From Mesobacillus jeotgali (GTDB taxonomy: Bacteria > Bacillota > Bacilli > Bacillales > Cytobacillaceae): DNA of 64,000 nucleotides. The stretch spans positions 1,437,444 through 1,501,443 of the forward strand of contig NZ_FVZC01000009.1 of NCBI RefSeq assembly GCF_900166585.1. Reading direction: 5' to 3'. Numbering within the stretch: the first letter of the stretch is position 1; each line of letters begins with the position of its first letter. The notes beneath the pieces were generated by a model. It had not been told where the DNA came from. It did not search any database and saw only the letters and a program-made list of their open reading frames with translations. Below are positions 1-64,000 of the stretch, piece after piece. The position numbers were made by a program, and so were the translations under genes.

Positions 1-3000
1 CCCAAACTTATACTGTCCAGCGGGATTGGTTGTTGTTTTATAGCTTGTTCCCTCAATGGAAACGAAAGCACCTGCAATCGGCTTGCCTTGACTGTCTCTG
101 ACTTCTCCCTTGATTTCCCCTTGACTTGCGGTCAATGCATAATCAATCGAATTCAAGTACACTTTTTTTGCACTATCCGTCCAACGATCATTTGGATTTC
201 CATAAGAACCGATATGGAGGGCGGACAGAAGGATGTGGACACTATTCGAAGAACTGAACCTATAACCAATAGTGCTTCCCAGTTCTCCTTTTTCAGGATT
301 TGTCAATGATGCCAGCGTGGTTCCGCTATAATTTTTATAGACTGAATACTGTACAGCCCCTTTTGAATTCAAGAGGAATGGAACTTCTTCTCCTTTGTTG
401 AATCCTTTCAAGATCGGGTGGTTTTCGTTTACTTTTAAATTGATTTGTTTATCCGCATAACTTTTCACAAGGGCTTCCGGATCACCATAGGCTTCACTCA
501 AATCTTCTATTGTCCCCCCGTAATTTGCCGTAAAAATCATGCTGACTTCATTTTCATTTGCTTTTTCAACCATTGCCTTAAAGGTATCTTCTTTCATGGA
601 ATAAGAAGTGTCATTCACAATGACTAGTTTGTAATTTTGCAGCTGTTCTATCAGACTTTCATATTCCGCATATGGATAGAAATCAAAATCATATCCATTA
701 GCCTCAAGGAATGGCAAAATCCTATCCTTCTGATAAGGGTTGGCAAGAACCGCTATTTTTTCAGAAACAACCATTGGGATATTAAGATATGACTTCTGCC
801 CCGCAGTAATTTCGACTGACTGGTATATTGGCTTGTAGCCTGAAGCTATGACTCTTATTTCATAGCTTCCTTGAGGAAGTGTCGCCTTGAAACTTCCTTC
901 CTCATTTGACTTCACTGTTACAGGAGTGCCAACTACTTCAACACTTGCCCCTTCAATCGTATCTTTCGTTGAAGAATCGATAACTTTCCCAGCAAGTATA
1001 CCTGAGTCGACTGATTTGACAGTAAATTCTTCTGCCAGCGCTTTGCCTTTATTTATCGTGACTTTAAAATCTTCTGCTTCGTGCCCATAGGCTTGAACTG
1101 TAAGGGTATAAGTTCCTTCGTCAAGAGCGGCAAAGAATTTTCCCTTGTCATCGGTTTGATAGGTTTTGCCTGTTTCTTTCACCTTGACCGCAGCTATAAT
1201 AGGTCCGTTTTCATTACTGACAGATCCATGGAGTTCGCCTACAAGAGCCTCTTTTTCATCCAATGCCCAATTCAGTGCATTATCCAATAGCTGCTCCCTG
1301 GCACGATCAAAAGAATCATTAGGCTTGAAAACATGGCTGATTGTCATATTTGCGAGCAGGATTTCGACTGAATCGGTTGTTCTGCCCTTGTACGCGACCA
1401 TACTGCCTTTCTCACCTGTTACATTATGTGAGAAATCCACAACAGTCTTTCCTGAATAGCCATCAAATCCATAGTAGTAGCCTGACTTGCCAGGAATTTC
1501 AATTGTATCTCCAGGTTTGAATCCTTTTGTCAAAGGATGTTCACCGAGAATCTTTCCTTGTGCTCCCGCTTTGTTATTATGTTCAAAAATCGTTTTAGGA
1601 TCTTGATTGAACTCGTTCAAATAACGAATTGAACCACGACCGCCTGCCTGCCCGGTCCAGATCACTGATATTCGTTTTTCATCCAAAGCTTTTTGGAATG
1701 CCAGAAAATCTTCCTGGGAAGGTACAAGGCTTGGTGCATAATCTGAGTTGGCAAAAATAACATCGAGTTTATCCAACTTGTCTATATCTTGATAATTAAG
1801 GTATAAAACCTTGTAGCCTCTTTCCTCAAGATATTGTTTATATGTTGTTCCTGAGGCGGTAAGATCTCCGATTACTCCAACTGTGGGCGATGGTCGTAAT
1901 TTTACATTCAAGGAGACTTTTTGATTATTTGAAACTTTCACGGTGACATCCTGACGTACATACCCTTCCTTTTCAATCCTTGCTGTATATTCACCCGGCT
2001 CGATTTTTGGAAGTGTATACTGCCCTTGTATGTTTGTCATCGCTTCTCTTGGTTTTCCAAGAAGGTTGATTTTGGCATCCTCAATCGCATTTCCATCCTG
2101 CGAATTTTCAACAGTTCCGGAAATTGTCCCGGCAACGTCAGAAACTGCAAGTTGTATATTTTTCGGTTCACCATCAACCTCAGCATCCGCTTTTATCGTT
2201 TTGGATGCATATCCATACGCAGTAATTTCTATATCGTACTCACCAGTTAACAGCGCGATTGAAAAGCTGCCATCCTCACTGCTCGACTGTGTTTGGAACG
2301 GTTGTCCCTTTACCTTGATATCTGCCCTTAGGGGATTGCCTTGTTCATCGACAACTGTTCCGCTGATCACCGGGTATTTGACGTTTGCTGCCCATATTAC
2401 CGAGTTGATGAGAAGCTGTTTGCCTTCCTCTGTATAATCCTTTGAGCCATGGTAATAGCCAAAGCCATGGCCACTCATCAACAATTCAACGCTTCCGGCT
2501 GTTCTAGGCTTGTAAGCGATACCTAGACCATGGATCGCATCCGATCCTTCGTGTTTGATTTCCGCAAGCGGATAGCCGCTGTAGTCTTTAAAGTATCCAA
2601 TATAGCTGGCAGCTGGAGACAGGATTTCTACATGTTCCCCTGCCTTTACTCCATTAAAGATTGGATGTTCTTCGAGAATCTTATATTGCGCGGCTTCTGT
2701 TGTTTTCCTGATCGTTTTCAATTCTTTTGGGTCATTCCTGTAATTCACAAGCTGTTTTATTCCTCCACCCCAGACGGCATCTCCAAAAATCAGGCTGGTC
2801 TGTGCTTTGTCAGCAGCAGCGAGCACCTCATCATTGATTACAGATGTACTTGGGTCGTTGAAGAAAATTACGTCAAACTCAGCCATTCTCTTCACTAGAT
2901 CAACTGGCTGCACATCTTTGACGCCTACCCCGATGTCTTTAAATAGAGCCTTAAAGTTTTTCTCTGAGGAATAATAATCACCTACAACCCCAACAGAAGG

Positions 3001-6000
3001 CATAGGATTTAGCTTAAGATCCAGCTCTCCAGTATGGCGTGCTATATCAATACTTTGCTTACTGGTGATGTATCCTTCCTTGCTAAAAGTAATTACATGG
3101 TTTTCTTCCTCGAGGCCGGAAATCTCATATCGTCCATTCGCTGCGGTTTTTACATCAGCTACCATTTCTCCTGCTTTATTTTTCACTGCAATATTGACAT
3201 CTGAAAGCTCCGTTCCAGAAATATTATCTTTGACAATACCTGTAAGAGTGCCTTTCTCTGATTCACCAAGTGTAATTTGAATGGATGCCGGCAGCCCTTT
3301 TTCCACTTCGACTGTCTCTGTCCTGGATCCCAAACCGTTCCCACGCACCTCTAGCTTAAAGGTTCCTTCATCATGGTAAAAGGTAAAGCTTCCATTTGCA
3401 TCAGCTTCCGCTTTGACTCCTGTCTCTAAGACTTCAATGGACGCTGCGACTGGATCTCCTGCTGAATTAACTACTTTACCAGTGATTTTTCCATATTTGG
3501 CGTTATATAAATAGTCAATGCTGTTGAACAAAATCTGCTGCTGTCCACGCAGCCAGCCTTTTGAAGATTCCCATGGCACTGTTGCATGGCTTGATAATAA
3601 TAAATGCGCACTTGCCTCCGAGACTGCGTTGTAGGCTATACCTGAGCCTGCAAACCCCAGGTCAGTGGTGCCAATTTTACCGATTGTTCTGCCCGTATAC
3701 TGATTAATCCAGGCAAAATCCGCGTTATTTTCCAATACATTGATTCTGTCACCACGCTGATACCCCTTGAAGATCGGATGTTCAGCCTCCACCTGTACTC
3801 TGACCTCTCCTCCATCGTAATCATGGCCAAGCTCTTTTGGATTGTTGAAGTAATCTTTCAAATGGTGAATGGACCCATAGTTTGAGCCCCACTGGTCAGT
3901 AAATATGATGCTGACATTATTGGTTTTAGCTTTTTCTACCAACTCTTTAAACTGGTTTTCAGAAGGTTTGGCACCATCTGACCCATAGCCGCCATTTAAG
4001 TAGAGTACTTGATAACGGCCAATATCTTCAGCCAAATCCCATTCCCGTTCTTCCGCGGTATAGCCATTTACATTGAGCAAAGTCGTGATTTCACTTTTAT
4101 AATCATTTAAGACCGCAATATCCATTGGCTTCAGATCGATGGTTAGATCTGTTTTTCCATTGGCTTGAACAATGATTTCCCTGCTTTCAGCTTTATATCC
4201 TTTTACTGAGATTGTTGCAAAATAGGTCCCTTCAAACAACTCTTCTCCTGAAAATACACCTCTGCTGTCTGTTTTACCCTTCACTGGTGATTCTCTCAGT
4301 TCAATCTCGGCCCCTTCTACTGGCCTTCCTGTCCGCTGATCTTTAACCAGAATGGAGAAAGAACCTTTAGCTGCATCTTCAAGGACATAGTTTTTCGTAA
4401 AAACATAGCCTGATGAAAACGTAAGCTGTTCGGTAATTTGTTTTTTACCATAGGATGCAACCCGGACTTTATAATCGCCTGGTGTATTTTTAAGTAAAAA
4501 GCTCCCGTTATCGTCAGTCTCAACTGAATCCCCAGTGCGGACCACGCTTACAGAACCCTTAACCGTATTTCCACTCGTATCTTTTAGTCTGCCCTGGAAA
4601 AGGCCAGGAGATTGATAGCTTTGCACACCGGTCTGGTAAGGTACTAAAACCTGTCCCGGAAGAATCGGAATACCAGAATTACTGTAAACTGGCAAGCTGA
4701 AATCCTTTAACCTTTCACCGGTATATACATCCAAAATTGATAGGTTCCCGCTTGTTCCCGCAAAGAATAAAAGTCCGTTTGCTGAAACAGTTCCATTGTT
4801 CATCGTAGTTCCTACAGAGCGATTATTCCAGAGTTCCTGGCCAGTCTTCGCATTGAATGCGCGCAAGGCTGGCTGAACAGCTGACCCGATTACAACTATA
4901 TTTTCATAAATGACAGGAGACCCTGCCTGAGTATCGCCGATTTCAGCAGCTTTCCATTTTTCTTTACCCGTTTTCGCGTCGAAAGCATAGAGAGTACCGG
5001 CTTCTGTATTGAAATTGGTGCCAGTCACATAAAGTGTCCCCTTGTCGTACACCGGTTTGGAAGCAATACCTTCATTATCTAAAGTTTTACTCCATACCTC
5101 GGTTCCGTCTTCGATACTGAGCCCTCTCAATTTCTGGTTGTCATAGCTTCCTATAAATAACATTCCTTCGCCAGCAGTTGGTCCAAAATAGGCAGGGCCA
5201 CCAAGTTCAACACTCCATTTCTTCTCACCAGTGTCTGCATTCAATGCAATCAGCTTTGCATTTTCAGATAGATCGGATCCTATGAATACTGTCCCATTAA
5301 TGTATAGTGGAGATTCATAGACTCCTAGTGCCCCGGTATGTACCGTCCATACAATGCTGCCAGATTTTAAATCAAGGGCATAAACCTTACCGTCTTGCCC
5401 ACCCGAAAGATAGATTTTGTCTCCTTCGATCGTTGGTGAAGACCTATTAGTGCTTCCAACTTTTACGGCCCATTGCTCTTTTCCTGTTACAGTGCTCACC
5501 GAAATGACATATCCGCTCTCAGTAACCAGAATCATTATCCCGTTTGAAGCGGCAGGTGTGGAAAATAAGATTTTCCCTTTACCTGTTGTATTATAATTCC
5601 ATCCCTCTTCTAATAAATCCACGTCTATAGCATTTCCTGATACAGCATTCCGGTGTATATTCCCGTTCGCCAACTCCCAGCCTTTATTTGGCTGTGAAGA
5701 ATTCGCTTTTACCACCATTTCAAGGTTGGTATCCTTACTGACATTTATTTCTTTTGCCAAACCGGTTATTCCTTCTCCGGACACTTGCAGAACATATTCT
5801 CCCAAAGGCAGATTTCTTATTTCAAATTTGCCTTCGGAATCTGTGCGATATGAGGATAGAGGTGTCCCTTTTACCCTTATAAAAGCAAAAGGAATACCCT
5901 TTCCGGATTCATCCTTTACACTGCCTATTAAAGTAAACATATGAGCATCTTCCAATACCCAGTTCACTGTTTGTGTTTCGCCCTTTTTCACTACTATTGT

Positions 6001-7800
6001 GGACTCAAAATCCTTATATCCAAAGGAAGTCATTTTAATCCTGTGGCTGCCTTCCCTGATCTTGAATTTAAAATCCCCTTCTTTGCTAATGTCATATGAT
6101 AGGCCTTCTTCTCTTATTTCAAGTTTTCCTGCAAGTGGCTTTCCATCTTTATTTGTCACTCTGCCGGCCAGTTCCCCGGCGAATGCAGCTTCTGTGACTG
6201 CCTGGTATATGTTCATGATTCCGCTGCCATAGGAATCATTAGGCAATTTCCCCATATGTGGCTCTTTTCTGCTGGTCTGCTTAAGTGTTTCTTTAATCTC
6301 CTCCACTGTCAGGCTGGGATTCGCCTGCAACAATAGTGCTACCGCGCCTGTGACATGGGGAGTTGCCATTGAAGTGCCACTGATTGTATTATATTTTCCT
6401 TGATTCTTTTTGGCTGGCCATGCTGAATAAATCCTGTGGCCAGGTGCAGAGATATCAGGTTTAATCAGACGTTGCTCATTTCCAGTTTGATCTTTCCAGA
6501 AAACAGGCCCACGACTTGAAAAATAGGCTGTTTGGTCATAGATATCTGTTGCCCCTACTGCAAATGTTTCTGGGAAGCTTCCCGGGGAACCAATTGTTTG
6601 TGAACCAGGACCATCGTTTCCAGCAGCGAAAGCAGGGAATATCCCAGCAGAAACCCATGCTTTTACATCTTCATAGAATTCCAGATTATACGTATTGGAA
6701 TTTCCCCATGAATTATTGACTACGTGCGGGGCCTTTGAAGGATCCCCTCCTGGAGCCAGGAACCATTGAAATGCCTGGTGGATTGCTGATAAGCTTGTAG
6801 ACCCGCCATCGTTAAAGATTTTGGCTGCAATCCATTCTGCTTCAGGAGCTACCCCAATCGGCTCTCCGGCACCACCGCCAACCGCTGTTCCCGCAACATG
6901 GGTCCCATGACCATTCCCATCATTTGGCGTTTTATAGCCCTGTCCCGATAGGTCAATCCAAGAATATTGATGATTGCCATCACGACCGCGGTAGTTCTGC
7001 CTGAGGGTTTCGTGGTTTCCATCCACGCCGGAGTCCATAATGCCGACAACTATGCCCTCCCCTTTCAACCCATACTGTCCCCAAACTTTTGGAGCAAAGA
7101 TTTTTTCCAGTCCCCATTCTGGCAATCGAGGAGGAGCCTCTTCCTCGGTCACCTCTGGGAGACTGAGAGTTTTATCAAGAGTGATTTGTGCAATATCATC
7201 ACGCTTCTTCAATTCATTCAGTGCTTCCTTTGTTAAGGAAGCACTGATTCCATTAATAATCCAGAGTGAATCCTTTTTTTTGGCTTCTCCCTTTGTTTCT
7301 AAAACATCAAGTGCTTTTTTGATTCCTTTTTGAGAGTTATTCGCTTTTTCTATGAGGTGGTCCTGGATGGTATTGATTTTTGCAGCGCGGTTTTTCATTG
7401 CTTTTACCTGTGGAAATATCTCTTGGAGGTTTGGCTCGTCTTTCATCCTGATTATGACATCTACTTCTTTTTCCTTCTCAAAGGCATTAAGGAGAGCTGC
7501 TTCTTCTTTCACTTCAGCTGTTGGTTCTTCTTTTCCCTTCAAAGGTGGAGGTTTAATTCCCAATCCATACAAAAGGTTTGTCAACCCTTCATTTCCTTCG
7601 GTTGTTTCTTGAACTTCTGTTTCTCCGGAAGCATATTTCTGCTCCCGCTTTTTCTCAACAACTAGCTCTTCTTCCGAAAAACTCTTTGGCTTCTGTTCGG
7701 CGGCAGATGACATTGAAGATGAAAAGGATGAAAAAATCATTAACATTGCAAGTAACACGGCCGAAGTCTGTTTTACAATTTTCTTCGTTCTTCTTCGCAA
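1..7800 (-). CDS. Giant secreted bacillopeptidase-F-like S8 serine protease, multi-domain (3' end outside window)
   Basis: The frame is open from a TTG start at 7800 (preceded by GGGGGTG) to the left edge, giving 2600 residues without a stop. It begins with a signal peptide (basic start, hydrophobic core, SSAAE cleavage region), followed by an inhibitor-like propeptide. The S8 domain has D256 (GIMDSG), H298 (GHGTH) and S477 (GTSMAT). Carboxypeptidase-regulatory-like beta domains follow (about 530-700). Next comes a PQQ-type beta-propeller (about 700-1065) with repeated YALD/G-W strands. The rest is four tandem units, each a Rossmann/flavodoxin-like domain followed by regulatory-like beta domains; equivalent first strands fall at residues 1228, 1603, 1974 and 2349. 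B. subtilis bacillopeptidase F is much shorter, so the C-terminal array is the unusual part. It probably degrades extracellular protein and may be tethered to the surface; the C-terminus is not visible. Confidence 0.93.
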   Translation of the reverse strand, partial: MRRRTKKIVKQTSAVLLAMLMIFSSFSSSMSSAAEQKPKSFSEEELVVEKKREQKYASGETEVQETTEGNEGLTNLLYGLGIKPPPLKGKEEPTAEVKEEAALLNAFEKEKEVDVIIRMKDEPNLQEIFPQVKAMKNRAAKINTIQDHLIEKANNSQKGIKKALDVLETKGEAKKKDSLWIINGISASLTKEALNELKKRDDIAQITLDKTLSLPEVTEEEAPPRLPEWGLEKIFAPKVWGQYGLKGEGIVVGIMDSGVDGNHETLRQNYRGRDGNHQYSWIDLSGQGYKTPNDGNGHGTHVAGTAVGGGAGEPIGVAPEAEWIAAKIFNDGGSTSLSAIHQAFQWFLAPGGDPSKAPHVVNNSWGNSNTYNLEFYEDVKAWVSAGIFPAFAAGNDGPGSQTIGSPGSFPETFAVGATDIYDQTAYFSSRGPVFWKDQTGNEQRLIKPDISAPGHRIYSAWPAKKNQGKYNTISGTSMATPHVTGAVALLLQANPSLTVEEIKETLKQTSRKEPHMGKLPNDSYGSGIMNIYQAVTEAAFAGELAGRVTNKDGKPLAGKLEIREEGLSYDISKEGDFKFKIREGSHRIKMTSFGYKDFESTIVVKKGETQTVNWVLEDAHMFTLIGSVKDESGKGIPFAFIRVKGTPLSSYRTDSEGKFEIRNLPLGEYVLQVSGEGITGLAKEINVSKDTNLEMVVKANSSQPNKGWELANGNIHRNAVSGNAIDVDLLEEGWNYNTTGKGKILFSTPAASNGIMILVTESGYVISVSTVTGKEQWAVKVGSTNRSSPTIEGDKIYLSGGQDGKVYALDLKSGSIVWTVHTGALGVYESPLYINGTVFIGSDLSENAKLIALNADTGEKKWSVELGGPAYFGPTAGEGMLFIGSYDNQKLRGLSIEDGTEVWSKTLDNEGIASKPVYDKGTLYVTGTNFNTEAGTLYAFDAKTGKEKWKAAEIGDTQAGSPVIYENIVVIGSAVQPALRAFNAKTGQELWNNRSVGTTMNNGTVSANGLLFFAGTSGNLSILDVYTGERLKDFSLPVYSNSGIPILPGQVLVPYQTGVQSYQSPGLFQGRLKDTSGNTVKGSVSVVRTGDSVETDDNGSFLLKNTPGDYKVRVASYGKKQITEQLTFSSGYVFTKNYVLEDAAKGSFSILVKDQRTGRPVEGAEIELRESPVKGKTDSRGVFSGEELFEGTYFATISVKGYKAESREIIVQANGKTDLTIDLKPMDIAVLNDYKSEITTLLNVNGYTAEEREWDLAEDIGRYQVLYLNGGYGSDGAKPSENQFKELVEKAKTNNVSIIFTDQWGSNYGSIHHLKDYFNNPKELGHDYDGGEVRVQVEAEHPIFKGYQRGDRINVLENNADFAWINQYTGRTIGKIGTTDLGFAGSGIAYNAVSEASAHLLLSSHATVPWESSKGWLRGQQQILFNSIDYLYNAKYGKITGKVVNSAGDPVAASIEVLETGVKAEADANGSFTFYHDEGTFKLEVRGNGLGSRTETVEVEKGLPASIQITLGESEKGTLTGIVKDNISGTELSDVNIAVKNKAGEMVADVKTAANGRYEISGLEEENHVITFSKEGYITSKQSIDIARHTGELDLKLNPMPSVGVVGDYYSSEKNFKALFKDIGVGVKDVQPVDLVKRMAEFDVIFFNDPSTSVINDEVLAAADKAQTSLIFGDAVWGGGIKQLVNYRNDPKELKTIRKTTEAAQYKILEEHPIFNGVKAGEHVEILSPAASYIGYFKDYSGYPLAEIKHEGSDAIHGLGIAYKPRTAGSVELLMSGHGFGYYHGSKDYTEEGKQLLINSVIWAANVKYPVISGTVVDEQGNPLRADIKVKGQPFQTQSSSEDGSFSIALLTGEYDIEITAYGYASKTIKADAEVDGEPKNIQLAVSDVAGTISGTVENSQDGNAIEDAKINLLGKPREAMTNIQGQYTLPKIEPGEYTARIEKEGYVRQDVTVKVSNNQKVSLNVKLRPSPTVGVIGDLTASGTTYKQYLEERGYKVLYLNYQDIDKLDKLDVIFANSDYAPSLVPSQEDFLAFQKALDEKRISVIWTGQAGGRGSIRYLNEFNQDPKTIFEHNNKAGAQGKILGEHPLTKGFKPGDTIEIPGKSGYYYGFDGYSGKTVVDFSHNVTGEKGSMVAYKGRTTDSVEILLANMTISHVFKPNDSFDRAREQLLDNALNWALDEKEALVGELHGSVSNENGPIIAAVKVKETGKTYQTDDKGKFFAALDEGTYTLTVQAYGHEAEDFKVTINKGKALAEEFTVKSVDSGILAGKVIDSSTKDTIEGASVEVVGTPVTVKSNEEGSFKATLPQGSYEIRVIASGYKPIYQSVEITAGQKSYLNIPMVVSEKIAVLANPYQKDRILPFLEANGYDFDFYPYAEYESLIEQLQNYKLVIVNDTSYSMKEDTFKAMVEKANENEVSMIFTANYGGTIEDLSEAYGDPEALVKSYADKQINLKVNENHPILKGFNKGEEVPFLLNSKGAVQYSVYKNYSGTTLASLTNPEKGELGSTIGYRFSSSNSVHILLSALHIGSYGNPNDRWTDSAKKVYLNSIDYALTASQGEIKGEVRDSQGKPIAGAFVSIEGTSYKTTTNPAGQYKFG

Positions 7801-8121
7801 TTTTCTTGCACCCCCAGTAAATTAGATTAACGAAGAAATACTGCAAAATTTTGTAAAAACCTTTAAATTTATAGAATATTTTTACAATTCTGATAAAAAT
7901 ACCTCTTAAGCATTACTAGACTGTATTTCTCTTTATTACTTTCAGCTGATAGAGAATAATTCTGCTGGCTATTTAGTCGCAGATCCTGTAAAAGGGCTAT
8001 ACTATCTCTTTATTCTGATATACCTGTCCAATCCTTTTTACCCTTACACGCATATACATATAAAAAAATTTTCGGCCATTTCACTCTTTAATTAAGGCCA
8101 TGGGAAAAAGGTTGTGATAAA
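7801..8121. other. Intergenic region between divergent protease and phosphoesterase genes
   Basis: This AT-rich stretch must hold the divergent promoters for the two flanking genes. I see no convincing consensus promoter, RNA structure or small ORF in it. The protease Shine-Dalgarno (GGGGGTG on the minus strand) lies at its left edge. Confidence 0.5.
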
Positions 8122-9489
8122 ATGATTATTTTTGTCAGTGATTTACATCTGATGGATGGTACTGCGGGGAAGCATCAGCTTGAAGTCGAACTTTTCAAGG
8201 ATACTTTTGAGGAGCTTGGCAGGCAAGCATATGCTGCTATCAGTCACTTACCTGAAAAAGACCAGGATATTAAAATTGTTCTTTTAGGAGATATTTTTGA
8301 TGTGATCCGGACGGAAAGATGGTTTCTTGAAAAGAATAAAAATAAACAAATCAAGGGTCCATTGAAAGAGCGGCCATGGGGTAATTCTGGAGATAAAAAG
8401 ACAGAATTAATTGCTTTGGATATTCTAGGTAATATCATCAAAAAAAATAAAGAAATACTTTCTATCCTATCGGGACGGGAGTGGCAAAATCTCGGTTTTC
8501 CTAAGAAGCCAGAAGTCATCTATATACCTGGCAACCACGATCGTTTATGTAACGTTTATCCCTCTATGAGAAAATTGGTAAGTGAAGAACTCGATATAAA
8601 AGGTTCCGCTTATCATTATCCGTTTCAAAACTATTATTTGAACTTAGAGCATGGTCTATTTGCCCGCCATGGTCACGAATGGGACCCGTTTAATTTTGAA
8701 GGGGACCACCTAAACGTACAGAGTTACAACCAGATTCCAATAGGAGATGTGATTGCAGCGGAGATTGCATCAAAACTTCCTATTGTAGTTGAAAAGAAGC
8801 TAAAAGAAATAAACCTGCCAGAGGAAGATATCAATCAAATATGCAATAATTTCAGGAATTTATTTGATGTCCGTCCAATGTCTGCAATTGTCCCATGGCT
8901 GTCATACCAAGTAAAAAGGTACGATCAATATGGAATCATTGTTCAGAACGCTATCAATGCGGCTTTCAGGCAAGTTGGAGAAGAATTTATGGATATTCCC
9001 TTTGTTAAGGGCTGGATTAAGAAACATGACAGGTTCTGGAATCCTCTCGACAATGGGGATAAGGTTCAACTGCTTGGAAGCTTGCTCAAAACATTTGATA
9101 TAACAAACGCCGAATGGAAGCTAAAACTTTTTGACCTATGGGATTCACTCAAGGAACAATGGACCGACAATAGATATGTGGCTGGAGCAAAAAAAGATTT
9201 GCAAGCATTGCCTCTAAATATTCAATATGTACTCTATGGCCATACTCATGATCCATATAAACAAACTATCGACATTATTAATGGGCGAAAACAATCAAGC
9301 CAAAAAGAAAGAACCTATTTAAATACAGGAACATGGAGGCCCGGTTATCAACAATCCCTATCAGAAACGGGTTTTTCAAAGTGGAATAACCTTACTTATA
9401 CAATCATATATAAGCAGGGGGAAATATTCGCTGGCAGCCCTGTAAAGAATCCTGTATTCGAATACTGGACGGGTACGATCAATAAATAA
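8122..9489 (+). CDS. Calcineurin-like metallophosphoesterase
   Basis: The 455-residue protein shows the metal-binding blocks of the metallophosphoesterase superfamily in order: SDLH (D7, H9), LLGDIFD (D57), PGNHD (near 140), a GHEWD histidine block (near 186) and GHTHDP (near 374). These coordinate a dinuclear metal centre that hydrolyses phosphoester bonds. It is longer than typical 250-300-residue members; the extra central alpha-helical part between the GHEWD and GHTH blocks may set the substrate. There is no signal peptide, so it should be cytoplasmic. It stands alone, followed by a terminator. The physiological substrate cannot be told from sequence. Confidence 0.88.
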   Translation: MIIFVSDLHLMDGTAGKHQLEVELFKDTFEELGRQAYAAISHLPEKDQDIKIVLLGDIFDVIRTERWFLEKNKNKQIKGPLKERPWGNSGDKKTELIALDILGNIIKKNKEILSILSGREWQNLGFPKKPEVIYIPGNHDRLCNVYPSMRKLVSEELDIKGSAYHYPFQNYYLNLEHGLFARHGHEWDPFNFEGDHLNVQSYNQIPIGDVIAAEIASKLPIVVEKKLKEINLPEEDINQICNNFRNLFDVRPMSAIVPWLSYQVKRYDQYGIIVQNAINAAFRQVGEEFMDIPFVKGWIKKHDRFWNPLDNGDKVQLLGSLLKTFDITNAEWKLKLFDLWDSLKEQWTDNRYVAGAKKDLQALPLNIQYVLYGHTHDPYKQTIDIINGRKQSSQKERTYLNTGTWRPGYQQSLSETGFSKWNNLTYTIIYKQGEIFAGSPVKNPVFEYWTGTINK

Positions 9490-9517
9490 GATATTTGATA
9501 TACTAAATCTTTTAATT

Positions 9518-9546
9518 AAGACCATTAAAACGGTCTTTCGTTTTTA
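9518..9546 (+). terminator. Terminator of the metallophosphoesterase gene
   Basis: AAGACC and GGTCTT form a short stem around an 8-nt loop, followed by TCGTTTTT. Confidence 0.7.
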
Positions 9547-9606
9547 TCAGCTGGTCACGAGAATTAAAAGCTTAATTATCTCGTTATTGATGATTCAAGC
9601 AAACAA

Positions 9607-10446
9607 TTAATCAACAGGTACCACTTCCGCATTACAAGTTCTCTCGTAGAATTCTATTGGTCCTGCACTGTCAATTATTACTTCTCTATACCCCTTCACC
9701 TTCATTTCACCAAGGCAGGAATGGAGCAGTGATTGCCCTATCCCCTCGGATCTTCTATTAAGTGCGACACCCATCGGCCCGAAGTGTCCATTCGGATTAT
9801 AGGCTGCAAATCCAACTATACTCCCGGATGAATCTGTAGCTATAAAGATAGGGATAAGAGTTTTTGATAAGGAAATTTTAATAGAATCAGTCCAATTCCC
9901 CTTGAATTCTCCTTCAATAAACCGGATTAAATTTTCAGTATCCTTCTTAACAACTTTCCTAATATTTCTGAAGGGTAAATCAGGGGTAAAATAAGCTGAA
10001 AGGTCCATCAACATATCTCTAGATACAACTGCAATGTCCATCAGGGCTTTATTTTGCTCCTGCGTCAAAAGCCCGGAAGTCATCCCCGTTTTGATTAATG
10101 CCTTTATAACATGTCCCTCATTCAAATAAACTTGCTTATAAGAGTGCATATAACTGACAGAGACATCCAGCACTCTTTTCGTCGAGCAGGTCACATGGGT
10201 ATGGAAGGGTTCACTAACAACTCCACAGGAAGTCTCCTTTTCGGGATTTATTGAATTACGTAAAGAAGCGACTTCTATTCCGCTTTTTACCCTTGCCTCT
10301 TTGACAGGAAATGAGCCATCGTCCATACAGCCAATTAACAAGTGTTCCGGCATTAAAGACAAGCATTTTGTTTTGTCACGTTCCATCAAAGCAATATCCC
10401 ATGCCCTGGACATTTGTTTTGTAAGCTTGATATTCTTAAAGTCCAA
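9607..10446 (-). CDS. GNAT acetyltransferase with an N-terminal Clp-N-like region
   Basis: The TTG start follows GGGGGAGAGG at good spacing; 279 residues. The C-terminal third is a GNAT domain: a beta strand with GFAAYNPNG, then the acetyl-CoA loop in MGVALNRRSEGIG (R/QxxGxG-type), and the closing PIEFYERT segment. The first ~150 residues resemble the Clp N-terminal (Clp-R) repeat: a helix like the ALMERDK stretch, LMPEHLLIG matching the usual TEHLLLGL, and a second repeat at the LNEGHVIKALIKTG stretch. Such a domain binds adaptors or substrates in ClpC/ClpB. The acetylation target is unknown. It stands alone and is convergent with the phosphoesterase gene. Confidence 0.8.
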   Translation of the reverse strand: MDFKNIKLTKQMSRAWDIALMERDKTKCLSLMPEHLLIGCMDDGSFPVKEARVKSGIEVASLRNSINPEKETSCGVVSEPFHTHVTCSTKRVLDVSVSYMHSYKQVYLNEGHVIKALIKTGMTSGLLTQEQNKALMDIAVVSRDMLMDLSAYFTPDLPFRNIRKVVKKDTENLIRFIEGEFKGNWTDSIKISLSKTLIPIFIATDSSGSIVGFAAYNPNGHFGPMGVALNRRSEGIGQSLLHSCLGEMKVKGYREVIIDSAGPIEFYERTCNAEVVPVD

Positions 10447-10531
10447 GAGCCTCTCCCCCTAATCGTTGAAGTCTTGTGGAATTACTTAAATTTAGCTATT
10501 AGCCTCATAATCCCTATGTCTAGTGGTAACC

Positions 10532-11497
10532 CTATGCACTTGCCTTAAATTCCTCATCCCTGCTTCTAATAGTTGAGTAACTGTGAAGTGCCATTCCAAC
10601 CATGATGGCTATGATGCCGAGCCATGATAAGGGTGCTGGAAAGGGCATGGATAAGATGAAAAATTCGCCTGCTAAAGCGAAGAGGACCTCCATTGACTGG
10701 GTTGCCTCAACCGCAGCAAGCCTAGTCATGTTCCCCCTGACTAAATCCGTCGCCTTGAAAAACAATAAAGTTGCGATCACACCTGAAGTAATAGCTACCA
10801 AAAGAGATTGAATACTTTGGCTCATTGATGGAGCACCCTCTGTCACATAACCATATAAAGCCAGAATGATCCAAAATGGCAGGCTGGCCAGTGTCATGCC
10901 TAGAACACGCTGAAAGACATCAAGACTGCCATTCGTTATCTCCATCATTTTTCTATTTCCTAATGGATAAGCAAATGATGCAATCAAGACCGGGATGACT
11001 CCAAGCAAAACCATGCCGACTGATATGTGCCTTGCATGTTCAAATTGCATAAGCATGATGCCCAATAATATGACAACCGACATTCCAAGTCCCTTAAAAG
11101 GTATTTTTCCTCGAACAGATACTGTGCCCTCATTAGTCTGTTTGGTCTCAAAAAACAAGGGACTAAGAAAAGCACCGGAAATAATCGTTATTTGCCATGT
11201 TCCTGCAATGAGCCATCCGGGTGAAAAAGCAGCAGCATAAGTAAGCGGTGCGTAAAAGAGGACAAAACCAACAAAACTCCATAGCAGCCATGGGTATGGA
11301 TTACGAAATAGTGTGTGGATTAAAGGTTTTAAGTTCTTCCTAATCGCAACTATTGCCACTAGAAACGGGACCATGAATATATACCTTAATGACGCACTCC
11401 ATATCCAGCTTCCGCCTGATAATTCCATTGACTGATTCAAGACAAAAGTAAATGCAAAAAAGAAAGAAGCTAAAACTCCTAATAAGATTGGACCCAT
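10532..11497 (-). CDS. EmrE-like multidrug resistance efflux transporter (DMT superfamily)
   Basis: The product is about 321 residues with ten hydrophobic segments in two repeated halves, as in drug/metabolite exporters. The N-terminus (GPILLGVLASFFFAFTF) and the VEATQS block near residue 250 match the long 'multidrug resistance efflux transporter' family of Firmicutes rather than EamA. The ATG at 11497 follows GGGAAGTG; the in-frame ATG at 11512 has no ribosome binding site. The substrate is unknown. Neighbouring genes give no functional hint. Confidence 0.8.
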   Translation of the reverse strand: MGPILLGVLASFFFAFTFVLNQSMELSGGSWIWSASLRYIFMVPFLVAIVAIRKNLKPLIHTLFRNPYPWLLWSFVGFVLFYAPLTYAAAFSPGWLIAGTWQITIISGAFLSPLFFETKQTNEGTVSVRGKIPFKGLGMSVVILLGIMLMQFEHARHISVGMVLLGVIPVLIASFAYPLGNRKMMEITNGSLDVFQRVLGMTLASLPFWIILALYGYVTEGAPSMSQSIQSLLVAITSGVIATLLFFKATDLVRGNMTRLAAVEATQSMEVLFALAGEFFILSMPFPAPLSWLGIIAIMVGMALHSYSTIRSRDEEFKASA

Positions 11498-11571
11498 TCT
11501 TTCACTTCCCATTTATTGTTCGAGTTCCTTGTCAATATATCATACTATTAAACGCCAGGTTCTTCCATATT

Positions 11572-11599
11572 CAAAAAGACACCTGGTATCCAGGTGTCT
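11572..11599 (-). terminator. Terminator of the RDD-family gene
   Basis: A perfect 10-bp stem (AGACACCTGG / CCAGGTGTCT) with a 3-nt loop is followed on the minus strand by TTTTTGAA. Confidence 0.85.
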
Positions 11600-11614
11600 A
11601 GCTTGCCATTGGTT

Positions 11615-12037
11615 TTACTGTTCATAGTTTATTTGATTTGGTTTATCATATGTTACATACGTTCCTGCAATAAAATCATGAATCGCTCGCTTATCCTGAC
11701 GCAGTCCCACCATGAACGCGCTGACGATAATACCAATCCCTAATGTCAAAATATAAACAAGTCCAGCGACAATTGTACGCATGAGCATTGTTCCATAGCC
11801 AAGTTTTTCCCCGTTGACCTTGGCAATTCTCACACCGACAATTTTCTTTCCTATGGTATAACCTGACCATAAAACAGGAACAAGTACTGTGTATAACAGA
11901 TTCAATGTCGAAGTAAATGTGTTATCTTCTGCATTACCTGTTATAAAGTAGCTGATGACCGAGAGTGGTACCCCGATGATTAATGCGTCCAAAATTGCAG
12001 CACCAAATCTTACCCAAAATCCTGCTGGTCTGTTCAA
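11615..12037 (-). CDS. RDD family membrane protein
   Basis: The start chosen is TTG at 12037, which follows AGGAGGGG; the ATG 75 nt further upstream lacks a ribosome binding site and adds an atypical 25-residue tail. The resulting ~140-residue protein starts MNRPAGFWVRFGAAILDALI, the signature R..A..iD opening of RDD proteins. Two hydrophobic segments lie in the middle, then GYTIGKKIVGVRI (the conserved second Arg/Asp part), a further membrane segment, and the C-terminal RAIHDFIAGTYV. RDD proteins are small integral membrane proteins; some act in Na+/H+ exchange but most have no assigned role. Confidence 0.85.
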   Translation of the reverse strand: MNRPAGFWVRFGAAILDALIIGVPLSVISYFITGNAEDNTFTSTLNLLYTVLVPVLWSGYTIGKKIVGVRIAKVNGEKLGYGTMLMRTIVAGLVYILTLGIGIIVSAFMVGLRQDKRAIHDFIAGTYVTYDKPNQINYEQ

Positions 12038-12464
12038 AAAAATCCCCTCCTGGATGTAAATAAATCTGTAACTTCCATCCTGCTGAAATGTCTTCGGCAT
12101 TCTCGCAGGCATACCTAATTATACTTAATCCAAACAAGGCTTATTTATTCTTAATTTTGTTTTTTTTGCCCTGCCCGCATTTACAACGAAAATCTGTCTG
12201 CTTTTTTGGTACTCTTTCTAGAATAAAGGAAAATCTTTATGAATGGAAGAGGAAATTTAGTAAATTTATCCTTTTTTATTCACTTTCAAAATCCATGTGC
12301 GAATGATTCGCAAAGCCTAAGATCCATACAAGGCTTTCCTTAAAGGGGTGGTTACACCACGATAATAAAATACATTATTGGAACACAAATTTTATATGCA
12401 CTGCATCAAATATCCCTATCCGGGCAGCTTAAACAACTCAGTTTCTTGCATCTCCCGTGTTAAT
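12038..12464. other. Intergenic region, about 430 bases
   Basis: No gene is supported here. It contains a 5-bp perfect hairpin GTGGTTACACCAC near 12347-12360 and an imperfect AAAGCCT/AGGCTTT hairpin near 12313-12338. Neither has a U-tract that would make it a clear terminator. The promoter of the RDD gene must lie at the left side. Confidence 0.4.
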
Positions 12465-13493
12465 TTAAATGTCTTGTTTTCTTTTAAGATACTGTTCGAC
12501 TAAGTCATTCAGCCTGTCCAGATGAAACGCGTAGTCATATATAGCTGCTCCTATGATCGCAAGGCGCAGCCTGTCGCTACGTTCCATTGACTTATCCTCC
12601 ATGATTGACTCAAGAAAAACACCGCTGGAATGGACAATACGTTCCACTTGAAGTTCCTTAACTTTGCCTGAATATTTCAGCAATATCATTTCATGATATT
12701 GAATCAGTTCCTCTAATTGGTCATCAAATTGATTGGTTTCTTCCTGCTGCGGCCGGCTCTGGAAGAAATGGTCCTCGACGATATCCAGCAGCCTTAATCC
12801 ATGGCGCAGACAGGAAAGCATTTGTTTAAACACTACCAGCTCCCTGACATCCAGGGGTTTCACTTTTGATATTTTCTCTCTTTCCTCATCGAGTATTTTG
12901 TAAAGCTCTTCTAACTTGACAATATCTTTCCGCAGTTGATTCCATTGAGTTTGAAAGGTTTTTTCGGTAAGTTCATTGGATATAGCAGTCCGCATAAGCA
13001 ATGATAATGTTTTAAAACTGCTATCCATTTTCTCATTGAAATTTTTATTGAAATTTGGCGGTGACACAGCAAGGTTTACTAGAAAAGCAGAACCCATTCC
13101 TACAAGGACGATTACAAACTTGTTGGCAGCTGCAATAATCCCCTCGAATTCTTGGGAACTCATCATGACCAACACCGTAATAAGAGTTAAGGATATGGAA
13201 CTTTCCATTTTAAGCTTCAGGCCAATGATAATCACGACAACTGTCACGAGACCGATGACAATAGGATTATTCCCAAATAAATAAATAGAGGCTACGGCAA
13301 TGATAGCACCGAGCGAATTGGCCTGAAACTGTTCTAATACTTGTTTCCAGGACCTATAAATCGACGGCTGTATCGTAAAGGTGGCTGCGATTGCAGCAAA
13401 GACTGGCGGCTCTAATCCCAGCCATGTTGTTATGTATAAGGCGAGCGCTACTGCGACACCTGTTTTTAATACTCTTGGACCAAGGGTAATCAT
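12465..13493 (-). CDS. Aromatic acid exporter family (ArAE/YqjA-like) membrane protein
   Basis: The ~342-residue protein has an N-terminal membrane domain of about five segments, including LGLEPPVFAAIAATFTIQPS, the hallmark of the ArAE_1 (DUF939) family. A cytoplasmic helical C-terminal half follows with many charged residues, as in B. subtilis YqjA. The ATG at 13493 follows GAGAGAGTGG; an ATG 11 codons upstream lacks a ribosome binding site. Family members are presumed exporters of aromatic or other carboxylic acids, but the substrate is not proven. It is divergently transcribed from the beta-helix gene. Confidence 0.8.
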   Translation of the reverse strand: MITLGPRVLKTGVAVALALYITTWLGLEPPVFAAIAATFTIQPSIYRSWKQVLEQFQANSLGAIIAVASIYLFGNNPIVIGLVTVVVIIIGLKLKMESSISLTLITVLVMMSSQEFEGIIAAANKFVIVLVGMGSAFLVNLAVSPPNFNKNFNEKMDSSFKTLSLLMRTAISNELTEKTFQTQWNQLRKDIVKLEELYKILDEEREKISKVKPLDVRELVVFKQMLSCLRHGLRLLDIVEDHFFQSRPQQEETNQFDDQLEELIQYHEMILLKYSGKVKELQVERIVHSSGVFLESIMEDKSMERSDRLRLAIIGAAIYDYAFHLDRLNDLVEQYLKRKQDI

Positions 13494-13572
13494 CTTTAAT
13501 CCACTCTCTCTCGCAGGAAAATCCATCTATTCTATCATAACCTTCATAGGTAGAATAAAACCTTTTTCAGGT

Positions 13573-13601
13573 TTGACACTCTCTTAAAACAATCATATTT
13601 T
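13573..13601 (+). promoter_or_regulatory. Candidate sigma-A promoter of the beta-helix gene
   Basis: TTGACA at 13573-13578 is separated by 17 nt from TATTTT at 13596-13601, about 70 nt before the start codon. Confidence 0.6.
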
Positions 13602-13674
13602 AGCATGAAAAAGGTTATCCTTCCCTTTTGCGGGAAATAATATTCTAGCAGCTTTTAAAAAGGTGGGAACTATA

Positions 13675-15354
13675 ATGATCACATTAAATCGAAATCATGA
13701 CCCGAGGAAAAATGCTGAGCTTATTTCACAAATATCGAAAAAAAACCTAAAAATAGATGAAATGGTCAGAGAAACTAATGAGTTATTCAGAGAAGCGAGC
13801 GAGGATTACGGCGAGATTATAAATAATTCAAACCAAGGTATATCTTCTTTTTTTAATAATTTTGGAGCCAATTTACGGAGAATTTTTCAAACTAAATCTG
13901 CTTTCGATAACCAAGTTCAATATGATACCATCGTTGATAAAAATGGAAATGTATATCCAGAATGGATGGGGAAATTGAATGAGGAGTATAAACATCTTAT
14001 AAGAGAGCTGAATCGAGAAGTCAATATTGAAGATTTCGGAGCTATAGGAGATGGAAAGACAGATTGTACCGAAGCTTTCAGAATGGCTCTTCGTCATGGA
14101 CGTGTAAAAGTTCATGTTCCGGAAGGGATATTTATCGTGAGAGAGATAAAACTTCCTTCCTTCACCAGCCTGCTAGGCGCGGGAAAAGGCAAAACGATCA
14201 TCAAGCTCCATGATTCTGCCCCTAAAGGAAAAAGGATTATAACCAATAAAAATCACCGAACGGGAAACCGTAATATTTATGTTAGCGGAATGACGCTGGA
14301 CTGGAACGTTGGCCGGTTGGGAAATGTGGAAAAAACAAGCACCTGGGGTAATCATTCCAGCTGCCTGTTGTATGCTAATGTAAAATACGGCTGGGTAAAA
14401 AATGTAGAGGGTATCAACCCGGGGCTTCATTGCTTTGATATATCGTCACCTCTATATAATTACTATGGAGATGGTTACCGTGCTCGCGGAGGCAGTCAAT
14501 ATATCTGGCTGGATAATCTCATTGGATATGGTTTCGGGGATGACGGTATTACCACTCATCATAGCGATAATATATTCATTTCAAACTGCCATATGAGTGA
14601 TCCAAGTGGACGAGCCCATAAAAAAGGTTTTTCTAACTCCAACGGAATCGAAATAGATGATGGTTCACGGAATGTATGGTTATTGAACAACTCATCTGCA
14701 AGATGTTTTGGCGGCGTTGAAATCAAGGCTCACCACACTTCTTCAGCAGCTAATAATGTTGTCATAATAGGGCATCTTTCGGTTAACGACAATCGGTCGT
14801 ATAATTTTCGGCATATAGGCCATCACAAGGAGAATGATCCGGAATCGAAAACAGCCATCAATATAATGGCAGCCAATATAATCTCTATTTACCCTGTCCA
14901 TTCAGAACTATATGCCAACTCCTCACCCAGAGCAATGGTTGTGTCTGCCTATAAAAACGTAGCCGTTAACAATTTTACGGCAATCGGTGACCCATCATAT
15001 GAATATAACGGCGAACCCGCAATAGCAATCCAGTACCGTGCCCGTAATGTCATATTCAAAAATGTAGAACTAAGAGGCTTTACAACCGCAGGTGTGGACA
15101 TCAAAGTTTTCGGAGGGAACAACCACGCTGATAATATTAAAATTCGAAATGTGGTGGCAACACATTCGGCTCCTAAAGCAATAGAAATTGGGAATGGTGT
15201 GGAAAAATCGGCAGTGGAAAAGGTTTTTGCCGAAGGAATAAATGGCAAGACGGTCGTAAAGATCGCGGATAGTAAAGCCATCGTGAAGGACATTCAATCA
15301 AAGGGTTTTAAGCAAAATATATCAAGCCACCCCATAACCAAGAACTTTGTATGA
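13675..15354 (+). CDS. Right-handed beta-helix (pectate-lyase-3-like) protein without signal peptide
   Basis: The ATG at 13675 follows AAAAAGGTGGG; a GTG 12 nt upstream overlaps that site. The 559-residue protein has a polar, partly helical N-terminus (about 1-115). NIEDFGAIGDGKTDCTEAF follows, the classic entry motif of pectate-lyase-3/tail-spike beta-helices. Many N-rich turns come after it (for example GDDGITTHHSDNIFISNCH and GIEIDDGSRNVWLLNNS), which fit successive helix coils. There is no signal peptide or membrane anchor. Relatives act in polysaccharide binding or cleavage in phage tail spikes and bacterial surface proteins. No phage genes lie nearby, so its role is open; a spore-surface or lysis-released protein is possible. 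Confidence 0.75.
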   Translation: MITLNRNHDPRKNAELISQISKKNLKIDEMVRETNELFREASEDYGEIINNSNQGISSFFNNFGANLRRIFQTKSAFDNQVQYDTIVDKNGNVYPEWMGKLNEEYKHLIRELNREVNIEDFGAIGDGKTDCTEAFRMALRHGRVKVHVPEGIFIVREIKLPSFTSLLGAGKGKTIIKLHDSAPKGKRIITNKNHRTGNRNIYVSGMTLDWNVGRLGNVEKTSTWGNHSSCLLYANVKYGWVKNVEGINPGLHCFDISSPLYNYYGDGYRARGGSQYIWLDNLIGYGFGDDGITTHHSDNIFISNCHMSDPSGRAHKKGFSNSNGIEIDDGSRNVWLLNNSSARCFGGVEIKAHHTSSAANNVVIIGHLSVNDNRSYNFRHIGHHKENDPESKTAINIMAANIISIYPVHSELYANSSPRAMVVSAYKNVAVNNFTAIGDPSYEYNGEPAIAIQYRARNVIFKNVELRGFTTAGVDIKVFGGNNHADNIKIRNVVATHSAPKAIEIGNGVEKSAVEKVFAEGINGKTVVKIADSKAIVKDIQSKGFKQNISSHPITKNFV

Positions 15355-15376
15355 CTTTTTGTCTTAAAAATACAGG

Positions 15377-15405
15377 AAAGGAAGCAGAAAAAATCTGCTT
15401 CCTTT
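15377..15405. terminator. Bidirectional terminator between the beta-helix and HAD genes
   Basis: A perfect 12-bp stem (AAAGGAAGCAGA / TCTGCTTCCTTT) with a 5-nt A loop is flanked by T-runs serving both converging genes. Confidence 0.88.
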
Positions 15406-15406
15406 T

Positions 15407-16153
15407 TCAAGATAGCACCCATTTTTGAATGGCCTGTGCCACTCCACTTTCATCGTTCGTACCTGTAATATCGTCTGCCGCTTCCTTGACAGTCTCCTGT
15501 GCATTTCCCATTGCGATTCCCAATCCTGCCTCAGTAATCATGGCAATATCATTCAGGCTGTCCCCAACAGCCATCACGTTTTCCATTGAAATCCCCAGCA
15601 GGCTGCACACTTTTTGCAAGCCTTTTGCCTTATTAATCCCTAAGGCATTGACTTCAATATTTTTCAGACTGGAATTGCTTATTTCAAATAAACCTTTATT
15701 TCTTAACTCTTTCAATATACTTTCTCTAATATCATCCTCTTCGATATAAAAACCAAATTTCAGCCATTTTTGTGAAGACAAATCCTCAGGCATTTTATTT
15801 CGCCAAACGTCTTCACTGCTAGTAGCCCAATATCCAGTCTTATGTTTCCTGGAAAGATCATACATCCACTGTATATGGTTCGTTTCCACGGGATTAATAT
15901 CAATCAGCTCACCGTTTGGCCCCCAGATTTCCCCGCCGTTTACAGTCACGAGATATGAAGACAACTCCAGGGATAAGACATAATCCCTTGCTGTTTTAAG
16001 ACTCCTGCCTGTACTGAGAACCACAGCCAAGCCTTTTTTTTCTGCTTCCTTAATTGCCCGTCTGTTTTTTTCTGAAACCTCGTGTTGCCCATTCAGGAGC
16101 GTTCCGTCCATATCGAGTGCAATTAGTTTGATATCCAGTTCTTTTCTTTTCAA
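15407..16153 (-). CDS. Cof-type HAD-IIB sugar/nucleotide phosphatase
   Basis: The TTG at 16153 follows TTTAGGAGG at ideal spacing; upstream in-frame ATGs lack such a site and overlap the STAS gene. The 248-residue product has the HAD motifs LIALDMDGTLL (D14, D16), VLSTGRSL, a Lys in the INKAKGL segment and MAVGDSLNDIAMI, plus a C2B-type cap of about 100 residues. Cof-type enzymes dephosphorylate sugar phosphates or flavin/pyridoxal precursors with broad specificity. It lies 22 nt after the RsbR paralogue and is probably cotranscribed with it. Confidence 0.88.
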   Translation of the reverse strand: MKRKELDIKLIALDMDGTLLNGQHEVSEKNRRAIKEAEKKGLAVVLSTGRSLKTARDYVLSLELSSYLVTVNGGEIWGPNGELIDINPVETNHIQWMYDLSRKHKTGYWATSSEDVWRNKMPEDLSSQKWLKFGFYIEEDDIRESILKELRNKGLFEISNSSLKNIEVNALGINKAKGLQKVCSLLGISMENVMAVGDSLNDIAMITEAGLGIAMGNAQETVKEAADDITGTNDESGVAQAIQKWVLS

Positions 16154-16175
16154 ACCCATCCTCCTAAAATGTGCA

Positions 16176-17000
16176 TTAATTTTTGCCATTGATTGTATCA
16201 ATTGCCTGTTTCACTGTAGCGAAGGTATTGATTCTCGAAAAGTCCACTCCACCTTCCACAGCAGCCTGTGCAAGTTCAGGCCTCATGCCGGTAGCAAATG
16301 AGTCCACTCCCAACAGGCGCAAAACATTATGAATATCGAAAATATGCCTGGCAATCGCAGCATCGATTGATACGATTCCTGAAAAGTCAATGATTAATGA
16401 TTGAACCTTCTGCTGTGCAACAAGAGGGATTGCACGTTCCATAATCAGCCTTGCTCGATCATGGTCCATTTTTCCAACTAATGGCAATACCGCCACGTTT
16501 TCCTGAACCGGAACAACTGGTGCCGATAAAATATCGACTTCATCCTGAACTTCCTTCATCAGTTTCGACGCTTGTCTTTCAAAAGCAAACACCGTTTCAT
16601 TTATGCTGATATCAAGCATATTGTTTACTTTTTTATTGATCCTGATTAAATCTTTTGTATCCACGCCATTTTTAAGACTGATCTCCGCCATCTTATCAAT
16701 GAACACTAATCTTGTGGGAGGGTACCGGAGCAGGATGTCAGAAATCATTCCGCCTCTAGCAGCTTCCCGCTCTCCATTTTCCTTGCTCCATTCAATCAAT
16801 CCTTGTGACGGAGTTTCATCACCATTCCTAATAGAGTCTCCAAGAAATCTGAGATATTCAGTATAAACAATAATTGCCTGGTCAACTTCCTGTTTCGGTA
16901 TCTCGACACTAATTATTTCAAGTATCGAACCTACCATTTCCTTTGCGATGGTTTTGGCATTTTGTTGTAATTCACTTGCTACCACAGCTGTTGGATCCAC
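16176..17000 (-). CDS. RsbR-family STAS-domain stressosome protein, non-phosphorylatable paralogue
   Basis: The 274-residue protein has an N-terminal helical RsbR-type globin-like domain (about 10-150) and a C-terminal STAS domain beginning near VAVLPLVGKMD. RsbR proteins build the stressosome core that traps and releases RsbT to control sigma B. Aligning to RsbRA, the residues phosphorylated there (T171 and T205, 34 apart) correspond to H180 and A214 here, again exactly 34 apart. The protein therefore lacks both phosphoacceptors. The GTG at 17000 gives a proper 9-nt spacing to AAGGAA; a GTG three codons upstream is too close. No rsbS, rsbT or sigB genes are nearby. Confidence 0.85.
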   Translation of the reverse strand: MDPTAVVASELQQNAKTIAKEMVGSILEIISVEIPKQEVDQAIIVYTEYLRFLGDSIRNGDETPSQGLIEWSKENGEREAARGGMISDILLRYPPTRLVFIDKMAEISLKNGVDTKDLIRINKKVNNMLDISINETVFAFERQASKLMKEVQDEVDILSAPVVPVQENVAVLPLVGKMDHDRARLIMERAIPLVAQQKVQSLIIDFSGIVSIDAAIARHIFDIHNVLRLLGVDSFATGMRPELAQAAVEGGVDFSRINTFATVKQAIDTINGKN

Positions 17001-17181
17001 AAAGGTCACTTCCTTTTCATGATAATCAAAGGCTAATACTTACTAACAATAGAATACACTTAAAGAATAAAATAATCTCTTTTTAATCTTCTAATTCCTT
17101 TTGATATCAGAAAATAACTCAGTAGACCTAGTTATTTAGTACCCGCTCAGCATAACGTCTGGCACATCCTTATGACACCAT

Positions 17182-17898
17182 TCAATACTCCTTTGAAATG
17201 CGGGTCAATTCAAAGAATTCTTTTTCCGGCTTCATCCATTTTGTTCCTTTTTCAGAAAGGAAATATATCCCCTTTTCGAGGTCATAATAGACAGTAATTT
17301 TCATTGTATTAAATTGGATGGCGCTTTTTTCTTTATAGTCAATCTGCTGATTATCAGCTTCTGTTGCTGAATTGATCATTTCTGTAATTCGATCAATTGT
17401 ATTCTTGTCAGTCATCATAAAACAGTCCTGGCTTCTGTCCGGCTGTTCATTTATACAAATTTCTGATACTTCCGTCTCAATCCAGGGAGCAGCTTTTAAT
17501 GGCTCTGTTCTATCGTAGGTGACTTCTGTCTGGTCCGTATTTTTGTAGTATGCTCCTCTAATTGTCAGTATCCAATCTTTCCCCTCTTTTTCCCAGCTTG
17601 ATATGAAGCCAGCTCCATCCTCGGAGGAATCAGGAGACGATTGCTGCATGTTTAAACTCCACCCATTGTCAGGGAGTTCCAGATTATAAAACCGCATGAT
17701 GTCTGCCCAATGATCACCCTTTATTTTATAAACGGGGCTTTCGGCCTCAAGTCCTATATAAACAGGAATGTCCTCCGTATGTTCAGGGATTATCTCAAGA
17801 CCTTCGTATTTTTCCTCCTGTATTTGTTGAAAATAGTTTATTATGATGACGATAAGTAAAACGCATAAAATGATCAATGCGATTCTCCCAAACTTCAA
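17182..17898 (-). CDS. Membrane-anchored hypothetical protein
   Basis: The TTG start follows AGAGGGA. The 238-residue product has one N-terminal transmembrane helix (about 4-23, IALIILCVLLIVIIINYF) and a long acidic extracytoplasmic domain. I do not recognise the family. Aromatic and charged residues alternate (SSWEKEGKDWILTIRGAYY), consistent with a beta-rich fold. Cysteines in ICINEQPDRSQDCF could form a disulfide outside the cell. It is transcribed alone, divergently from ywbE. Confidence 0.7.
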   Translation of the reverse strand: MKFGRIALIILCVLLIVIIINYFQQIQEEKYEGLEIIPEHTEDIPVYIGLEAESPVYKIKGDHWADIMRFYNLELPDNGWSLNMQQSSPDSSEDGAGFISSWEKEGKDWILTIRGAYYKNTDQTEVTYDRTEPLKAAPWIETEVSEICINEQPDRSQDCFMMTDKNTIDRITEMINSATEADNQQIDYKEKSAIQFNTMKITVYYDLEKGIYFLSEKGTKWMKPEKEFFELTRISKEY

Positions 17899-18006
17899 GG
17901 CAATCCCTCTTTGCTTTTTTCTTTATAATAATGTAAAAAATGGTAGAATTAAATACTCATTTAAAGCTTCTAGGTTTCATCGAATTTATATTGAGGAGGA
18001 AGATTA

Positions 18007-18213
18007 GTGTCACACAATAAAGATGGCAAAAACAGAAATGATATCAAGCCTGGTCTGAACGTAAATATTGTCCTTAAAGCTGACCAGAGAATAGGGAAAC
18101 TTACTCAGGGGATCGTTAAAGATATCCTTACCAATTCAGGCACACATCCCCACGGAATCAAAGTTAGGCTGGAGGACGGCCAGGTCGGGCGTGTAAAAGA
18201 AATTCTGGAGTAG
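18007..18213 (+). CDS. ywbE: YwbE family protein
   Basis: The GTG start at 18007 follows GAGGAGGA. The 68-residue protein matches the small YwbE/DUF2196 family: IKPGLNVNIVLKADQRIGKLTQGIVKDILTNS and a HPHGIKVRLEDGQVGRV ending. The fold is a small beta-barrel with a KOW-like feel; the function is unknown, though the family is widespread. It is monocistronic and ends before a strong shared terminator. Confidence 0.88.
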   Translation: MSHNKDGKNRNDIKPGLNVNIVLKADQRIGKLTQGIVKDILTNSGTHPHGIKVRLEDGQVGRVKEILE

Positions 18214-18248
18214 CGGGTTACTTTATTCCCCTATAACGGAAATACAAA

Positions 18249-18282
18249 AAAGCATTAAAGGGACAGCCCTTTAATGCTTAAC
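18249..18282. terminator. Bidirectional terminator between ywbE and the antiporter gene
   Basis: A 12-bp stem (AGCATTAAAGGG / CCCTTTAATGCT) with a 4-nt loop overlaps the antiporter stop codon; A- and T-rich tails lie on both sides. Confidence 0.85.
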
Positions 18283-19430
18283 TAGTTTTTTCTTTCACTT
18301 TCTCAACGATAAATGAATTCAATCTTGGCGCCAGCTGGAAAAGGATCGTACCAATAAAAGCAATCACTAAAATGTAAATGCTGGCAAACACCTTTAATTC
18401 ACCAGTTGCAAGTGCTGCTATGATTACAGAAAACTCGCCGCGCTGGGTCAGTGACAATCCTGCTTTTAATGAATCGCTTCTTGACAGGCCATACCACTGC
18501 CCTCCAACATATCCAACAATCAACTTATGGATCAATGACCACAATACGAGTACTATTAATAATCCTAAATATGGTATATCGTTTGTCAATTTAATGTGAA
18601 GACCGAAATTCAGGAAGAAAAATGGGAGGAAAATATTCCTTACTGGCAATACCGCTTTTTCGACCTTATCCTTTATCGTCAACTCAGAGAGCATCATTCC
18701 AGCAAGGAATGCACCGATTACTTCTGATAGTCCCAGCATCATGGCAATGCCTCCGAATGTGAGTGCAATACCGGTAATCAAAACGATAAAAATATCATCC
18801 TGGTTAATCTCTTTGAGAATGGATTCTGCCTTCTTAAATACAATTTTTGCAAAGAACACGGCGACCCCAGCGAGAAGGAAAATTTTTAAGAGGATGAATA
18901 AAAAATCCCCGACTGACATCCCCTTCCCAGAAAGCCCAATCAATACAGTTACAAGGATAGGAGCAATTAAATCTTCAAAAACAAGGATAAGCAGCATGAA
19001 TTCGGATTCTGTATTTCCGGTCCTGTTCTTGTCATCGAGCAACTTTGCCGTGATTGAAGAACTCGTAGCATAGACTATCCCGCCAACAATCAATGATGAA
19101 ATCCAATCCAGGCCAAACAAAAAGCTAATAACTGCAGTAACTAAAATCCCAAGGGCTGCATCCAGCACTCCGCCTTTCCATACCCTGGCACTATTTGAAA
19201 CTAACCTGTCTATCGGAAATTTCATGCCGAGAATAAAGAACAACAGCACTAAACCAATTTCCCCCGCTACCTCAATCACTTTAGATTCTTTAATAACAAA
19301 GGATAAAACCAGTCCAAGTAAAATATATAATAATATATCTGGAATCTTGATCAACTTGATGCCGATCATTCCAATTAAAAAAAGCACCAACAAAAACTAT
19401 CATGATTCCTTTGACTCCCAACCCATGCAT
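18278..19430 (-). CDS. CPA2-family cation/proton antiporter, N-terminus frameshifted at a T7 tract
   Basis: From 19393 down to 18278 the frame encodes about 371 residues with some eleven membrane segments of the Na+/H+ exchanger (CPA2, KefB-like) fold. Typical blocks are IPDILLYILLGLVLSF, LLFFILGMKF, DDIFIVLITGIALTF and TQRGEFSVIIAAL. The first dozen or so residues of helix 1 (HGLGVKGIMIVFVGA) lie in another frame starting at ATG 19430. The two frames join perfectly if one T is removed from the run of seven at 19377-19383. Upstream, no good ribosome binding site precedes 19430 and an IS110 element begins close by. The gene may be inactive, or the extra T may be a sequencing error. Which cation it moves is not shown. 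Confidence 0.75.
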
Positions 19431-19499
19431 GAAAATAAATCTCATATGTCTATAATGTTGAGGACACAAACGGTTTAGAGGACGTGGCTCTTTATGGTG

Positions 19500-19640
19500 G
19501 CTAAGACCCTGTAACAAAAACTGTTTGAGTGGATTTGGTGATCAACCCTTTGTTGGCTCATTCCCTATGGGAAGGATGACCACGTACAGAAAAATGCCTA
19601 TTTTCAAATCCACTCGCTGTTTGTGATCTAACACGCGGAG
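19500..19640 (+). ncRNA. Candidate IS110 bridge RNA in the left non-coding end
   Basis: An 11-bp closing stem (GAGTGGATTTG at 19527-19537 with CAAATCCACTC at 19605-19615) encloses smaller hairpins: CAAC/GTTG around 19544-19556 and TTCCC/GGGAA at 19561-19573. In IS110-group elements the bridge (seek) RNA is encoded upstream of the transposase and pairs with donor and target DNA through internal loops. The length and position here fit; the guide loops are not resolved. Confidence 0.55.
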
Positions 19641-19650
19641 GATTGGTATT

Positions 19651-20790
19651 ATGGATGTATTTATTGAACGTTGTGCTGGTCTTGACGTTCATTCGGAGAC
19701 AATCGTTGCCTGTGTTCTGACGGGCAAACAGGACGAAGATTTGATTAGGGTAACTGAAACCTTTCCAACCTTGACGAAAGATCTCTTCCGTCTCTTAAAA
19801 TGGCTGGAAGACCATGGGGTTACCCATATTGCGATGGAAAGCACGGGAGTATATTGGAAGCCTGTGTTTAATATCCTTGAAGACTTTTTTGATATTACTC
19901 TTGCGAATGCCCAAAGGATCAAGAACGTCCCTGGAAGAAAAACAGATGTTTCCGATGCCGAGTGGATTGCCAAATTATTGCGACACGGACTCATCGAAAA
20001 GAGTTTCGTGCCTCCGTCCGATATCCGGGAGCTACGGGACCTTACACGTCTTCGAAAAAAGTGGATAGGTCATTTAACTTCCGAGAAGAACCGGATTCAG
20101 AAGGTTCTGGAGTGCTCAAATGTAAAGCTGAGTTCGGTTATATCCGATGTCTTTGGGGTTTCAGGGAGAAAGCTGCTTGAGAGACTGGTGGAACAGGGAT
20201 ATGTAGATGCCGTTGATGTCGAAAGCCGGATACACGGAAAGATGTCATCTAAAAAACAATTAATTACTGACTCGCTCTTCGGCACGATCAATGACCACCA
20301 AAGATTTCTAATCAAACAGTCTTGGCTTCATATTCAACAGCTGGAGGGACATATTGTAGAGGTGGAAAAAAGAATTGACCATCTTCTAGAGGAATATAAA
20401 GAAGAACTTCATTTACTTCTGACCATTCCTGGAATAAAGAAAGATACTGCAGCCATCATTATTGCCGAGATTGGAGTGGATATGAACCAATTCCCAACCT
20501 CTCAACACTTAGCTTCGTGGGCAGGTGTATCTCCTGGCAATCATGAAAGTGCAGGAAAACGAAAGAGTACTCGGACAACAAAAGGAAATCCGCACATTAA
20601 ATCAGCCATGTGTGAAGCAGCCTGGGCCGTTTCAAGAAGTCGAAATAGGTGGTTAGCCACGAAATACTGGTCTACTGCCGCTAGGAGAGGAAAGAAAAAA
20701 GCACTCGTTGCGACATCGCATCGAATGCTTCGAATCATCTACTCCATGCTTATAAACAAGGAGCCATTTAAAGAAAGACAAGTTATTTAG
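19651..20790 (+). CDS. IS110-family DEDD transposase
   Basis: The 379-residue protein is full length. It has the RuvC-like N-terminal domain with GLDVHS (D), AMESTGVYWKP (E) and RKTDVSDAEWIAKLL (two D), a helical linker, and the C-terminal domain with LLTIPGIKKDTAAIIIAEIG. The SWAGVSPGNHESAGKRKS segment carries the conserved catalytic serine. The reading frame is intact, with GCGGAGGA before the ATG, so it may be active. Such enzymes recombine DNA as guided by the element-encoded bridge RNA. Confidence 0.95.
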   Translation: MDVFIERCAGLDVHSETIVACVLTGKQDEDLIRVTETFPTLTKDLFRLLKWLEDHGVTHIAMESTGVYWKPVFNILEDFFDITLANAQRIKNVPGRKTDVSDAEWIAKLLRHGLIEKSFVPPSDIRELRDLTRLRKKWIGHLTSEKNRIQKVLECSNVKLSSVISDVFGVSGRKLLERLVEQGYVDAVDVESRIHGKMSSKKQLITDSLFGTINDHQRFLIKQSWLHIQQLEGHIVEVEKRIDHLLEEYKEELHLLLTIPGIKKDTAAIIIAEIGVDMNQFPTSQHLASWAGVSPGNHESAGKRKSTRTTKGNPHIKSAMCEAAWAVSRSRNRWLATKYWSTAARRGKKKALVATSHRMLRIIYSMLINKEPFKERQVI

Positions 20791-20870
20791 TATAACCAAA
20801 ACCAAATAGATGTATACACGGTTACCCTCCGACAGGTAGCCCCGCTTTCTTATTGGCTTTTTTAGGTTAC

Positions 20871-21185
20871 TTTAAGGATTGCCGAATAGGATCACTATTA
20901 TTCCAAGCAGCCAGAATTATTTATTTTCACAGAAAATAGCCCGATGACTAAAGTCAAATTCAATCCCCAACAACACCTTTTGTTTTTTTATAAAGCGTTC
21001 ACTTTTCTATTTTCTACCCAATTCAATCCATTTCAACACTGGAAATTTGAACTACTCACCGACTAATAAGAACCTTTTAAGAAACACACATTATATGTAG
21101 GGGTTCTTTCAATAAGTACACTTCAATTCTTTATGCTAAAATAAACTATATAATCTTATTGTTGATTTTTACTAAGGGGGAAAAA
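20871..21185. other. Intergenic region right of the IS110 element
   Basis: About 315 bases without a supported gene. A TATAAT at about 21149-21154 could be the -10 of the following yitT gene, but its -35 is poor. Nothing else stands out. Confidence 0.4.
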
Positions 21186-22079
21186 ATGAACAGCAGCCAA
21201 GGATCAGCTCTTATACAGCATCAGCATAAGGGCATAACAAAAACAAAACTAGCTAAAAGAATTTTTTTCATCATTTTAGGAGCCGTCCTAATGGGAGTGG
21301 GAATTGAGGAATTTCTCGTCCCAAACAAAATTCTCGACGGCGGCATCGTCGGCATATCAATTATCCTCTCGCATTTAACAGGCTGGCGCCTCGGCCTCTT
21401 TATTTTTGTATTGAACATCCCTTTCTTTTTCATCGGTTATAAACAAATAGGTAAAACATTCGCACTGTCCACCTTATTGGGTATCACTGTTTTGTCAATT
21501 ACAACTACCTTTCTTCATGAAGTGCCAGTTTTTACAGAGGATTTGCTCCTTGCGACTGTATTTGGAGGAATCGTTCTTGGGGCTGGCGTGGGGATAGTCA
21601 TCCGTTACGGAGGCTCATTAGACGGAACAGAGATACTCGCAATCCTCGCGAATAGAAGATTGCCCTTTTCAGTTGGTGAAGTCATCATGTTTTTTAATAT
21701 TTTTATTTTTGGAACAGCAGGATTTGTGTTTGGTTGGGATCGTGCGATGTATTCCATTCTCGCCTATTTCATCGCTTTTAAAACCATCGATGTTGTCATT
21801 GCTGGACTGGATGAATCAAAAGCAGCGTGGATCATCAGTGATCAGCATAACGAAATTGGTGAAGCAATCCTCGCCCGTCTCGGCCGTGGTGTAACTTATT
21901 TAAAGGGTGAAGGAGCATATACGGGGGATGACAAAAAAGTGATATTCTGTGTTATTACCCGTCTGGAAGAAGCGAAACTTAAATCTATTGTCGAGGAATT
22001 GGATGAAACTGCTTTCCTTGCTGTTGGCAACATTGCTGAAGTACGGGGCGGAAGGTTCAAGAAACGAAATATCCATTAG
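21186..22079 (+). CDS. YitT family membrane protein (first copy)
   Basis: The ATG at 21186 follows AAGGGGGA. The 297-residue protein has a 34-residue polar N-terminus and then five to six membrane segments with the family signature GIEEFLVPNKILDGGIVGISIILS and RYGGSLDGTEILAI. A cytoplasmic DUF2179 domain at the C-terminus includes GRGVTYLKGEGAYTG and VIFCVITRLE. The C-terminal domain resembles ligand-sensing PII-like folds; the transported substrate is unknown. A second YitT gene lies 550 nt downstream. Confidence 0.9.
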   Translation: MNSSQGSALIQHQHKGITKTKLAKRIFFIILGAVLMGVGIEEFLVPNKILDGGIVGISIILSHLTGWRLGLFIFVLNIPFFFIGYKQIGKTFALSTLLGITVLSITTTFLHEVPVFTEDLLLATVFGGIVLGAGVGIVIRYGGSLDGTEILAILANRRLPFSVGEVIMFFNIFIFGTAGFVFGWDRAMYSILAYFIAFKTIDVVIAGLDESKAAWIISDQHNEIGEAILARLGRGVTYLKGEGAYTGDDKKVIFCVITRLEEAKLKSIVEELDETAFLAVGNIAEVRGGRFKKRNIH

Positions 22080-22104
22080 TTATCCCGAAAAGATAAAAAC
22101 ATTG

Positions 22105-22131
22105 AAAGCCCAGAACAAATCTGGGCTTTAG
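22105..22131 (+). terminator. Terminator of the first yitT gene
   Basis: A 10-bp stem (AAAGCCCAGA / TCTGGGCTTT) with a 5-nt loop; the reverse strand could serve the converging DUF1292 gene. Confidence 0.75.
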
Positions 22132-22156
22132 GTTTATCCGTTAAAAAATCTTTCCA

Positions 22157-22414
22157 TCACTCTTCTGCTGGTGCTGCTTCGACAGCGATTTGATAGGCAT
22201 CGAGCAAATGTGACTTTTCTGTATCATTTTCTAGCCCTACTAAAAATTGATCTCCACCCTTGTCTTCCACCTTCATTACTAGTGTGTCCTCTCCATCCCT
22301 CAACATCGCATAAGATTGCCCATTCATTTCAAATAACGCTTCCACCTGGAACTGTCTTTCATTTCCATGTTCGTCCCTTACCGTTACCAGATCCCTGATT
22401 GAATCGTTTTCCAT
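22157..22414 (-). CDS. DUF1292 family protein (YrzB-like)
   Basis: The 85-residue acidic protein matches DUF1292: an opening DLVTVRDEHGNERQFQVEALFEMNGQSYA, then a hydrophobic-acidic repeat, and a helix ending in AVEAAP. GGAGGTGAGC precedes the ATG. The family is common in Firmicutes and has no known function. It is convergent with the first yitT and divergent from the second. Confidence 0.88.
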   Translation of the reverse strand: MENDSIRDLVTVRDEHGNERQFQVEALFEMNGQSYAMLRDGEDTLVMKVEDKGGDQFLVGLENDTEKSHLLDAYQIAVEAAPAEE

Positions 22415-22626
22415 AATTGCTCACCTCCGCTTAAAGATCATTTTATTTTCCCCTTTCCTAAAACCAGATATGAATATTTATTAATTATCTTTTATGCTAA
22501 TAAACAGCGAAGCTGCAGAAAACACTAAATCAAAATACTTAATGAATTTAAAATAAACTTTTAAATGCCATTCTTTATTTTCATCTATATAATATTCTCA
22601 CACACTGTTATTTGGAGGCGTCATTC

Positions 22627-23439
22627 TTGAAGGCAGCAGGTATTATCATTGGATCAATTATCGTTTCGTTTGCATTCAATCTTTTCCTTATACCACATGG
22701 AATCATGAGCAGCGGAATCAGCGGACTATCAATCATTTTATCAATGATTACATCCATCAATGCGGGAATATACAATTTTATTCTGAATTTCCCCTTATTG
22801 ATAATAGGTTATTTAAAATTAGGCAGAAAATTTATTATCTATACTATCCTTTCAGTCATTACCATCTCAATTGCACTTTATTTTATTCCGGTATTTAAGC
22901 TTGCAGCAGATCCTATTCTTTCATCCATCTTTGGCGGGGCTATTGTCGGACTGGGAATAGGGATTATCTTTCGTTCATCAGGATCATCTGGCGGCTTTGA
23001 TATTATTGGCATGCTCCTTGCTAGAAGGAAGGATTTCCCTATGGGAACTCTCTTGTTTGCTATGAATTCTATCGTGATTTTGTTATCAGGCTTTTTGTTT
23101 AGCTGGGATGCCGCATTAAATACACTTGTTTCTATTTTCGTTCTGGGCAAGGTGATTGATAAAGTACATACACATCACGTAAAGCTTACTTTGATGATCA
23201 TTACCAGGAAAGGAGAAGAAGTAAAGCAGCACTTGCTCCAAAATGTCTATCGGGGTGTAACGGTAATAGACTCTGTTGGGGGATACTCCAATGAAAAAAG
23301 CAATGTCATCATAACCGTTATATCCCGATATGAGCTCACAGAAGTTAAAACACTAATAGAAGAAATCGACCCTGAAGCCTTTGTGAATATAACCGAAACC
23401 CTTGAAGTCATGGGTCTTTTTCATCGGAAACAACATTAA
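22627..23439 (+). CDS. YitT family membrane protein (second copy)
   Basis: The TTG at 22627 follows TTTGGAGGCG; the TTG 15 nt upstream overlaps that ribosome binding site. The 270-residue protein repeats the first copy's layout without its polar N-terminal extension: LFLIPHGIMSSGISGLSIIL, FRSSGSSGGFDIIGMLLARR, then a DUF2179 domain with YRGVTVIDSVGGYSN. The two proteins are clearly diverged paralogues and may have different ligands. Confidence 0.9.
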   Translation: MKAAGIIIGSIIVSFAFNLFLIPHGIMSSGISGLSIILSMITSINAGIYNFILNFPLLIIGYLKLGRKFIIYTILSVITISIALYFIPVFKLAADPILSSIFGGAIVGLGIGIIFRSSGSSGGFDIIGMLLARRKDFPMGTLLFAMNSIVILLSGFLFSWDAALNTLVSIFVLGKVIDKVHTHHVKLTLMIITRKGEEVKQHLLQNVYRGVTVIDSVGGYSNEKSNVIITVISRYELTEVKTLIEEIDPEAFVNITETLEVMGLFHRKQH

Positions 23440-23444
23440 AAACT

Positions 23445-23475
23445 ATCAAGAAGCAAGGATTTCCTGCTTCTTGAT
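23445..23475 (+). terminator. Terminator of the second yitT gene
   Basis: The near-perfect stem ATCAAGAAGCAAGGA / TCCTGCTTCTTGAT is followed by TCTCTTTT. Confidence 0.8.
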
Positions 23476-23505
23476 GTCTCTTTTAAATTTACAGGAAAAT
23501 TCATC

Positions 23506-23534
23506 TTGAAATTTTTTTAGTTTCATCTTATAAT
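23506..23534 (+). promoter_or_regulatory. Sigma-A promoter upstream of tRNA-Arg
   Basis: TTGAAA at 23506-23511, a 17-nt spacer and TATAAT at 23529-23534 form a near-consensus promoter about 125 nt before the tRNA. Confidence 0.8.
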
Positions 23535-23661
23535 AGTTAAGTCGCTATCATACGAAAATTGCTTCAGATACTCATCGAGCCGCTTCTTGATTTTCTTTCT
23601 GAGACGAGGACGGTATTACTCAATCTGGTAACTTTCTCAAATCTCAACATTATTCTATTAT

Positions 23662-23735
23662 GTCCCAGTAGCTCAGCAGGATAGAGCAACAGTTTCCTAA
23701 ACTGTAGGTCGGGAGTTCGAATCTCTTCTGGGACG
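23662..23735 (+). tRNA. tRNA-Arg (anticodon CCT)
   Basis: The 74-nt gene folds as a cloverleaf: acceptor GTCCCAG/CTGGGAC, D-arm with AGCTCAGCAGGATAGAGC, anticodon stem CAGTT/AACTG with loop TTCCTAA (anticodon CCT, read AGG), and T-arm GGGAGTTCGAATCTCTTC. CCA is not encoded. It is a single tRNA unit with its own promoter and terminator. Confidence 0.95.
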
Positions 23736-23740
23736 CTAAA

Positions 23741-23769
23741 AAGCCTTGATTTTCATCAAGGCTTTTTTT
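23741..23769 (+). terminator. tRNA-Arg terminator
   Basis: AAGCCTTGAT / ATCAAGGCTT with a 4-nt loop, followed by seven T in a row. Confidence 0.9.
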
Positions 23770-23784
23770 ATTGTCAAAATACAA

Positions 23785-23967
23785 GGCTGTTTTCGTAAAG
23801 ATTGTTGTTAAAATCCTAAAGCCGATTTTAACGTGTTAAAAGCCATTTTGCAGGTCGGTATTAAGTTGGCAAGCTCTTTTCTCTTAGTAAGCGATAATTT
23901 TGTGAAGAATATTTGGTAATTCCATCCTATTTTGTTGTGAATAGCTCCAAAGTTTGAGAAAAGAGCC
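23785..23967 (+). mobile_element. Miniature inverted-repeat element, copy 1 (183 bp)
   Basis: This non-coding element starts GGCTGTTTTCG and ends GAGAAAAGAGCC, so the ends form imperfect terminal inverted repeats (GGCTSTTTTC). It contains a perfect GTTAAAATC/GATTTTAAC inverted repeat near its left end. The flanks (AAATACAA and TAATACAA) look like an 8-bp target duplication with one change. It lies just beyond the tRNA terminator. Copies 2 and 3 are at 34089-34271 and 51230-51411. Confidence 0.85.
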
Positions 23968-24209
23968 TAATACAAAAACGGTCCCTTTTCTTGTGTCCAC
24001 CGTAATAGAGACACCAAAATTTTCATATCTGGGATCCTATCTTAGGAGCGCCAATAATTAGGGCAGTTTTTATTAGTAATAAGGAACTAAAGCCCCTTTG
24101 AATCCGTCTAAATAAGTGACATCAATAATAGCTACAACAGATTGGGGATTAAAATACTATTGTTTGTGGTATTTATACTCTAAAGCAATATAGCAAAAGG
24201 GGAAATTAT

Positions 24210-24854
24210 ATGAAAAATAGAAAGAAGGAATTGCCCTACTTATTATTCTTACTGGTTATGCCGATATTAGGATTGATTTACAAGATTTTAAATAATAACC
24301 CCAGGGAAGCAGTTATCCTTTCAACTGATTTGGACAGACTAATACCCTTCCTCCCGATTTTTATCATCCCATATATTATCTGGTATGCTTTTATTTTCGG
24401 CTACCTAATTTATTTTTGGTATAAGGATGTCGGCATTTACTTAAAGACATTGTCAATGATTGTCGTAGGAGAATTAATTTGTTTCGCTATCTATTTCTTC
24501 TTCCAAACAACCGTGCCGAGACCAGAGCTTGCCGGACAGGGAATTTTCATTGACCTGGTTGAAATGATTTATAGTCATGATCAACCTTACAACGCTTTCC
24601 CAAGCATTCATGTTTTGACAACATTTGCAATCATCCTTGGCAATATCCATATTCAAAATAAGCACATCATCCACAGAATCCTGGTACCTGTACTGGGATC
24701 ATTGATTATAATCTCGACATTGTTCGTAAAACAGCATTATATCCTTGATATGTTCGCCTCTGTCTTCATGATTTCATTTATATATGGGATTGTCTTTGAG
24801 GTATTGGAATTTAAGCTCTTTAAAAAGTCGGAAACTGTTTATCTGAAAGATTAA
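24210..24854 (+). CDS. PAP2-family phosphatase (inositol-phosphorylceramide-synthase-like)
   Basis: The 214-residue membrane protein has about six helices and the PAP2 active-site blocks: TTVPRP near residue 101, AFPSIHVL with the catalytic His near 135, and KQHYILDMFAS near 176 supplying the nucleophilic His and the Asp. The arrangement is that of the PAP2_3 subfamily. It probably removes phosphate from a lipid phosphate or undecaprenyl pyrophosphate at the outer face of the membrane; the substrate is not determined. AAGGGGAAA precedes the ATG. Confidence 0.85.
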   Translation: MKNRKKELPYLLFLLVMPILGLIYKILNNNPREAVILSTDLDRLIPFLPIFIIPYIIWYAFIFGYLIYFWYKDVGIYLKTLSMIVVGELICFAIYFFFQTTVPRPELAGQGIFIDLVEMIYSHDQPYNAFPSIHVLTTFAIILGNIHIQNKHIIHRILVPVLGSLIIISTLFVKQHYILDMFASVFMISFIYGIVFEVLEFKLFKKSETVYLKD

Positions 24855-24865
24855 ATTCTAGCGAG

Positions 24866-24935
24866 GAAGAAAGTGCCTTGGTGATCCCCGACAAGCGCCG
24901 AGACTCGAGGGGCAGGGCGCTGCAGCTGGATTAAG
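24866..24935. repeat. GC-rich palindromic intergenic element
   Basis: The stretch stands out as GC-rich in an AT-rich region. It contains nested inverted repeats: AGCGCC/GGCGCT and CCCC/GGGG around a CGAGACTCGAG core. From memory, similar cores (CAGCGCC...CCCCTCG...CTTGTCGGGG) recur between genes in Bacillaceae chromosomes; only one copy is present here. It carries no coding potential. Confidence 0.4.
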
Positions 24936-24980
24936 AAAACAATATATAATTATGTTAATTTTATAATTTCGTATGCAATA

Positions 24981-25006
24981 CAAAAAGAGCTGCAAATTTG
25001 CAGCTC
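24981..25006. terminator. Terminator of the yndM-like gene
   Basis: The perfect 20-nt palindrome GAGCTGCAAATTTGCAGCTC is followed on the minus strand by TTTTTG, fitting termination of the minus-strand gene at 25021. Confidence 0.8.
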
Positions 25007-25020
25007 TCTTTGTATTGCCT

Positions 25021-25473
25021 TTATTTTTCCGTATTTTCATCACTTCTTACATCTGGTTTGACTGGATATAATTCTTCAGAAGCTTCAGTTTGGTATCGAT
25101 AATTTGCCTTTTGGTACTGTTCTCCACCTTCTTCCATTACATTGCTTGATACATATTTATGGAAGAAGTATTCAAATACAGCAATTCCAGCTGCTGAGAT
25201 AAGAGATGGCAGCAATAAGCTCTCTCCGTAGGTCAAGCTTTCACCCACAATCCAAATGATCATGAATGCAAGTCCAAAATCTGCAAGAGTTGCAATTGTA
25301 TTATTTGTTTTTGGCAGAAGAAATAAGTCACCTATTACGTAAGAAGCGATACCAAGAACCAGGGAAATGAGAAAAACGTTAGTAAATGACATGTCATACA
25401 TCCCACCAAGGATGATATACAAAACTGCCAGGCTGGCGATGAATTTAATTGCAATTGCTCTAAGATGTTTCAT
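25021..25473 (-). CDS. YndM family (DUF2512) membrane protein
   Basis: The ATG at 25473 follows TTGGAGGAAATGGAT; two upstream in-frame starts overlap that site. The ~150-residue protein begins MKHLRAIAIKFIASLAVLY and has four membrane helices (GMYDMSFTNVFLISLVLGI, LFLLPKTNNTIATLADFGLAF), followed by a charged cytoplasmic tail. This matches YndM/DUF2512 of Bacillus. The function is unknown. Confidence 0.85.
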   Translation of the reverse strand: MKHLRAIAIKFIASLAVLYIILGGMYDMSFTNVFLISLVLGIASYVIGDLFLLPKTNNTIATLADFGLAFMIIWIVGESLTYGESLLLPSLISAAGIAVFEYFFHKYVSSNVMEEGGEQYQKANYRYQTEASEELYPVKPDVRSDENTEK

Positions 25474-25512
25474 ATCCATTTCCTCCAAGTGTTAAGGTTT
25501 GTATTATTTTAC

Positions 25513-26868
25513 TCAATTCGCTTTATTCCATACTTTTTTCTGCAAAACAATTGATATCAATCCAATCATGAAAACGACGATAATGCTGATAAAGAAACCC
25601 ATTCTTATGCTTTTTTCTGCCAAAGTACCGGTAACAGCAGCAAGGATAAGGATTATGCCGAAAATGGAGGTCGTTTTTCCCCATGCCTTTAACTCAACTA
25701 ATTTAAGCCCTGAAAGGATGATGAATGCCCAGTTAAATAAGATCAGGATTCCTGCAGCGGTGGTAATGTACTCATAAATTTTTCCCGGAAGCAGCAAAGC
25801 AGTAATAATGGAAGCAATCAAACCTGCTACTGCAAGTCCCAGTGATGGCAGCGGCAACTGTTTCCATTTTTTGATTTTTTTGGAGAAGACTTTAGGAGCG
25901 TCACCATCCTCTGCGAGTGTAACCAGTAAAGTTGTCACACCGAACAACGATGCCGTCATGGTTGAAAAGCCTGCCATTATGATTGCAGCATTAAATACAT
26001 GCGGAAAGAAATCCAAGCCATATGGTTTCAGAGCAGTAACAAATGGACTTTCTTTATCACTAAAAGCTCCATGGGCAGCCAATAAAACAGCGAGCCCTAA
26101 TGAAAGCACATATACCACTACTAGTAAAATCAGCATGATCACCCCCGCTTTAGGGGCATCTTCTTTATTCTTCAACCTTGTTGCCATCAAACCGATTACC
26201 TCAATTCCTCCATAGGCATAGAAGGCGTAAATTAAGGATGACCAAAAACCTTTTAATCCCTCAGGAAAGAGTTTTTGAGAGGAGTTCGGTACATGAATTT
26301 TTTGCGTTTCAAAATTAAACATCCCAAAAATGGCTGCTGCAGCAATCAGAATGAACATTATTATGGCTGCAGTTTTAATAACAGCGAGTAAATCTTCAAC
26401 TTTGTCAAACCCCTTATTTCCTGTCAGGACAACACCGATCGAGAGAACGGCATAACCAGTTGCGAAAATCCATAAAGGAATATCAGGAAACCAGAATTGT
26501 GACAAAATAGAAAGTGCGGTGAGCTGGCTTCCCATTATAAGGATATTAGAACTCCAATAATTCCAGCCGCAGCTGAAACCTGCCCATTTCCCATAGGCCT
26601 TATTGGCATAATAGCAAAATGAACCATCCTGAGGATCCATGGCAGTCATTTTAGCTAATAAATTGTAAACTAGATAAGTTCCAATGGCGGCAAGAATAAA
26701 TGATATTACAATCGATGGTCCTGTGATTTTGATGCCAATGGCAGAACCGAGGAAAAATCCTGTTCCAATGGTACATCCCACCCCAATAAGGGATAACTGC
26801 CACCAGGATAAATCACCTTCTTTTGATTTACCCCCTCCTGATTTTGCAGACGGCATAAAAAAATCCAT
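25513..26868 (-). CDS. APC-family amino acid permease
   Basis: The ATG at 26868 follows AAAGGGGGTAAAG. The ~451-residue protein has twelve membrane segments. It carries the APC substrate loop in helix 1 (GVGCTIGTGFFLGSAIGI), the helix-6 block SSLIYAFYAYGGIEVIGLMATRLKN and an acidic/basic loop. It most resembles the Bacillus YbxG/AapA-type amino acid transporters that import neutral amino acids with protons. The substrate cannot be assigned. It is a single gene following a terminator. Confidence 0.88.
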   Translation of the reverse strand: MDFFMPSAKSGGGKSKEGDLSWWQLSLIGVGCTIGTGFFLGSAIGIKITGPSIVISFILAAIGTYLVYNLLAKMTAMDPQDGSFCYYANKAYGKWAGFSCGWNYWSSNILIMGSQLTALSILSQFWFPDIPLWIFATGYAVLSIGVVLTGNKGFDKVEDLLAVIKTAAIIMFILIAAAAIFGMFNFETQKIHVPNSSQKLFPEGLKGFWSSLIYAFYAYGGIEVIGLMATRLKNKEDAPKAGVIMLILLVVVYVLSLGLAVLLAAHGAFSDKESPFVTALKPYGLDFFPHVFNAAIIMAGFSTMTASLFGVTTLLVTLAEDGDAPKVFSKKIKKWKQLPLPSLGLAVAGLIASIITALLLPGKIYEYITTAAGILILFNWAFIILSGLKLVELKAWGKTTSIFGIILILAAVTGTLAEKSIRMGFFISIIVVFMIGLISIVLQKKVWNKAN

Positions 26869-26944
26869 TTCTTTACCCCCTTTCCCAATAGGTATTATCA
26901 TTCGAAAATTTGCTGTATTTTATGTACGGATTGAGCTAGGAAAA

Positions 26945-26975
26945 AAGAAAAAGCCGAGTCCCGGAGGATCGACTT
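26945..26975 (-). terminator. Terminator between the 115-aa gene and the amino acid permease
   Basis: An imperfect stem with one bulge (AGTCGATCC / GGACTCGGCT) is followed on the minus strand by TTTTTCTTTTTT. Confidence 0.65.
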
Positions 26976-26984
26976 TTCAATAAT

Positions 26985-27332
26985 TCATTTCTTGCTGTTA
27001 TCTGATTCTGAGTCCTTGCTTAGTCCAGTCATAGTGCGGTACATTTGCGTGTACATACTGCCTTGCACAATGTTTTCCAAAAAGAATTCACCAACCAGTT
27101 CCTTAAACTCTTCATCTTCAAACATTTTTTTGTTTTGCAGCTCCATTTCCGCCAACCCTTCATATGTGGAAACTAAAGCATAAGTATGATCCTCTCCTGA
27201 TATCGGGGACAAAAGTTCAACCCTGTGGTCATACTGTTCATTCCGGAAGTTTTGTATTAAGCGCAGATTTTTGATTCCATCCGGAAACTTATCCTGTTTC
27301 AGTTCAAAAGTTTGAATAACAATGACTGACAT
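26985..27332 (-). CDS. Hypothetical protein, possibly a dimeric alpha-beta barrel
   Basis: The ATG at 27332 follows AGGGGGATATA. The 115-residue product starts SVIVIQTFELKQDKFPDGIK and continues with alternating strands and helices, as in small ABM/NIPSNAP-like proteins. I do not recognise a named family. It has no signal peptide. It precedes the amino acid permease but is separated from it by a terminator. Confidence 0.65.
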   Translation of the reverse strand: MSVIVIQTFELKQDKFPDGIKNLRLIQNFRNEQYDHRVELLSPISGEDHTYALVSTYEGLAEMELQNKKMFEDEEFKELVGEFFLENIVQGSMYTQMYRTMTGLSKDSESDNSKK

Positions 27333-27601
27333 ATTATATCCCCCTGTTACCAATTGATAGGATTAGATTTTTCCATTGTCATACAATCTATACATATCCT
27401 TTTTTATATTGACCAATAAGACAGATGAGTGGTATGAAAATAAAAAAGATAATATTTAGAATCGATACAAATAAAAGAGATGGAACAGGATCTAACTAGG
27501 AAATACACTTATCTTCACTTTATCTAATGACCTTTTCACTAGAATTTTGTTTTAAGACCTTTCGACAAATGCATTAATGATTCACTTTTTCATAATCTTT
27601 T

Positions 27602-28948
27602 TTAAACTTCTCTTCTCATCGCCTGTAGCACATCTACTTTCGTGGCCCTCTGAGCTGGGCGCAGGCCTGATAGGATAGTGACAAGATAACAAATGATGAA
27701 GCTGATGATTGGCAATGTATATGGAATATGGCTAAATACCAAACCTTCAGGAGGATTCTCACCAAAAGCCTGTTTAATAATGATCGGCAGCCCAAAATTC
27801 ACGATGCAGCTAATGGCATAGGCGATCAGAGTTCCAACTGCGGCCCCAATCAAGCCTATATAACTGCTTTCAAGGAGAAAAATTCTTTTGATCGTCTTCG
27901 GATTGGCACCGATCGCTTTCATAATCCCTATATCTGGAGCCCTTTCAGTCACAGCCATAGTCATTGTGTTATATATACCTATTGATGCGATAATGATTGC
28001 AATCGTTCCGATGAAAATAAGGCCAATCTTTACGATTGTGAATATAACATTCACATCCTTCAATTCATTTATTACTGAATAGGATGGATAATTATTTTCT
28101 TCAAGCAGGTTCGTGATGTCATTTACTGCTTCCATATCATTTGCATATATTTTTACCTCATCATATTGGTCAGCTTGGATGGCTGGCAGTATCGCGTCAG
28201 GATTGTTGGGGTCATTGATCATTCCTCGAGGTGTCTTTGTAAACTCCTCAACCTGCCTTAAAACTCCATCCGATACAAATACAACATTGTCATAAACCCA
28301 TTCCTTTGTTGGTTTTTTACGTATTCCTGAAACTGTAACATCCAATGTTTCCATTACTTCTTTGCCATCTTCAAACTTAATGACATTCATACTAATTTTC
28401 TTGCCAACCAGATCACCTTTATATCGATACTCATCTTTTATCTGTCCCTTCTCATCGTACATCTCTTCGGTTTCATTTCCCTTTGGCCGGAGATCTGCTA
28501 AAAAATGGTATCCTACAAGCACTTCGTTATTTGAATTCGGAAGCCTCCCTGATGACAATTCAAGCCCAGCCTCCATTTCAGAAGACATATCGGCAACGAC
28601 GGCCCTTGCATAAGTTTGATGCTCACCGATTTCAAAATTATAATCCTGGAGATTTTTCCGTCTAGTTACGGCTTTAACATCCCTGATTTTTTCAAAATAA
28701 ATAATATCCTCCTCAGTCAACTGTCTGAATCCTTTTTTAGGGTCTTCCTTTCCCGGCACTTCGATCTCTGTAACAATCCTTCTTTCCAGAGTTTCTTTCA
28801 CAATAGATTTATGGAGTCCAAATCCTACAGAGGCTAGAACAATCAGGAATGCCACACTCATGGCAGTGGCTAGAATTGTCATGAAAAGCCTTGTCCTGTT
28901 CTTTCTCATGTTTTGTCTGACAAATCGAAATTGGTCTCTAAGCCTCAT
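27602..28948 (-). CDS. MacB/YtrF-type ABC transporter permease
   Basis: The ATG at 28948 follows GAGGGGGCA and overlaps the end of the ATPase gene by 11 nt, indicating translational coupling. The ~448-residue protein has an N-terminal helix (LFMTILATAMSVAFLIVLAS), a large extracytoplasmic domain (about 50-310) and an FtsX-like C-terminal domain with three helices. The motif APDIGIMKAIGANPKTIKRIFLLES is the FtsX coupling region. These permeases act as mechanotransmitters or exporters with a LolD-like ATPase. It is downstream of the ECF sigma gene and the Ytr-like set. Confidence 0.88.
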   Translation of the reverse strand: MRLRDQFRFVRQNMRKNRTRLFMTILATAMSVAFLIVLASVGFGLHKSIVKETLERRIVTEIEVPGKEDPKKGFRQLTEEDIIYFEKIRDVKAVTRRKNLQDYNFEIGEHQTYARAVVADMSSEMEAGLELSSGRLPNSNNEVLVGYHFLADLRPKGNETEEMYDEKGQIKDEYRYKGDLVGKKISMNVIKFEDGKEVMETLDVTVSGIRKKPTKEWVYDNVVFVSDGVLRQVEEFTKTPRGMINDPNNPDAILPAIQADQYDEVKIYANDMEAVNDITNLLEENNYPSYSVINELKDVNVIFTIVKIGLIFIGTIAIIIASIGIYNTMTMAVTERAPDIGIMKAIGANPKTIKRIFLLESSYIGLIGAAVGTLIAYAISCIVNFGLPIIIKQAFGENPPEGLVFSHIPYTLPIISFIICYLVTILSGLRPAQRATKVDVLQAMRREV

Positions 28949-29636
28949 ATGCAACTGCCCCCTCAACAACTCTTCCATCTATTAATTCAATGGTTCGGTG
29001 ACCAATATTGGCAACCTTGTCATCATGAGTAATGATTAAAAATGTTAGACCGAAATCTTTGTTTAATTTTTTGATAAACGTCAGCAGTTCCTCTTCTGTA
29101 TCAGAATCAAGACTTCCAGTTGGTTCATCAGCCAATATGATTGGCGGCCTGCCGATAAGTGCTCTGGCAATGCTTACTCTTTGCTGTTGTCCACCAGATA
29201 GTTCACCAGGATAATGGTCCTGATAGTCAGCTAAACCAACCATATCAAGAATTTCTTTTGTCCGGACCCTTCTTTCTCCTTCATTCACTCCTTTTAAAAT
29301 CAAGGGGAGCTCAATATTTTGACAGGCAGTCATACTCGGTATTAACTGAAAGCTTTGAAAGATAAATCCGAGCTGTTGAATCCGAAAATCAGCGAATTTT
29401 GCCTCATTCAGCGTCGATGTTTGAACCCCATTGATTATTATTTCACCTTGTTTTGGCCTTATGAATCCACTGACAAGATTCAGGAGTGTTGATTTTCCGG
29501 AACCGCTTCTGCCAACAATTGTGACGATCTCACCTTTTCGAACCTGGAGTGAAACACCTTTTAAAACGGGAAAAATTGTTTTTCTGCCATTTTTTCCGAT
29601 TTCAAATTCATGGCTTAAATGATTAATTGTTATCAA
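28938..29636 (-). CDS. ABC transporter ATP-binding protein (LolD/MacB/YtrE type)
   Basis: The product is about 232 residues, starting at TTG 29636 after AAGGGGTGAGG (a GTG at 29645 lies within that site). Motifs are Walker A GRSGSGKST, Q-loop FIFQSFQLIPSM, signature LSGGQQQRVSIARAL, Walker B PIILADEPTGSLD and the H-loop ITHDD. It pairs with the overlapping permease gene. The family powers envelope-stress and peptide-resistance ABC systems. Confidence 0.92.
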   Translation of the reverse strand: MITINHLSHEFEIGKNGRKTIFPVLKGVSLQVRKGEIVTIVGRSGSGKSTLLNLVSGFIRPKQGEIIINGVQTSTLNEAKFADFRIQQLGFIFQSFQLIPSMTACQNIELPLILKGVNEGERRVRTKEILDMVGLADYQDHYPGELSGGQQQRVSIARALIGRPPIILADEPTGSLDSDTEEELLTFIKKLNKDFGLTFLIITHDDKVANIGHRTIELIDGRVVEGAVAYEA

Positions 29637-29696
29637 AACCCTCACCCCTTATCCATTTTATTGAATAAATTGAATTTTTACCCAGTAATTAAGAAT

Positions 29697-29722
29697 AAAA
29701 AAAGGCGATTTTATCAATCGCC
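29697..29722 (-). terminator. Terminator after the ECF sigma gene
   Basis: The stem GGCGATT / AATCGCC is followed on the minus strand by TTTTTTTATTC. It separates the sigma gene from the MacB-type ABC genes. Confidence 0.85.
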
Positions 29723-29733
29723 CAAACGTTGTC

Positions 29734-30255
29734 TTAGGCCGGGTATTTCTCTGACATGACTTTTTTTAACTGCTTACGTGCTCTATGAAGTCTGGTTTTG
29801 ACAGTTCCTGATTTTATATTTAACTTACTGGCAATCTCATTTTCCTTTAACCCATATTGAAGTTTAAGTATCAGTACTTGCTGATATTCCTTCGTAAGCA
29901 TATAGAGCATATGCTGGAGCTGTTCCTTGAACAGGAGCATTTCCACTTCTTTCTCTATCGATTGGTCAGAGTGATCATCGCTAAAAATTTGTTCCATGAT
30001 ACTTTGGTCTGAAGGGAGCCATTTTCTCCGTTTCTCTGCACGCAAATAATCGATTGCTGTACGGGCTGCTATTGCTGACAGCCAGGAACCAATTTTATGT
30101 TCATCAACAATGGTATCAACCTTTTTATAAGCTTTTATAAATGTCTCCTGGACTACATCTTCTGCTAAATGTCTATCTTTAGTTATACTGTAAGCAATTT
30201 GAATGAGCTTTTTACTATGTATTCTATAAAGCTCTTCAAAATCAATCTTAGCCAT
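29734..30255 (-). CDS. ECF-type RNA polymerase sigma factor
   Basis: The ATG at 30255 follows AGGGGGATC. The 173-residue protein has region 2 (YSITKDRHLAEDVVQETFIKAYKK and a SWLSAIAARTAIDYLR promoter-melting helix) and region 4 (YGLKENEIASKLNIKSGTVKTRLHRARKQL). Region 3 is absent, as expected for the ECF group. No anti-sigma gene follows. It sits 60 nt after the Ytr-like permease and is probably part of that transcript. Confidence 0.92.
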   Translation of the reverse strand: MAKIDFEELYRIHSKKLIQIAYSITKDRHLAEDVVQETFIKAYKKVDTIVDEHKIGSWLSAIAARTAIDYLRAEKRRKWLPSDQSIMEQIFSDDHSDQSIEKEVEMLLFKEQLQHMLYMLTKEYQQVLILKLQYGLKENEIASKLNIKSGTVKTRLHRARKQLKKVMSEKYPA

Positions 30256-30314
30256 ATCGATCCCCCTTGCCATTAAAGCTAGCATTAGCTTCAATGCTTA
30301 AACTCTCTCTTTTT

Positions 30315-32276
30315 CTATTTTTTAAAATACTGTTTTATGAATCCTGGAACATGTTTAGTGCTAAAGGTTCGGATTTCTTTTTGATCCTGATTTTTATAGA
30401 CAAAAATAGCGGTATAAGGTTCTTCATTACTCCAGTCGTCATAACCTGCTTTCTCTATTGCTGACTGCAGCTGGTCCCGATCAGTTATCTTAAGTGTGTT
30501 TTGATCGTCGATTATACGTTTTAACAATTCTTCTTGCGGATTTTCACGGAATTGATTGTATTTAATGGATTCATCAGTTACCGCTATATACTCTAAATCC
30601 TCCGGAGTTACGATGGCGTCCTTAAGCAAGCCATTCTTTTCAAGCCAGTCAATAAAACTGGAGTAGGTAAGTTTCAATTCTACAGGGTCGTACTGATCCG
30701 TACCGGCCTTGATTTCAATTGTTGACCAGATTCCGACAGGATAATAATCTGCAGTAAATGGTTCTTGTTCAATTTCTTTTTTCAGAAGGGACATCGCCTG
30801 CGTGATCTTTTCTTTATCAACAATTACCAATGGATTATCCAAAACATGCTTGTTTATTCTGATTGACGTAACTTCATCTGTTTTAATTTTAAACACTAGT
30901 TCATTTGCATGTTTATACTCTATTGATTCATATATTTTTCTCATTTCAGGTTCATAGTCATGACGATTGATGGTATACTGGCGGACCATCTTCTTTCCAC
31001 TTTTTAATTGATAAACAAAGAAAGCAAACTCTTGAGCTTTCATTTCTTGTTCATTCAATTTTTCATTTTGAATAATCCGTTTATGAAAATCCACTACATT
31101 CTCTATATTTTCTTGCTGCAGCAATGGTTTTGGAGCGTATGGGTCGTCTGATTGCAAATACATATAATTTGCATATGTAACACTTTGGATTTCATTCAAG
31201 GCAGGTACCCTCTTTTCAAAAGGGGAAAATGCCTGTGTAATCATAATTAAGACTGTCAGCACAGCAGCAAAGTAAACAAGCCCTTTGATGCTCCTAAAAA
31301 CCCTCCATGTTTTCTGAAGAACCATCTCGGCTGTGAAATAACCCACTGTTCCGCCTGCAGCATACCCGAATATCAGCCAGGCAAATTTATTCTGCATCGC
31401 ATCGAAATACATGGCGCCGAGGAGGGACATGCAGAATGCAACCCCATATTTAAAAACGATTCTTAACCAATTAAAAGCAATTGCTTCTGATGCTGTTTCA
31501 ATATTCCTTTTTTTATAGATAAATAGAGATAGTAAATAGGCGACAAAAACAATTACCAGGTATAGAATAACTGCTTTTGCAGAAATTGATCTGCCCTCCA
31601 TCAATGCTAGATGTGAAATAGGAGAAAGATATTCAATATTCCTGATTTGATAATAATCATTAGGAAAACCATACAACATTATTCCAAGGTTATAGTTGAT
31701 CAGCAATGTAAATCCAGCGGGGAACAGCAGCATAATATACGTCAAAACACCCTGAACCACCGATATTCCTGTAACCATTGCAACAAATACCCCTGATAGG
31801 AAGAAGACAGCATTATATAGGATGACGATTCCGGTCCACCTTAGTATGTCTTCAAGCTGGAAATAGAAATTCAAACCATAAACACTGTGTACAATGATTG
31901 TAATGAGCGCAGTGATCAGGACAGGGATAACCAAAAAGATAAATCCCGTCATTGTATAAAAATTAAATATATGCTCCCGTTTCAATGGCAGACTGTGCAT
32001 TAAATCTGCTGCCTGCTTAACGTGCAGAAAGCGAAAAAGGAAGATTGCCAGTACAACAGGCACGGTAATGAACATAATGAACTGTATACCAAACTCGAAT
32101 TCGAATAATCTCTTAACTGGCATGAAATTTTGGTAGTCGTCCCCTGAATAAACCATCATTATCCTTAAGGGTACGGCGAAAAATAGCACAAGGAAATAAA
32201 TTGCTGAAATCCAGCCGATACTTCTTGCAACCTGAAGGAGCATCTCCTTGTTAAACAATGATATTTTTGATGGCAT
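30315..32276 (-). CDS. Ytr-like ABC-2 permease with large extracytoplasmic C-terminal domain
   Basis: The ATG at 32276 follows GGGGGATAT and overlaps the ATPase gene. The ~653-residue protein has about eight N-terminal membrane segments (AADLMHSLPLKREHIFNFY is the usual cytoplasmic loop of YtrC/D permeases). A further helix lies near 345 (GLVYFAAVLTVLIMITQAF), followed by a ~300-residue soluble domain rich in K/E. It looks like a YtrC/YtrD-type permease fused to an added domain. It partners the YtrB-like ATPase just upstream. Confidence 0.85.
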   Translation of the reverse strand: MPSKISLFNKEMLLQVARSIGWISAIYFLVLFFAVPLRIMMVYSGDDYQNFMPVKRLFEFEFGIQFIMFITVPVVLAIFLFRFLHVKQAADLMHSLPLKREHIFNFYTMTGFIFLVIPVLITALITIIVHSVYGLNFYFQLEDILRWTGIVILYNAVFFLSGVFVAMVTGISVVQGVLTYIMLLFPAGFTLLINYNLGIMLYGFPNDYYQIRNIEYLSPISHLALMEGRSISAKAVILYLVIVFVAYLLSLFIYKKRNIETASEAIAFNWLRIVFKYGVAFCMSLLGAMYFDAMQNKFAWLIFGYAAGGTVGYFTAEMVLQKTWRVFRSIKGLVYFAAVLTVLIMITQAFSPFEKRVPALNEIQSVTYANYMYLQSDDPYAPKPLLQQENIENVVDFHKRIIQNEKLNEQEMKAQEFAFFVYQLKSGKKMVRQYTINRHDYEPEMRKIYESIEYKHANELVFKIKTDEVTSIRINKHVLDNPLVIVDKEKITQAMSLLKKEIEQEPFTADYYPVGIWSTIEIKAGTDQYDPVELKLTYSSFIDWLEKNGLLKDAIVTPEDLEYIAVTDESIKYNQFRENPQEELLKRIIDDQNTLKITDRDQLQSAIEKAGYDDWSNEEPYTAIFVYKNQDQKEIRTFSTKHVPGFIKQYFKK

Positions 32277-33150
32277 AACCGATATCCCCCATCTCATATA
32301 TGAAAATTTCCTCTAGTGTCAATGGAAGAAGATCGAAAATAACAGGTCTGGTTTGTTTGATGGCGTTTATGATTTCATCCTCTTTCCCACGGATGATACA
32401 TACCAATACACTTCCCCGTCTTTCGCAATGAAGCATGGGCAGCTGTTGTCCAAGATGCACTGGTGTCTCTCCCCTATAGGCTAACTGAACCTTATGGATA
32501 TCCGATTTTAGGTCATCAAGGTCTTTTTCCAATAGAATAGATCCTTGATGTAATATTCCTATGTGGTCACAAATGTCTTCGATTTCCCGAAGGTTGTGGG
32601 AAGAAATCAATATCGTCATTTCCCTGTCCGCCACATCCTGTATCAGAAGGTTTTTAACTTTTCTCCTTGCTACAGGATCCAGCCCATCCATAGGTTCATC
32701 GAGGATCAGTACCTCCGGCATGGTTGATAAAGCCAGCCAGAATGCGGCCTGTCTTTGAATTCCCTTAGAAAAAGAATGCAATTTTTTATTCATGCTAAAA
32801 TCAAAAACTTCCGCTAATTTTGAGAATCTCGATTCATTCCACAAAGGATAAATACTTTTATAAAAATTGGCCATCTGCCTGACGGTGTATTGAGGAAAGA
32901 AATAAGGCTGGTCTGATATGTAAAAAATCTTTTGCTTTATTGCCTGATTTTCATAAATGCAGTTTCCCTCTAGTCTTACTTCGCCTGAATCCTGTCTGTA
33001 TATGCCTGCAAGCAATTTTATGATCGTTGTTTTTCCAGCACCATTTGAACCGATCAACCCATAGATTGAGCCTTTATTAATCGTCATATTGACATTTTTA
33101 ACTGCTTCTTGTTTTTCAAAAGCTTTGTTTATTTCGATCATTTCGATCAT
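32251..33150 (-). CDS. YtrB-like ABC transporter ATP-binding protein
   Basis: The 299-residue protein has Walker A GSNGAGKTT, a degenerate signature (FSKGIQRQ), Walker B VLILDEPMDGLDP and switch His SSHNL, followed by an ~80-residue C-terminal extension. It matches YtrB of the B. subtilis ytr operon. It overlaps the GntR regulator gene by 35 nt and the permease by 26 nt. An in-frame ATG three codons later (33141) is an alternative start. Confidence 0.9.
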   Translation of the reverse strand: MIEMIEINKAFEKQEAVKNVNMTINKGSIYGLIGSNGAGKTTIIKLLAGIYRQDSGEVRLEGNCIYENQAIKQKIFYISDQPYFFPQYTVRQMANFYKSIYPLWNESRFSKLAEVFDFSMNKKLHSFSKGIQRQAAFWLALSTMPEVLILDEPMDGLDPVARRKVKNLLIQDVADREMTILISSHNLREIEDICDHIGILHQGSILLEKDLDDLKSDIHKVQLAYRGETPVHLGQQLPMLHCERRGSVLVCIIRGKEDEIINAIKQTRPVIFDLLPLTLEEIFIYEMGDIGYAIKNIIV

Positions 33151-33532
33151 CCTGCCCGCTTCCCCCTTTCATAGCATCCACGTTTCTGACCATTTCATGA
33201 AGTTCAACGGCAGAAACACCCAGGTATAATGCCTCCTGCAGAAGTTTTTCCAGTTCCTGCCTCACTTGCAGGATTTTATCTAGATCTTTACCGCTTTCCA
33301 TCGGGTTCACAAAACTCCCCTTACCTTTTAATGAATAGATGAACCCCTGCGTCTCTAACTCTCGATATGCCTTCTGGATTGTATTCGGATTTATGGTCAA
33401 TTGCTGTGCCATCTGTCGTACGGAAGGCAATTGTTCATCAGGTTTGAGCACTTCATTAATAATCAGCTCTTTCATTTTATCTACCAGCTGTTCATATATT
33501 GGTTTTCTGCTCCTAAGGTCAAGCTCAAACAT
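33116..33532 (-). CDS. GntR family regulator, YtrA subfamily
   Basis: The 138-residue protein has the winged-helix of GntR proteins (RKPIYEQLVDKMKELIINEVLKPDEQLPSVRQMAQQL and NPNTIQKAYRELE) and a short YtrA-type C-terminal helix instead of a ligand domain. YtrA in B. subtilis represses its own ABC operon until cell-wall antibiotics that target lipid II are present. It is the first gene of the operon here. Confidence 0.92.
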   Translation of the reverse strand: MFELDLRSRKPIYEQLVDKMKELIINEVLKPDEQLPSVRQMAQQLTINPNTIQKAYRELETQGFIYSLKGKGSFVNPMESGKDLDKILQVRQELEKLLQEALYLGVSAVELHEMVRNVDAMKGGSGQDDRNDRNKQSF

Positions 33533-33547
33533 AATGACCCCCTATCT

Positions 33548-33560
33548 GTACTAAGTGTAC
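33548..33560. promoter_or_regulatory. Candidate YtrA-type operator
   Basis: GTAC-TAAGT-GTAC lies about 15-28 nt upstream of the GntR start codon, between the coding region and a candidate promoter, where an autorepressor would bind. Confidence 0.35.
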
Positions 33561-33773
33561 TATTATTATTAATACAGTTTAATTATATGCCAGACTCTTC
33601 CAAAAAGATAGGAGGAATATTCTTAAATATTTCTTAAGAAAAATTAAGAAATGAAGTGAAAGTATAATTATTGAATATGGAATCAAAGCCTTCTATCGGT
33701 GTAATTTTACACTATTAATAACCGTCAACTCAATAACTTTTTAGAAAATACTGGAATAATATATTTTTGAAAT

Positions 33774-33802
33774 AAAAAAACACCTAGCCTAGGACTAAAG
33801 TG
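33774..33802 (-). terminator. Terminator of the interrupted GNAT gene
   Basis: An imperfect stem (CACTTTAG / CTAGGTG with one bulged T) is followed on the minus strand by TTTTTTTATTTC. Confidence 0.6.
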
Positions 33803-34080
33803 TTAAAGAATAATGAATGAATTTATCCTTATCAACAAAAACTTTCTGAAAGAATCTTTTTTCTAATACTTTTTGAGAAGGAATATTATCAATCGCTGTT
33901 TTTGCATGTAATTCTTTTATCCCCAAAAGCTTTGCCTCTGACTGCAGCATTTCAAGTGCCTTAAGAGCAATTCCTTTCCCGGTAAATTTTTCACCGACCC
34001 GATAACCTACAGCACCGGTATGAGTGATCCAATCAAGATCGATTAAATTTATCCGACCGATTATCTCACCCTCTGTGTCT

Positions 34081-34088
34081 TTTATTAA
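34081..34088. repeat. 8-bp target site duplication, left
   Basis: TTTATTAA, repeated exactly at 34272-34279 on the other side of element copy 2. Confidence 0.9.
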
Positions 34089-34271
34089 GGCTGTTTTCGT
34101 AAAGATTGTTGTTAAAATCCTAAAGCCGATTTTAACGTGATTATAGCCATTTTGTAGGTCGGTCCTAAGTTAGCAAGCTCTTTTCTCTTCAGAAGCGTTC
34201 ATTTTGTGCAGAAACTTAGGCAATTCCATCCTATTTTGTCATCAATAGCAACAAAGTTTGAGAAAAGAGCC
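34089..34271 (+). mobile_element. Miniature inverted-repeat element, copy 2 (183 bp), inserted in a GNAT gene
   Basis: It has the same length and the same ends (GGCTGTTTTCG ... GAGAAAAGAGCC) as copy 1, with internal differences. Exact TTTATTAA duplications flank it. The interrupted reading frame proves it was acquired by transposition. It has no coding capacity, so it depends on a transposase encoded elsewhere. Confidence 0.95.
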
Positions 34272-34279
34272 TTTATTAA
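34272..34279. repeat. 8-bp target site duplication, right
   Basis: TTTATTAA, matching 34081-34088. Confidence 0.9.
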
Positions 34280-34651
34280 ATAAAAAATACATTGCTTATT
34301 TTTCTGCTCCTCAAGAAATCCTTGCAGGATATTCAAAAATTCATCGTATTGGAAATATGAAGCCGGCCTTGCTGGAACAAACTTCTCGAAAAAAATTTTT
34401 TTCTCTTTCAAACTCGAATAATGGTTTAGCGTCATGCATTGTTAATAATGATGAATTTAGATTCATTGCCCTGCTCCTTTTGTACCAACGCAGTTGCGCA
34501 TGGTTATTTTTATGCAACTTTTTTCCGGCGACTTAGTTCTAATTCGGCGATATATGGCCAACTCCTTTTTCTTCTTCCATTAAACACCACCAAACCCTAA
34601 ATACATTAAACCTAAAATATTTATCCATAATATAGTGGGAGGTGAATTTGA

Positions 34652-35560
34652 ATGAAATGGTTGCTGGCCTTTGGTCTCATATTATCAAGCAGTACCGCCA
34701 ATCATACAAATGAAATAACAATCATGTGGGAAAATGAACCAGCAGTTGAAGTCCACCGCTCAGATTTTTCGATACCATGGTTTGGGTATCCAATTCTTAA
34801 TCATACAATGCTTGATACGCTGATTAAACAGCTATCCATCCAATTCAAAAAAGAACCAAAAAATGCAGGTCTAGATGATTATGGAAATATTATTCCTGAA
34901 GATGTTGGGTATATGCTTGATGAAAAAAAATTCAAGGAAAAATTTTATGGGAGTTTTTTTCAAAACGATCATTCCAAATTCGAGGTTCCTACGCTCCGAG
35001 TTTATCCCAAGGTCGACAGTGAAATAATAGCCAATATCCGTACAAAACTCATAGGTCATTACATAACCTATTACAACAGTGCAAATAAAGAAAGAACCCA
35101 TAATATTTCACTCGCTGCGGAGGCAATTAATAATCATGTTGTTTTTCCCGGCGAAGTATTTTCTTTTAATAATGTTGTCGGAAAAAGAACCGCATCACGT
35201 GGCTATCAACCAGCACCAATCATTGTAAGAGGAGAATTATCGGAAGGAATTGGCGGAGGGATATGCCAGGTGTCATCCACCCTTTTTAATGCTGCAGATC
35301 GCTCTGGCATGAAGATAATCGAGCGATATTCTCACAGTAAGCAGGTCCCTTATGTTCCTCCCGGGAGAGACGCAACTGTCAGCTGGTATGGACCTGACTT
35401 TACGTTTAAAAACCAACATAACCAGCCAGTACTGATCAGGGCTAAAACCTATCCTGGCAAAATGATCGTTCTAATTTATTCTTCGGATGAAATCAATATA
35501 GATAAGAGGAAAGTACCAAGTACAGATAGTGACGCCATTATTCCTGAAGAACCGATATAA
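34652..35560 (+). CDS. VanW family protein
   Basis: GGGAGGTGA precedes the ATG. The 302-residue protein has a short hydrophobic leader (about 2-16) and a C-terminal VanW domain: HNISLAAEAINNHVVFPGEVFSFNN, GYQPAPIIVRGE, GIGGGICQVSSTLFNAA and DATVSWYGPDF. VanW proteins are exported and linked to cell-wall or glycopeptide-resistance loci without a proven activity. The next gene is a PBP2-type transpeptidase. Confidence 0.92.
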   Translation: MKWLLAFGLILSSSTANHTNEITIMWENEPAVEVHRSDFSIPWFGYPILNHTMLDTLIKQLSIQFKKEPKNAGLDDYGNIIPEDVGYMLDEKKFKEKFYGSFFQNDHSKFEVPTLRVYPKVDSEIIANIRTKLIGHYITYYNSANKERTHNISLAAEAINNHVVFPGEVFSFNNVVGKRTASRGYQPAPIIVRGELSEGIGGGICQVSSTLFNAADRSGMKIIERYSHSKQVPYVPPGRDATVSWYGPDFTFKNQHNQPVLIRAKTYPGKMIVLIYSSDEINIDKRKVPSTDSDAIIPEEPI

Positions 35561-35565
35561 CTAAA

Positions 35566-35595
35566 AAGGAATCCTCTGTCAGGGGATTCTTTTAT
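35566..35595 (+). terminator. Terminator of the vanW-like gene
   Basis: GAATCC/GGATTC stem with extra pairs, followed by TTTTATTTTAT. Confidence 0.75.
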
Positions 35596-35805
35596 TTTAT
35601 AGGAATACCTTTACATATATACCAAAAATTACGTAAAATAATGGTAATAGTTGGTTTATTTCCGAACTAAAATATTACTTTTCATCTTTAACTATAGCCA
35701 GCCTAACTGGCCTTTGACCATGCAGCACATTGGAGTGCTTAGCCTAAGCTGAAAATGTTAAGTGATAGTTTTATAGAATGATCATTTCAAAGGATGTGGG
35801 AACGC

Positions 35806-37884
35806 TTGCCAAAAAAGAAAAATACAACACCTATCAGAGTCAATATCTTATTCTTTTCCGTTTTTATCCTATTTTCATTGCTTGTCCTTCGTCTTGGAAT
35901 TGTACAGATCGTCCATGGCGAGGATTTTAAACGGGAAATTAACCGCAAAGAGGATGTTACAGTCAATAACCCTGTACCACGAGGAAGAATGCTCGATAGA
36001 AACCATAAGATTATTGTAGACAATAAACCACTAAATGCTATTACATATACAAATGAAGGAGCTTCCCAGAAAGAAATGCTCCAAACAGCAGCAAAGCTTG
36101 CCAGGATCATTAACAAAGATACCGGGAAAGTCCGTGAAAGAGATATGAAGGATTTTTGGATGATCAAGCATCCAGAGGAAGCGAAAAGCCTGATAACTGA
36201 AAAAGAGATGGCATTATTCAGAAGTAAAAAGCTTAAAGATAAGGATTTATATAAGCTGCAGATCAAAAGGATTACAAGAAATCATCTTGATCAGCTAACA
36301 AGCCAGGAACTAGAAGAACTGGCGATTTTCAGCATTATGAACAGCGGATATAAGTTTGTTCCGCAAATTATCAAAAATAAAGATGTCACACGAGAAGAGT
36401 TTGCAATGGTCAATGAAAATCTGGCTCACCTGCCTGGTGTAAATGCCACGACAGATTGGGAGCGCGAATATAAGTATAATGACACTTTCAAGCCAGTATT
36501 AGGCAGAGTCACTACTAACAGTGAGGGTCTTCCCGCTGACAGGCTTGATTATTACATTTCTCGAGGTTATACACGTAATGACAGGGTCGGTAAAAGCTAC
36601 CTGGAATTAGAATATGAAGATGTGCTGCAGGGAAAAAAAGAAAAGATAGTTAATATTACGGATAAGGCTGGAGAGCTGCTCGAAAAAGAATTAATTTCCG
36701 AAGGCCAGCGCGGAAAAGATTTAATTCTCAGCATTGACATGGATCTGCAGGAAACCGTAGAAAGAATCATTGAAAAGGAGTTATGGGCTGCCAAAAACTC
36801 GCCGGGAACCGGGCTTCTGGACAGCGCCTATGTGGTACTGATTGACCCTAAAACAGGGGAAGTATTAACAATGGCCGGAAAGAAAATAAAAAAGGATAAA
36901 AAAACGAGAGAACTATATATGGAAGATGATGCATTAGGAAACATATTAAACACCTACAATGTCGGCTCTGTTGTCAAAGGGGCAACAGTTTTGACTGGCT
37001 ATAAAACAGAGGCAATCAGCTCCGTAACCCAATTTGATGACAGAGCACTCGATATTAAAGGTACACCGATAAAAAAATCCTATAGCTACTTAGGTGTCCT
37101 GAATGATATTGAAGCATTAAAAAAATCCTCTAATGTTTATATGTTCCATACGGCAATTCGAATTGGGAATGGTGTATACCGCTATCAGCAGCCATTGGAT
37201 CTCAACCCGCAGGTTTGGGATACAATCCGTAATTCATTCGCCTCATTCGGATTAGGTATCCGCACAGGCATCGATCTGCCAAACGAACAAAGCGGGGCCA
37301 AAGGCGGAAAATATCCAATCGGTAAAGTACTCGATTTAGTTATTGGCCAGTATGATACCTATACCAATATGCAGCTTGCCCAGTATATCTCTACGATTGC
37401 TAATGGCGGGCAACGAATGCAGCCAAGGGTTGTGAGGGAAATCCATGAACCAGCAATGAACGGGGAGGAAATCGGAGCCGTTTATAAGTCTTTTGCTCCA
37501 AAGGTTTTAAATGATATAGGCATGGATGATCAATGGCTTGCTCGTGTCCACACTGGATTTAAGAAAGTCATGCAGGAACCAGGTGGTACAGCTTATCGTT
37601 ATTTTGGCAATGCAGCTTATTCGCCTGCTGGAAAAACCGGCACAGCAGAGGCCTTCTATGATGGTCAATATAGGATAAAAGGTGACCCGCTGGTCCAAAC
37701 GATGAATCTTAGCCTGGTCGGCTATGCCCCATCAGACAATCCGGAGATTGCGATGGCTGTAATGGTTCCCTGGGCTTACCAGGGGAGTGTTGACCACGGT
37801 GCAAATAAAAAGATTGGCCGCGCAGTGATGGATGCTTATTTCGACCTCAAGAAAGCTTCCCGGCAGCCGAATAATCAAGAGTAA
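35806..37884 (+). CDS. Class B penicillin-binding protein 2 (PbpA-like transpeptidase)
   Basis: The product is about 692 residues with one N-terminal membrane helix (VNILFFSVFILFSLLVLRLGI), a PBP dimer domain (PRGRMLDRNHKIIVDN) and a transpeptidase domain. The active-site motifs are SVVK in GSVVKGA, SSN in KKSSNVY and KTG in GKTGTAEAF. It cross-links peptidoglycan during rod elongation. The TTG at 35806 gives an 11-nt spacing to AAAGGA; the ATG at 35794 abuts that site and is the alternative start. A perfect terminator follows. Confidence 0.92.
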   Translation: MPKKKNTTPIRVNILFFSVFILFSLLVLRLGIVQIVHGEDFKREINRKEDVTVNNPVPRGRMLDRNHKIIVDNKPLNAITYTNEGASQKEMLQTAAKLARIINKDTGKVRERDMKDFWMIKHPEEAKSLITEKEMALFRSKKLKDKDLYKLQIKRITRNHLDQLTSQELEELAIFSIMNSGYKFVPQIIKNKDVTREEFAMVNENLAHLPGVNATTDWEREYKYNDTFKPVLGRVTTNSEGLPADRLDYYISRGYTRNDRVGKSYLELEYEDVLQGKKEKIVNITDKAGELLEKELISEGQRGKDLILSIDMDLQETVERIIEKELWAAKNSPGTGLLDSAYVVLIDPKTGEVLTMAGKKIKKDKKTRELYMEDDALGNILNTYNVGSVVKGATVLTGYKTEAISSVTQFDDRALDIKGTPIKKSYSYLGVLNDIEALKKSSNVYMFHTAIRIGNGVYRYQQPLDLNPQVWDTIRNSFASFGLGIRTGIDLPNEQSGAKGGKYPIGKVLDLVIGQYDTYTNMQLAQYISTIANGGQRMQPRVVREIHEPAMNGEEIGAVYKSFAPKVLNDIGMDDQWLARVHTGFKKVMQEPGGTAYRYFGNAAYSPAGKTGTAEAFYDGQYRIKGDPLVQTMNLSLVGYAPSDNPEIAMAVMVPWAYQGSVDHGANKKIGRAVMDAYFDLKKASRQPNNQE

Positions 37885-37885
37885 A

Positions 37886-37918
37886 AAAGCTGTGCCATAT
37901 CATATGGCACAGCTTTTA
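37886..37918. terminator. Bidirectional terminator between pbp2 and the lipoprotein gene
   Basis: A long palindrome (AAGCTGTGCCATAT / ATATGGCACAGCTT) with T- and A-tracts on both sides. Confidence 0.92.
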
Positions 37919-37925
37919 ATGATCA

Positions 37926-38426
37926 TTATAATTCTTTCGCAAGTGAAGGCTTCTTCATTTCGACGCTTTCAAATGCCGCCCCAATTTTTTCTTCTGCCTG
38001 TGCGAATTTTTCATCTGATGCTTCCAGAGATGGGGCATCCTTTTTTAGCTCTTCTGATTTGATTTTATAAGATTCTGCAAGATCTTTTAGAGCCGCTTCA
38101 AGATCTGATTTTTGATCCTTCAGTTCGGCAGGGACTTCCAGGCCTTCGACTTTACTAGCAACTGCTGCTGCTGATTCACTTGCTGCAGTTTTGTCTTCAG
38201 GTGTTGGCTCTTCTGCTCCTTCATATGCATTAAGGTCAGCATCTGCCTCATTAATTGTGTTAACGATGCTCATATAGAATTTGTACATAGCGCTTTTAGG
38301 ATTTACCGCTGGCTTTGATGCTTCTTCTGATTTAGTCTTTTCCGGCTCAGCTTCTTTCTCAGCTGAACATGCAGTCAACCCGATTGCAAAAGAAATTGCT
38401 GCCAGTAAAACAAAAAACTTTTTCAT
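37926..38426 (-). CDS. Small lipoprotein, hypothetical
   Basis: The ATG at 38426 follows GAAGGGGAG. The 166-residue protein has a lipoprotein signal (MKKFFVLLAAISFAIGLTAC, Cys20) and then an acidic, Ala/Glu/Lys-rich helical domain likely to form a coiled-coil bundle. I do not assign a family. It would be anchored to the outer leaflet of the membrane. Confidence 0.8.
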   Translation of the reverse strand: MKKFFVLLAAISFAIGLTACSAEKEAEPEKTKSEEASKPAVNPKSAMYKFYMSIVNTINEADADLNAYEGAEEPTPEDKTAASESAAAVASKVEGLEVPAELKDQKSDLEAALKDLAESYKIKSEELKKDAPSLEASDEKFAQAEEKIGAAFESVEMKKPSLAKEL

Positions 38427-38584
38427 TCTAATACTCCCCTTCAATCTCTATATATGCTTGTTGTGAACCCATAAATTCACACAGCTTTTTCATTATAAAA
38501 TGATTATTTAACAAACTCAAATAATTTGTAAAGTTTTAATGAAAAAAGTCCCCATTTACTATAAAGCAGCAATGCATTAAGTAT

Positions 38585-39058
38585 TCAGCACTTTACCATA
38601 GTAATAAATTCATTGGTTTCTGTTTTAAATTCTGATTTATATTTAAACCCGCTTTTTTCATACAATCTAATGGCCCTTTTATTGAACTTTGCTACTGTCA
38701 ATCTCAAGGATTTGGGTGGTTTATCACCATTCAATTCCTTTATGACAAAAGAAAAAAAATTAAAGCCATGACCTTTTCCTGTAAGATTGGGTTCCATGCC
38801 TATCCCTATATCTATTGCCGGCTCTGAATATGCTCCAAATTTCTTTCCTGCCGGCACTTGAGCGGAAGAACCTGTACAATAAAATCCAATTAATGATCCA
38901 TCATTTTGGTCCTCCACTGCAAAATAACCTTGATCGATAAGTTCCTTTATGGATTCCTCACTTACATCATTGTTGTACAACTCAAATGGCGATTCATATT
39001 TCCAGCCAAGGATTTTTACTGCCAGATCCCTAGTCATCCTTTTGCTTTCTAGTTCCAA
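38585..39058 (-). CDS. GNAT family N-acetyltransferase
   Basis: The TTG start follows GCAGGAGGAC. The 157-residue protein has the GNAT core: IDIGIGMEPNLTGKGHGFNF (acetyl-CoA loop), RLTVAKFNKRAIRLYEKSGFK (motif B) and a terminal strand. The substrate is unknown. It is one of four intact stand-alone GNATs in this window. Confidence 0.85.
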   Translation of the reverse strand: MELESKRMTRDLAVKILGWKYESPFELYNNDVSEESIKELIDQGYFAVEDQNDGSLIGFYCTGSSAQVPAGKKFGAYSEPAIDIGIGMEPNLTGKGHGFNFFSFVIKELNGDKPPKSLRLTVAKFNKRAIRLYEKSGFKYKSEFKTETNEFITMVKC

Positions 39059-39245
39059 TTTTTTAGTCCTCCTGCATAAAATTCATTAACAAGATTAAAT
39101 AATTCATTCTTGTAGAATGAAATTCCTCCTGCCATAATAACTTTTTATGATATTGTGTAATTTTTTTGTAATATGAAGTTTAATAGTTTCGTATTTGGGA
39201 ATATTTATAGTAACAAAAATAATTGATGACAGGAGCGATTACATA

Positions 39246-39356
39246 ATGATCACTACATTTGCTTTACTTGGAGGAGCTTTCGCAATCGCCGCTGGATTGA
39301 ACTTCTTTGCAGTTAATGATGGAAATGATTTTATAGATGACGAAGCAATCAACTAA
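39246..39356 (+). CDS. Small membrane protein, 36 residues
   Basis: ACAGGAGCG precedes the ATG. The product begins MITTFALLGGAFAIAAGLNF, a single hydrophobic helix, and ends in a short acidic tail (DGNDFIDDEAIN). A strong terminator follows at once, marking it as an independent transcript. I know no named family. Confidence 0.7.
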   Translation: MITTFALLGGAFAIAAGLNFFAVNDGNDFIDDEAIN

Positions 39357-39385
39357 AGAGGCGCTGATATCAGCGTCTCTTTTTC
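39357..39385 (+). terminator. Terminator of the 36-residue protein gene
   Basis: AGAGGCGCTG / CAGCGTCTCT stem with an ATAT loop, followed by TTTTC. Confidence 0.85.
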
Positions 39386-39503
39386 TGTGAAATTTTTGAA
39401 CTTTTAGTGTATTTTTTAGATAGCGCAGGAAATAATAGACTTAAAGAGAAATACTTAGCATAGAGTTTCTAGCCTCATGTTCAAATAAGGAGGTACGGGA
39501 TCG

Positions 39504-40064
39504 ATGCAAACCCCTGAAGTATTGCCGGGTAAACAGGTCGTATTGTGCAAGGTTAAAGAAGAGGACTTGGAGAATTGGTGGAGCCTGATCCATAATGATG
39601 AACATCCAGAGTGGAAAAAGTGGGATTCTCCTTACTATCCGCTAAAGTTTATTGAGTATGAAAAATTTAAAGAACAGATGATTAACTTGATACACCAGGG
39701 CTATGATCGAAAATACCTTATTAAAGTCGATAACGAAATCATAGGAATGGTCACTTATTATTGGGAGCACGAATCCTCACAATGGCTCGAATTCGGAATC
39801 GTCATCTATCTTCCTGAATTCTGGAATGGCGGATTCGGGACAGATGCTCTGGAAGTATGGATTAATCACCTTTTCGACACCTTCCCGATTCCGCGGATAG
39901 GTTTTACGACTTGGTCGGGAAATTCCAGGATGCTCACTGTCGGGAAAAAGCTCGGAATGGTTGAAGAAGCAAGGATCAGGAAATGCAGACTTTACAACGG
40001 GAAGTATTATGATTCGATAAAAATGGGATTATTAAGGGAAGAATGGGAAGCGCGTCAACATTAA
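39504..40064 (+). CDS. GNAT acetyltransferase (RimJ/RimL-like)
   Basis: AAGGAGGTACGG precedes the ATG. The 186-residue protein has EFGIVIYLPEFWNGGFGTDAL (acetyl-CoA loop) and SGNSRMLTVGKKLGM followed by a REEW ending, typical of protein/amino-group acetylating GNATs. The substrate is unknown. A terminator follows. Confidence 0.85.
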   Translation: MQTPEVLPGKQVVLCKVKEEDLENWWSLIHNDEHPEWKKWDSPYYPLKFIEYEKFKEQMINLIHQGYDRKYLIKVDNEIIGMVTYYWEHESSQWLEFGIVIYLPEFWNGGFGTDALEVWINHLFDTFPIPRIGFTTWSGNSRMLTVGKKLGMVEEARIRKCRLYNGKYYDSIKMGLLREEWEARQH

Positions 40065-40106
40065 TTAGTGTAGGGATTGCCCACCCTTTTGAAAGCCCTC
40101 AACATG

Positions 40107-40138
40107 AAAAACGCCTTGCACATTTGCAGGCGTTTTAT
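40107..40138 (+). terminator. Terminator of the GNAT gene at 39504
   Basis: AAAACGCC / GGCGTTTT stem around a 13-nt loop with internal TGCA pairing. Confidence 0.8.
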
Positions 40139-40249
40139 AATTGTAAGTACCTCGTATGTATAAAGAGCTGGTCCATGGACACGCAAATAAACCCTCCTAA
40201 TGGGGGATCCATATGTATCAACTATTCAAGCAGAAACAAAGCTTTTAGC

Positions 40250-40747
40250 CTAAATAATTTTGGACATATAATATTCATCATGATATTGACCATCTATACA
40301 TAATGAATGCTTTTTCGTTCCTTCTATTTCAAAGCCCATATTCTTGTATAAAGCTAAACCAGCCTGATTCTGTGTTATGACTGTCAGTTCAAGCCTATGA
40401 AGCCCTATAAGGCTTACCCATTCAAATAATTCACTAAAGAGTTTTGTTCCTACTCCTTCTCCTCGAAATGCTTCTTTTACCCCAATTACCAGGTATGCTG
40501 CATGTTTATTTCTTTTAGCATTACCGCCTTTGGCAATTAGATATCCTGCAAATTCTGAACCAGTTACCGCCAGGAAAATGTTTGAGTTGGTTTCTGCCGT
40601 AAGTACATTTATCATTTTCCGTTGAGCTTCCGGGTTGAACTGCCTCTCGCCCGGGCCAAACATCATATAATTTGAAGTACTTTCCACTTCCTGTATTAGT
40701 CTGGCAAACAACTCTGCATCCTGTTCCTCTGCTGTTCTAATGATCAT
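40250..40747 (-). CDS. GNAT family N-acetyltransferase
   Basis: The ATG at 40747 follows TGAGGTG. The 165-residue product has AAYLVIGVKEAFRGEGVGTKLF (the RxxGxG acetyl-CoA loop), RLELTVITQNQAGLALYKNMGFE and a final EYYMSKII strand. It resembles the PhnO/YhhY-like acetyltransferase group. The substrate is unknown. Confidence 0.87.
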   Translation of the reverse strand: MIIRTAEEQDAELFARLIQEVESTSNYMMFGPGERQFNPEAQRKMINVLTAETNSNIFLAVTGSEFAGYLIAKGGNAKRNKHAAYLVIGVKEAFRGEGVGTKLFSELFEWVSLIGLHRLELTVITQNQAGLALYKNMGFEIEGTKKHSLCIDGQYHDEYYMSKII

Positions 40748-40791
40748 CTGAATACACCTCATTTATTGAATTGGATTTAATCTGCTAAAAA

Positions 40792-40816
40792 GAAAAACAG
40801 AGGAAGTATCCTCTGT
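40792..40816 (-). terminator. Terminator of the DUF1002 gene
   Basis: ACAGAGGA / TCCTCTGT stem with a 4-nt loop, followed on the minus strand by TTTTTCTTTTT. Confidence 0.85.
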
Positions 40817-40817
40817 A

Positions 40818-41738
40818 TCATGAAAATATGCCTTTAATACTTTCAATCAGTTCCTTGAAGAAGTTTGAAACTGATTCCAGGAACCCTTTATCGCCAACGG
40901 CCTCCTCAATCCTTTTCTGAATATCATTCGAGAGGGTCTCTAATTGAGTTTTTACGTTATCAAAGTTGATATTCAAGTCACGCATCTTATTAAACAGGTC
41001 AATAAGCAGTTGTCTGTCTTCAGGGCTTAACTGAATTTCAAGGGTGCTTAATTTTTCATCAATGATTTTTTCAATGTCCTCCTTTGTTGCAGGATTTTGC
41101 TCAGCAATTTCCTTTTTGATTTCAGTCAGGAGTTCACTAACTTTATCCTGGTCGAGTCCTTCTTTTTTAGCAAGCTTTGTTGCCAGGTTCAATTCCTCAT
41201 TCGCCACTTCTGTCCGATCCTTATTGAGGGCTGTTCCGTCCCCTTCGTCATATGCTTTATATATCCCTACTAAGGCAGAGTGGCCCGTAACCTTTACCGG
41301 GGACGCAACATCAACAACCGCATCCTCGATTCCTGCCGTCAGCAGCGCGTTGGCATACATTTCATCCGTAACTTCGGTTATGTTTTCAGGAGTGACCTGT
41401 TTAATGACCAATCCCTCTCCTGTATCTTTCCTGGTGATTTTTGCTGAGGAATACATGTTAGAATGTTCATCACCATCTATATAGTTAATAAGGTCTTTTC
41501 CTGTAACAATGATTTCTTTAACTTTTGAAGGATCCTTCACTCCAAGCAGCTCTCTGACTTCATCCTTTTGTTTTTCAGAAAGGGCTTCACCGTATACAAC
41601 TATTGGCGGACCAAACTTTTCATTAATCGCTTCCTCCTCATTATCATTTGATGCGAATGCTGGACCAGCGATCATGCCCACCGCAAAAAATAGCAGACTG
41701 AATAATGCAGATATTTTCAAAATGTGTTTCAGTTTCAT
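40818..41738 (-). CDS. DUF1002 family secreted protein (YpuA-like)
   Basis: AAAGGAGAAAC precedes the ATG. The 306-residue protein has a signal peptide (to about 29, PAFAS) and the DUF1002 block PPIVVYGEALSEKQKDEVRELLG, then SAKITRKDTGEGLVI and VDVASPVKVTGHSALVGIYKAY. The C-terminal half is amphipathic helices. B. subtilis YpuA belongs to this family and its expression responds to envelope stress. It is followed by a terminator and preceded by a small membrane-protein gene. Confidence 0.9.
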   Translation of the reverse strand: MKLKHILKISALFSLLFFAVGMIAGPAFASNDNEEEAINEKFGPPIVVYGEALSEKQKDEVRELLGVKDPSKVKEIIVTGKDLINYIDGDEHSNMYSSAKITRKDTGEGLVIKQVTPENITEVTDEMYANALLTAGIEDAVVDVASPVKVTGHSALVGIYKAYDEGDGTALNKDRTEVANEELNLATKLAKKEGLDQDKVSELLTEIKKEIAEQNPATKEDIEKIIDEKLSTLEIQLSPEDRQLLIDLFNKMRDLNINFDNVKTQLETLSNDIQKRIEEAVGDKGFLESVSNFFKELIESIKGIFS

Positions 41739-41781
41739 GTTAAGTTTCTCCTTTTCTTACCTATTTTGCGGGATGCCGAAG

Positions 41782-42015
41782 TCATTCTTCGTCTAATCCC
41801 TCCCTTTCTGACATTCCAACGCGTTTTTCCATCCTTTTGACTCTGTACAACAAATTGAAGATCAAGGCTGTCATAAAGCTTAATTGGAGGAACAGAAAGA
41901 TGCCCACGAAAAAAGCAGAATCAATCTCAAAACCGTAAAATAAGAACATTAACAGGTAAAATACTAAAGTTCCTCCAATAATATTTGCTATGAAAATAAA
42001 CAGCCAATTATCCAT
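41782..42015 (-). CDS. Small membrane protein, hypothetical
   Basis: The ATG at 42015 follows AAAAGGGAATGAG. The 77-residue product has two membrane helices (LFIFIANIIGGTLVFYLLMFLF and FFVGIFLFLQLSFMTALIF) and a basic-acidic C-terminal tail. It lies 43 nt upstream of the DUF1002 gene on the same strand and is probably cotranscribed with it. I know no named family. Confidence 0.7.
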   Translation of the reverse strand: MDNWLFIFIANIIGGTLVFYLLMFLFYGFEIDSAFFVGIFLFLQLSFMTALIFNLLYRVKRMEKRVGMSEREGLDEE

Positions 42016-42182
42016 TTTCTCATTCCCTTTTCGATACATATATATGTACGATAATAATTAAATAAAAGTTTCAATTAAAGTCCATTTGAAATATACCATC
42101 TCATCAAAAAAATAAAATTGAGATTATCATAAGCTACTGATATATTTCTTCCTTATTTAAATATCTTAGATTTTCTATAGAA

Positions 42183-42281
42183 CTATCTCCATTCCCAAAC
42201 CCATGAGAGTTTGATGGGAAGGGCGGAAAATATAATCAGCAGCCATGCCAATATGGCCAAAATGATTATAGTCGCGTTCAT
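42183..42281 (-). CDS. Small membrane protein, 32 residues
   Basis: A strong GAGAGAGGTGAGC site precedes the ATG at 42281. The product starts MNATIIILAILAWLLIIFSA, a single helix, and ends in KLSWVWEWR. It follows ydcF by 30 nt and is probably in its transcript. The Trp-rich end would sit at the membrane interface. Confidence 0.65.
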   Translation of the reverse strand: MNATIIILAILAWLLIIFSALPIKLSWVWEWR

Positions 42282-42311
42282 TTGCTCACCTCTCTCTGTG
42301 ATGATATTTCG

Positions 42312-42896
42312 CTAGCGGAATGCAGTGATGATAAAGTACTTTGTCAATGCAAGGTATTCTCTTAAATACGATTTGAATACTGCCTGAATGGGTGTTTTTG
42401 CGGGAAGTCCGCTAATCATCAGTCCCTCATTCTCAGCAATCATCTGCGCACGATATATATGGAAATCATTCGTAACAAGAAGTCCTGTCTTTGCTTCTTT
42501 CGGTATTAATTTCTTAGAGAATCCTATATTTTCATATGTATTTGTTGATTTATCTTCTAATAAAATCCTTGATTCCTCAATTCCATATTCAACCAACTTT
42601 TTCTTAATTGCTTCAGCCTCAGAAAAATCCTCCCCTGGACCCTTGCCACCTGATGCAATTGCGATTGTTTGTGGATTGTCCTTTAAATATTCTGCTGCGT
42701 AGTCTATCCGAAATTGGAGTGCAAGTGATGGACGGCTCCCTTTCACACGAGCTCCAAGGATAATCATGTAATCTCCACCTCTTGGTACCTCTTCATTAGC
42801 ATGGCGGATGATTTGGTAATGCAGAAAAGTTCCATATAAAAGAGAAAGAGACATGCCGGCAATGAGCCATTTTTTTAAAACCATTTTACTCTTCAT
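42312..42896 (-). CDS. YdcF/SanA family (DUF218) membrane protein
   Basis: The 194-residue protein has an N-terminal membrane helix and the DUF218 fold: YMIILGARVKGSRPSLALQFRIDYA, AIASGGKGPGEDFSEAEAIKK, ILLEDKSTNTYENIGFSK and LLVTNDFHIYRAQMIA. Family members such as SanA affect envelope permeability; a direct enzymatic activity is not established. It is divergent from racA. Confidence 0.9.
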   Translation of the reverse strand: MKSKMVLKKWLIAGMSLSLLYGTFLHYQIIRHANEEVPRGGDYMIILGARVKGSRPSLALQFRIDYAAEYLKDNPQTIAIASGGKGPGEDFSEAEAIKKKLVEYGIEESRILLEDKSTNTYENIGFSKKLIPKEAKTGLLVTNDFHIYRAQMIAENEGLMISGLPAKTPIQAVFKSYLREYLALTKYFIITAFR

Positions 42897-43147
42897 TTTA
42901 TTTACCTGACTTTCTATTGATTACTTCCATATTACCATCCTTGATTTGTAATAGTTTGGTTTTTGGAAAATAATTCATAAAAAAACCCGCGAGCCTCGAA
43001 AATAGTCGGGGAAATTGTATGAATTTTGTTCCTCCTGTAATTCCTTGTAGCTTCTCCACTACCTTTGCCGAAAAGCAACTAGTTTTGTCAAAGACAAAGG
43101 AATAACTAATTGGGACAGCGAAATTCTCTCCATAAGGGGGGATAAGG

Positions 43148-43669
43148 ATGAACACTAGTGCAGTCGCGAAATTGCTCGGAGTGTCTCCGAGCACAATACA
43201 ACGTTGGGTGAAGCAGGCTAACCTTCAAATGGAACGTACCGAACTTGGACATTACCAATTTTCCGATGAAAGTATTGAAGTCTTGAAAAGCATTAAGGAG
43301 CAGCTCAATAATGGCGTGCTTCTTCAGGATTTGAAAGTTAACGGCAGGCAGCAGAGAAAAGCAACAATAAAAAGTGTTAATAGTAATTTAGCACTTGAAC
43401 AGCTGGTAAAGCGGATGGATGGGTTTGAAAACAAGCTGGGCAGCAAAGCAGATGAAGTGGTTGCCTATCAGATTCTTCAGCATAGAAGGGAAATAGATGA
43501 GCTGCAAAATGAGGTAGCAAATTTAAAAATTTTAATCACCAGTATGCTTGAGACCGCCGCTCAGAAAGAAAAAGAATCGGTCGAGGATAATCCAGCCTTA
43601 TTATCGCCAGTTTCTTCTCTGAGAAAATTCAAAAAGAAAAACTTTATAAGTTCCTTTTTTGGATTTTAA
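43148..43669 (+). CDS. racA: Chromosome-anchoring protein RacA
   Basis: The 173-residue protein begins MNTSAVAKLLGVSPSTIQRW, a MerR-like winged helix-turn-helix, continues with ERTELGHYQFSDESIEVLKS and then a coiled-coil (about 90-140). Its basic C-terminus (KFKKKNFISSFFGF) may contact the membrane or DivIVA. RacA binds origin-proximal DNA and anchors it to the cell poles at the start of sporulation. The length is close to the 184 residues in B. subtilis. Confidence 0.9.
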   Translation: MNTSAVAKLLGVSPSTIQRWVKQANLQMERTELGHYQFSDESIEVLKSIKEQLNNGVLLQDLKVNGRQQRKATIKSVNSNLALEQLVKRMDGFENKLGSKADEVVAYQILQHRREIDELQNEVANLKILITSMLETAAQKEKESVEDNPALLSPVSSLRKFKKKNFISSFFGF

Positions 43670-43673
43670 GTAT

Positions 43674-43699
43674 GCACATCAATGATGTGTTCTTTTTTT
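43674..43699 (+). terminator. racA terminator
   Basis: CACATC / GATGTG hairpin with a 3-nt loop, followed by TTCTTTTTTTG. Confidence 0.75.
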
Positions 43700-43703
43700 G
43701 CAT

Positions 43704-43737
43704 AAAAAAACAGACCCAAAGTTATTGAGTCTGTTTT
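43704..43737 (-). terminator. Cold-shock gene terminator
   Basis: AAAACAGAC / GTCTGTTTT stem followed on the minus strand by TTTTTTTATG. Confidence 0.85.
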
Positions 43738-43751
43738 GTGGATATCCTTAG

Positions 43752-43952
43752 TTAGAGCTTCTGTACGTTTGTTGCCTGTGGGCCACGCTGACCTTGTTCA
43801 ACATCAAACGATACTTCTTGTCCTTCATCTAAAGATTTGTAACCTTCACCCTGGATTGCCGAAAAATGTACGAATACATCCTCGCCGCCTTCACGCTCAA
43901 TAAATCCAAAGCCTTTTTCACTGTTAAACCATTTTACCTTGCCACGTTCCAC
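43752..43952 (-). CDS. Cold shock protein (CspD/CspB type)
   Basis: The GTG start follows AGGAGGCAAC. The 66-residue OB-fold protein has RNP1 KGFGFI and RNP2 VFVHFSAI and the usual GPQATNV ending. It binds single-stranded RNA as a chaperone. The sequence ([18 protein letters not shown], with Glu2) is nearest to CspD of Bacillus. The ~150-190 nt upstream of the start, free of genes, is likely a long 5' leader as in other csp genes. Confidence 0.93.
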
Positions 43953-44142
43953 GATTGTTGCCTCCTAGCGATTTAAGAAAATTGCAATTTAACCTTGCGT
44001 GTTTATTATAACCATCCAGCTGTATTTTAAACTCAAAAAGGATAATTTTTGATAACACTCTTTGGAAGCTGTAATTCATAATAGAAATAGGCTGGAAATT
44101 TCCGTTCAGAACGTCTATTATCATTGATTTGTAATTCAAATA

Positions 44143-45378
44143 TCAGGTCATAGAAATACCAACAGGAAAAAAGCAGGAAAGGTTATTAGTAATTTCGCTT
44201 CCTATCCTGTAACCCAAAGCAGAGGGTTCTCCATTCACTATAAAACTCCCGGTCAATACATGACCGTTTTGTATCCCTTTTTCGGATACAAAATTTGCAG
44301 ATGGGAGCTTGACGAACTGCTGATAAATTGAGGGTACACTATCATAACTTTGATGTTTTTCTTCTAATACCAAATCACCATTGCCATCAAATACACGAAC
44401 TGAGTCTCCTTCCCTCCCAAAAACAGGCTTTTTTACATAAGGGATTCCTTTATCCAGGAAGTAATCAGCTTCAAAATAGGTTGGCAGAAAATATTCCTCA
44501 ATCCACTGGTGCTCTTCTTTGTTGAAGAAAGAATTGTCATTTTCATGTAAACCCCATATAACCGCCAGTACTGCTTTGTTTTGCAATAAGAAAGCAGATG
44601 GCGGGTTCACTACAGCCAATTTCTTTGTTTCGATAAGGTTTAGCATCCACAAACCAATTTTATTACCCAGAGTATCTTCATCCTGGATCAGGCTTTCTAT
44701 CGGGAAGGTTTGCCTGTATAGTATGTCGATTTTGCGCCCACGTTCATCAAACAGTCCTTCTCCAGGCAGTATTATTAGTTTATTTAAAGGAATGAACTTT
44801 GAGGGCAAACCGTACAATTCTTTTAAATATAAAACGGTATTCTTGTCCTCAATATTGTCGTCATGAGAGGTGAAAACAACATATGGATCCACTTGATTCA
44901 GCCATTTGGCTGATGCCTGGATTGCCTTCCTTACTGCTACAGCAAGCTGTTCTTCATTTGAGCCATTTGGATTTGCAAGCCCGAACTCTTTCGCGACAAG
45001 CCCGTTCACGTGAAATAACTCTTTAATGAAAGTTGGCGTATCGGAATTAATTTCAAGACATTTATATGTATTATTAATCGCAACAAGGTCCAGCCTTGCA
45101 ATCACACTTTCAGGTAATAAGGTATTAAGTCGTATAAATTTGATGGTTTCACTTGGAAACCCTAAATCCTTTAATATCACTTCGTCCAGTTCTCTCAACA
45201 GTTCACACACTTTAAACAGCACTTTGCCAATCCTGAAGGTACAGAGCCGGATTTTATCAACTTCTTGCTGCTCAATCTCAGCTATATCATATAAAGCGTA
45301 CTCTTCTCCATATAAATCTGGCCAAAAACTGCTGATTTCTTTAAAAAAATTTTTACGCCTTAATTTGTGGCATTCCAT
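44143..45378 (-). CDS. Glutathionylspermidine-synthase-like ATP-grasp ligase (YgiC/YjfC-like)
   Basis: GGGGGCTTTCC precedes the ATG. The 411-residue protein matches the synthetase domain of the GSP_synth family, without the N-terminal amidase of E. coli Gss. Visible blocks are RLDLVAINNTYKCLEINSDTP, YVVFTSHDDN, the Lys of PYVKKPVFGREGDSV (ATP-binding), and SFIVNGEPSALGYRIG near the end. Such ATP-grasp enzymes join an amine to a carboxylate with ATP. It is the last gene of a four-gene cluster with a DUF350 protein and a lipoprotein, the same company it keeps in E. coli yjf/ygi loci. Confidence 0.9.
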   Translation of the reverse strand: MECHKLRRKNFFKEISSFWPDLYGEEYALYDIAEIEQQEVDKIRLCTFRIGKVLFKVCELLRELDEVILKDLGFPSETIKFIRLNTLLPESVIARLDLVAINNTYKCLEINSDTPTFIKELFHVNGLVAKEFGLANPNGSNEEQLAVAVRKAIQASAKWLNQVDPYVVFTSHDDNIEDKNTVLYLKELYGLPSKFIPLNKLIILPGEGLFDERGRKIDILYRQTFPIESLIQDEDTLGNKIGLWMLNLIETKKLAVVNPPSAFLLQNKAVLAVIWGLHENDNSFFNKEEHQWIEEYFLPTYFEADYFLDKGIPYVKKPVFGREGDSVRVFDGNGDLVLEEKHQSYDSVPSIYQQFVKLPSANFVSEKGIQNGHVLTGSFIVNGEPSALGYRIGSEITNNLSCFFPVGISMT

Positions 45379-45388
45379 GGAAAGCCCC

Positions 45389-45853
45389 CTATTCGATATG
45401 GCTTTCGTGCAGGTCTTTTACATACAAAACATATACTCCGCGATCTTCATCAATTTCTGTTGAGGTTACAGCCATTTGACCAATATTGGGGACATCTGTA
45501 ATATCTTTTAAGAGATAGCGGATAACATCTAGATGAGTCCGGCAAGGGACAGTGGAAATCAACCTGTAGTTCTCACTTTCAAGATACCTGCGGAATTCAA
45601 CGTGGATTCCTGATCCCCTATAGCTTTTCTCGTCTAGAACTGAATTGTTCCTTCCCCTGTTCTCGAGGACGAGGATTTCTTCTTCCCCATCCATTTCATT
45701 GGAAACTAACTCATACTGGCTTCCTTTGATTACGAAGTAGGTACATAACTGGCGGGCATAGAATTCATCTAAGCCTACATCGCCTGCGGAATATTCAAAT
45801 AAGGGATCATATCCGCCTTTGCCATCATGAATAAAATATGTCAGTTTTTTCAT
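45389..45853 (-). CDS. Hypothetical cytosolic protein of the ATP-grasp cluster
   Basis: The 154-residue product starts 15 nt after the DUF350 gene and ends 10 nt before the ATP-grasp gene, so it belongs to the same transcript. It has no signal or membrane helix and an acidic, mixed alpha/beta composition (LVSNEMDGEEEILVLENRG). I do not recognise the family. Its fixed position suggests a partner or regulator of the ligase. Confidence 0.75.
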   Translation of the reverse strand: MKKLTYFIHDGKGGYDPLFEYSAGDVGLDEFYARQLCTYFVIKGSQYELVSNEMDGEEEILVLENRGRNNSVLDEKSYRGSGIHVEFRRYLESENYRLISTVPCRTHLDVIRYLLKDITDVPNIGQMAVTSTEIDEDRGVYVLYVKDLHESHIE

Positions 45854-45868
45854 ATATTCTTTTCTCCC

Positions 45869-46267
45869 TTAATACGAAAGACTCTTTGCAACAATCCAGC
45901 CGACAGCGAGTGAAAGTGAGAAGAGAATGACTCCAACAGAACGATTATCTTCTTCGATTGCTTTTTGGAGGCTGTATCTTACTGTTACAACCTCAGCGAT
46001 AAAAAATACAACGATTTGAGTAAGAATTCCGATAGATCCCCAAATTGCCATATCAAGCAAAGAAACCGAATATTCAGCAGCAGCACCTAGTACAATGGCT
46101 AGGCCAAGCATTTTCCCGCCAAGAGAAAGAGCAGCTGCCATGTTCCTCCTGCCTATCAGTTCAAACTCCTTAATTTTAGGAGTTGCCAGCACGAACAAGC
46201 CAATCCCGGCGGTTAGCAGAAGGATTCCCAGTCCTAAATAAGCGGCAAAATTTAAGTATAAATTCAT
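45869..46267 (-). CDS. DUF350 family membrane protein (YjfL-like)
   Basis: The 132-residue protein has four membrane helices in two similar halves: LNFAAYLGLGILLLTAGIGLF, LALAAALSLGGK-type second helix with AAEYSVSLLDMA, GILTQIVVFFIAEVV, and GVILFSLSLAVGWIVAKSLS. This is the DUF350/YjfL pattern. The function is unknown; the family repeatedly neighbours GSP-synthase-like ligases and polyamine genes. It sits 15 nt downstream of the lipoprotein gene. Confidence 0.88.
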   Translation of the reverse strand: MNLYLNFAAYLGLGILLLTAGIGLFVLATPKIKEFELIGRRNMAAALSLGGKMLGLAIVLGAAAEYSVSLLDMAIWGSIGILTQIVVFFIAEVVTVRYSLQKAIEEDNRSVGVILFSLSLAVGWIVAKSLSY

Positions 46268-46282
46268 TATTAATTCTCTCCC

Positions 46283-46726
46283 TTAACCGCCAGTCGTGCT
46301 TCTCGATCCACTGCCGAATCCCGAGCTTCCCTTAGGCGAAGTGTTTTTATAGTTGCTGTCCAGTCTGGCTCCCTTAAATGATGAGCTGTTTCTATATTTC
46401 GTATAATCATTGCTTTTATAAAGCAATGACCGGTTTGCAAAGAACATTCCCGCGAAAAAGTAATGGCCAAAATATGAAGAACGGCGATCGTCACATGACC
46501 AGACACCATCCTCAGCATCCCATTCCCAGTCTGAACAATCTGTACCTTCAGGTACAGGAGGAATATCCTGATCCTCAGCGGAACCCCATTCCTCTCCTTC
46601 ACCTCCAGAGGCATCGTCATTCCAATTCCTGTCTGGAATGGCCTGTGAATTACTGCTGCATGCCGTAAACCCCATCATAAGAGCTGTTGCTGAAATTCCA
46701 GCCATAACCTTCTTTGTTTTTTTCAT
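46283..46726 (-). CDS. YgiB/YjfM-like lipoprotein with Gly/Ser tail ending in Gly-Gly
   Basis: The ATG at 46726 follows AAAAGGGGTGAG. The 147-residue protein has a lipoprotein signal (MKKTKKVMAGISATALMMGF then TAC). An acidic, Trp-rich segment contains two further Cys (TDCSDWEWDAEDGVWSCDD), then an aromatic segment, and the tail is SSGFGSGSRSTTGG. The composition and GFGS tail resemble the DUF1190 proteins YgiB/YjfM that accompany YgiC/YjfC. The C-terminal Gly-Gly is a plausible acceptor for the cluster's ligase, by analogy with the glycine carboxylate of glutathione; this is inference. Confidence 0.75.
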   Translation of the reverse strand: MKKTKKVMAGISATALMMGFTACSSNSQAIPDRNWNDDASGGEGEEWGSAEDQDIPPVPEGTDCSDWEWDAEDGVWSCDDRRSSYFGHYFFAGMFFANRSLLYKSNDYTKYRNSSSFKGARLDSNYKNTSPKGSSGFGSGSRSTTGG

Positions 46727-47110
46727 GTTTCTCACCCCTTTTTATTACCATGTTTATTTACGGAAGACTCATTGAAAAGTTTCAAAAATTGAGTCATCCT
46801 CTTAAAAGCTCTTCCTTTTATTCTAACACTTAACTTCTTTATAATGCTTCTTTGTATAATTAAGCCTTTCCACAGAGATTATTCAACAAAAGAGTACCAT
46901 TATAACCAGGAAAAACATTCAGTCCAGATAAATTCCCAATGTTGTACCTAAGCCAAAAGGATGTAGTATGGCCGCTTAATTCCCTTATGGCTTCCCTCCC
47001 TCTTTTTAAGGGAAACATTGTTCCTCCTTTATACCCTTATAAATAAGCCTTCATTCCTCAAAAGTATATCTTATCAATTCGTGAAAAATTGCTGCCCTTT
47101 TCCTTATCGG
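46727..47110. other. Intergenic region upstream of the ATP-grasp cluster
   Basis: About 380 AT-rich bases that must contain the cluster's promoter. I could not pick a convincing -35/-10 pair or a regulatory RNA. An AAGGGAA/TTCCCTT-type inverted repeat around 46979-47012 flanks GGCTTCCCTCCC; its meaning is unclear. Confidence 0.35.
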
Positions 47111-47236
47111 TCAATATTCCCCATAAAAAAAATCCTCAAAATTAAATTCTTTTAATTCTGTGTTTCCCAATGCTATTTTTGCTAAAATAATTTCAAATAG
47201 GCATAATCCAGCTAACAAAGTAATTCCTGTCATCAT
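47111..47236 (-). CDS. Small hydrophobic protein, 41 residues
   Basis: AAAGGAGATGTC precedes the ATG at 47236, with a second ATG directly after. The product begins MMTGITLLAGLCLFEIILAK and ends with acidic ELKEFNFEDFFYGEY. One membrane helix is likely. It is divergent from the lacI-type gene and could share its operator region. No family is recognised. Confidence 0.6.
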   Translation of the reverse strand: MMTGITLLAGLCLFEIILAKIALGNTELKEFNFEDFFYGEY

Positions 47237-47279
47237 TATGACATCTCCTTTAAATTCTGTTTGCCTATACAATAATTTA

Positions 47280-47293
47280 TGGAACGCGTTTCA
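47280..47293. promoter_or_regulatory. LacI-type operator candidate
   Basis: TGGAACGCGTTTCA is a near-perfect palindrome with the central CG pair typical of LacI-family operators. It lies 31 nt upstream of the LacI-type start codon and 44 nt upstream of the divergent small gene. Confidence 0.6.
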
Positions 47294-47324
47294 GGTCAAG
47301 AATATTTTTTGCGAGGTTATTTAA

Positions 47325-48299
47325 ATGGCTAATATACGAGAAATTGCCCGACTGGCAGGTGTATCGGTTTCAACTGTCTCTCGAGTATTGAATAACCACC
47401 CATATGTAAGGTCCGATAAGAGGGATACAGTTTTGAAAACTATGGAAAGGCTGGATTACAGGCCTAATATTAATGCTGTCCATTTATCACGCGGCAGGAC
47501 AAATATGATTGGAGTCGTATTGCCTACGATCAATCATCCATATTTTTCAGAACTTTTGGAAGGCATTGCTGAAGAGGCAATGAAGCATAATATCCAGCTG
47601 GTGCTTTTTCAAACTGGGTACCATGAAGAAAAAGAATTTGAAGCGTTACAGCAGTTGAGAGGGCAACTCATTGATGGGGTCATCTTCGCATCACGGGCAA
47701 TGGCATTTGATTCACTATTAAACTATTCCGATGATGGACCCATTGTATTATGTGAAGACTCTGACCAAGAAGAATTTCCTTCAATATCTATAAAACACGT
47801 CGAAGCATTCAATATCGGCCTGGATTATTTAATTTCGAAAGGCCATGAAAAAATTGGAATATGCCTGGGAAGACTTGAAGGAACAAATAGCCAGAAACGA
47901 AAAGATGCCTACGAGAACAAAATGAAAAGCATTCAAATGAAGCTGCGATCAGAGTGGATAATTGGTCAATGTTTAATGATACAAGATGGCAAGCAAGTCA
48001 TTGATCAATTTATGAAGATGGAAGAAAAGCCGACTGCCTTTATTGTAGGGAACGACCAGGTCACTGCGGGGATGGTTACAGAGGCAAAAAACTATGGACT
48101 TGATATCCCTGGTGATTTAGCGTTACTCAGCTTTGATAACCATCCTATTTCAGAAATACTAAGGATTACGACAATAGACATACCTACGAAGCACTTAGGC
48201 ATCTCGGCCTTTAAAGCGTTGCTTAAGCGCACAGAAGAAAAAGGATATGCACAAAAATTTATTCTTCCATATAAATTAATTGAAAGGGACACGGTATAA
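47325..48299 (+). CDS. LacI family transcriptional regulator
   Basis: The 324-residue protein starts MANIREIARLAGVSVSTVSR, the LacI helix-turn-helix, with hinge helix NAVHLSRGRTNMIGVVLP, and has the periplasmic-binding-like effector domain (AFIVGNDQVTAGM, LLSFDNHPISEI). Such proteins usually respond to sugars. No sugar catabolic or transport genes adjoin, so the target is either itself and the small divergent gene or genes elsewhere. Confidence 0.9.
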   Translation: MANIREIARLAGVSVSTVSRVLNNHPYVRSDKRDTVLKTMERLDYRPNINAVHLSRGRTNMIGVVLPTINHPYFSELLEGIAEEAMKHNIQLVLFQTGYHEEKEFEALQQLRGQLIDGVIFASRAMAFDSLLNYSDDGPIVLCEDSDQEEFPSISIKHVEAFNIGLDYLISKGHEKIGICLGRLEGTNSQKRKDAYENKMKSIQMKLRSEWIIGQCLMIQDGKQVIDQFMKMEEKPTAFIVGNDQVTAGMVTEAKNYGLDIPGDLALLSFDNHPISEILRITTIDIPTKHLGISAFKALLKRTEEKGYAQKFILPYKLIERDTV

Positions 48300-48342
48300 C
48301 AACCAACTATCACCATTCGGATAATCAAAAATTACTGACAGT

Positions 48343-48371
48343 AAAAAAACCCGCCTAATTTCAAGGCAGGT
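48343..48371 (-). terminator. Terminator of the MEDS-domain gene
   Basis: CCTGCCTTGAAATTAGGCGGG folds as a stem followed on the minus strand by TTTTTTTAC. Confidence 0.8.
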
Positions 48372-48380
48372 AATTTGCAG

Positions 48381-48944
48381 TTAAACTGTTTTGCGTTCTA
48401 TTATCCTGATGTTATCATCGGTCATGTGATAATCATGGCAATCCATCAAGATTTTTTTCAAGGAATCAGGCACCCTGTTTGAATCGTATCCGCAAATCGT
48501 GATCAGATTTGAAGCCTGAATGATCAAGTCTGCTTCCATCTCATATTCCCCAAGACTCTGGAAGATTTCTTCCTGTTCTCTCCATTCTACATGGGCCCAG
48601 GTCTGGATGGGGATATTATTCTGTAAAAAAGGAGAAATCATATTTTGTAAATAACTTAAAATCGTTTCTTTATGGAAATTCCCGCGATAGCAATAGAAGT
48701 CGTAATTGTTAATCGTATGGATCATTTCTTGCTCTTTCTCATTAAACAGAGTTTTAATCCTATTCTGGATTTCTGGCATTATACGATCATTTTCAATGAT
48801 CATGACATGGTTGCCAAGTCCGATAGCGGCAGTTATATACATGATAAGATTATCAATATACTTTTGTTCATCATCGAAATCATAGAAGATGTGCGCACCA
48901 GATTCTTTTACAGTCGAAATCAGGTTTTGAATTTTGCTGTGCAT
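48381..48944 (-). CDS. MEDS (DcmR sensory) domain protein
   Basis: The ATG at 48944 follows CCGGAGGAGAC. The 187-residue protein matches the MEDS/DcmR sensory domain found in methanogen and methylotroph sensors: SGAHIFYDFDDEQKYIDNLIMYITAAIGLGNHVMIIEN, then YCYRGNF and the ADLIIQASNLITICGYDSNRV ending. The domain is related to RecA-like KaiC folds and is thought to sense a small ligand. There is no output domain, so it may act through a partner. Confidence 0.8.
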   Translation of the reverse strand: MHSKIQNLISTVKESGAHIFYDFDDEQKYIDNLIMYITAAIGLGNHVMIIENDRIMPEIQNRIKTLFNEKEQEMIHTINNYDFYCYRGNFHKETILSYLQNMISPFLQNNIPIQTWAHVEWREQEEIFQSLGEYEMEADLIIQASNLITICGYDSNRVPDSLKKILMDCHDYHMTDDNIRIIERKTV

Positions 48945-49144
48945 TGTTATCAGTCTCCTCCGGAATCCAAGGAAAACAAACAATGAATTCTCATATTAAA
49001 AATCTAACCTTAATATTAACATAATTTGTGACGTTAAAATATTAAACTTGTTTTTCACTTTAATGACAAAGCATTTCCCATGGTGAATTGATCTGCTTTG
49101 AACAATTTGTTCAGCCTAAAATTTGTGATGATTCTTCTGCCTTT

Positions 49145-49180
49145 TTTAAAAAATCACCGAACAAAAGAGCGCCCGGTGAG
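49145..49180 (-). terminator. Terminator of the nitronate monooxygenase gene
   Basis: TCACCG / CGGTGA stem with a 14-nt loop containing GGCGCTC, followed on the minus strand by TTTTTTAAAAAAG. Confidence 0.75.
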
Positions 49181-49187
49181 GATTAGA

Positions 49188-50186
49188 TCATTTTAAAGTA
49201 TACGTATTTAGTTTCCCTGCTTTCTCATTTAAAGCGGATAATGCCTCCTTATACTCCGTTTCTAATTGACCGATAATATCAGATACAGACTGAACTTTAT
49301 TGATAGCCCCGACTCCCTGGCCAGCTGACCAGATGTCTTTCCAGGCTTTAGCATTTGTCTCCCTCTGCATAGTATCAAAATTGACCGTTTCTTTTTTCTT
49401 AAGGGCTTCAGGGTCCAGGCCGGCCCGTACAATGCTTGGCTTAAGCATATTAGCCTTTACTCCTGAAAAAGCATCGGTGAGAATCAGGTCATCTTGTGAA
49501 GCTTCAACCACCATCTGCTTATAGTCCTCATTTGCCAAGCTCTCTTCAGCGACAATGAAACGTGTTCCCATATAGGCAAGGTCAGCTCCTGCCGACTGAG
49601 CGGCAAGAATCGATTTTCCAGTAGTGATTGAACCTGCCAGCACAATGATACCATCCCAGAAGGTACGGACAGAATCAACGAAAGCAAAGCCATTCAATTC
49701 TCCAGCATGCCCTCCGGCTCCATTTGCAACCAGAATAAGACCGTCTACTCCAGTGTCAGCGGCTTTCCTGGCAAATTTCACATCACTTACATCAGAAAAC
49801 ACCAGTCCCCCATATTCATGTACAATTTCCACCACTTTCCTTGGGCTTCCAAGAGAGGTAATGACCAACTGCGGCTTATGCTTTTTTATTAGCGCAAGTT
49901 CTTCATCTAGACGGCTGTATGTACTGTGCACCACCATATTCATGGCCCATGGTGCTGTTTTTCGTTCCGGCTCTTCAACTCTCGCTTGTGCCAACTCATC
50001 GTTCAGTCTTCCCATCCATTCATCAAGTACCTCAATCGGCCTTGCATTCGGAGCCGGAAATGATCCTATTACACCATTCTTACAGCATGCACTTACTAGA
50101 TCCGGACCTGAAACAAGGAACATAGGAGCTGCTATTGCAGGTACTGTTAATTGGCTCCACCAGCTTTCAGGGACTGCATTACTCAT
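49188..50186 (-). CDS. Nitronate monooxygenase / NPD-type FMN enzyme
   Basis: The ATG at 50186 follows AGAAAGGATGATA. The 332-residue TIM-barrel protein has IAAPMFLVSGPDLVSACCKNG, VANGAGGHAGELNGF (the conserved His and phosphate-binding glycines), LAGSITTGKSILAAQSAGADLAYMGTRF and KDIWSAGQGVG. It oxidises propionate-3-nitronate or a similar nitronate with FMN and O2. It stands alone. Confidence 0.9.
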   Translation of the reverse strand: MSNAVPESWWSQLTVPAIAAPMFLVSGPDLVSACCKNGVIGSFPAPNARPIEVLDEWMGRLNDELAQARVEEPERKTAPWAMNMVVHSTYSRLDEELALIKKHKPQLVITSLGSPRKVVEIVHEYGGLVFSDVSDVKFARKAADTGVDGLILVANGAGGHAGELNGFAFVDSVRTFWDGIIVLAGSITTGKSILAAQSAGADLAYMGTRFIVAEESLANEDYKQMVVEASQDDLILTDAFSGVKANMLKPSIVRAGLDPEALKKKETVNFDTMQRETNAKAWKDIWSAGQGVGAINKVQSVSDIIGQLETEYKEALSALNEKAGKLNTYTLK

Positions 50187-50282
50187 ATTATCATCCTTTC
50201 TCCACATGTCAAAATTTTCTGAATATCTTTATCTTAGTTTAATTCACTGAATAATTCAACAAAGACGAAGGTTAAATTATAT

Positions 50283-50318
50283 TAAAAAAGAATCCCACAG
50301 ATTAATGTGAAGGATTCC
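50283..50318 (-). terminator. Terminator of the 61-residue protein gene
   Basis: GAATCCTTCACA / TGTGGGATTC stem overlaps the stop codon and is followed on the minus strand by TTTTTTAAT. Confidence 0.8.
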
Positions 50319-50487
50319 TCCGGTATTTTCTGAGAATGTCATTCATGGTGTTCTTCATTCTAACAATAATCGAATCCTCCTCTTCCTGCGAATCCTTCAA
50401 ATAACTTCGCCAGATGAATTGGCTTACCTCTTCAATAATAACCAGCAAAATGATTGGCAAAAGGAAATACCATATCCAGTCCCACAT
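50302..50487 (-). CDS. Small membrane protein, 61 residues
   Basis: CGAAAGGAGCC precedes the ATG. One helix (IWYFLLPIILLVIIEEVSQF) is followed by a charged cytoplasmic tail. The terminator over the stop codon shows a stand-alone transcript. No family is recognised. Confidence 0.75.
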   Translation of the reverse strand: MWDWIWYFLLPIILLVIIEEVSQFIWRSYLKDSQEEEDSIIVRMKNTMNDILRKYRRNPSH

Positions 50488-50639
50488 GTCTCAGGCTCCT
50501 TTCGAACAGATATATTATCCTATTCAACTCTTTACCTCATCATGAGCGATAGCTAAACATTTACGATTTTAGTCATTATTCGGCAAAAGGATTTGCAATT
50601 ATAGTTCTCACAAGTTTGACCCTTAAAAAGCTTTATTCC

Positions 50640-51200
50640 TCATTTCATTCTATCCATGATATCTTCGCGGTGAATAAAAATGATTACAAGCACCAGAAAA
50701 CCTGTAATGATGGTTACTTTGGGCTCTGCACCGAGAAAATAAAAACTAACCGGAATCAAAAGGAAAGAACCAAGTCCAGCGAATGTAAAACTTTTCAGAA
50801 ACGGATAGAGTATAAGAAAGCCTGAAATGATGACCAGGGCAGTAATCGGTTCAAAAGCGAGCATCCCGCCTATAAATGTAGAGATTCCCATTCCGCCTTT
50901 GAATTTCAGGGTGACTGGCTTGACATGACCTAAAATGGCCAGTCCCAAACCACCCAGAATAATTTCTTCTGAAAAACCGAAGTACTTTCCAGCCATAATG
51001 ACAACTGCCCCTTTAAGGGCATCACCAATAAACGTAAGGATGAAAGATACCTTCCCATTAACCCGGCCGGCATTGCGTGCCCCTACATTTCCGCTGCCTT
51101 CAACCCTTATATCTTTATTTCCCAGCAGCTTCACTACGAGGAAGCCGGCCATCAAGCTTCCCAGTAAATATGAAAATAGGTAATAACCGATAATAGCCAT
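50640..51200 (-). CDS. PlsY-like glycerol-3-phosphate acyltransferase paralogue
   Basis: The ~186-residue membrane protein has the three PlsY motifs: GSGNVGARNAGR, the GDALKGA segment and GHVKPVTLKFKGGMGISTF. In the third motif the usual KFKGGKG Lys is Met here. PlsY transfers acyl groups from acyl-phosphate to glycerol-3-phosphate at the membrane; the altered residue makes activity uncertain. The ATG at 51200 is 11 nt after ACAGG; a GTG at 51209 is too close to it. A miniature transposon ends 29 bp upstream of this ATG. Confidence 0.8.
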   Translation of the reverse strand: MAIIGYYLFSYLLGSLMAGFLVVKLLGNKDIRVEGSGNVGARNAGRVNGKVSFILTFIGDALKGAVVIMAGKYFGFSEEIILGGLGLAILGHVKPVTLKFKGGMGISTFIGGMLAFEPITALVIISGFLILYPFLKSFTFAGLGSFLLIPVSFYFLGAEPKVTIITGFLVLVIIFIHREDIMDRMK

Positions 51201-51229
51201 GTTAGACACAACCTGTCTTTATTTATTAA

Positions 51230-51411
51230 GGCGTTTTTCTCAAACTTTGTTGCTAACCACTACTAAATAAGATGGATTACCTAAGTTTGTACAAAAAATC
51301 CACCATTATGATGAGAAAAGAGCTTGCAAACTTAGTACCGATAATACAAAATCGCTTTTGTCACGAAATAAACGGCTTTAGGTTTTTACAACAATCTTTA
51401 TGAAAACAGCC
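51230..51411 (-). mobile_element. Miniature inverted-repeat element, copy 3 (182 bp)
   Basis: This is the reverse orientation of copies 1 and 2 and more diverged, with ends GGCGTTTTTCTC and GAAAACAGCC. The flanks TTTATTAA (51222-51229) and TTTATTAT (51412-51419) are an 8-bp duplication with one change. It occupies the promoter region of the plsY-like gene and may have displaced or supplied its promoter. Confidence 0.88.
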
Positions 51412-51470
51412 TTTATTATTAAAGTTTATTCTGTTAAAAAGCCCTAGATTCCTTCAAATGTTTCTCCATT

Positions 51471-51498
51471 AGAAAAGGAGCCAGCGACCGGCTCCTTT
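51471..51498 (-). terminator. Terminator of the MFS transporter gene
   Basis: GGAGCCGGTCGCTGGCTCC hairpin followed on the minus strand by TTTTC. Confidence 0.85.
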
Positions 51499-52749
51499 CT
51501 ATGTTCTTTGGACAGAAACTTTAGGATTTCTGAAATATTGTTTTCTCATATAATAATAGAATACTAAAAATACAACACCGCTGACTAAGCGCAGACCACT
51601 GGCGAGATTCATAGCAGTATTTATTGAACTCATCTGCAGCAAAATAACACCAACTTGCGGTGCGACAAAGCCAATAATAGCTAAAATAATATTATATTGA
51701 GCAATAAAGCTTCCTCGATTGTCCTCCAAAGTAACTTCCAGCAGCTGATTGAATAATAAGAGGACAGTTCCTGAGACAAATAGTCCTGAAGTGAAGTTAA
51801 CGAATGTCAAATAGTACATATTGGTTGAAAGAATTGTTAAAAATGGAGCTGTCGCCATCCCTGTTGCTGTAATTGCCAGCATTTTTGCATTGCTGTGCTT
51901 ATCTGCCATTCTCCCCCACCATTTAAAGCTGATGATTTGTCCTACCTGGTTCGCCACTGTTATAATGCTGATCCAAAAGCCTGTCATATGAGCAATTTTT
52001 ATGTTATAAATATTGAACAGCGGCCAAGCCAGCTGCCATGCAAAGTTAAAAAATAAGCCGCAAATCAAAAAATAAATGAATGGTTTATGTTTATACGCGT
52101 CCCAGCCGAAATTGAAACGTTTCTGTTCTTTTTTCACTTCTTTTTTTGGCTCGATATGCCTATTCAAGTAAAAAACTTCTGCAATTCCGAAGATGAATGC
52201 CAGAATAAAAAGTATCTGATATGGTAGTGGATCAGTTTTATCGAACCATTGAAGACCAATACCAATAATTAATGTGGTGAACATACCTGCAATGGTCAGT
52301 ATTCTGTTCCTTTCACTGAAAAAGCTGCTTCTTCTGCTGTCAGACACAAGGTCTCCTATAAATGACTGCCAGCTAAGCATGGCGAAGGATCCAGGAAGAT
52401 TCATTAATCCAATCAATAAAACAAATGTCCAGGCCCTGTACTCCTGAGGCAGGTAAATGACAAGAAACATCCCAATCAAAAAGAAGCGAGTAAACATGAT
52501 TGACATTCCTGTGAATCTTTTCTTCTCCTGGAGCCTGCTCATGATTGCTGTTCCAAGAATCATTGCGAACATGCCAACTATTTGCGGAAGAGAACTTATT
52601 AACCCCACTTGATAATTCGTAGCTCCAAGGACGCCAATCGCAAACAGGGCAAAATAATTATTGCTCATGCTCATTACAATCGTCGAAGCTATACCATTGA
52701 TAATGCTATTCTTTTCATTCCTCATTGTTATTTCAGAAGGATTTTGCAT
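51499..52749 (-). CDS. MFS transporter
   Basis: The ATG at 52749 follows AAGAGGAATG. The ~416-residue protein has eleven or twelve membrane segments with a long central loop (EPKKEVKKEQKRF). A conserved SWQSFIGDLVSDSRRSSFFSERNR loop occurs in the large group of uncharacterised Bacillus MFS permeases. The substrate is unknown. It is followed by a terminator and by the third miniature element. Confidence 0.82.
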   Translation of the reverse strand: MQNPSEITMRNEKNSIINGIASTIVMSMSNNYFALFAIGVLGATNYQVGLISSLPQIVGMFAMILGTAIMSRLQEKKRFTGMSIMFTRFFLIGMFLVIYLPQEYRAWTFVLLIGLMNLPGSFAMLSWQSFIGDLVSDSRRSSFFSERNRILTIAGMFTTLIIGIGLQWFDKTDPLPYQILFILAFIFGIAEVFYLNRHIEPKKEVKKEQKRFNFGWDAYKHKPFIYFLICGLFFNFAWQLAWPLFNIYNIKIAHMTGFWISIITVANQVGQIISFKWWGRMADKHSNAKMLAITATGMATAPFLTILSTNMYYLTFVNFTSGLFVSGTVLLLFNQLLEVTLEDNRGSFIAQYNIILAIIGFVAPQVGVILLQMSSINTAMNLASGLRLVSGVVFLVFYYYMRKQYFRNPKVSVQRT

Positions 52750-52892
52750 ACATTCCTCTTCTTTCAAACGATTCAAATTATTTTGCATATCGAAATATCC
52801 ACCTAATTTTACTCCTTCTGTTTTTTACTGGCAACAAGTATTTTTTGTATGAATAAACAAAGATTATTCTGTAAATTTTTTATCCTCAGGCA

Positions 52893-52916
52893 CAAAAAAA
52901 GGAGCACAAGGCTCCT
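52893..52916 (-). terminator. Terminator of the 77-residue protein gene
   Basis: GGAGCCTTGTGCTCC hairpin followed on the minus strand by TTTTTTTGTG. Confidence 0.85.
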
Positions 52917-52922
52917 TTTGAA

Positions 52923-53156
52923 TTAAACATTATACAAAACCAATTTCAACCTGTTGTCCCGTTCATTTCTTTCTTCTTCAGCAGCAAGGTCATATTTCTT
53001 AAGCAAATGAAAAACTTCATTCAAAATATCCTGGGTATGTTCTTCCATAAAAAAACTGCTGAATAAACTTTGTATATCCTCAGGCAGGTATTCCCTTTGT
53101 GCCTCGTACTTCTTTTTGACATCTTCCTTGCTGTGATTGATATTGCATTCTCCCAT
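52923..53156 (-). CDS. Small acidic hypothetical protein
   Basis: The ATG at 53156 follows AAGGAGGGAT. The 77-residue product (MGECNINHSKEDVKKKYEAQ...) is helical and charged, with a single Cys near the start. No membrane segment or signal is seen and no family is recognised. It has its own terminator. Confidence 0.7.
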   Translation of the reverse strand: MGECNINHSKEDVKKKYEAQREYLPEDIQSLFSSFFMEEHTQDILNEVFHLLKKYDLAAEEERNERDNRLKLVLYNV

Positions 53157-53291
53157 AATATCCCTCCTTACTTTGTATACTTTTAGCATACCAGACTCAC
53201 AAAAGCTTTACCCTTTTCTTTATTTCATTTTTATTTATATTTTTGACGATAAAATAATAGGATACAACCCATTGTCCGTTGCACTTTAGAT

Positions 53292-54035
53292 CTATCCAAA
53301 CTGTATTGTTAGATAAAGCATGGAAAGCAAGCCCAGAATGAAAGAATAAGTGGGAAACTTGACATGATTGTCTTCCTGGCTTTCTGGTATAAGTTCTTTG
53401 TAAATAACGAACAGCATGGCTCCTGCTGCAAAACTTAATCCAAACGGTACTAAGCCTTCCACTTCTGATGCAAGGAAGTAACCAATTGCCGCAGTCACTA
53501 TTTCCACTGCCCCTGTGAATGATGCTATCAAAAGAGATTTCATCTTGGACAATTTCTGGTGTATTAAATAAATAGCAACAAGGAAGCCTTCAGGTGCATT
53601 TTGCAGACCGATAGCAAAAGCGATGATTGCCCCAAGATTATCCTCACCGGTCCCGTAACTGACGCCGACTGACAGACCTTCCGGCAAGTTATGAAGCGTT
53701 ATCGCTGTAACAATCACTAATGTTTTTCGATCAACACCTGATAAGAATTTAAAGTCACTGGTATCCAGATTTTCAGTTTTTGAATTGATGATATTGAGGA
53801 CAAACGTACCTAATAACATTCCAAAACTTAACACCCAGATATTTGATGATTTTAATGATTCCGGTATCAGGCTAAAAGTTGTAGCCGCCATCATGATTCC
53901 TGATGCATAACCAAGAAGCAGTGACTTCAGCCTGGATGACACATTATTTAAAAATAAGACTGGGATTGCTCCCAAACCTGTTGCCATCGCAGAGATGACA
54001 ATGCCCAAAAATGCTCCTGTCATAATTTTTTCCAT
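53292..54035 (-). CDS. ZIP family divalent metal transporter
   Basis: The 247-residue protein has eight membrane segments with the two ZIP metal-site motifs HNLPEGLSVG (helix 4) and QNAPEGFLVA (helix 5), and a SFAAGAMLFVIYKELIPESQ block. It imports Zn2+ or related divalent metals. The short Shine-Dalgarno spacing at ATG 54035 leaves ATG 54023 as an alternative start. No metal-responsive operator was recognised. Confidence 0.88.
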   Translation of the reverse strand: MEKIMTGAFLGIVISAMATGLGAIPVLFLNNVSSRLKSLLLGYASGIMMAATTFSLIPESLKSSNIWVLSFGMLLGTFVLNIINSKTENLDTSDFKFLSGVDRKTLVIVTAITLHNLPEGLSVGVSYGTGEDNLGAIIAFAIGLQNAPEGFLVAIYLIHQKLSKMKSLLIASFTGAVEIVTAAIGYFLASEVEGLVPFGLSFAAGAMLFVIYKELIPESQEDNHVKFPTYSFILGLLSMLYLTIQFG

Positions 54036-54111
54036 TGCCTCCTATTTTACAAAAGTAAAATACTATTTCCCTAAAACAGGGAAATTACACTTGGAAAAAA
54101 TTTATCCTTTG

Positions 54112-54498
54112 CTATGAGGGAGCAACTAATTCTACTTTTATACGATCTGGATCTTCGAAAAATACTGCATAGTGACTTCTGCCCCCTGCATATGGGTGCC
54201 TATCATGATATAGAATCGGTATGTTCTTTTCTATCAGTTTTTCAGTTATCCCATCAACTTGGTTTCGGGAATTAGCATGGAAAGCAAGATGATTAAGACC
54301 AACCTTAGAACGATGGTAACCGTCTTTCACAAACTGTTCATCTGCCTGTACAAAGACAAGATAGGTTGACTGGTATCTCCAGCTCATACCTTTATTCCAC
54401 TTCTGAAAAATTTCATAATTGAGTTCGCTCAAAAACCAATCCCAAAACTCTATTGTTTTATTAATGTCAGTCACATTGATTTCAACATGATGAAGCAT
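54112..54498 (-). CDS. VOC superfamily (glyoxalase-like) protein
   Basis: The 128-residue protein has paired beta-alpha-beta-beta-beta units: LHHVEINVTDINKTIEFWDWFL at the start and HYAVFFEDPDRIKVELVAP at the end. Metal ligand candidates are H3, H74-type NHLAFHAN and the terminal E. It is one domain of the glyoxalase/dioxygenase fold; the substrate is unknown. AAAGAGGGAAT precedes the ATG. Confidence 0.87.
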   Translation of the reverse strand: MLHHVEINVTDINKTIEFWDWFLSELNYEIFQKWNKGMSWRYQSTYLVFVQADEQFVKDGYHRSKVGLNHLAFHANSRNQVDGITEKLIEKNIPILYHDRHPYAGGRSHYAVFFEDPDRIKVELVAPS

Positions 54499-54587
54499 GA
54501 GCTGAATTCCCTCTTTCTATGCCTTCTTCCGTATCGATAAACTTATATTTGGTAACAATATCATAAAATAATAAAGGAAGTCATGTT

Positions 54588-55100
54588 ATGTATCTGGTTA
54601 TTTCCGCGGCTGCGTTTATTACTATCGGTTATTTTTGCATCGATTGGGAAAAGTGGAAGGACTTTTATCCAACGATCCAATTTTATATTATTTGCAATTT
54701 AATGTATAACATTATATTCTTCAACCATACATTGTGGGCTTATAGCCCAAGAACTTCCTGGTTGAATCATACTTATATCGACCTGGTTTTCAGTTTTATC
54801 ATCATTCCTATTGTTATCATGATATATCTTGACCATATTCCCGCATCTTTTAAATTAAAAATACTTTATGGAACAGGCTGGATCATACTTTTTACTGTGA
54901 TTGAATACCTTTTTCAGAAAACAGGCTTATTTATTTATGATAATGGATGGGAAATCATGAGTTCAGCTATCTTTAATATCATTATGATCACCGTACTGGG
55001 GATTCACTTCAAGCGCCCTTTAGCCGGCATCCTGCTGGCAATCCCTATAATTGCTATCCTGCTTTATTTCCACCACCCAGCATTTCAAGATATGAAATAG
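54588..55100 (+). CDS. CBO0543-type membrane protein
   Basis: The 170-residue protein has five hydrophobic segments and the conserved aromatic opening FCIDWEKWKDFYPTIQFYI, HTLWAY, HTYIDLVFSFI and EYLFQKTGLFIYDNGW. These are typical of the CBO0543 family of Firmicutes membrane proteins, whose function is unknown. A weak AAAGGAAG precedes the ATG. Confidence 0.78.
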   Translation: MYLVISAAAFITIGYFCIDWEKWKDFYPTIQFYIICNLMYNIIFFNHTLWAYSPRTSWLNHTYIDLVFSFIIIPIVIMIYLDHIPASFKLKILYGTGWIILFTVIEYLFQKTGLFIYDNGWEIMSSAIFNIIMITVLGIHFKRPLAGILLAIPIIAILLYFHHPAFQDMK

Positions 55101-55180
55101 TTTTGAAAATCTATATGTTCTCATCCTTCAGCTTTGCTTCCTGTTCGTCTTTGTTAATATAATAATATTAGGTGAGTATT

Positions 55181-55210
55181 ATGAAAGATATATTCAGGGA
55201 GATTTTATGA
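55181..55210 (+). CDS. Nine-codon upstream ORF overlapping the first corA
   Basis: ATG at 55181 follows TTAGGTGAGTATT and encodes MKDIFREIL. Its TGA overlaps the corA ATG in the form ATGA (55207-55210). The corA ribosome binding site (AGGGAGA) lies inside this ORF, so its translation should affect corA initiation. No peptide function is implied. Confidence 0.45.
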   Translation: MKDIFREIL

Positions 55211-56157
55211 TACGTACAATTTCTGTTAACCAATCAGGTCAGATTCAAACTGGCCAAACGATTCAATCATTAATTTCAGATAACAATCATTGGTATTGGA
55301 TTGATTTCAGTGATCCAACTGCGGAAGAAATCGACGTTTTGAGAGATCCGCTGAACTTTCACCCATTATCGATTGAAGATTGTATTCACACATTGCAGAG
55401 ACCAAAACTGGATTATTATGATGACTTTCATTTTTTTGTTTTTCAGGCATTGAATTCTGATTCAATGGAGAAGGAAGAAGTTGATTTATTTCTGGGAGCC
55501 AATTATATAGTCACTTTCCACAGTGAAAAAACACCTGAAATTGAAGAAGTCTGGAAGAGATTAGTGCTTTCCAAAACACCTAGTCAGTGGAATCCTTCAA
55601 TTGTTCTCTATCATGTACTGGATAAAATTGTAGATAATTATTTCCCGCATGTATATCGTATTGAGGATTTATTGAACGAAATAGATGAGAATTCAGCCGA
55701 CCGCTCAATGGAAGTACTGCTCGAGGATCTATTTGATACAAGGCATGAGCTTCTCTCGCTGAGGCATACCATTACACCAATGAGGGATTTGGTATACAGA
55801 ATGATTAACTCCCATCGTCTCTCTATAATTCTTGAGCAAAAAGAATATTTTGCAGATATCCATGACCATTTATTGAGATTAGCCGAAAAGGTCGAAGCCA
55901 GCCGGGAATTGACAACTGACATCCGTGACAGTTATTTATCGATGAACGCTCATGAAACAAACCGAGTGATGAAGGTACTTACTGTAATCACAACCATTTT
56001 CATGCCACTTACCTTCATTGCTGGAATCTATGGAATGAACTTTAAGAATATGCCCGAACTCACCTGGCAATTCGGTTATTTCGGAGCACTTTTTACTATG
56101 TTTGCCATCGGAATAACCATGTTTCTCTGGTTCAGGAAAAAGGGCTGGTTCAAATAA
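55207..56157 (+). CDS. corA: CorA-family magnesium transporter (first copy)
   Basis: The 316-residue protein has a soluble N-terminal funnel domain and two C-terminal helices with the selectivity signature IYGMNFKNMPEL between them. The end is FLWFRKKGWFK, the basic sphere of CorA. It conducts Mg2+ (or Co2+/Ni2+) as a pentamer. Its start overlaps a nine-codon ORF. A second, only distantly similar CorA is encoded 1.6 kb away on the other strand. Confidence 0.93.
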   Translation: MIRTISVNQSGQIQTGQTIQSLISDNNHWYWIDFSDPTAEEIDVLRDPLNFHPLSIEDCIHTLQRPKLDYYDDFHFFVFQALNSDSMEKEEVDLFLGANYIVTFHSEKTPEIEEVWKRLVLSKTPSQWNPSIVLYHVLDKIVDNYFPHVYRIEDLLNEIDENSADRSMEVLLEDLFDTRHELLSLRHTITPMRDLVYRMINSHRLSIILEQKEYFADIHDHLLRLAEKVEASRELTTDIRDSYLSMNAHETNRVMKVLTVITTIFMPLTFIAGIYGMNFKNMPELTWQFGYFGALFTMFAIGITMFLWFRKKGWFK

Positions 56158-56203
56158 CAATACAATTGATTTTCTTAGATACGGTATTACGCTGGAAATT
56201 AGA

Positions 56204-56237
56204 AAAACCATTGAGGCACGGCCCTCAATGGTTTCTT
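56204..56237. terminator. Bidirectional terminator after the first corA
   Basis: AAACCATTGAGG / CCTCAATGGTTT stem with a short loop. T-runs on both sides serve corA and the converging 64-residue gene, whose stop lies inside the hairpin. Confidence 0.85.
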
Positions 56238-56419
56238 TCGTTTGGTTTATCTTCCTCTTCATGCCGCTTAATGAAATCCTCTGCAAGGTTTTTGCTGCTC
56301 ATTATAAGGCCTGATAAAAAAAATGCTATGGTGGCTTCAAGTGATAGATAATGAAAGGACATCAGAGAAGAAGCAATGGTCCAAAGCAGCCACATATATT
56401 TTCCCCAATGATCAGCCAT
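56225..56419 (-). CDS. Small membrane protein coupled to the SpoIIP gene
   Basis: The ATG at 56419 overlaps the last codons of the SpoIIP gene and sits just after GAGGAGGTTA. The 64-residue product has two hydrophobic segments (MWLLWTIASSLMSFHYLSL and ATIAFFLSGLIMSSK) and a charged tail. The overlap and the shared terminator support a two-gene transcript. No family is recognised. Confidence 0.65.
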   Translation of the reverse strand: MADHWGKYMWLLWTIASSLMSFHYLSLEATIAFFLSGLIMSSKNLAEDFIKRHEEEDKPNERNH

Positions 56420-57542
56420 TAACCTCCTCCGCCTTCCAATAAATTTGGGAGATAGTTTCTGCTAATGCTTCCACTGTATTTTTTAACTCTTTCATATCAT
56501 TGTCGACCCCACCGACTTCAACCACGAGAGAATTTGAATGCAAGTCCTGATTATATATGCCATCGACACCTATACCTTTTTTCGGAAGAACTCCCTTGCT
56601 TAAGCCTGGATAATTTTCATTCAATATCTTATGAAGCTCATTTGCAAACTTGAGATTTTTTTGGAAGTTCGGGTTTTCTTCGCCAATGACAAAAACAATT
56701 CTTGCATAAGGTTCGTTATTAATCATTGTAGTCGTTGAATCCTTCCTGACGGAATCTCGATGCAGATCTATAAAGTATTCTAATTTCTCATTCCCTGCCA
56801 TTGCGCTTTGAACCAGGGAACGTGATATGTCATAAGACTTATGTGTTAGCCAGCCCTTTTTATCCAACTCCTTGCCAATATTGGTCTTATCCACGCTAGC
56901 GCCTACCCCGCGTTTTTCTAATTCATCTCCAAGTAATTCACCAACAATCGTGATGTTTGTCTTGCCATCTACAGCCTCATTTTCATTCTTCGCACCTTGA
57001 AGACCAAGCAATGGCAAGTAAGATTCCCAGCTATGGGTATGGTAAATGAAAACGGATTTTTTTGATGGAGAAGAACCGGAATAATTTTTACCGCTATTGA
57101 GCTCCTTCAGTTCCTTCGCTGCCATATTCCTTTCCTGCAACAGCTCATCCATTGGAGGAGCAGATTCAATCGGGATATCGGTAAAATCCACTCCTTCTTC
57201 TGCAATGATGAAGTTTGAGTCAAAGGCCATGAAACCCGGAATCTCACTTCTAATCAAGCTGCGGATGTCATTCATTTCTATGTTTGTCAGCAGTTTGAAT
57301 CCTGTAGAAAAAATAGGGTATTCTGCATTGGCCCCCGTTACAGCATGTCCTATAAGCGGATTCTCATAGCTAATGATGCGTAAGAAGACCTCTGCTCCAA
57401 TATCCCCATTCACCTTGAATTTAAAAAAGCTGATGTTGGATGAAGACAGAAGGCCTGCAACAAGAAACAAACTAAATGTGCTGATCAATATGATGAAAAC
57501 CATCATGGTCTTTCTGTATAGTTCAACAAATAGTTCAGCCAT
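56412..57542 (-). CDS. SpoIIP-family peptidoglycan hydrolase
   Basis: The ATG at 57542 follows AAAGGGTGATG. The ~376-residue protein has an N-terminal membrane helix (TMMVFIILISTFSLFLVAG) and the SpoIIP domain. Zinc ligand segments are VFIYHTHSWESYLP and FIDLHRDS, and the catalytic Glu lies in VVEVGGVDND. SpoIIP is an amidase and endopeptidase that thins septal wall during engulfment with SpoIID. The paralogue may be a secondary copy; the gene set around it gives no spoIID or gpr. Confidence 0.9.
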   Translation of the reverse strand: MAELFVELYRKTMMVFIILISTFSLFLVAGLLSSSNISFFKFKVNGDIGAEVFLRIISYENPLIGHAVTGANAEYPIFSTGFKLLTNIEMNDIRSLIRSEIPGFMAFDSNFIIAEEGVDFTDIPIESAPPMDELLQERNMAAKELKELNSGKNYSGSSPSKKSVFIYHTHSWESYLPLLGLQGAKNENEAVDGKTNITIVGELLGDELEKRGVGASVDKTNIGKELDKKGWLTHKSYDISRSLVQSAMAGNEKLEYFIDLHRDSVRKDSTTTMINNEPYARIVFVIGEENPNFQKNLKFANELHKILNENYPGLSKGVLPKKGIGVDGIYNQDLHSNSLVVEVGGVDNDMKELKNTVEALAETISQIYWKAEEVNG

Positions 57543-57625
57543 TCCATCACCCTTTTGCGTGTGATACGAATTCCAAAAGTGCACACCCTTTTAATCCATG
57601 AATATGTAAAAACAAAGATTTTAGA

Positions 57626-57655
57626 ATAAAAAAAGCCTGAACTATTGTCCAGGCG
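57626..57655 (-). terminator. Possible terminator downstream of the second corA
   Basis: GCCTG / CAGGC stem with a 10-nt loop, followed on the minus strand by TTTTTTTATTC, about 150 nt after the corA stop. Confidence 0.5.
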
Positions 57656-57803
57656 AAAGTAATCAGATGAGAAGTTTGAAAAGGTATTATACTTTTTATC
57701 TATTTCCCTTCCATAACGACTGTTTCAGGCAATTTAATACTCTAAAACAAAAGTTTGACTTTTCATAAGGAGAGCTTTCATGTATTGCACCTTGTTAGCA
57801 TGG

Positions 57804-58742
57804 CTAAAAATATCTCTTTTTCCAGAAGATGAATGCAGTAATTCCCGCAAGGAGGACAGCCATACTGATTGCAAGAAAGAAGGCATAAGGATTGTGCTGA
57901 AATGGAAGATTAACGTTCATGCCATAGAAGCTTGCCACCATAGTAGGGAAAGAAAGGATTATTGTAATCGATGTCAAAAATTTCATCACCATATTTAGAT
58001 TATTTGAAATGATAGAGGCAAATGCATCCATCATCCCGCTCAAAATGGAACTGTATGTTTCCGCCATTTCAATGGCCTGAGTATTTTCAATGATTACATC
58101 CTCAAGTAAGTCTTTGTCCTCTTCATACATTTTCAAATAATTAAAGCGCATGATTTTAGCAAGGACGACCTTATTGGACTTTAATGATGTCGTAAAGTAA
58201 ACGAGACTTTTCTCAAGAGCAAGGAAGGCATACAATTCCTTGTTTTTCATTGACTGATGCAGCTCACGCTCTATTTCGTTCGTCTTTTTATTGATTTGTT
58301 TGAGATAGCGCAAATAGTAAATAGATATAACATAAAGGATCTGCAGGGCAAATCTCGTCTTCTTGAAAGTATAAAATTCCTTTACACGGTTGTTTCGGAA
58401 TTCCTCCAGTACTGGAGTTTCCTTTAAAGAAATAGTAATGATGCAGCTCGATGTCTGGATAATTCCCACTGGAATCGTCTCATAGATTGGAAATCCTGAT
58501 TCATCGTGGGTAATATACGGGTAGTCGACAATAATATATACATTGCCATCTTCCTTTTCAATGCGGGGACGTTCTTCATCATCAAGGGCGTCCCTGATAA
58601 AATCAACCGCAATCCCTGTTTCATTGGCTACTCTTGTAATTTCATCCTCTGAAGGATGAACCATATTTACCCAGCAGCCTTTGGTGATTTCTTCAACACA
58701 TGATAATTGTCTTTCTAAATCGCTTTTGAAGATTTCCAACAT
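57804..58742 (-). CDS. CorA-family magnesium transporter (second copy, with regulatory leader)
   Basis: The 312-residue protein has the CorA fold with FYGMNVNLPF between the two terminal helices and a KKRYF end. Its N-terminal domain (MVHPSEDEITRVANETGIAV, DDEERPRIEKEDGNVYIIVD) is of the Bacillus YfjQ-type subgroup. AGAGGAGG precedes the ATG at ideal spacing. That Shine-Dalgarno can be closed by an upstream hairpin, which in turn competes with pairing inside a leader ORF. Mg2+-responsive translation is therefore plausible. Confidence 0.93.
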   Translation of the reverse strand: MLEIFKSDLERQLSCVEEITKGCWVNMVHPSEDEITRVANETGIAVDFIRDALDDEERPRIEKEDGNVYIIVDYPYITHDESGFPIYETIPVGIIQTSSCIITISLKETPVLEEFRNNRVKEFYTFKKTRFALQILYVISIYYLRYLKQINKKTNEIERELHQSMKNKELYAFLALEKSLVYFTTSLKSNKVVLAKIMRFNYLKMYEEDKDLLEDVIIENTQAIEMAETYSSILSGMMDAFASIISNNLNMVMKFLTSITIILSFPTMVASFYGMNVNLPFQHNPYAFFLAISMAVLLAGITAFIFWKKRYF

Positions 58743-58965
58743 TTCGCCAACCTCCTCTTATTTTATAGAGGAAGTCAATTACCATTTTTCAGAGTTGATA
58801 GTCTTGTAGTATTCAATTGTATCAATTCTATTAGATTATCGACTTCCTCCCGCCTATCGGGATCAGGTTCTATTGAATAACCCAAAGATACCAACTCCTT
58901 CTTTTTTCACCTCTTACATCTTACTCCTGACTACATTAAAGTACAATGGATTTTTTCAATTATAC
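58743..58965 (-). promoter_or_regulatory. corA leader with mutually exclusive RNA helices around a short ORF
   Basis: A TATAAT lies at 58959-58964 (poor -35). Arm A (58838-58850, GGAGGAAGTCGAT) can pair over 13 bp, two of them G-U, with arm B (58767-58779, ATTGACTTCCTCT). Arm B can instead pair with arm C (58751-58758, AGAGGAGG), the corA Shine-Dalgarno, over 8 bp with an 8-nt loop. Arm A lies in codons 12-16 of the leader ORF and arm B covers its stop codon. A small hairpin (TCCCG/CGGGA) overlaps codons 8-13. The pairings are directly visible; the regulatory role is inferred. Confidence 0.6.
58775..58885 (-). CDS. Leader ORF of the second corA, 36 codons with an EPDPD run
   Basis: The TTG start at 58885 lies 9 nt after GAAGGAG. 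The product begins MGYSIEPDPDRREEVDN and continues with a leucine-rich, polar helix to KNGN. Its TGA is 30 nt before the corA ATG. Acidic/proline alternation near the N-terminus (E6-P7-D8-P9-D10) is the feature that destabilises translating ribosomes at low Mg2+ in enterobacterial MgtL. A 15-codon GTG ORF in another frame and an AUG-UAA lie just upstream and are less likely to matter. Confidence 0.5.
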   Translation of the reverse strand: MGYSIEPDPDRREEVDNLIELIQLNTTRLSTLKNGN

Positions 58966-59010
58966 AAGGTTCAAAAACTGTATTTTTGAGCTAAAGCCTC
59001 AAAAAGAAAC

Positions 59011-59039
59011 TTGACAATATACCCTCATAGGTATATAAA
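59011..59039 (+). promoter_or_regulatory. Promoter with internal inverted-repeat operator
   Basis: TTGACA (59011-59016), 17-nt spacer and TATAAA (59034-59039). The spacer and -10 contain ATATACC-N6-GGTATAT (59017-59036), a 7-bp inverted repeat. That is the position where a repressor blocks RNA polymerase. The ATACC/GGTAT half-sites recall CsoR/CstR-type operators, but this is not proven. Confidence 0.7.
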
Positions 59040-59082
59040 TTATATTAGTTACTTTTAGGGTATAAAAAGGAGGAAAATGATA

Positions 59083-59481
59083 GTGAAAAATATAATCACA
59101 AAATCTGTTTTTGCTTTTACACTGATTTTATCTTTGGTGGCTTTTGTTAGTTTTTCACAGCCAAAAGCCGAAGCTGCCACAACAGGCGCCGATGTATTGG
59201 TCACTGTCGGTCAAATGGGCGCTGATTCTTATTCCCAAACTTTAGACGGCGTTTTATATACAGTTGACTCAATTGGAATGATGGCTGACAGAATCTTGTG
59301 GACTCAACAAGAAATTGGCTTTATGGCAGACAGAATTGTTTATGTTACTGAATTCTCTCAGGATAACACAATAAAAGTGATTTACATGGCAACCGCTTTA
59401 TGGCCAACCGGCATGAATGATGGAGGATACACATACAAAGTTACCTTAATGCCTGTAGCAATGCTTCCAGCAGGCTGGTAA
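59083..59481 (+). CDS. Small secreted Met-rich protein with IGxMADRI repeats
   Basis: The GTG at 59083 is 9 nt after AAGGAGG (an ATG at 59077 is closer). The ~132-residue protein has a signal peptide ending PKAEAA. The mature part of about 100 residues contains the near repeats SIGMMADRILW and EIGFMADRIVY, a looser VGQMGAD, eight Met, and the terminal MLPAGW. I do not recognise the family. Repressor-type promoter architecture suggests tight induction. Confidence 0.75.
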   Translation: MKNIITKSVFAFTLILSLVAFVSFSQPKAEAATTGADVLVTVGQMGADSYSQTLDGVLYTVDSIGMMADRILWTQQEIGFMADRIVYVTEFSQDNTIKVIYMATALWPTGMNDGGYTYKVTLMPVAMLPAGW

Positions 59482-59495
59482 AAAATGAACTAATT

Positions 59496-59525
59496 GGCGA
59501 ACCTCCTTAGGGTTCGCCTTTTTTT
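59496..59525 (+). terminator. Terminator of the secreted Met-rich protein gene
   Basis: GGCGAACC / GGTTCGCC stem followed by seven T. Confidence 0.9.
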
Positions 59526-59661
59526 ATTCATACTGAAGCCCAGCATCCATTTTTTGCTTAGTATCGGGACATTTCCCTCTTCTTCATTAATCTTCAGAAA
59601 TTCGCCTTATTTACGACCATGCTGGGCTATCAATTTTTCCACGCTTGATGCATGATATTTT

Positions 59662-59820
59662 TTATTCTTTTCCTGTTTTTCCATAAACCATAAATTCTGT
59701 TGCGCTTTCATCACTTTGGTGGATCCTTTTTGTGGCTAAACCAACCCCTGCTCTTGCTGTTTGTATATAATGCGAAAAAGGATAGACCATCTTATAAATA
59801 TAAGAGTTCTTATCCTCCAA
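59662..59820 (-). CDS. Possible small protein, 52 residues
   Basis: A TTG at 59820 follows TTGGAGAGTGA. The product begins MEDKNSYIYKMVYPFSHYIQ. In another frame, 59607-59711 encodes a basic 34-residue peptide (MKAQQNLWFMEKQEKNKKYH...) preceded by AAAAAGGATCC. The two overlap, so at most one may be real, or an indel splits one gene. No family is recognised. Confidence 0.4.
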   Translation of the reverse strand: MEDKNSYIYKMVYPFSHYIQTARAGVGLATKRIHQSDESATEFMVYGKTGKE

Positions 59821-60044
59821 TAATCACTCTCCAAGTCCCAAATAAGTTCCCTTAATGCATTAATTGTTTCAGGTTTTTACAAATATTTTTAAATTTATTG
59901 AAATACTAACAATATAGCCAAAAGGGTTACAAGTTTTCCGTTACCGAACAAATCATTTATAATGGAAGTTAAATTAGGTACCCAGCCTAATTTTACCAGC
60001 ATGAACATTTACTAAAAAGTTTCCATTCAAAAAGGAGAAATTAT
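59821..60044. other. Intergenic region upstream of the class A PBP gene
   Basis: AT-rich, with the AAAAGGAGAAA ribosome binding site of the PBP gene at its right end. No clear promoter pair was identified. Confidence 0.4.
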
Positions 60045-62162
60045 ATGCAGCTGTTACAACGTCTGTGGGAGGCTGTCATCCGTTTCTGGAAAAGACGCCA
60101 CCTGACCCAAATACTGTTATTGGTCTTATTGATTTTTATATTGCTGTCAATTCTTTGGTTTGCTTTTATCGCCAGCAGGGCAAATGTCCAGACTTTAAAG
60201 GATGGATTGAACCAGGCAACCACTATTTATGATCGAAATGGAGATGAGGCAAGCAAACTGGCCACAAACCGTACCGGCGGCGTTTCTATTAAAAATATGC
60301 CAGATCATGTACCAAATGCCGTGATCGCTATTGAAGATGAACGCTTTTACGAACATAATGGTTTTGATATCAAGGGAATCGCTCGTGCTTTCTTTGGAAA
60401 TCTATTGGCTGGGCAGGTTACCGGGGGCGGCAGTACCCTTACCCAACAATTGACAAAAAATGCCCTGCTTTCATCTGAGCGGACTTACAAACGCAAAGTG
60501 GAAGAACTTTTCCTGGCCGTCGAGCTTGAAAAGGTTTATGAAAAGGACGAAATCATCGAAATGTATTTAAACCAGGTTTATTTCGGCAGCGGTGCATTCG
60601 GGATCAATAATGCCAGTAAGAAGTACTTTGCCAAGGATATTCAGGATGTGACGATCAGCGAAGCTGCTCTGCTTGCCGGCTTGCTTAAAGCACCATCCTC
60701 CCTTGACCCTTACAATAATTACGATGCTGCCATCAAGCGCAGGAACGTGGTTTTGGCAAAAATGAATGAGTTAGGTATGATCACTGACTCTCAATATAAG
60801 AAAGCAAAGGCTGAGGAGATTAGCCTCGAAGACGGTGGCGGTTCACTAGCTGATCGCAAATACCCTTCATATGTAGATGCAGTATTAGATGAAGCAACAA
60901 GCAAATATGGACTGACACAGGATGAAATCATGACAAGAGGCTACCGAATCTACACAGAACTTGACCAGGATATACAGTCCGGTTTGGAAAAGGTATACCG
61001 TCAGGACCATTTGTTTCCTGATCGGGCAAGTGATGTTTTGGTACAAAGCGGGTCCGTACTTCTGGATCCTAATAATGGCGGAGTCCGGGCACTAGCCGGC
61101 GGCCGAGGCGAAAAGGTATTCAGAGGATTCAACCGGGCGACGCACTTAAAGGCCCAGCCTGGTTCGACCATGAAGCCCCTCGCGGTTTACACACCAGCCC
61201 TGGAAGAAGGTTACGAGTACGATTCAATGCTTGTAGACAAAAAGATGTCCTTTAAAAATTACAGTCCAAAAAATTTCTCAGATACTTATCAGGGAGAGGT
61301 GCCTATGTATAAAGCAATTGAAGATTCAATCAACCTCCCGGCTGTTTGGCTGTTAAATGAAATTGGTTTGAACAAAGGAATTGATGCAGTTAAAAGATTT
61401 GGCATCAGGGTGGAAAAAGAAGATCAGAATCTGGCCCTTGCTTTAGGCGGTATGCATAATGGAGTTTCCCCTCTTCGGATGGCAGAAGCGTACTCTGTTT
61501 TCCCAAATGGCGGAAAGCGGCAGGACGGACACCTGATTACGAAAATTGTCGGACCGACAGGCCAAGTTATAGCTGAGCATGATGGCTCTACAACTCGTGT
61601 AACCTCAAAATCCGTGGCTAATAAAATGACATCAATGTTATTGAATGTAGTGGAATCGGGAACCGGGAAAGGAACATATATTGAAGGAGTCGATATTGCC
61701 GGAAAGACTGGGTCCACGCAGCTGCCTTATTCTGATATCAATGGAACGAAAGATCAGTGGTTTGTTGGTTATACACCGAACATCGTGGGTGCGGTCTGGC
61801 TCGGATATGATAAGACCGACCGCAAACATTATTTATCCAGCAGCAGTTCCAGAGACGTTGTTCCTTTATTCCGTGCAATTATGGAAGAAACAATGCCCCA
61901 TATTGAACAAGAGGAATTTGATGTCAAATCAATCAATGAGCGTAAATCTGGTGACATGATTGATTATGAAAAAACCGAAAAGGCAATCAGGGATAAAACA
62001 GATAAACTAGAAGAAGAATTAAAAACCCGTGCTGGCCAGGTTGAAGAAAAATTAAAAGAGGAAGCACCGAAGTGGAAAAAGGTTTTTGAACAAATGCAGG
62101 ACGACGCCGGAAAAGTCGGCGATAAAGTCAGAGATAAATTTCGCGAATGGCAAGGACAATAA
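60045..62162 (+). CDS. Bifunctional class A penicillin-binding protein (PbpF/PBP2c-like)
   Basis: The 705-residue protein has one N-terminal membrane helix (ILLLVLLIFILLSILWFAFI). Its glycosyltransferase domain has IAIEDERFYEHNGFD with the catalytic Glu, GGSTLTQQL and the RKVEELFLAVELE block. Its transpeptidase domain has GSTMKP, SINLP and GKTGST. The C-terminal tail (about 620-705) is a charged coiled-coil-like extension. It polymerises and cross-links peptidoglycan; B. subtilis pbpF and pbpG, of similar size, act in spore formation. It stands alone with its own terminator. Confidence 0.93.
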   Translation: MQLLQRLWEAVIRFWKRRHLTQILLLVLLIFILLSILWFAFIASRANVQTLKDGLNQATTIYDRNGDEASKLATNRTGGVSIKNMPDHVPNAVIAIEDERFYEHNGFDIKGIARAFFGNLLAGQVTGGGSTLTQQLTKNALLSSERTYKRKVEELFLAVELEKVYEKDEIIEMYLNQVYFGSGAFGINNASKKYFAKDIQDVTISEAALLAGLLKAPSSLDPYNNYDAAIKRRNVVLAKMNELGMITDSQYKKAKAEEISLEDGGGSLADRKYPSYVDAVLDEATSKYGLTQDEIMTRGYRIYTELDQDIQSGLEKVYRQDHLFPDRASDVLVQSGSVLLDPNNGGVRALAGGRGEKVFRGFNRATHLKAQPGSTMKPLAVYTPALEEGYEYDSMLVDKKMSFKNYSPKNFSDTYQGEVPMYKAIEDSINLPAVWLLNEIGLNKGIDAVKRFGIRVEKEDQNLALALGGMHNGVSPLRMAEAYSVFPNGGKRQDGHLITKIVGPTGQVIAEHDGSTTRVTSKSVANKMTSMLLNVVESGTGKGTYIEGVDIAGKTGSTQLPYSDINGTKDQWFVGYTPNIVGAVWLGYDKTDRKHYLSSSSSRDVVPLFRAIMEETMPHIEQEEFDVKSINERKSGDMIDYEKTEKAIRDKTDKLEEELKTRAGQVEEKLKEEAPKWKKVFEQMQDDAGKVGDKVRDKFREWQGQ

Positions 62163-62168
62163 AGATAA

Positions 62169-62202
62169 AAAGAGAGCAGCTTAAGTAGTTGCTCTCTTTT
62201 TG
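62169..62202 (+). terminator. Terminator of the class A PBP gene
   Basis: AAAGAGAGCA / TGCTCTCTTT stem followed by TTG and mixed sequence. Confidence 0.85.
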
Positions 62203-62252
62203 TCCATGCACTTCAATTATGGTTATTACTTACCCCGTTTAATAATAAGGCT

Positions 62253-62810
62253 TCAAAACGTCTTGGAATAAATGCAGGTATCCGGAATTTCACCACTAAC
62301 TGAAACGGAATCATTTTTTAATATGGCATCTAGAGAAAATCCGAGCTTTTGGGGAATTGCCCTGCTCTTAATGTTTAAGGAATCACATCTAATTTCGATT
62401 CTGCGGGCCTTAAGCTCCCTTACTGCAAATTCTGTGATGCCTTTCACTGCCTCTGTTATATAGCCTTGGCCACTATAACGCGAGTCAATCCAATAACCGA
62501 TTTCGAATTTTGGGACATCCCAATTAATTCTGTGTAAACCTGATGACGCCACAAATTCCCCTGTATCTTTTTTGAATACAAGCAGCCTAAGATCAGAGCG
62601 ATCCAAAAACTTCAAGTAGCCCTGCCGGATTACGACTTCTGTTTCTTCAACACTTTGTTCCTTTTGGGCGAATGGCATCCATGGTTGAAGTTCTTTTAAA
62701 GAAGCATTAATGGACTCGCATGTAACAGCACCATCACCTGGCTTAGGCATCCTGATCAGCAATCTGTCTGTTTCAAATTCACTTGGGAACTCTAATAAAA
62801 TAGGATTCAT
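62253..62810 (-). CDS. GNAT acetyltransferase (RimJ/RimL-like)
   Basis: The 185-residue protein opens with FETDRLLIRMPKPGDG, has FEIGYWIDSRYSGQGYITEAV (acetyl-CoA loop) and SLNIKSRAIPQKLGFS, and ends in a beta strand: the RimJ/RimL ribosomal-protein-acetylase subgroup pattern. The substrate is unknown. GGGGATAG precedes the ATG. Confidence 0.88.
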   Translation of the reverse strand: MNPILLEFPSEFETDRLLIRMPKPGDGAVTCESINASLKELQPWMPFAQKEQSVEETEVVIRQGYLKFLDRSDLRLLVFKKDTGEFVASSGLHRINWDVPKFEIGYWIDSRYSGQGYITEAVKGITEFAVRELKARRIEIRCDSLNIKSRAIPQKLGFSLDAILKNDSVSVSGEIPDTCIYSKTF

Positions 62811-62845
62811 ATATTCATCTATCCCCTCACTTATTTTCTGATAAT

Positions 62846-62866
62846 TAAAAAGGAGCGGTCAGCTCC
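62846..62866 (-). terminator. Terminator downstream of the ABC permease gene
   Basis: GGAGC / GCTCC stem with a 5-nt loop, followed on the minus strand by TTTTTAATT. Confidence 0.75.
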
Positions 62867-62885
62867 GCCCCTTAAATATTTCTCC

Positions 62886-63830
62886 TTAAATACTGATATC
62901 CCTTTTTTGGAAGAAGAAAAAGGTTAGAAACATGAATATTGCGTAATATACAGCAAGTATCGAAAGTGAAATAGGCAATGTTATATTATCAAGGATCCTG
63001 TCTTGAAGAGCATAGACTGTCAAATCCAAATGAGGGAAAATCAAAAATTTGGCCCAAGTATATTTGTCAGCAAGCATCAAGATAATGCCTCCGAGGGTAG
63101 AAGAAAAGAAAAGAACAAATATGCCGATGCCCACCGCAAGAGCTTGACTTTTAAACAGCGTGGAAAGCATGAATGCGATAGTCATGACGATGAGAAGACT
63201 AGGGATAAAATAAAGCATCTTCAGCAGAAATTGTTCTCCAACCATAGCTACTTTTCTTCCTTCAAGCGTGATTTCAAAAATCTTCGTATTGAAATCTCCG
63301 CTGCCGAATAGAACCAATCCGATTATATAACCTGAAACAATCAGCGTTACGATCATTAATAATGCATAGATGATGACGGCTATGTACTTTGACAGCAGGA
63401 TTTTCCATCTCTGATGAGGGCGGATTAATAACTGCTTAATCGTTCCATCAGAAAATTCAGCAGCAACATTCGCACTTCCTACAACAACCACAAATAAAGT
63501 GACAAGAGAGCTGACACCGACAACAACATCATTCATGAAGTGCCAGTTAGTTTTGGCATTTGGATTGATATTTTCGTCCAGCATTTCCTTTGTTTGATCA
63601 ATTTGATTTTGCATCAGTACTTTTTCATCTTCCGAAGCAGATGCCATTTGGTTTTCAAGCATCTTTATTTCTTCCTCTGTATCCTGTCGCCAATTTGGAT
63701 TAGGGTCAGCACTAAACTTACTATAGATAATTCCAGCAATCAAAACAGCCAGGATAATAATAACCATGTAAATCCAGCTTGCCATTTTCCCGAAAACCTT
63801 CATTAATTCATTTTGGATTAACGCAATCAT
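62886..63830 (-). CDS. ABC-2 type transporter permease
   Basis: AAGGAGCAAATG precedes the ATG. The 314-residue protein has a first helix at about 17-37, a long extracytoplasmic segment rich in Glu/Gln (about 40-95), and five further helices. AAEFSDGTIKQLLIRPHQR is the typical coupling loop of bacitracin/lantibiotic-type ABC-2 permeases. It overlaps the upstream ATPase gene by 4 nt (ATGA), showing they form one transporter. The substrate is unknown. Confidence 0.85.
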   Translation of the reverse strand: MIALIQNELMKVFGKMASWIYMVIIILAVLIAGIIYSKFSADPNPNWRQDTEEEIKMLENQMASASEDEKVLMQNQIDQTKEMLDENINPNAKTNWHFMNDVVVGVSSLVTLFVVVVGSANVAAEFSDGTIKQLLIRPHQRWKILLSKYIAVIIYALLMIVTLIVSGYIIGLVLFGSGDFNTKIFEITLEGRKVAMVGEQFLLKMLYFIPSLLIVMTIAFMLSTLFKSQALAVGIGIFVLFFSSTLGGIILMLADKYTWAKFLIFPHLDLTVYALQDRILDNITLPISLSILAVYYAIFMFLTFFFFQKRDISI

Positions 63831-64000
63831 ATCATTTGCTCCTTTTTATCTTTATTTGTGATCTCAAGGAAGCGATCTTCCAATGTGGCTTTCACATTTA
63901 ATATTTCGTAAACATCAACATTATTTTCAACAAAGAGCTTATTTATCAAAGGTATTTGCTCTCTCCTCAAGGAAATAGTCAGTCGTGCGTCCTTTTTTGA
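63827..64000 (-). CDS. ABC transporter ATP-binding protein, C-terminal 57 residues only
   Basis: The frame is open to the right window edge and stops at TGA 63827-63829. The visible part reads as the C-terminal extension of a BcrA-type ATPase: LTISLRREQIPLINKLFVEN, then VKATLEDRFLEIT and a Lys-rich end. The nucleotide-binding motifs lie outside the window. The assignment rests on the 4-nt overlap with the permease and on this C-terminal pattern. Confidence 0.75.
   Translation of the reverse strand, partial: SKKDARLTISLRREQIPLINKLFVENNVDVYEILNVKATLEDRFLEITNKDKKEQMI

Follow-up and report, generated by a model that had tools for sequence, protein, structure and literature searches.

A Conserved Leader-Peptide RNA Element Upstream of corA in Bacilli and Its Probable Response to Mg2+

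The corA gene of Mesobacillus jeotgali is preceded by what is, almost certainly, a real and conserved leader-peptide RNA element. This element probably answers Mg2+ by way of ribosome destabilisation and turns corA on when Mg2+ is low. Comparison with relatives argues for its main parts, namely a leader ORF with conserved coding, three helices, a narrow distance from the peptide motif to the RNA arm A, and a link to Mg2+ genes. We also lean, with distinctly less assurance, towards a wider reading, in which the leader is a Bacilli-wide Mg2+-control RNA whose sensor is a destabilised nascent peptide and not an aptamer, which is interchangeable with the M-box and independent of the enterobacterial leaders, and in which DUF1003 proteins serve Mg2+ homeostasis. 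If this is true, Mg2+ sensing through ribosome stability has been used more than once; the literature found on such sensing concerns Salmonella and E. coli, as far as the passages drawn on here go. No leader device of this kind in Bacilli was among the literature matches listed, which were mostly open-access papers.

The Leader at the Mesobacillus jeotgali Locus

The features of the locus are collected in Table 1; the window is the whole stretch of 64,000 nucleotides that was analysed. The gene downstream of the leader is predicted to encode the Mg2+ transporter CorA, and the best solved chains for its product, 4cy4 and 4ev6, are both named magnesium transport protein CorA. A sequence-only reading had described a leader ORF with an EPDPD run, an arm A, and an arm B that can pair either with A or with the corA Shine-Dalgarno (arm C). 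On inspection of the window sequence, every one of these features was found on the minus strand where that reading had placed it. Both alternative pairings of arm B are present, A:B with 13 pairs (two of them G-U) and B:C with 8 pairs (one G-U). The model of three arms was incomplete, however, as it had overlooked a further helix, P1, which is predicted from base pairing to close the Shine-Dalgarno of the leader itself. GGAG stands nine bases upstream of the TTG start at 58885; of the 87 distinct upstream regions, 86 show a GGAG-like pattern ahead of the leader start, and L036 has GGGG instead. In the fold predicted for the A-to-AUG stretch of this locus, a possible arm D would pair with the 3' arm of P1 inside the A:B hairpin.

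Table 1. Features of the corA leader in the window
Feature	Position	Strand	Basis or remark
Leader Shine-Dalgarno, AAGGAG	58895..58900	-	window sequence
P1 5' arm, GAGTTGGTA	58889..58897	-	overlaps part of the leader Shine-Dalgarno
Leader ORF, 36 codons, TTG start, MGYSIEPDPDRREEVDNLIELIQLNTTRLSTLKNGN	58775..58885	-	window sequence and frame conservation
Codons E6-P7-D8-P9, motif of ribosome-destabilising type	58859..58870	-	conserved in leaders
E6-P7-D8-P9-D10 run	58870-58856	-	window sequence
Arm A, GGAGGAAGTCGAT	58838..58850	-	complementary to arm B
Possible arm D, TTGATA	58820..58825	-	predicted in the minimum-energy fold of the A-to-AUG stretch of the window
P1 3' arm, TATCAACTC	58792..58800	-	alignment pairing and shuffle test
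Arm B, ATTGACTTCCTCT	58767..58779	-	alternative partners: arm A or arm C
Arm C, AGAGGAGG, the corA Shine-Dalgarno	58751..58758	-	window sequence and B:C alignment
corA, 312 aa, GMN motif	57804..58742	-	PF01544, E 6.8e-58

When Rfam 15 was run over the window, the sole match above the gathering score was a tRNA at 23662-23735; the region 58600-59250 gave six matches at E<=10, all of them far below the gathering score.

The neighbourhood holds a second CorA-family gene (55207-56157, plus strand), whose protein carries GMN...MPEL. The two CorA-family genes share a span of less than 3.6 kb and are separated by a SpoIIP-domain gene (56412-57584). Divergent from the leader, a gene on the plus strand (59077-59481) encodes a 134-aa protein without Pfam match, with a start that, judged by eye, resembles a signal peptide.

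Conservation of the Leader ORF

Relatives were sampled through corA. The genus gave 18 full-length loci, including that of the window, and one cut locus; the wider set consisted of 80 named loci, the best 80 of 270, from Mesobacillus, Neobacillus, Peribacillus, Cytobacillus, Metabacillus, Priestia, Geobacillus, Anoxybacillus, Thermolongibacillus and Bacillus spp. The 98 usable loci were reduced to 87 distinct upstream regions, and L019, which ends at a contig end, was left out of the ORF count on these. Two loci of the sample, titled Chryseobacterium sp. ISL-80 and Pseudomonas sp. ISL-84 (L020, L069), have a Bacillaceae-like corA and leader and are probably mislabelled.

All 87 regions contain an ORF whose first 25 codons include [DE]P[DEG]. 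The same search found it in 0/87 reverse complements and in 2-7/87 of each of five dinucleotide-shuffle sets. With the strict pattern [DE]P[DE]P, 83/87 regions are retained versus 0/87 reverse complements and 0-2/87 per shuffle set. Finer counts were made on 95 leaders: L208, without an in-frame ORF, and L203, which is misaligned, were excluded from the coding, P1-shuffle and folding counts, and the antisense row of L158 was kept out of the coding and geometry counts and retained in the 98-row covariation tests of A:B. The leader frame stays open to near arm B in 91/95 leaders and the other two frames in 0 and 1, in a count for which leader starts were selected such that the leader frame extends to arm A.

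A filter for the motif was passed by 85/95 leaders, with the residues E44/D41, P85, D48/E35/G2 and P77/T4/S3/G1 at positions 1 to 4; the filter itself constrains positions 1 to 3 in part, but not position 4. The third bases of the motif codons use all four letters, i.e., they are free. The remaining ten leaders have sequences such as DDPRP, DNPLP, DLES or GESD. The motif is thus conserved at the amino-acid level, in the form E/D-P-E/D-P. Because of this coding conservation, the leader ORF is counted as translated. Early acidic residues together with Pro are what leaders of the MgtL and mgtQ type contain as well, as far as sequence can tell. The expectation that relatives would keep the ORF and its acidic and proline codons is thus borne out, with weaker forms in a minority.

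Pairing and Covariation of the Helices

For 56 leaders aligned with MAFFT, P1 and A:B were evaluated together. The share of paired cells is 90.7% for P1, 85.9% for A:B and 87.9% for the two jointly, the last versus 35-52% when the arms are slid. Their covariation score is.223 versus.170 (sd.008) after shuffling, a value attained in 0/500 shuffles. For single leaders, the strength of P1 lies at or beyond the best 5% of dinucleotide shuffles in 81/95 and below it in 14. The sequence of P1 diverges widely and the arms stay paired; for example, L090 of Geobacillus pairs GGCGUUUUCGUAU with AUACGAAAACG, and L194 pairs CAUUUUUAUG with CAUAAAAAUG. L171 and L189 have a minimal form of 131 nt, with arm A immediately next to the 3' arm of P1.

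A:B was evaluated further in 98 model-aligned rows, for which the covariance model itself contained no A:B pairs. It is paired in 84.6% of cells versus 42-54% when slid by 1-3 columns, and its covariation score is.248 versus.192 (sd.009; 0/500 shuffles). For the five pairs of A:B that have no part in B:C, the values are 67.1% versus 21-44%, and.357 versus.254 (sd.022; 0/500 shuffles). Two further measures, double-change pairs and further pair types, are those of the tool least prone to error from relatedness. Neither rises above shuffles for P1 with A:B in the 56 leaders (100 and 172 of 500), for A:B in the 98 rows (85 and 82 of 500) or for the five A:B-only pairs (282 and 175 of 500). Since these two measures resemble shuffles, A:B rests on kept complementarity and on single double changes. 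In the core of A:B, G-C is replaced by A-U in L164, L187, L191 and L195, so that L191 pairs GAGAAAG with CTTTCTC, and a further double change occurs in L236 (GAGGGAGTC with GGCTCCCTC).

B:C is paired in 99.2% of cells versus 57-75% when slid. Because B:C barely varies, its covariation score does not stand out clearly from shuffles (38/500); its two double-changed pairs are above most shuffles (1/500). Thus both complementarities of the earlier reading are kept in relatives. The compensatory changes it had called for are present in A:B and few in B:C, which is nearly invariant. RNAalifold, run on the A-to-AUG stretch of 32 leaders, predicted B:C alone and no A:B. A swap test gave a modest result: the own partner was the strongest in 8/19 leaders for P1 and in 5/19 for A:B, with mean energies of -17.7 versus -11.9 and -15.1 versus -12.8, respectively. 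As predicted from sequence, the helices would be mutually exclusive, with one of them closing the corA ribosome binding site, as in mgtQ-type leaders.

The ORF could instead encode a small protein that acts in its own right, beside arms that arose by chance. Its N-terminal part is indeed conserved as a peptide. The arms persist, however, among leaders that differ in length, stop, C-terminal part and frame, and we give this explanation practically no weight. In L208 and L236 the reading frame at arm A is shifted and the arm is still present; therefore, the arm is kept as RNA.

Spread, Downstream Genes and the Link to Mg2+

A covariance model (R1) built from the 56 leaders was used to follow the leader-peptide RNA element through the taxonomy. 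At E<=1e-3 it matches 115 of 193 genomes and 13 of 25 genera of the family. In the same 193 genomes, corA is found in 116 at E<=1e-60, and 114 are common to both lists. The two genomes with corA and without leader (G062, G067) have a corA of 42-43% identity with an M-box upstream, and the one with leader and without full corA (G162) has a partial corA match (residues 115-219, 90%). Within the genus, G001 and G020 lack this corA and also the leader. In the cases compared by eye, the model match ends at or a few bases from the corA start. In the order, 89/397 genomes and 35/135 genera match at E<=0.01, the weakest matches being partly chance. In the class, 13/398 genomes match, three of them outside the order: G574 has the leader before corA, G607 has it before DUF1003, and G860 looks like chance. 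These counts are lower bounds, because searches over more than 40 genomes used stricter filters, by which weak matches are lost.

Downstream genes were typed in 60 regions, 56 from order matches and four from family matches. A corA homolog follows in 52/60, G162 counted, and a DUF1003-type protein in 4/60 (L194 by Pfam; L196, L198 and L199 by eye). With L236, DUF1003 proteins, which are of a membrane protein type, stand behind the leader at five loci. L202, L204 and L205 (E>1e-3) have neither a corA match nor a recognised leader and look like chance; the same applies to L237 (E 5e-4). Two loci are unusual in arrangement. In L190 (G453), leader and corA are split just inside arm C by an insertion, whose gene presumably is transposase-like. 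In L209 (G111), two model matches lie 41 nt apart before one corA, with apparent extra leader sequence and a corA start about 100 bases later than usual.

The M-box (RF00380) had been named as the known riboswitch to exclude. Covariance scans gave no M-box match at or above the gathering score in the window, and none was found in the 21 genomes of the genus that were searched, so that it is excluded at this locus. Elsewhere the two elements meet. In G248 and G203, a 160-bit M-box ends 46-47 nt upstream of the leader, both standing before one corA. The two tandems, at L176 (36-204 and 251-433) and L184 (minus strand, 1331-1499 and 1101-1283), each have a GC-rich hairpin between M-box and leader. 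Mutual exclusion of the two elements in the family was not seen: the M-box occurs in 24/193 genomes, the leader in 115/193, and both in 12 versus about 14 expected. Typing of 20 M-box regions gave 5 CorA-like, 1 DUF1003, 7 MgtE and 7 untyped genes downstream, and the DUF1003 protein behind an M-box (L229) is 69% identical to that of L194. Since M-box and leader both precede corA and DUF1003, they serve overlapping gene families. The tandems and the common gene families point to Mg2+ as the signal, and they suggest a role of DUF1003 proteins in Mg2+ homeostasis. The element would thereby tie DUF1003, a domain of unknown function according to Pfam, to Mg2+; no paper joining DUF1003 and magnesium was found in the literature searched, mostly open-access.

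The same switch might answer another signal: pausing at Asp-Pro or Pro codons could report the activity of EF-P/YfmR or the supply of charged tRNA-Pro. In B. subtilis, overexpression of YfmR relieves stalling at Asp-Pro, according to the part of the paper drawn on here (PMC11381351). A sensor of Pro starvation, however, would not need the acidic residues, which are kept like the first Pro, although the filter in part dictates positions 1 to 3; the second Pro is replaced by T, S or G in 8/85 leaders. M-boxes, too, precede the gene families that this leader serves. On balance a signal other than Mg2+ appears quite improbable.

Geometry and Predicted Switching

The distance from the last Pro before arm A to the core of this arm is 12 nt in 55 and 15 nt in 25 of the 94 leaders with such a Pro; ten of the other 14, read by eye, carry one more Pro or another residue in place of the second Pro. 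Arm A begins 36-48 nt after the leader start (95 leaders), and the distance from arm A to arm B is variable, at 40-83 nt (95 leaders, L203 excluded). The start of arm A would thus lie near the leading edge of a ribosome paused at the motif. For E. coli mgtL, the portion of PMC11282234 used here describes a toeprint, obtained with EttA present, that matches a ribosome whose P site holds the first Pro of EPDP.

From these features the following order of events is proposed. Without leader translation, both Shine-Dalgarno sequences would be shut, the leader's by P1 and corA's by B:C, and corA would be off. When Mg2+ is plentiful, full translation of the leader would cover and pass arm A, B would stay with C, and corA would again be off. 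At low Mg2+, ribosomes would drop off or pause at E/D-P-E/D-P and leave arm A free; it could then pair with B, release the corA Shine-Dalgarno and turn the gene on. The Mg2+-dependent drop-off, the direction of the switch and a translational rather than transcriptional output are what we infer here. Taken together, comparison with relatives favours the interpretation that the sequence-only reading had offered.

Folding calculations agree with the switch between A:B and B:C in part. With A left free and all sequence before it made unavailable, 58/95 leaders have an open corA Shine-Dalgarno (>0.5), with 0.96 for the window, and 37/95 remain at <=0.5. When arm A is unavailable as well, 0/95 have it open (window 0.0006). 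A scan of the P site in 45 of the 95 leaders, with upstream sequence masked, gave an open corA site in 40-58% when the P site was 15-24 nt before A, in 13% at 12 nt and in 0% at 9 nt; for the window, openness is 0.96 at 15 nt and 0.05 at 12 nt. The span of 15-24 nt is the position of the motif. Once P1 is free to form, nested folding gives an openness above 0.5 for the corA site in 3/95 leaders without a ribosome, in 5/95 with a ribosome at the motif and in 8/95 with a ribosome one codon earlier, and a single ribosome on the motif with upstream sequence unmasked gives a mean openness of 0.09-0.12. The switch is thus reproduced in about six of ten leaders if P1 is disrupted, but not in nested folding with P1. 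According to these calculations, the model would require either disruption of P1 or a pseudoknot of P1 and A:B, which is possible since the two helices cross.

The output might alternatively arise by translational coupling, in which a ribosome that reaches the end of the leader would unwind B:C around the stop codon and pass on to corA. Complete leader translation would then turn corA on, and abortion at EPDP would lower it. In nested folding, a ribosome over arm B does open the corA site in 86/95 leaders, and the leader ORF ends 11-41 nt upstream of corA in 84/87 regions; in the other three (L041, L094, L097) it runs into corA, which counts against coupling. Coupling needs no arm A, yet the A:B complementarity is conserved, and it would raise an importer with Mg2+, contrary to the M-box in tandem. 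M-boxes lower expression at high Mg2+. Coupling is therefore judged unlikely.

An effect of arms and motif on transcription, through a terminator or Rho, has its precedent in mgtL and corL of E. coli and Salmonella, which work through Rho in the passages of PMC11552253 used here. At the present locus, no terminator-like site was seen on the leader strand between 58400 and 59400, and arm C is the corA Shine-Dalgarno itself; we regard a transcriptional output as very unlikely. About a hundred natural variants of the leader are at hand for testing which early residues destabilise ribosomes.

Comparison with Known Systems

The M-box resembles the leader in its overlapping gene families and in its tandem arrangement with it in two genomes. 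It differs in being an aptamer and is without match in this region of the window. The aptamer of the M-box binds the ion directly.

The enterobacterial leaders are compared here from the passages of the cited papers that describe them. MgtL of mgtA in E. coli likewise has EPDP near its N-terminus, and drop-off at low Mg2+ raises the transporter (PMC11282234), as would be the case for the Bacilli leader. Unlike the latter, it has the motif at residues 2-5 and not 6-9, its output is through Rho termination, and its transporter is of another class (PMC11282234). The corL leader of E. coli and Salmonella also stands before a corA, and its efficient translation lowers corA (PMC11552253), which we would expect of the Bacilli leader too; corL has fewer acidic and Pro residues than mgtL and is Rho-dependent (PMC11552253).

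By analogy, the element may work most like mgtQ-mgtB of Salmonella. There, too, a short translated ORF has early acidic codons that are reported to destabilise ribosomes, and alternative helices (1:2 and 3:4 versus 2:3) close or free the downstream ribosome binding site (PMC8092293). A Mg2+ transporter lies downstream, and the output is translational (PMC8092293), as it probably is for the Bacilli leader. The two differ in that mgtQ is an ORF of 8 codons with Asp2 and Glu5 inside an enterobacterial operon (PMC8092293), whereas the Bacilli leader stands before corA or DUF1003 and has, in P1, a helix predicted to close its own Shine-Dalgarno.
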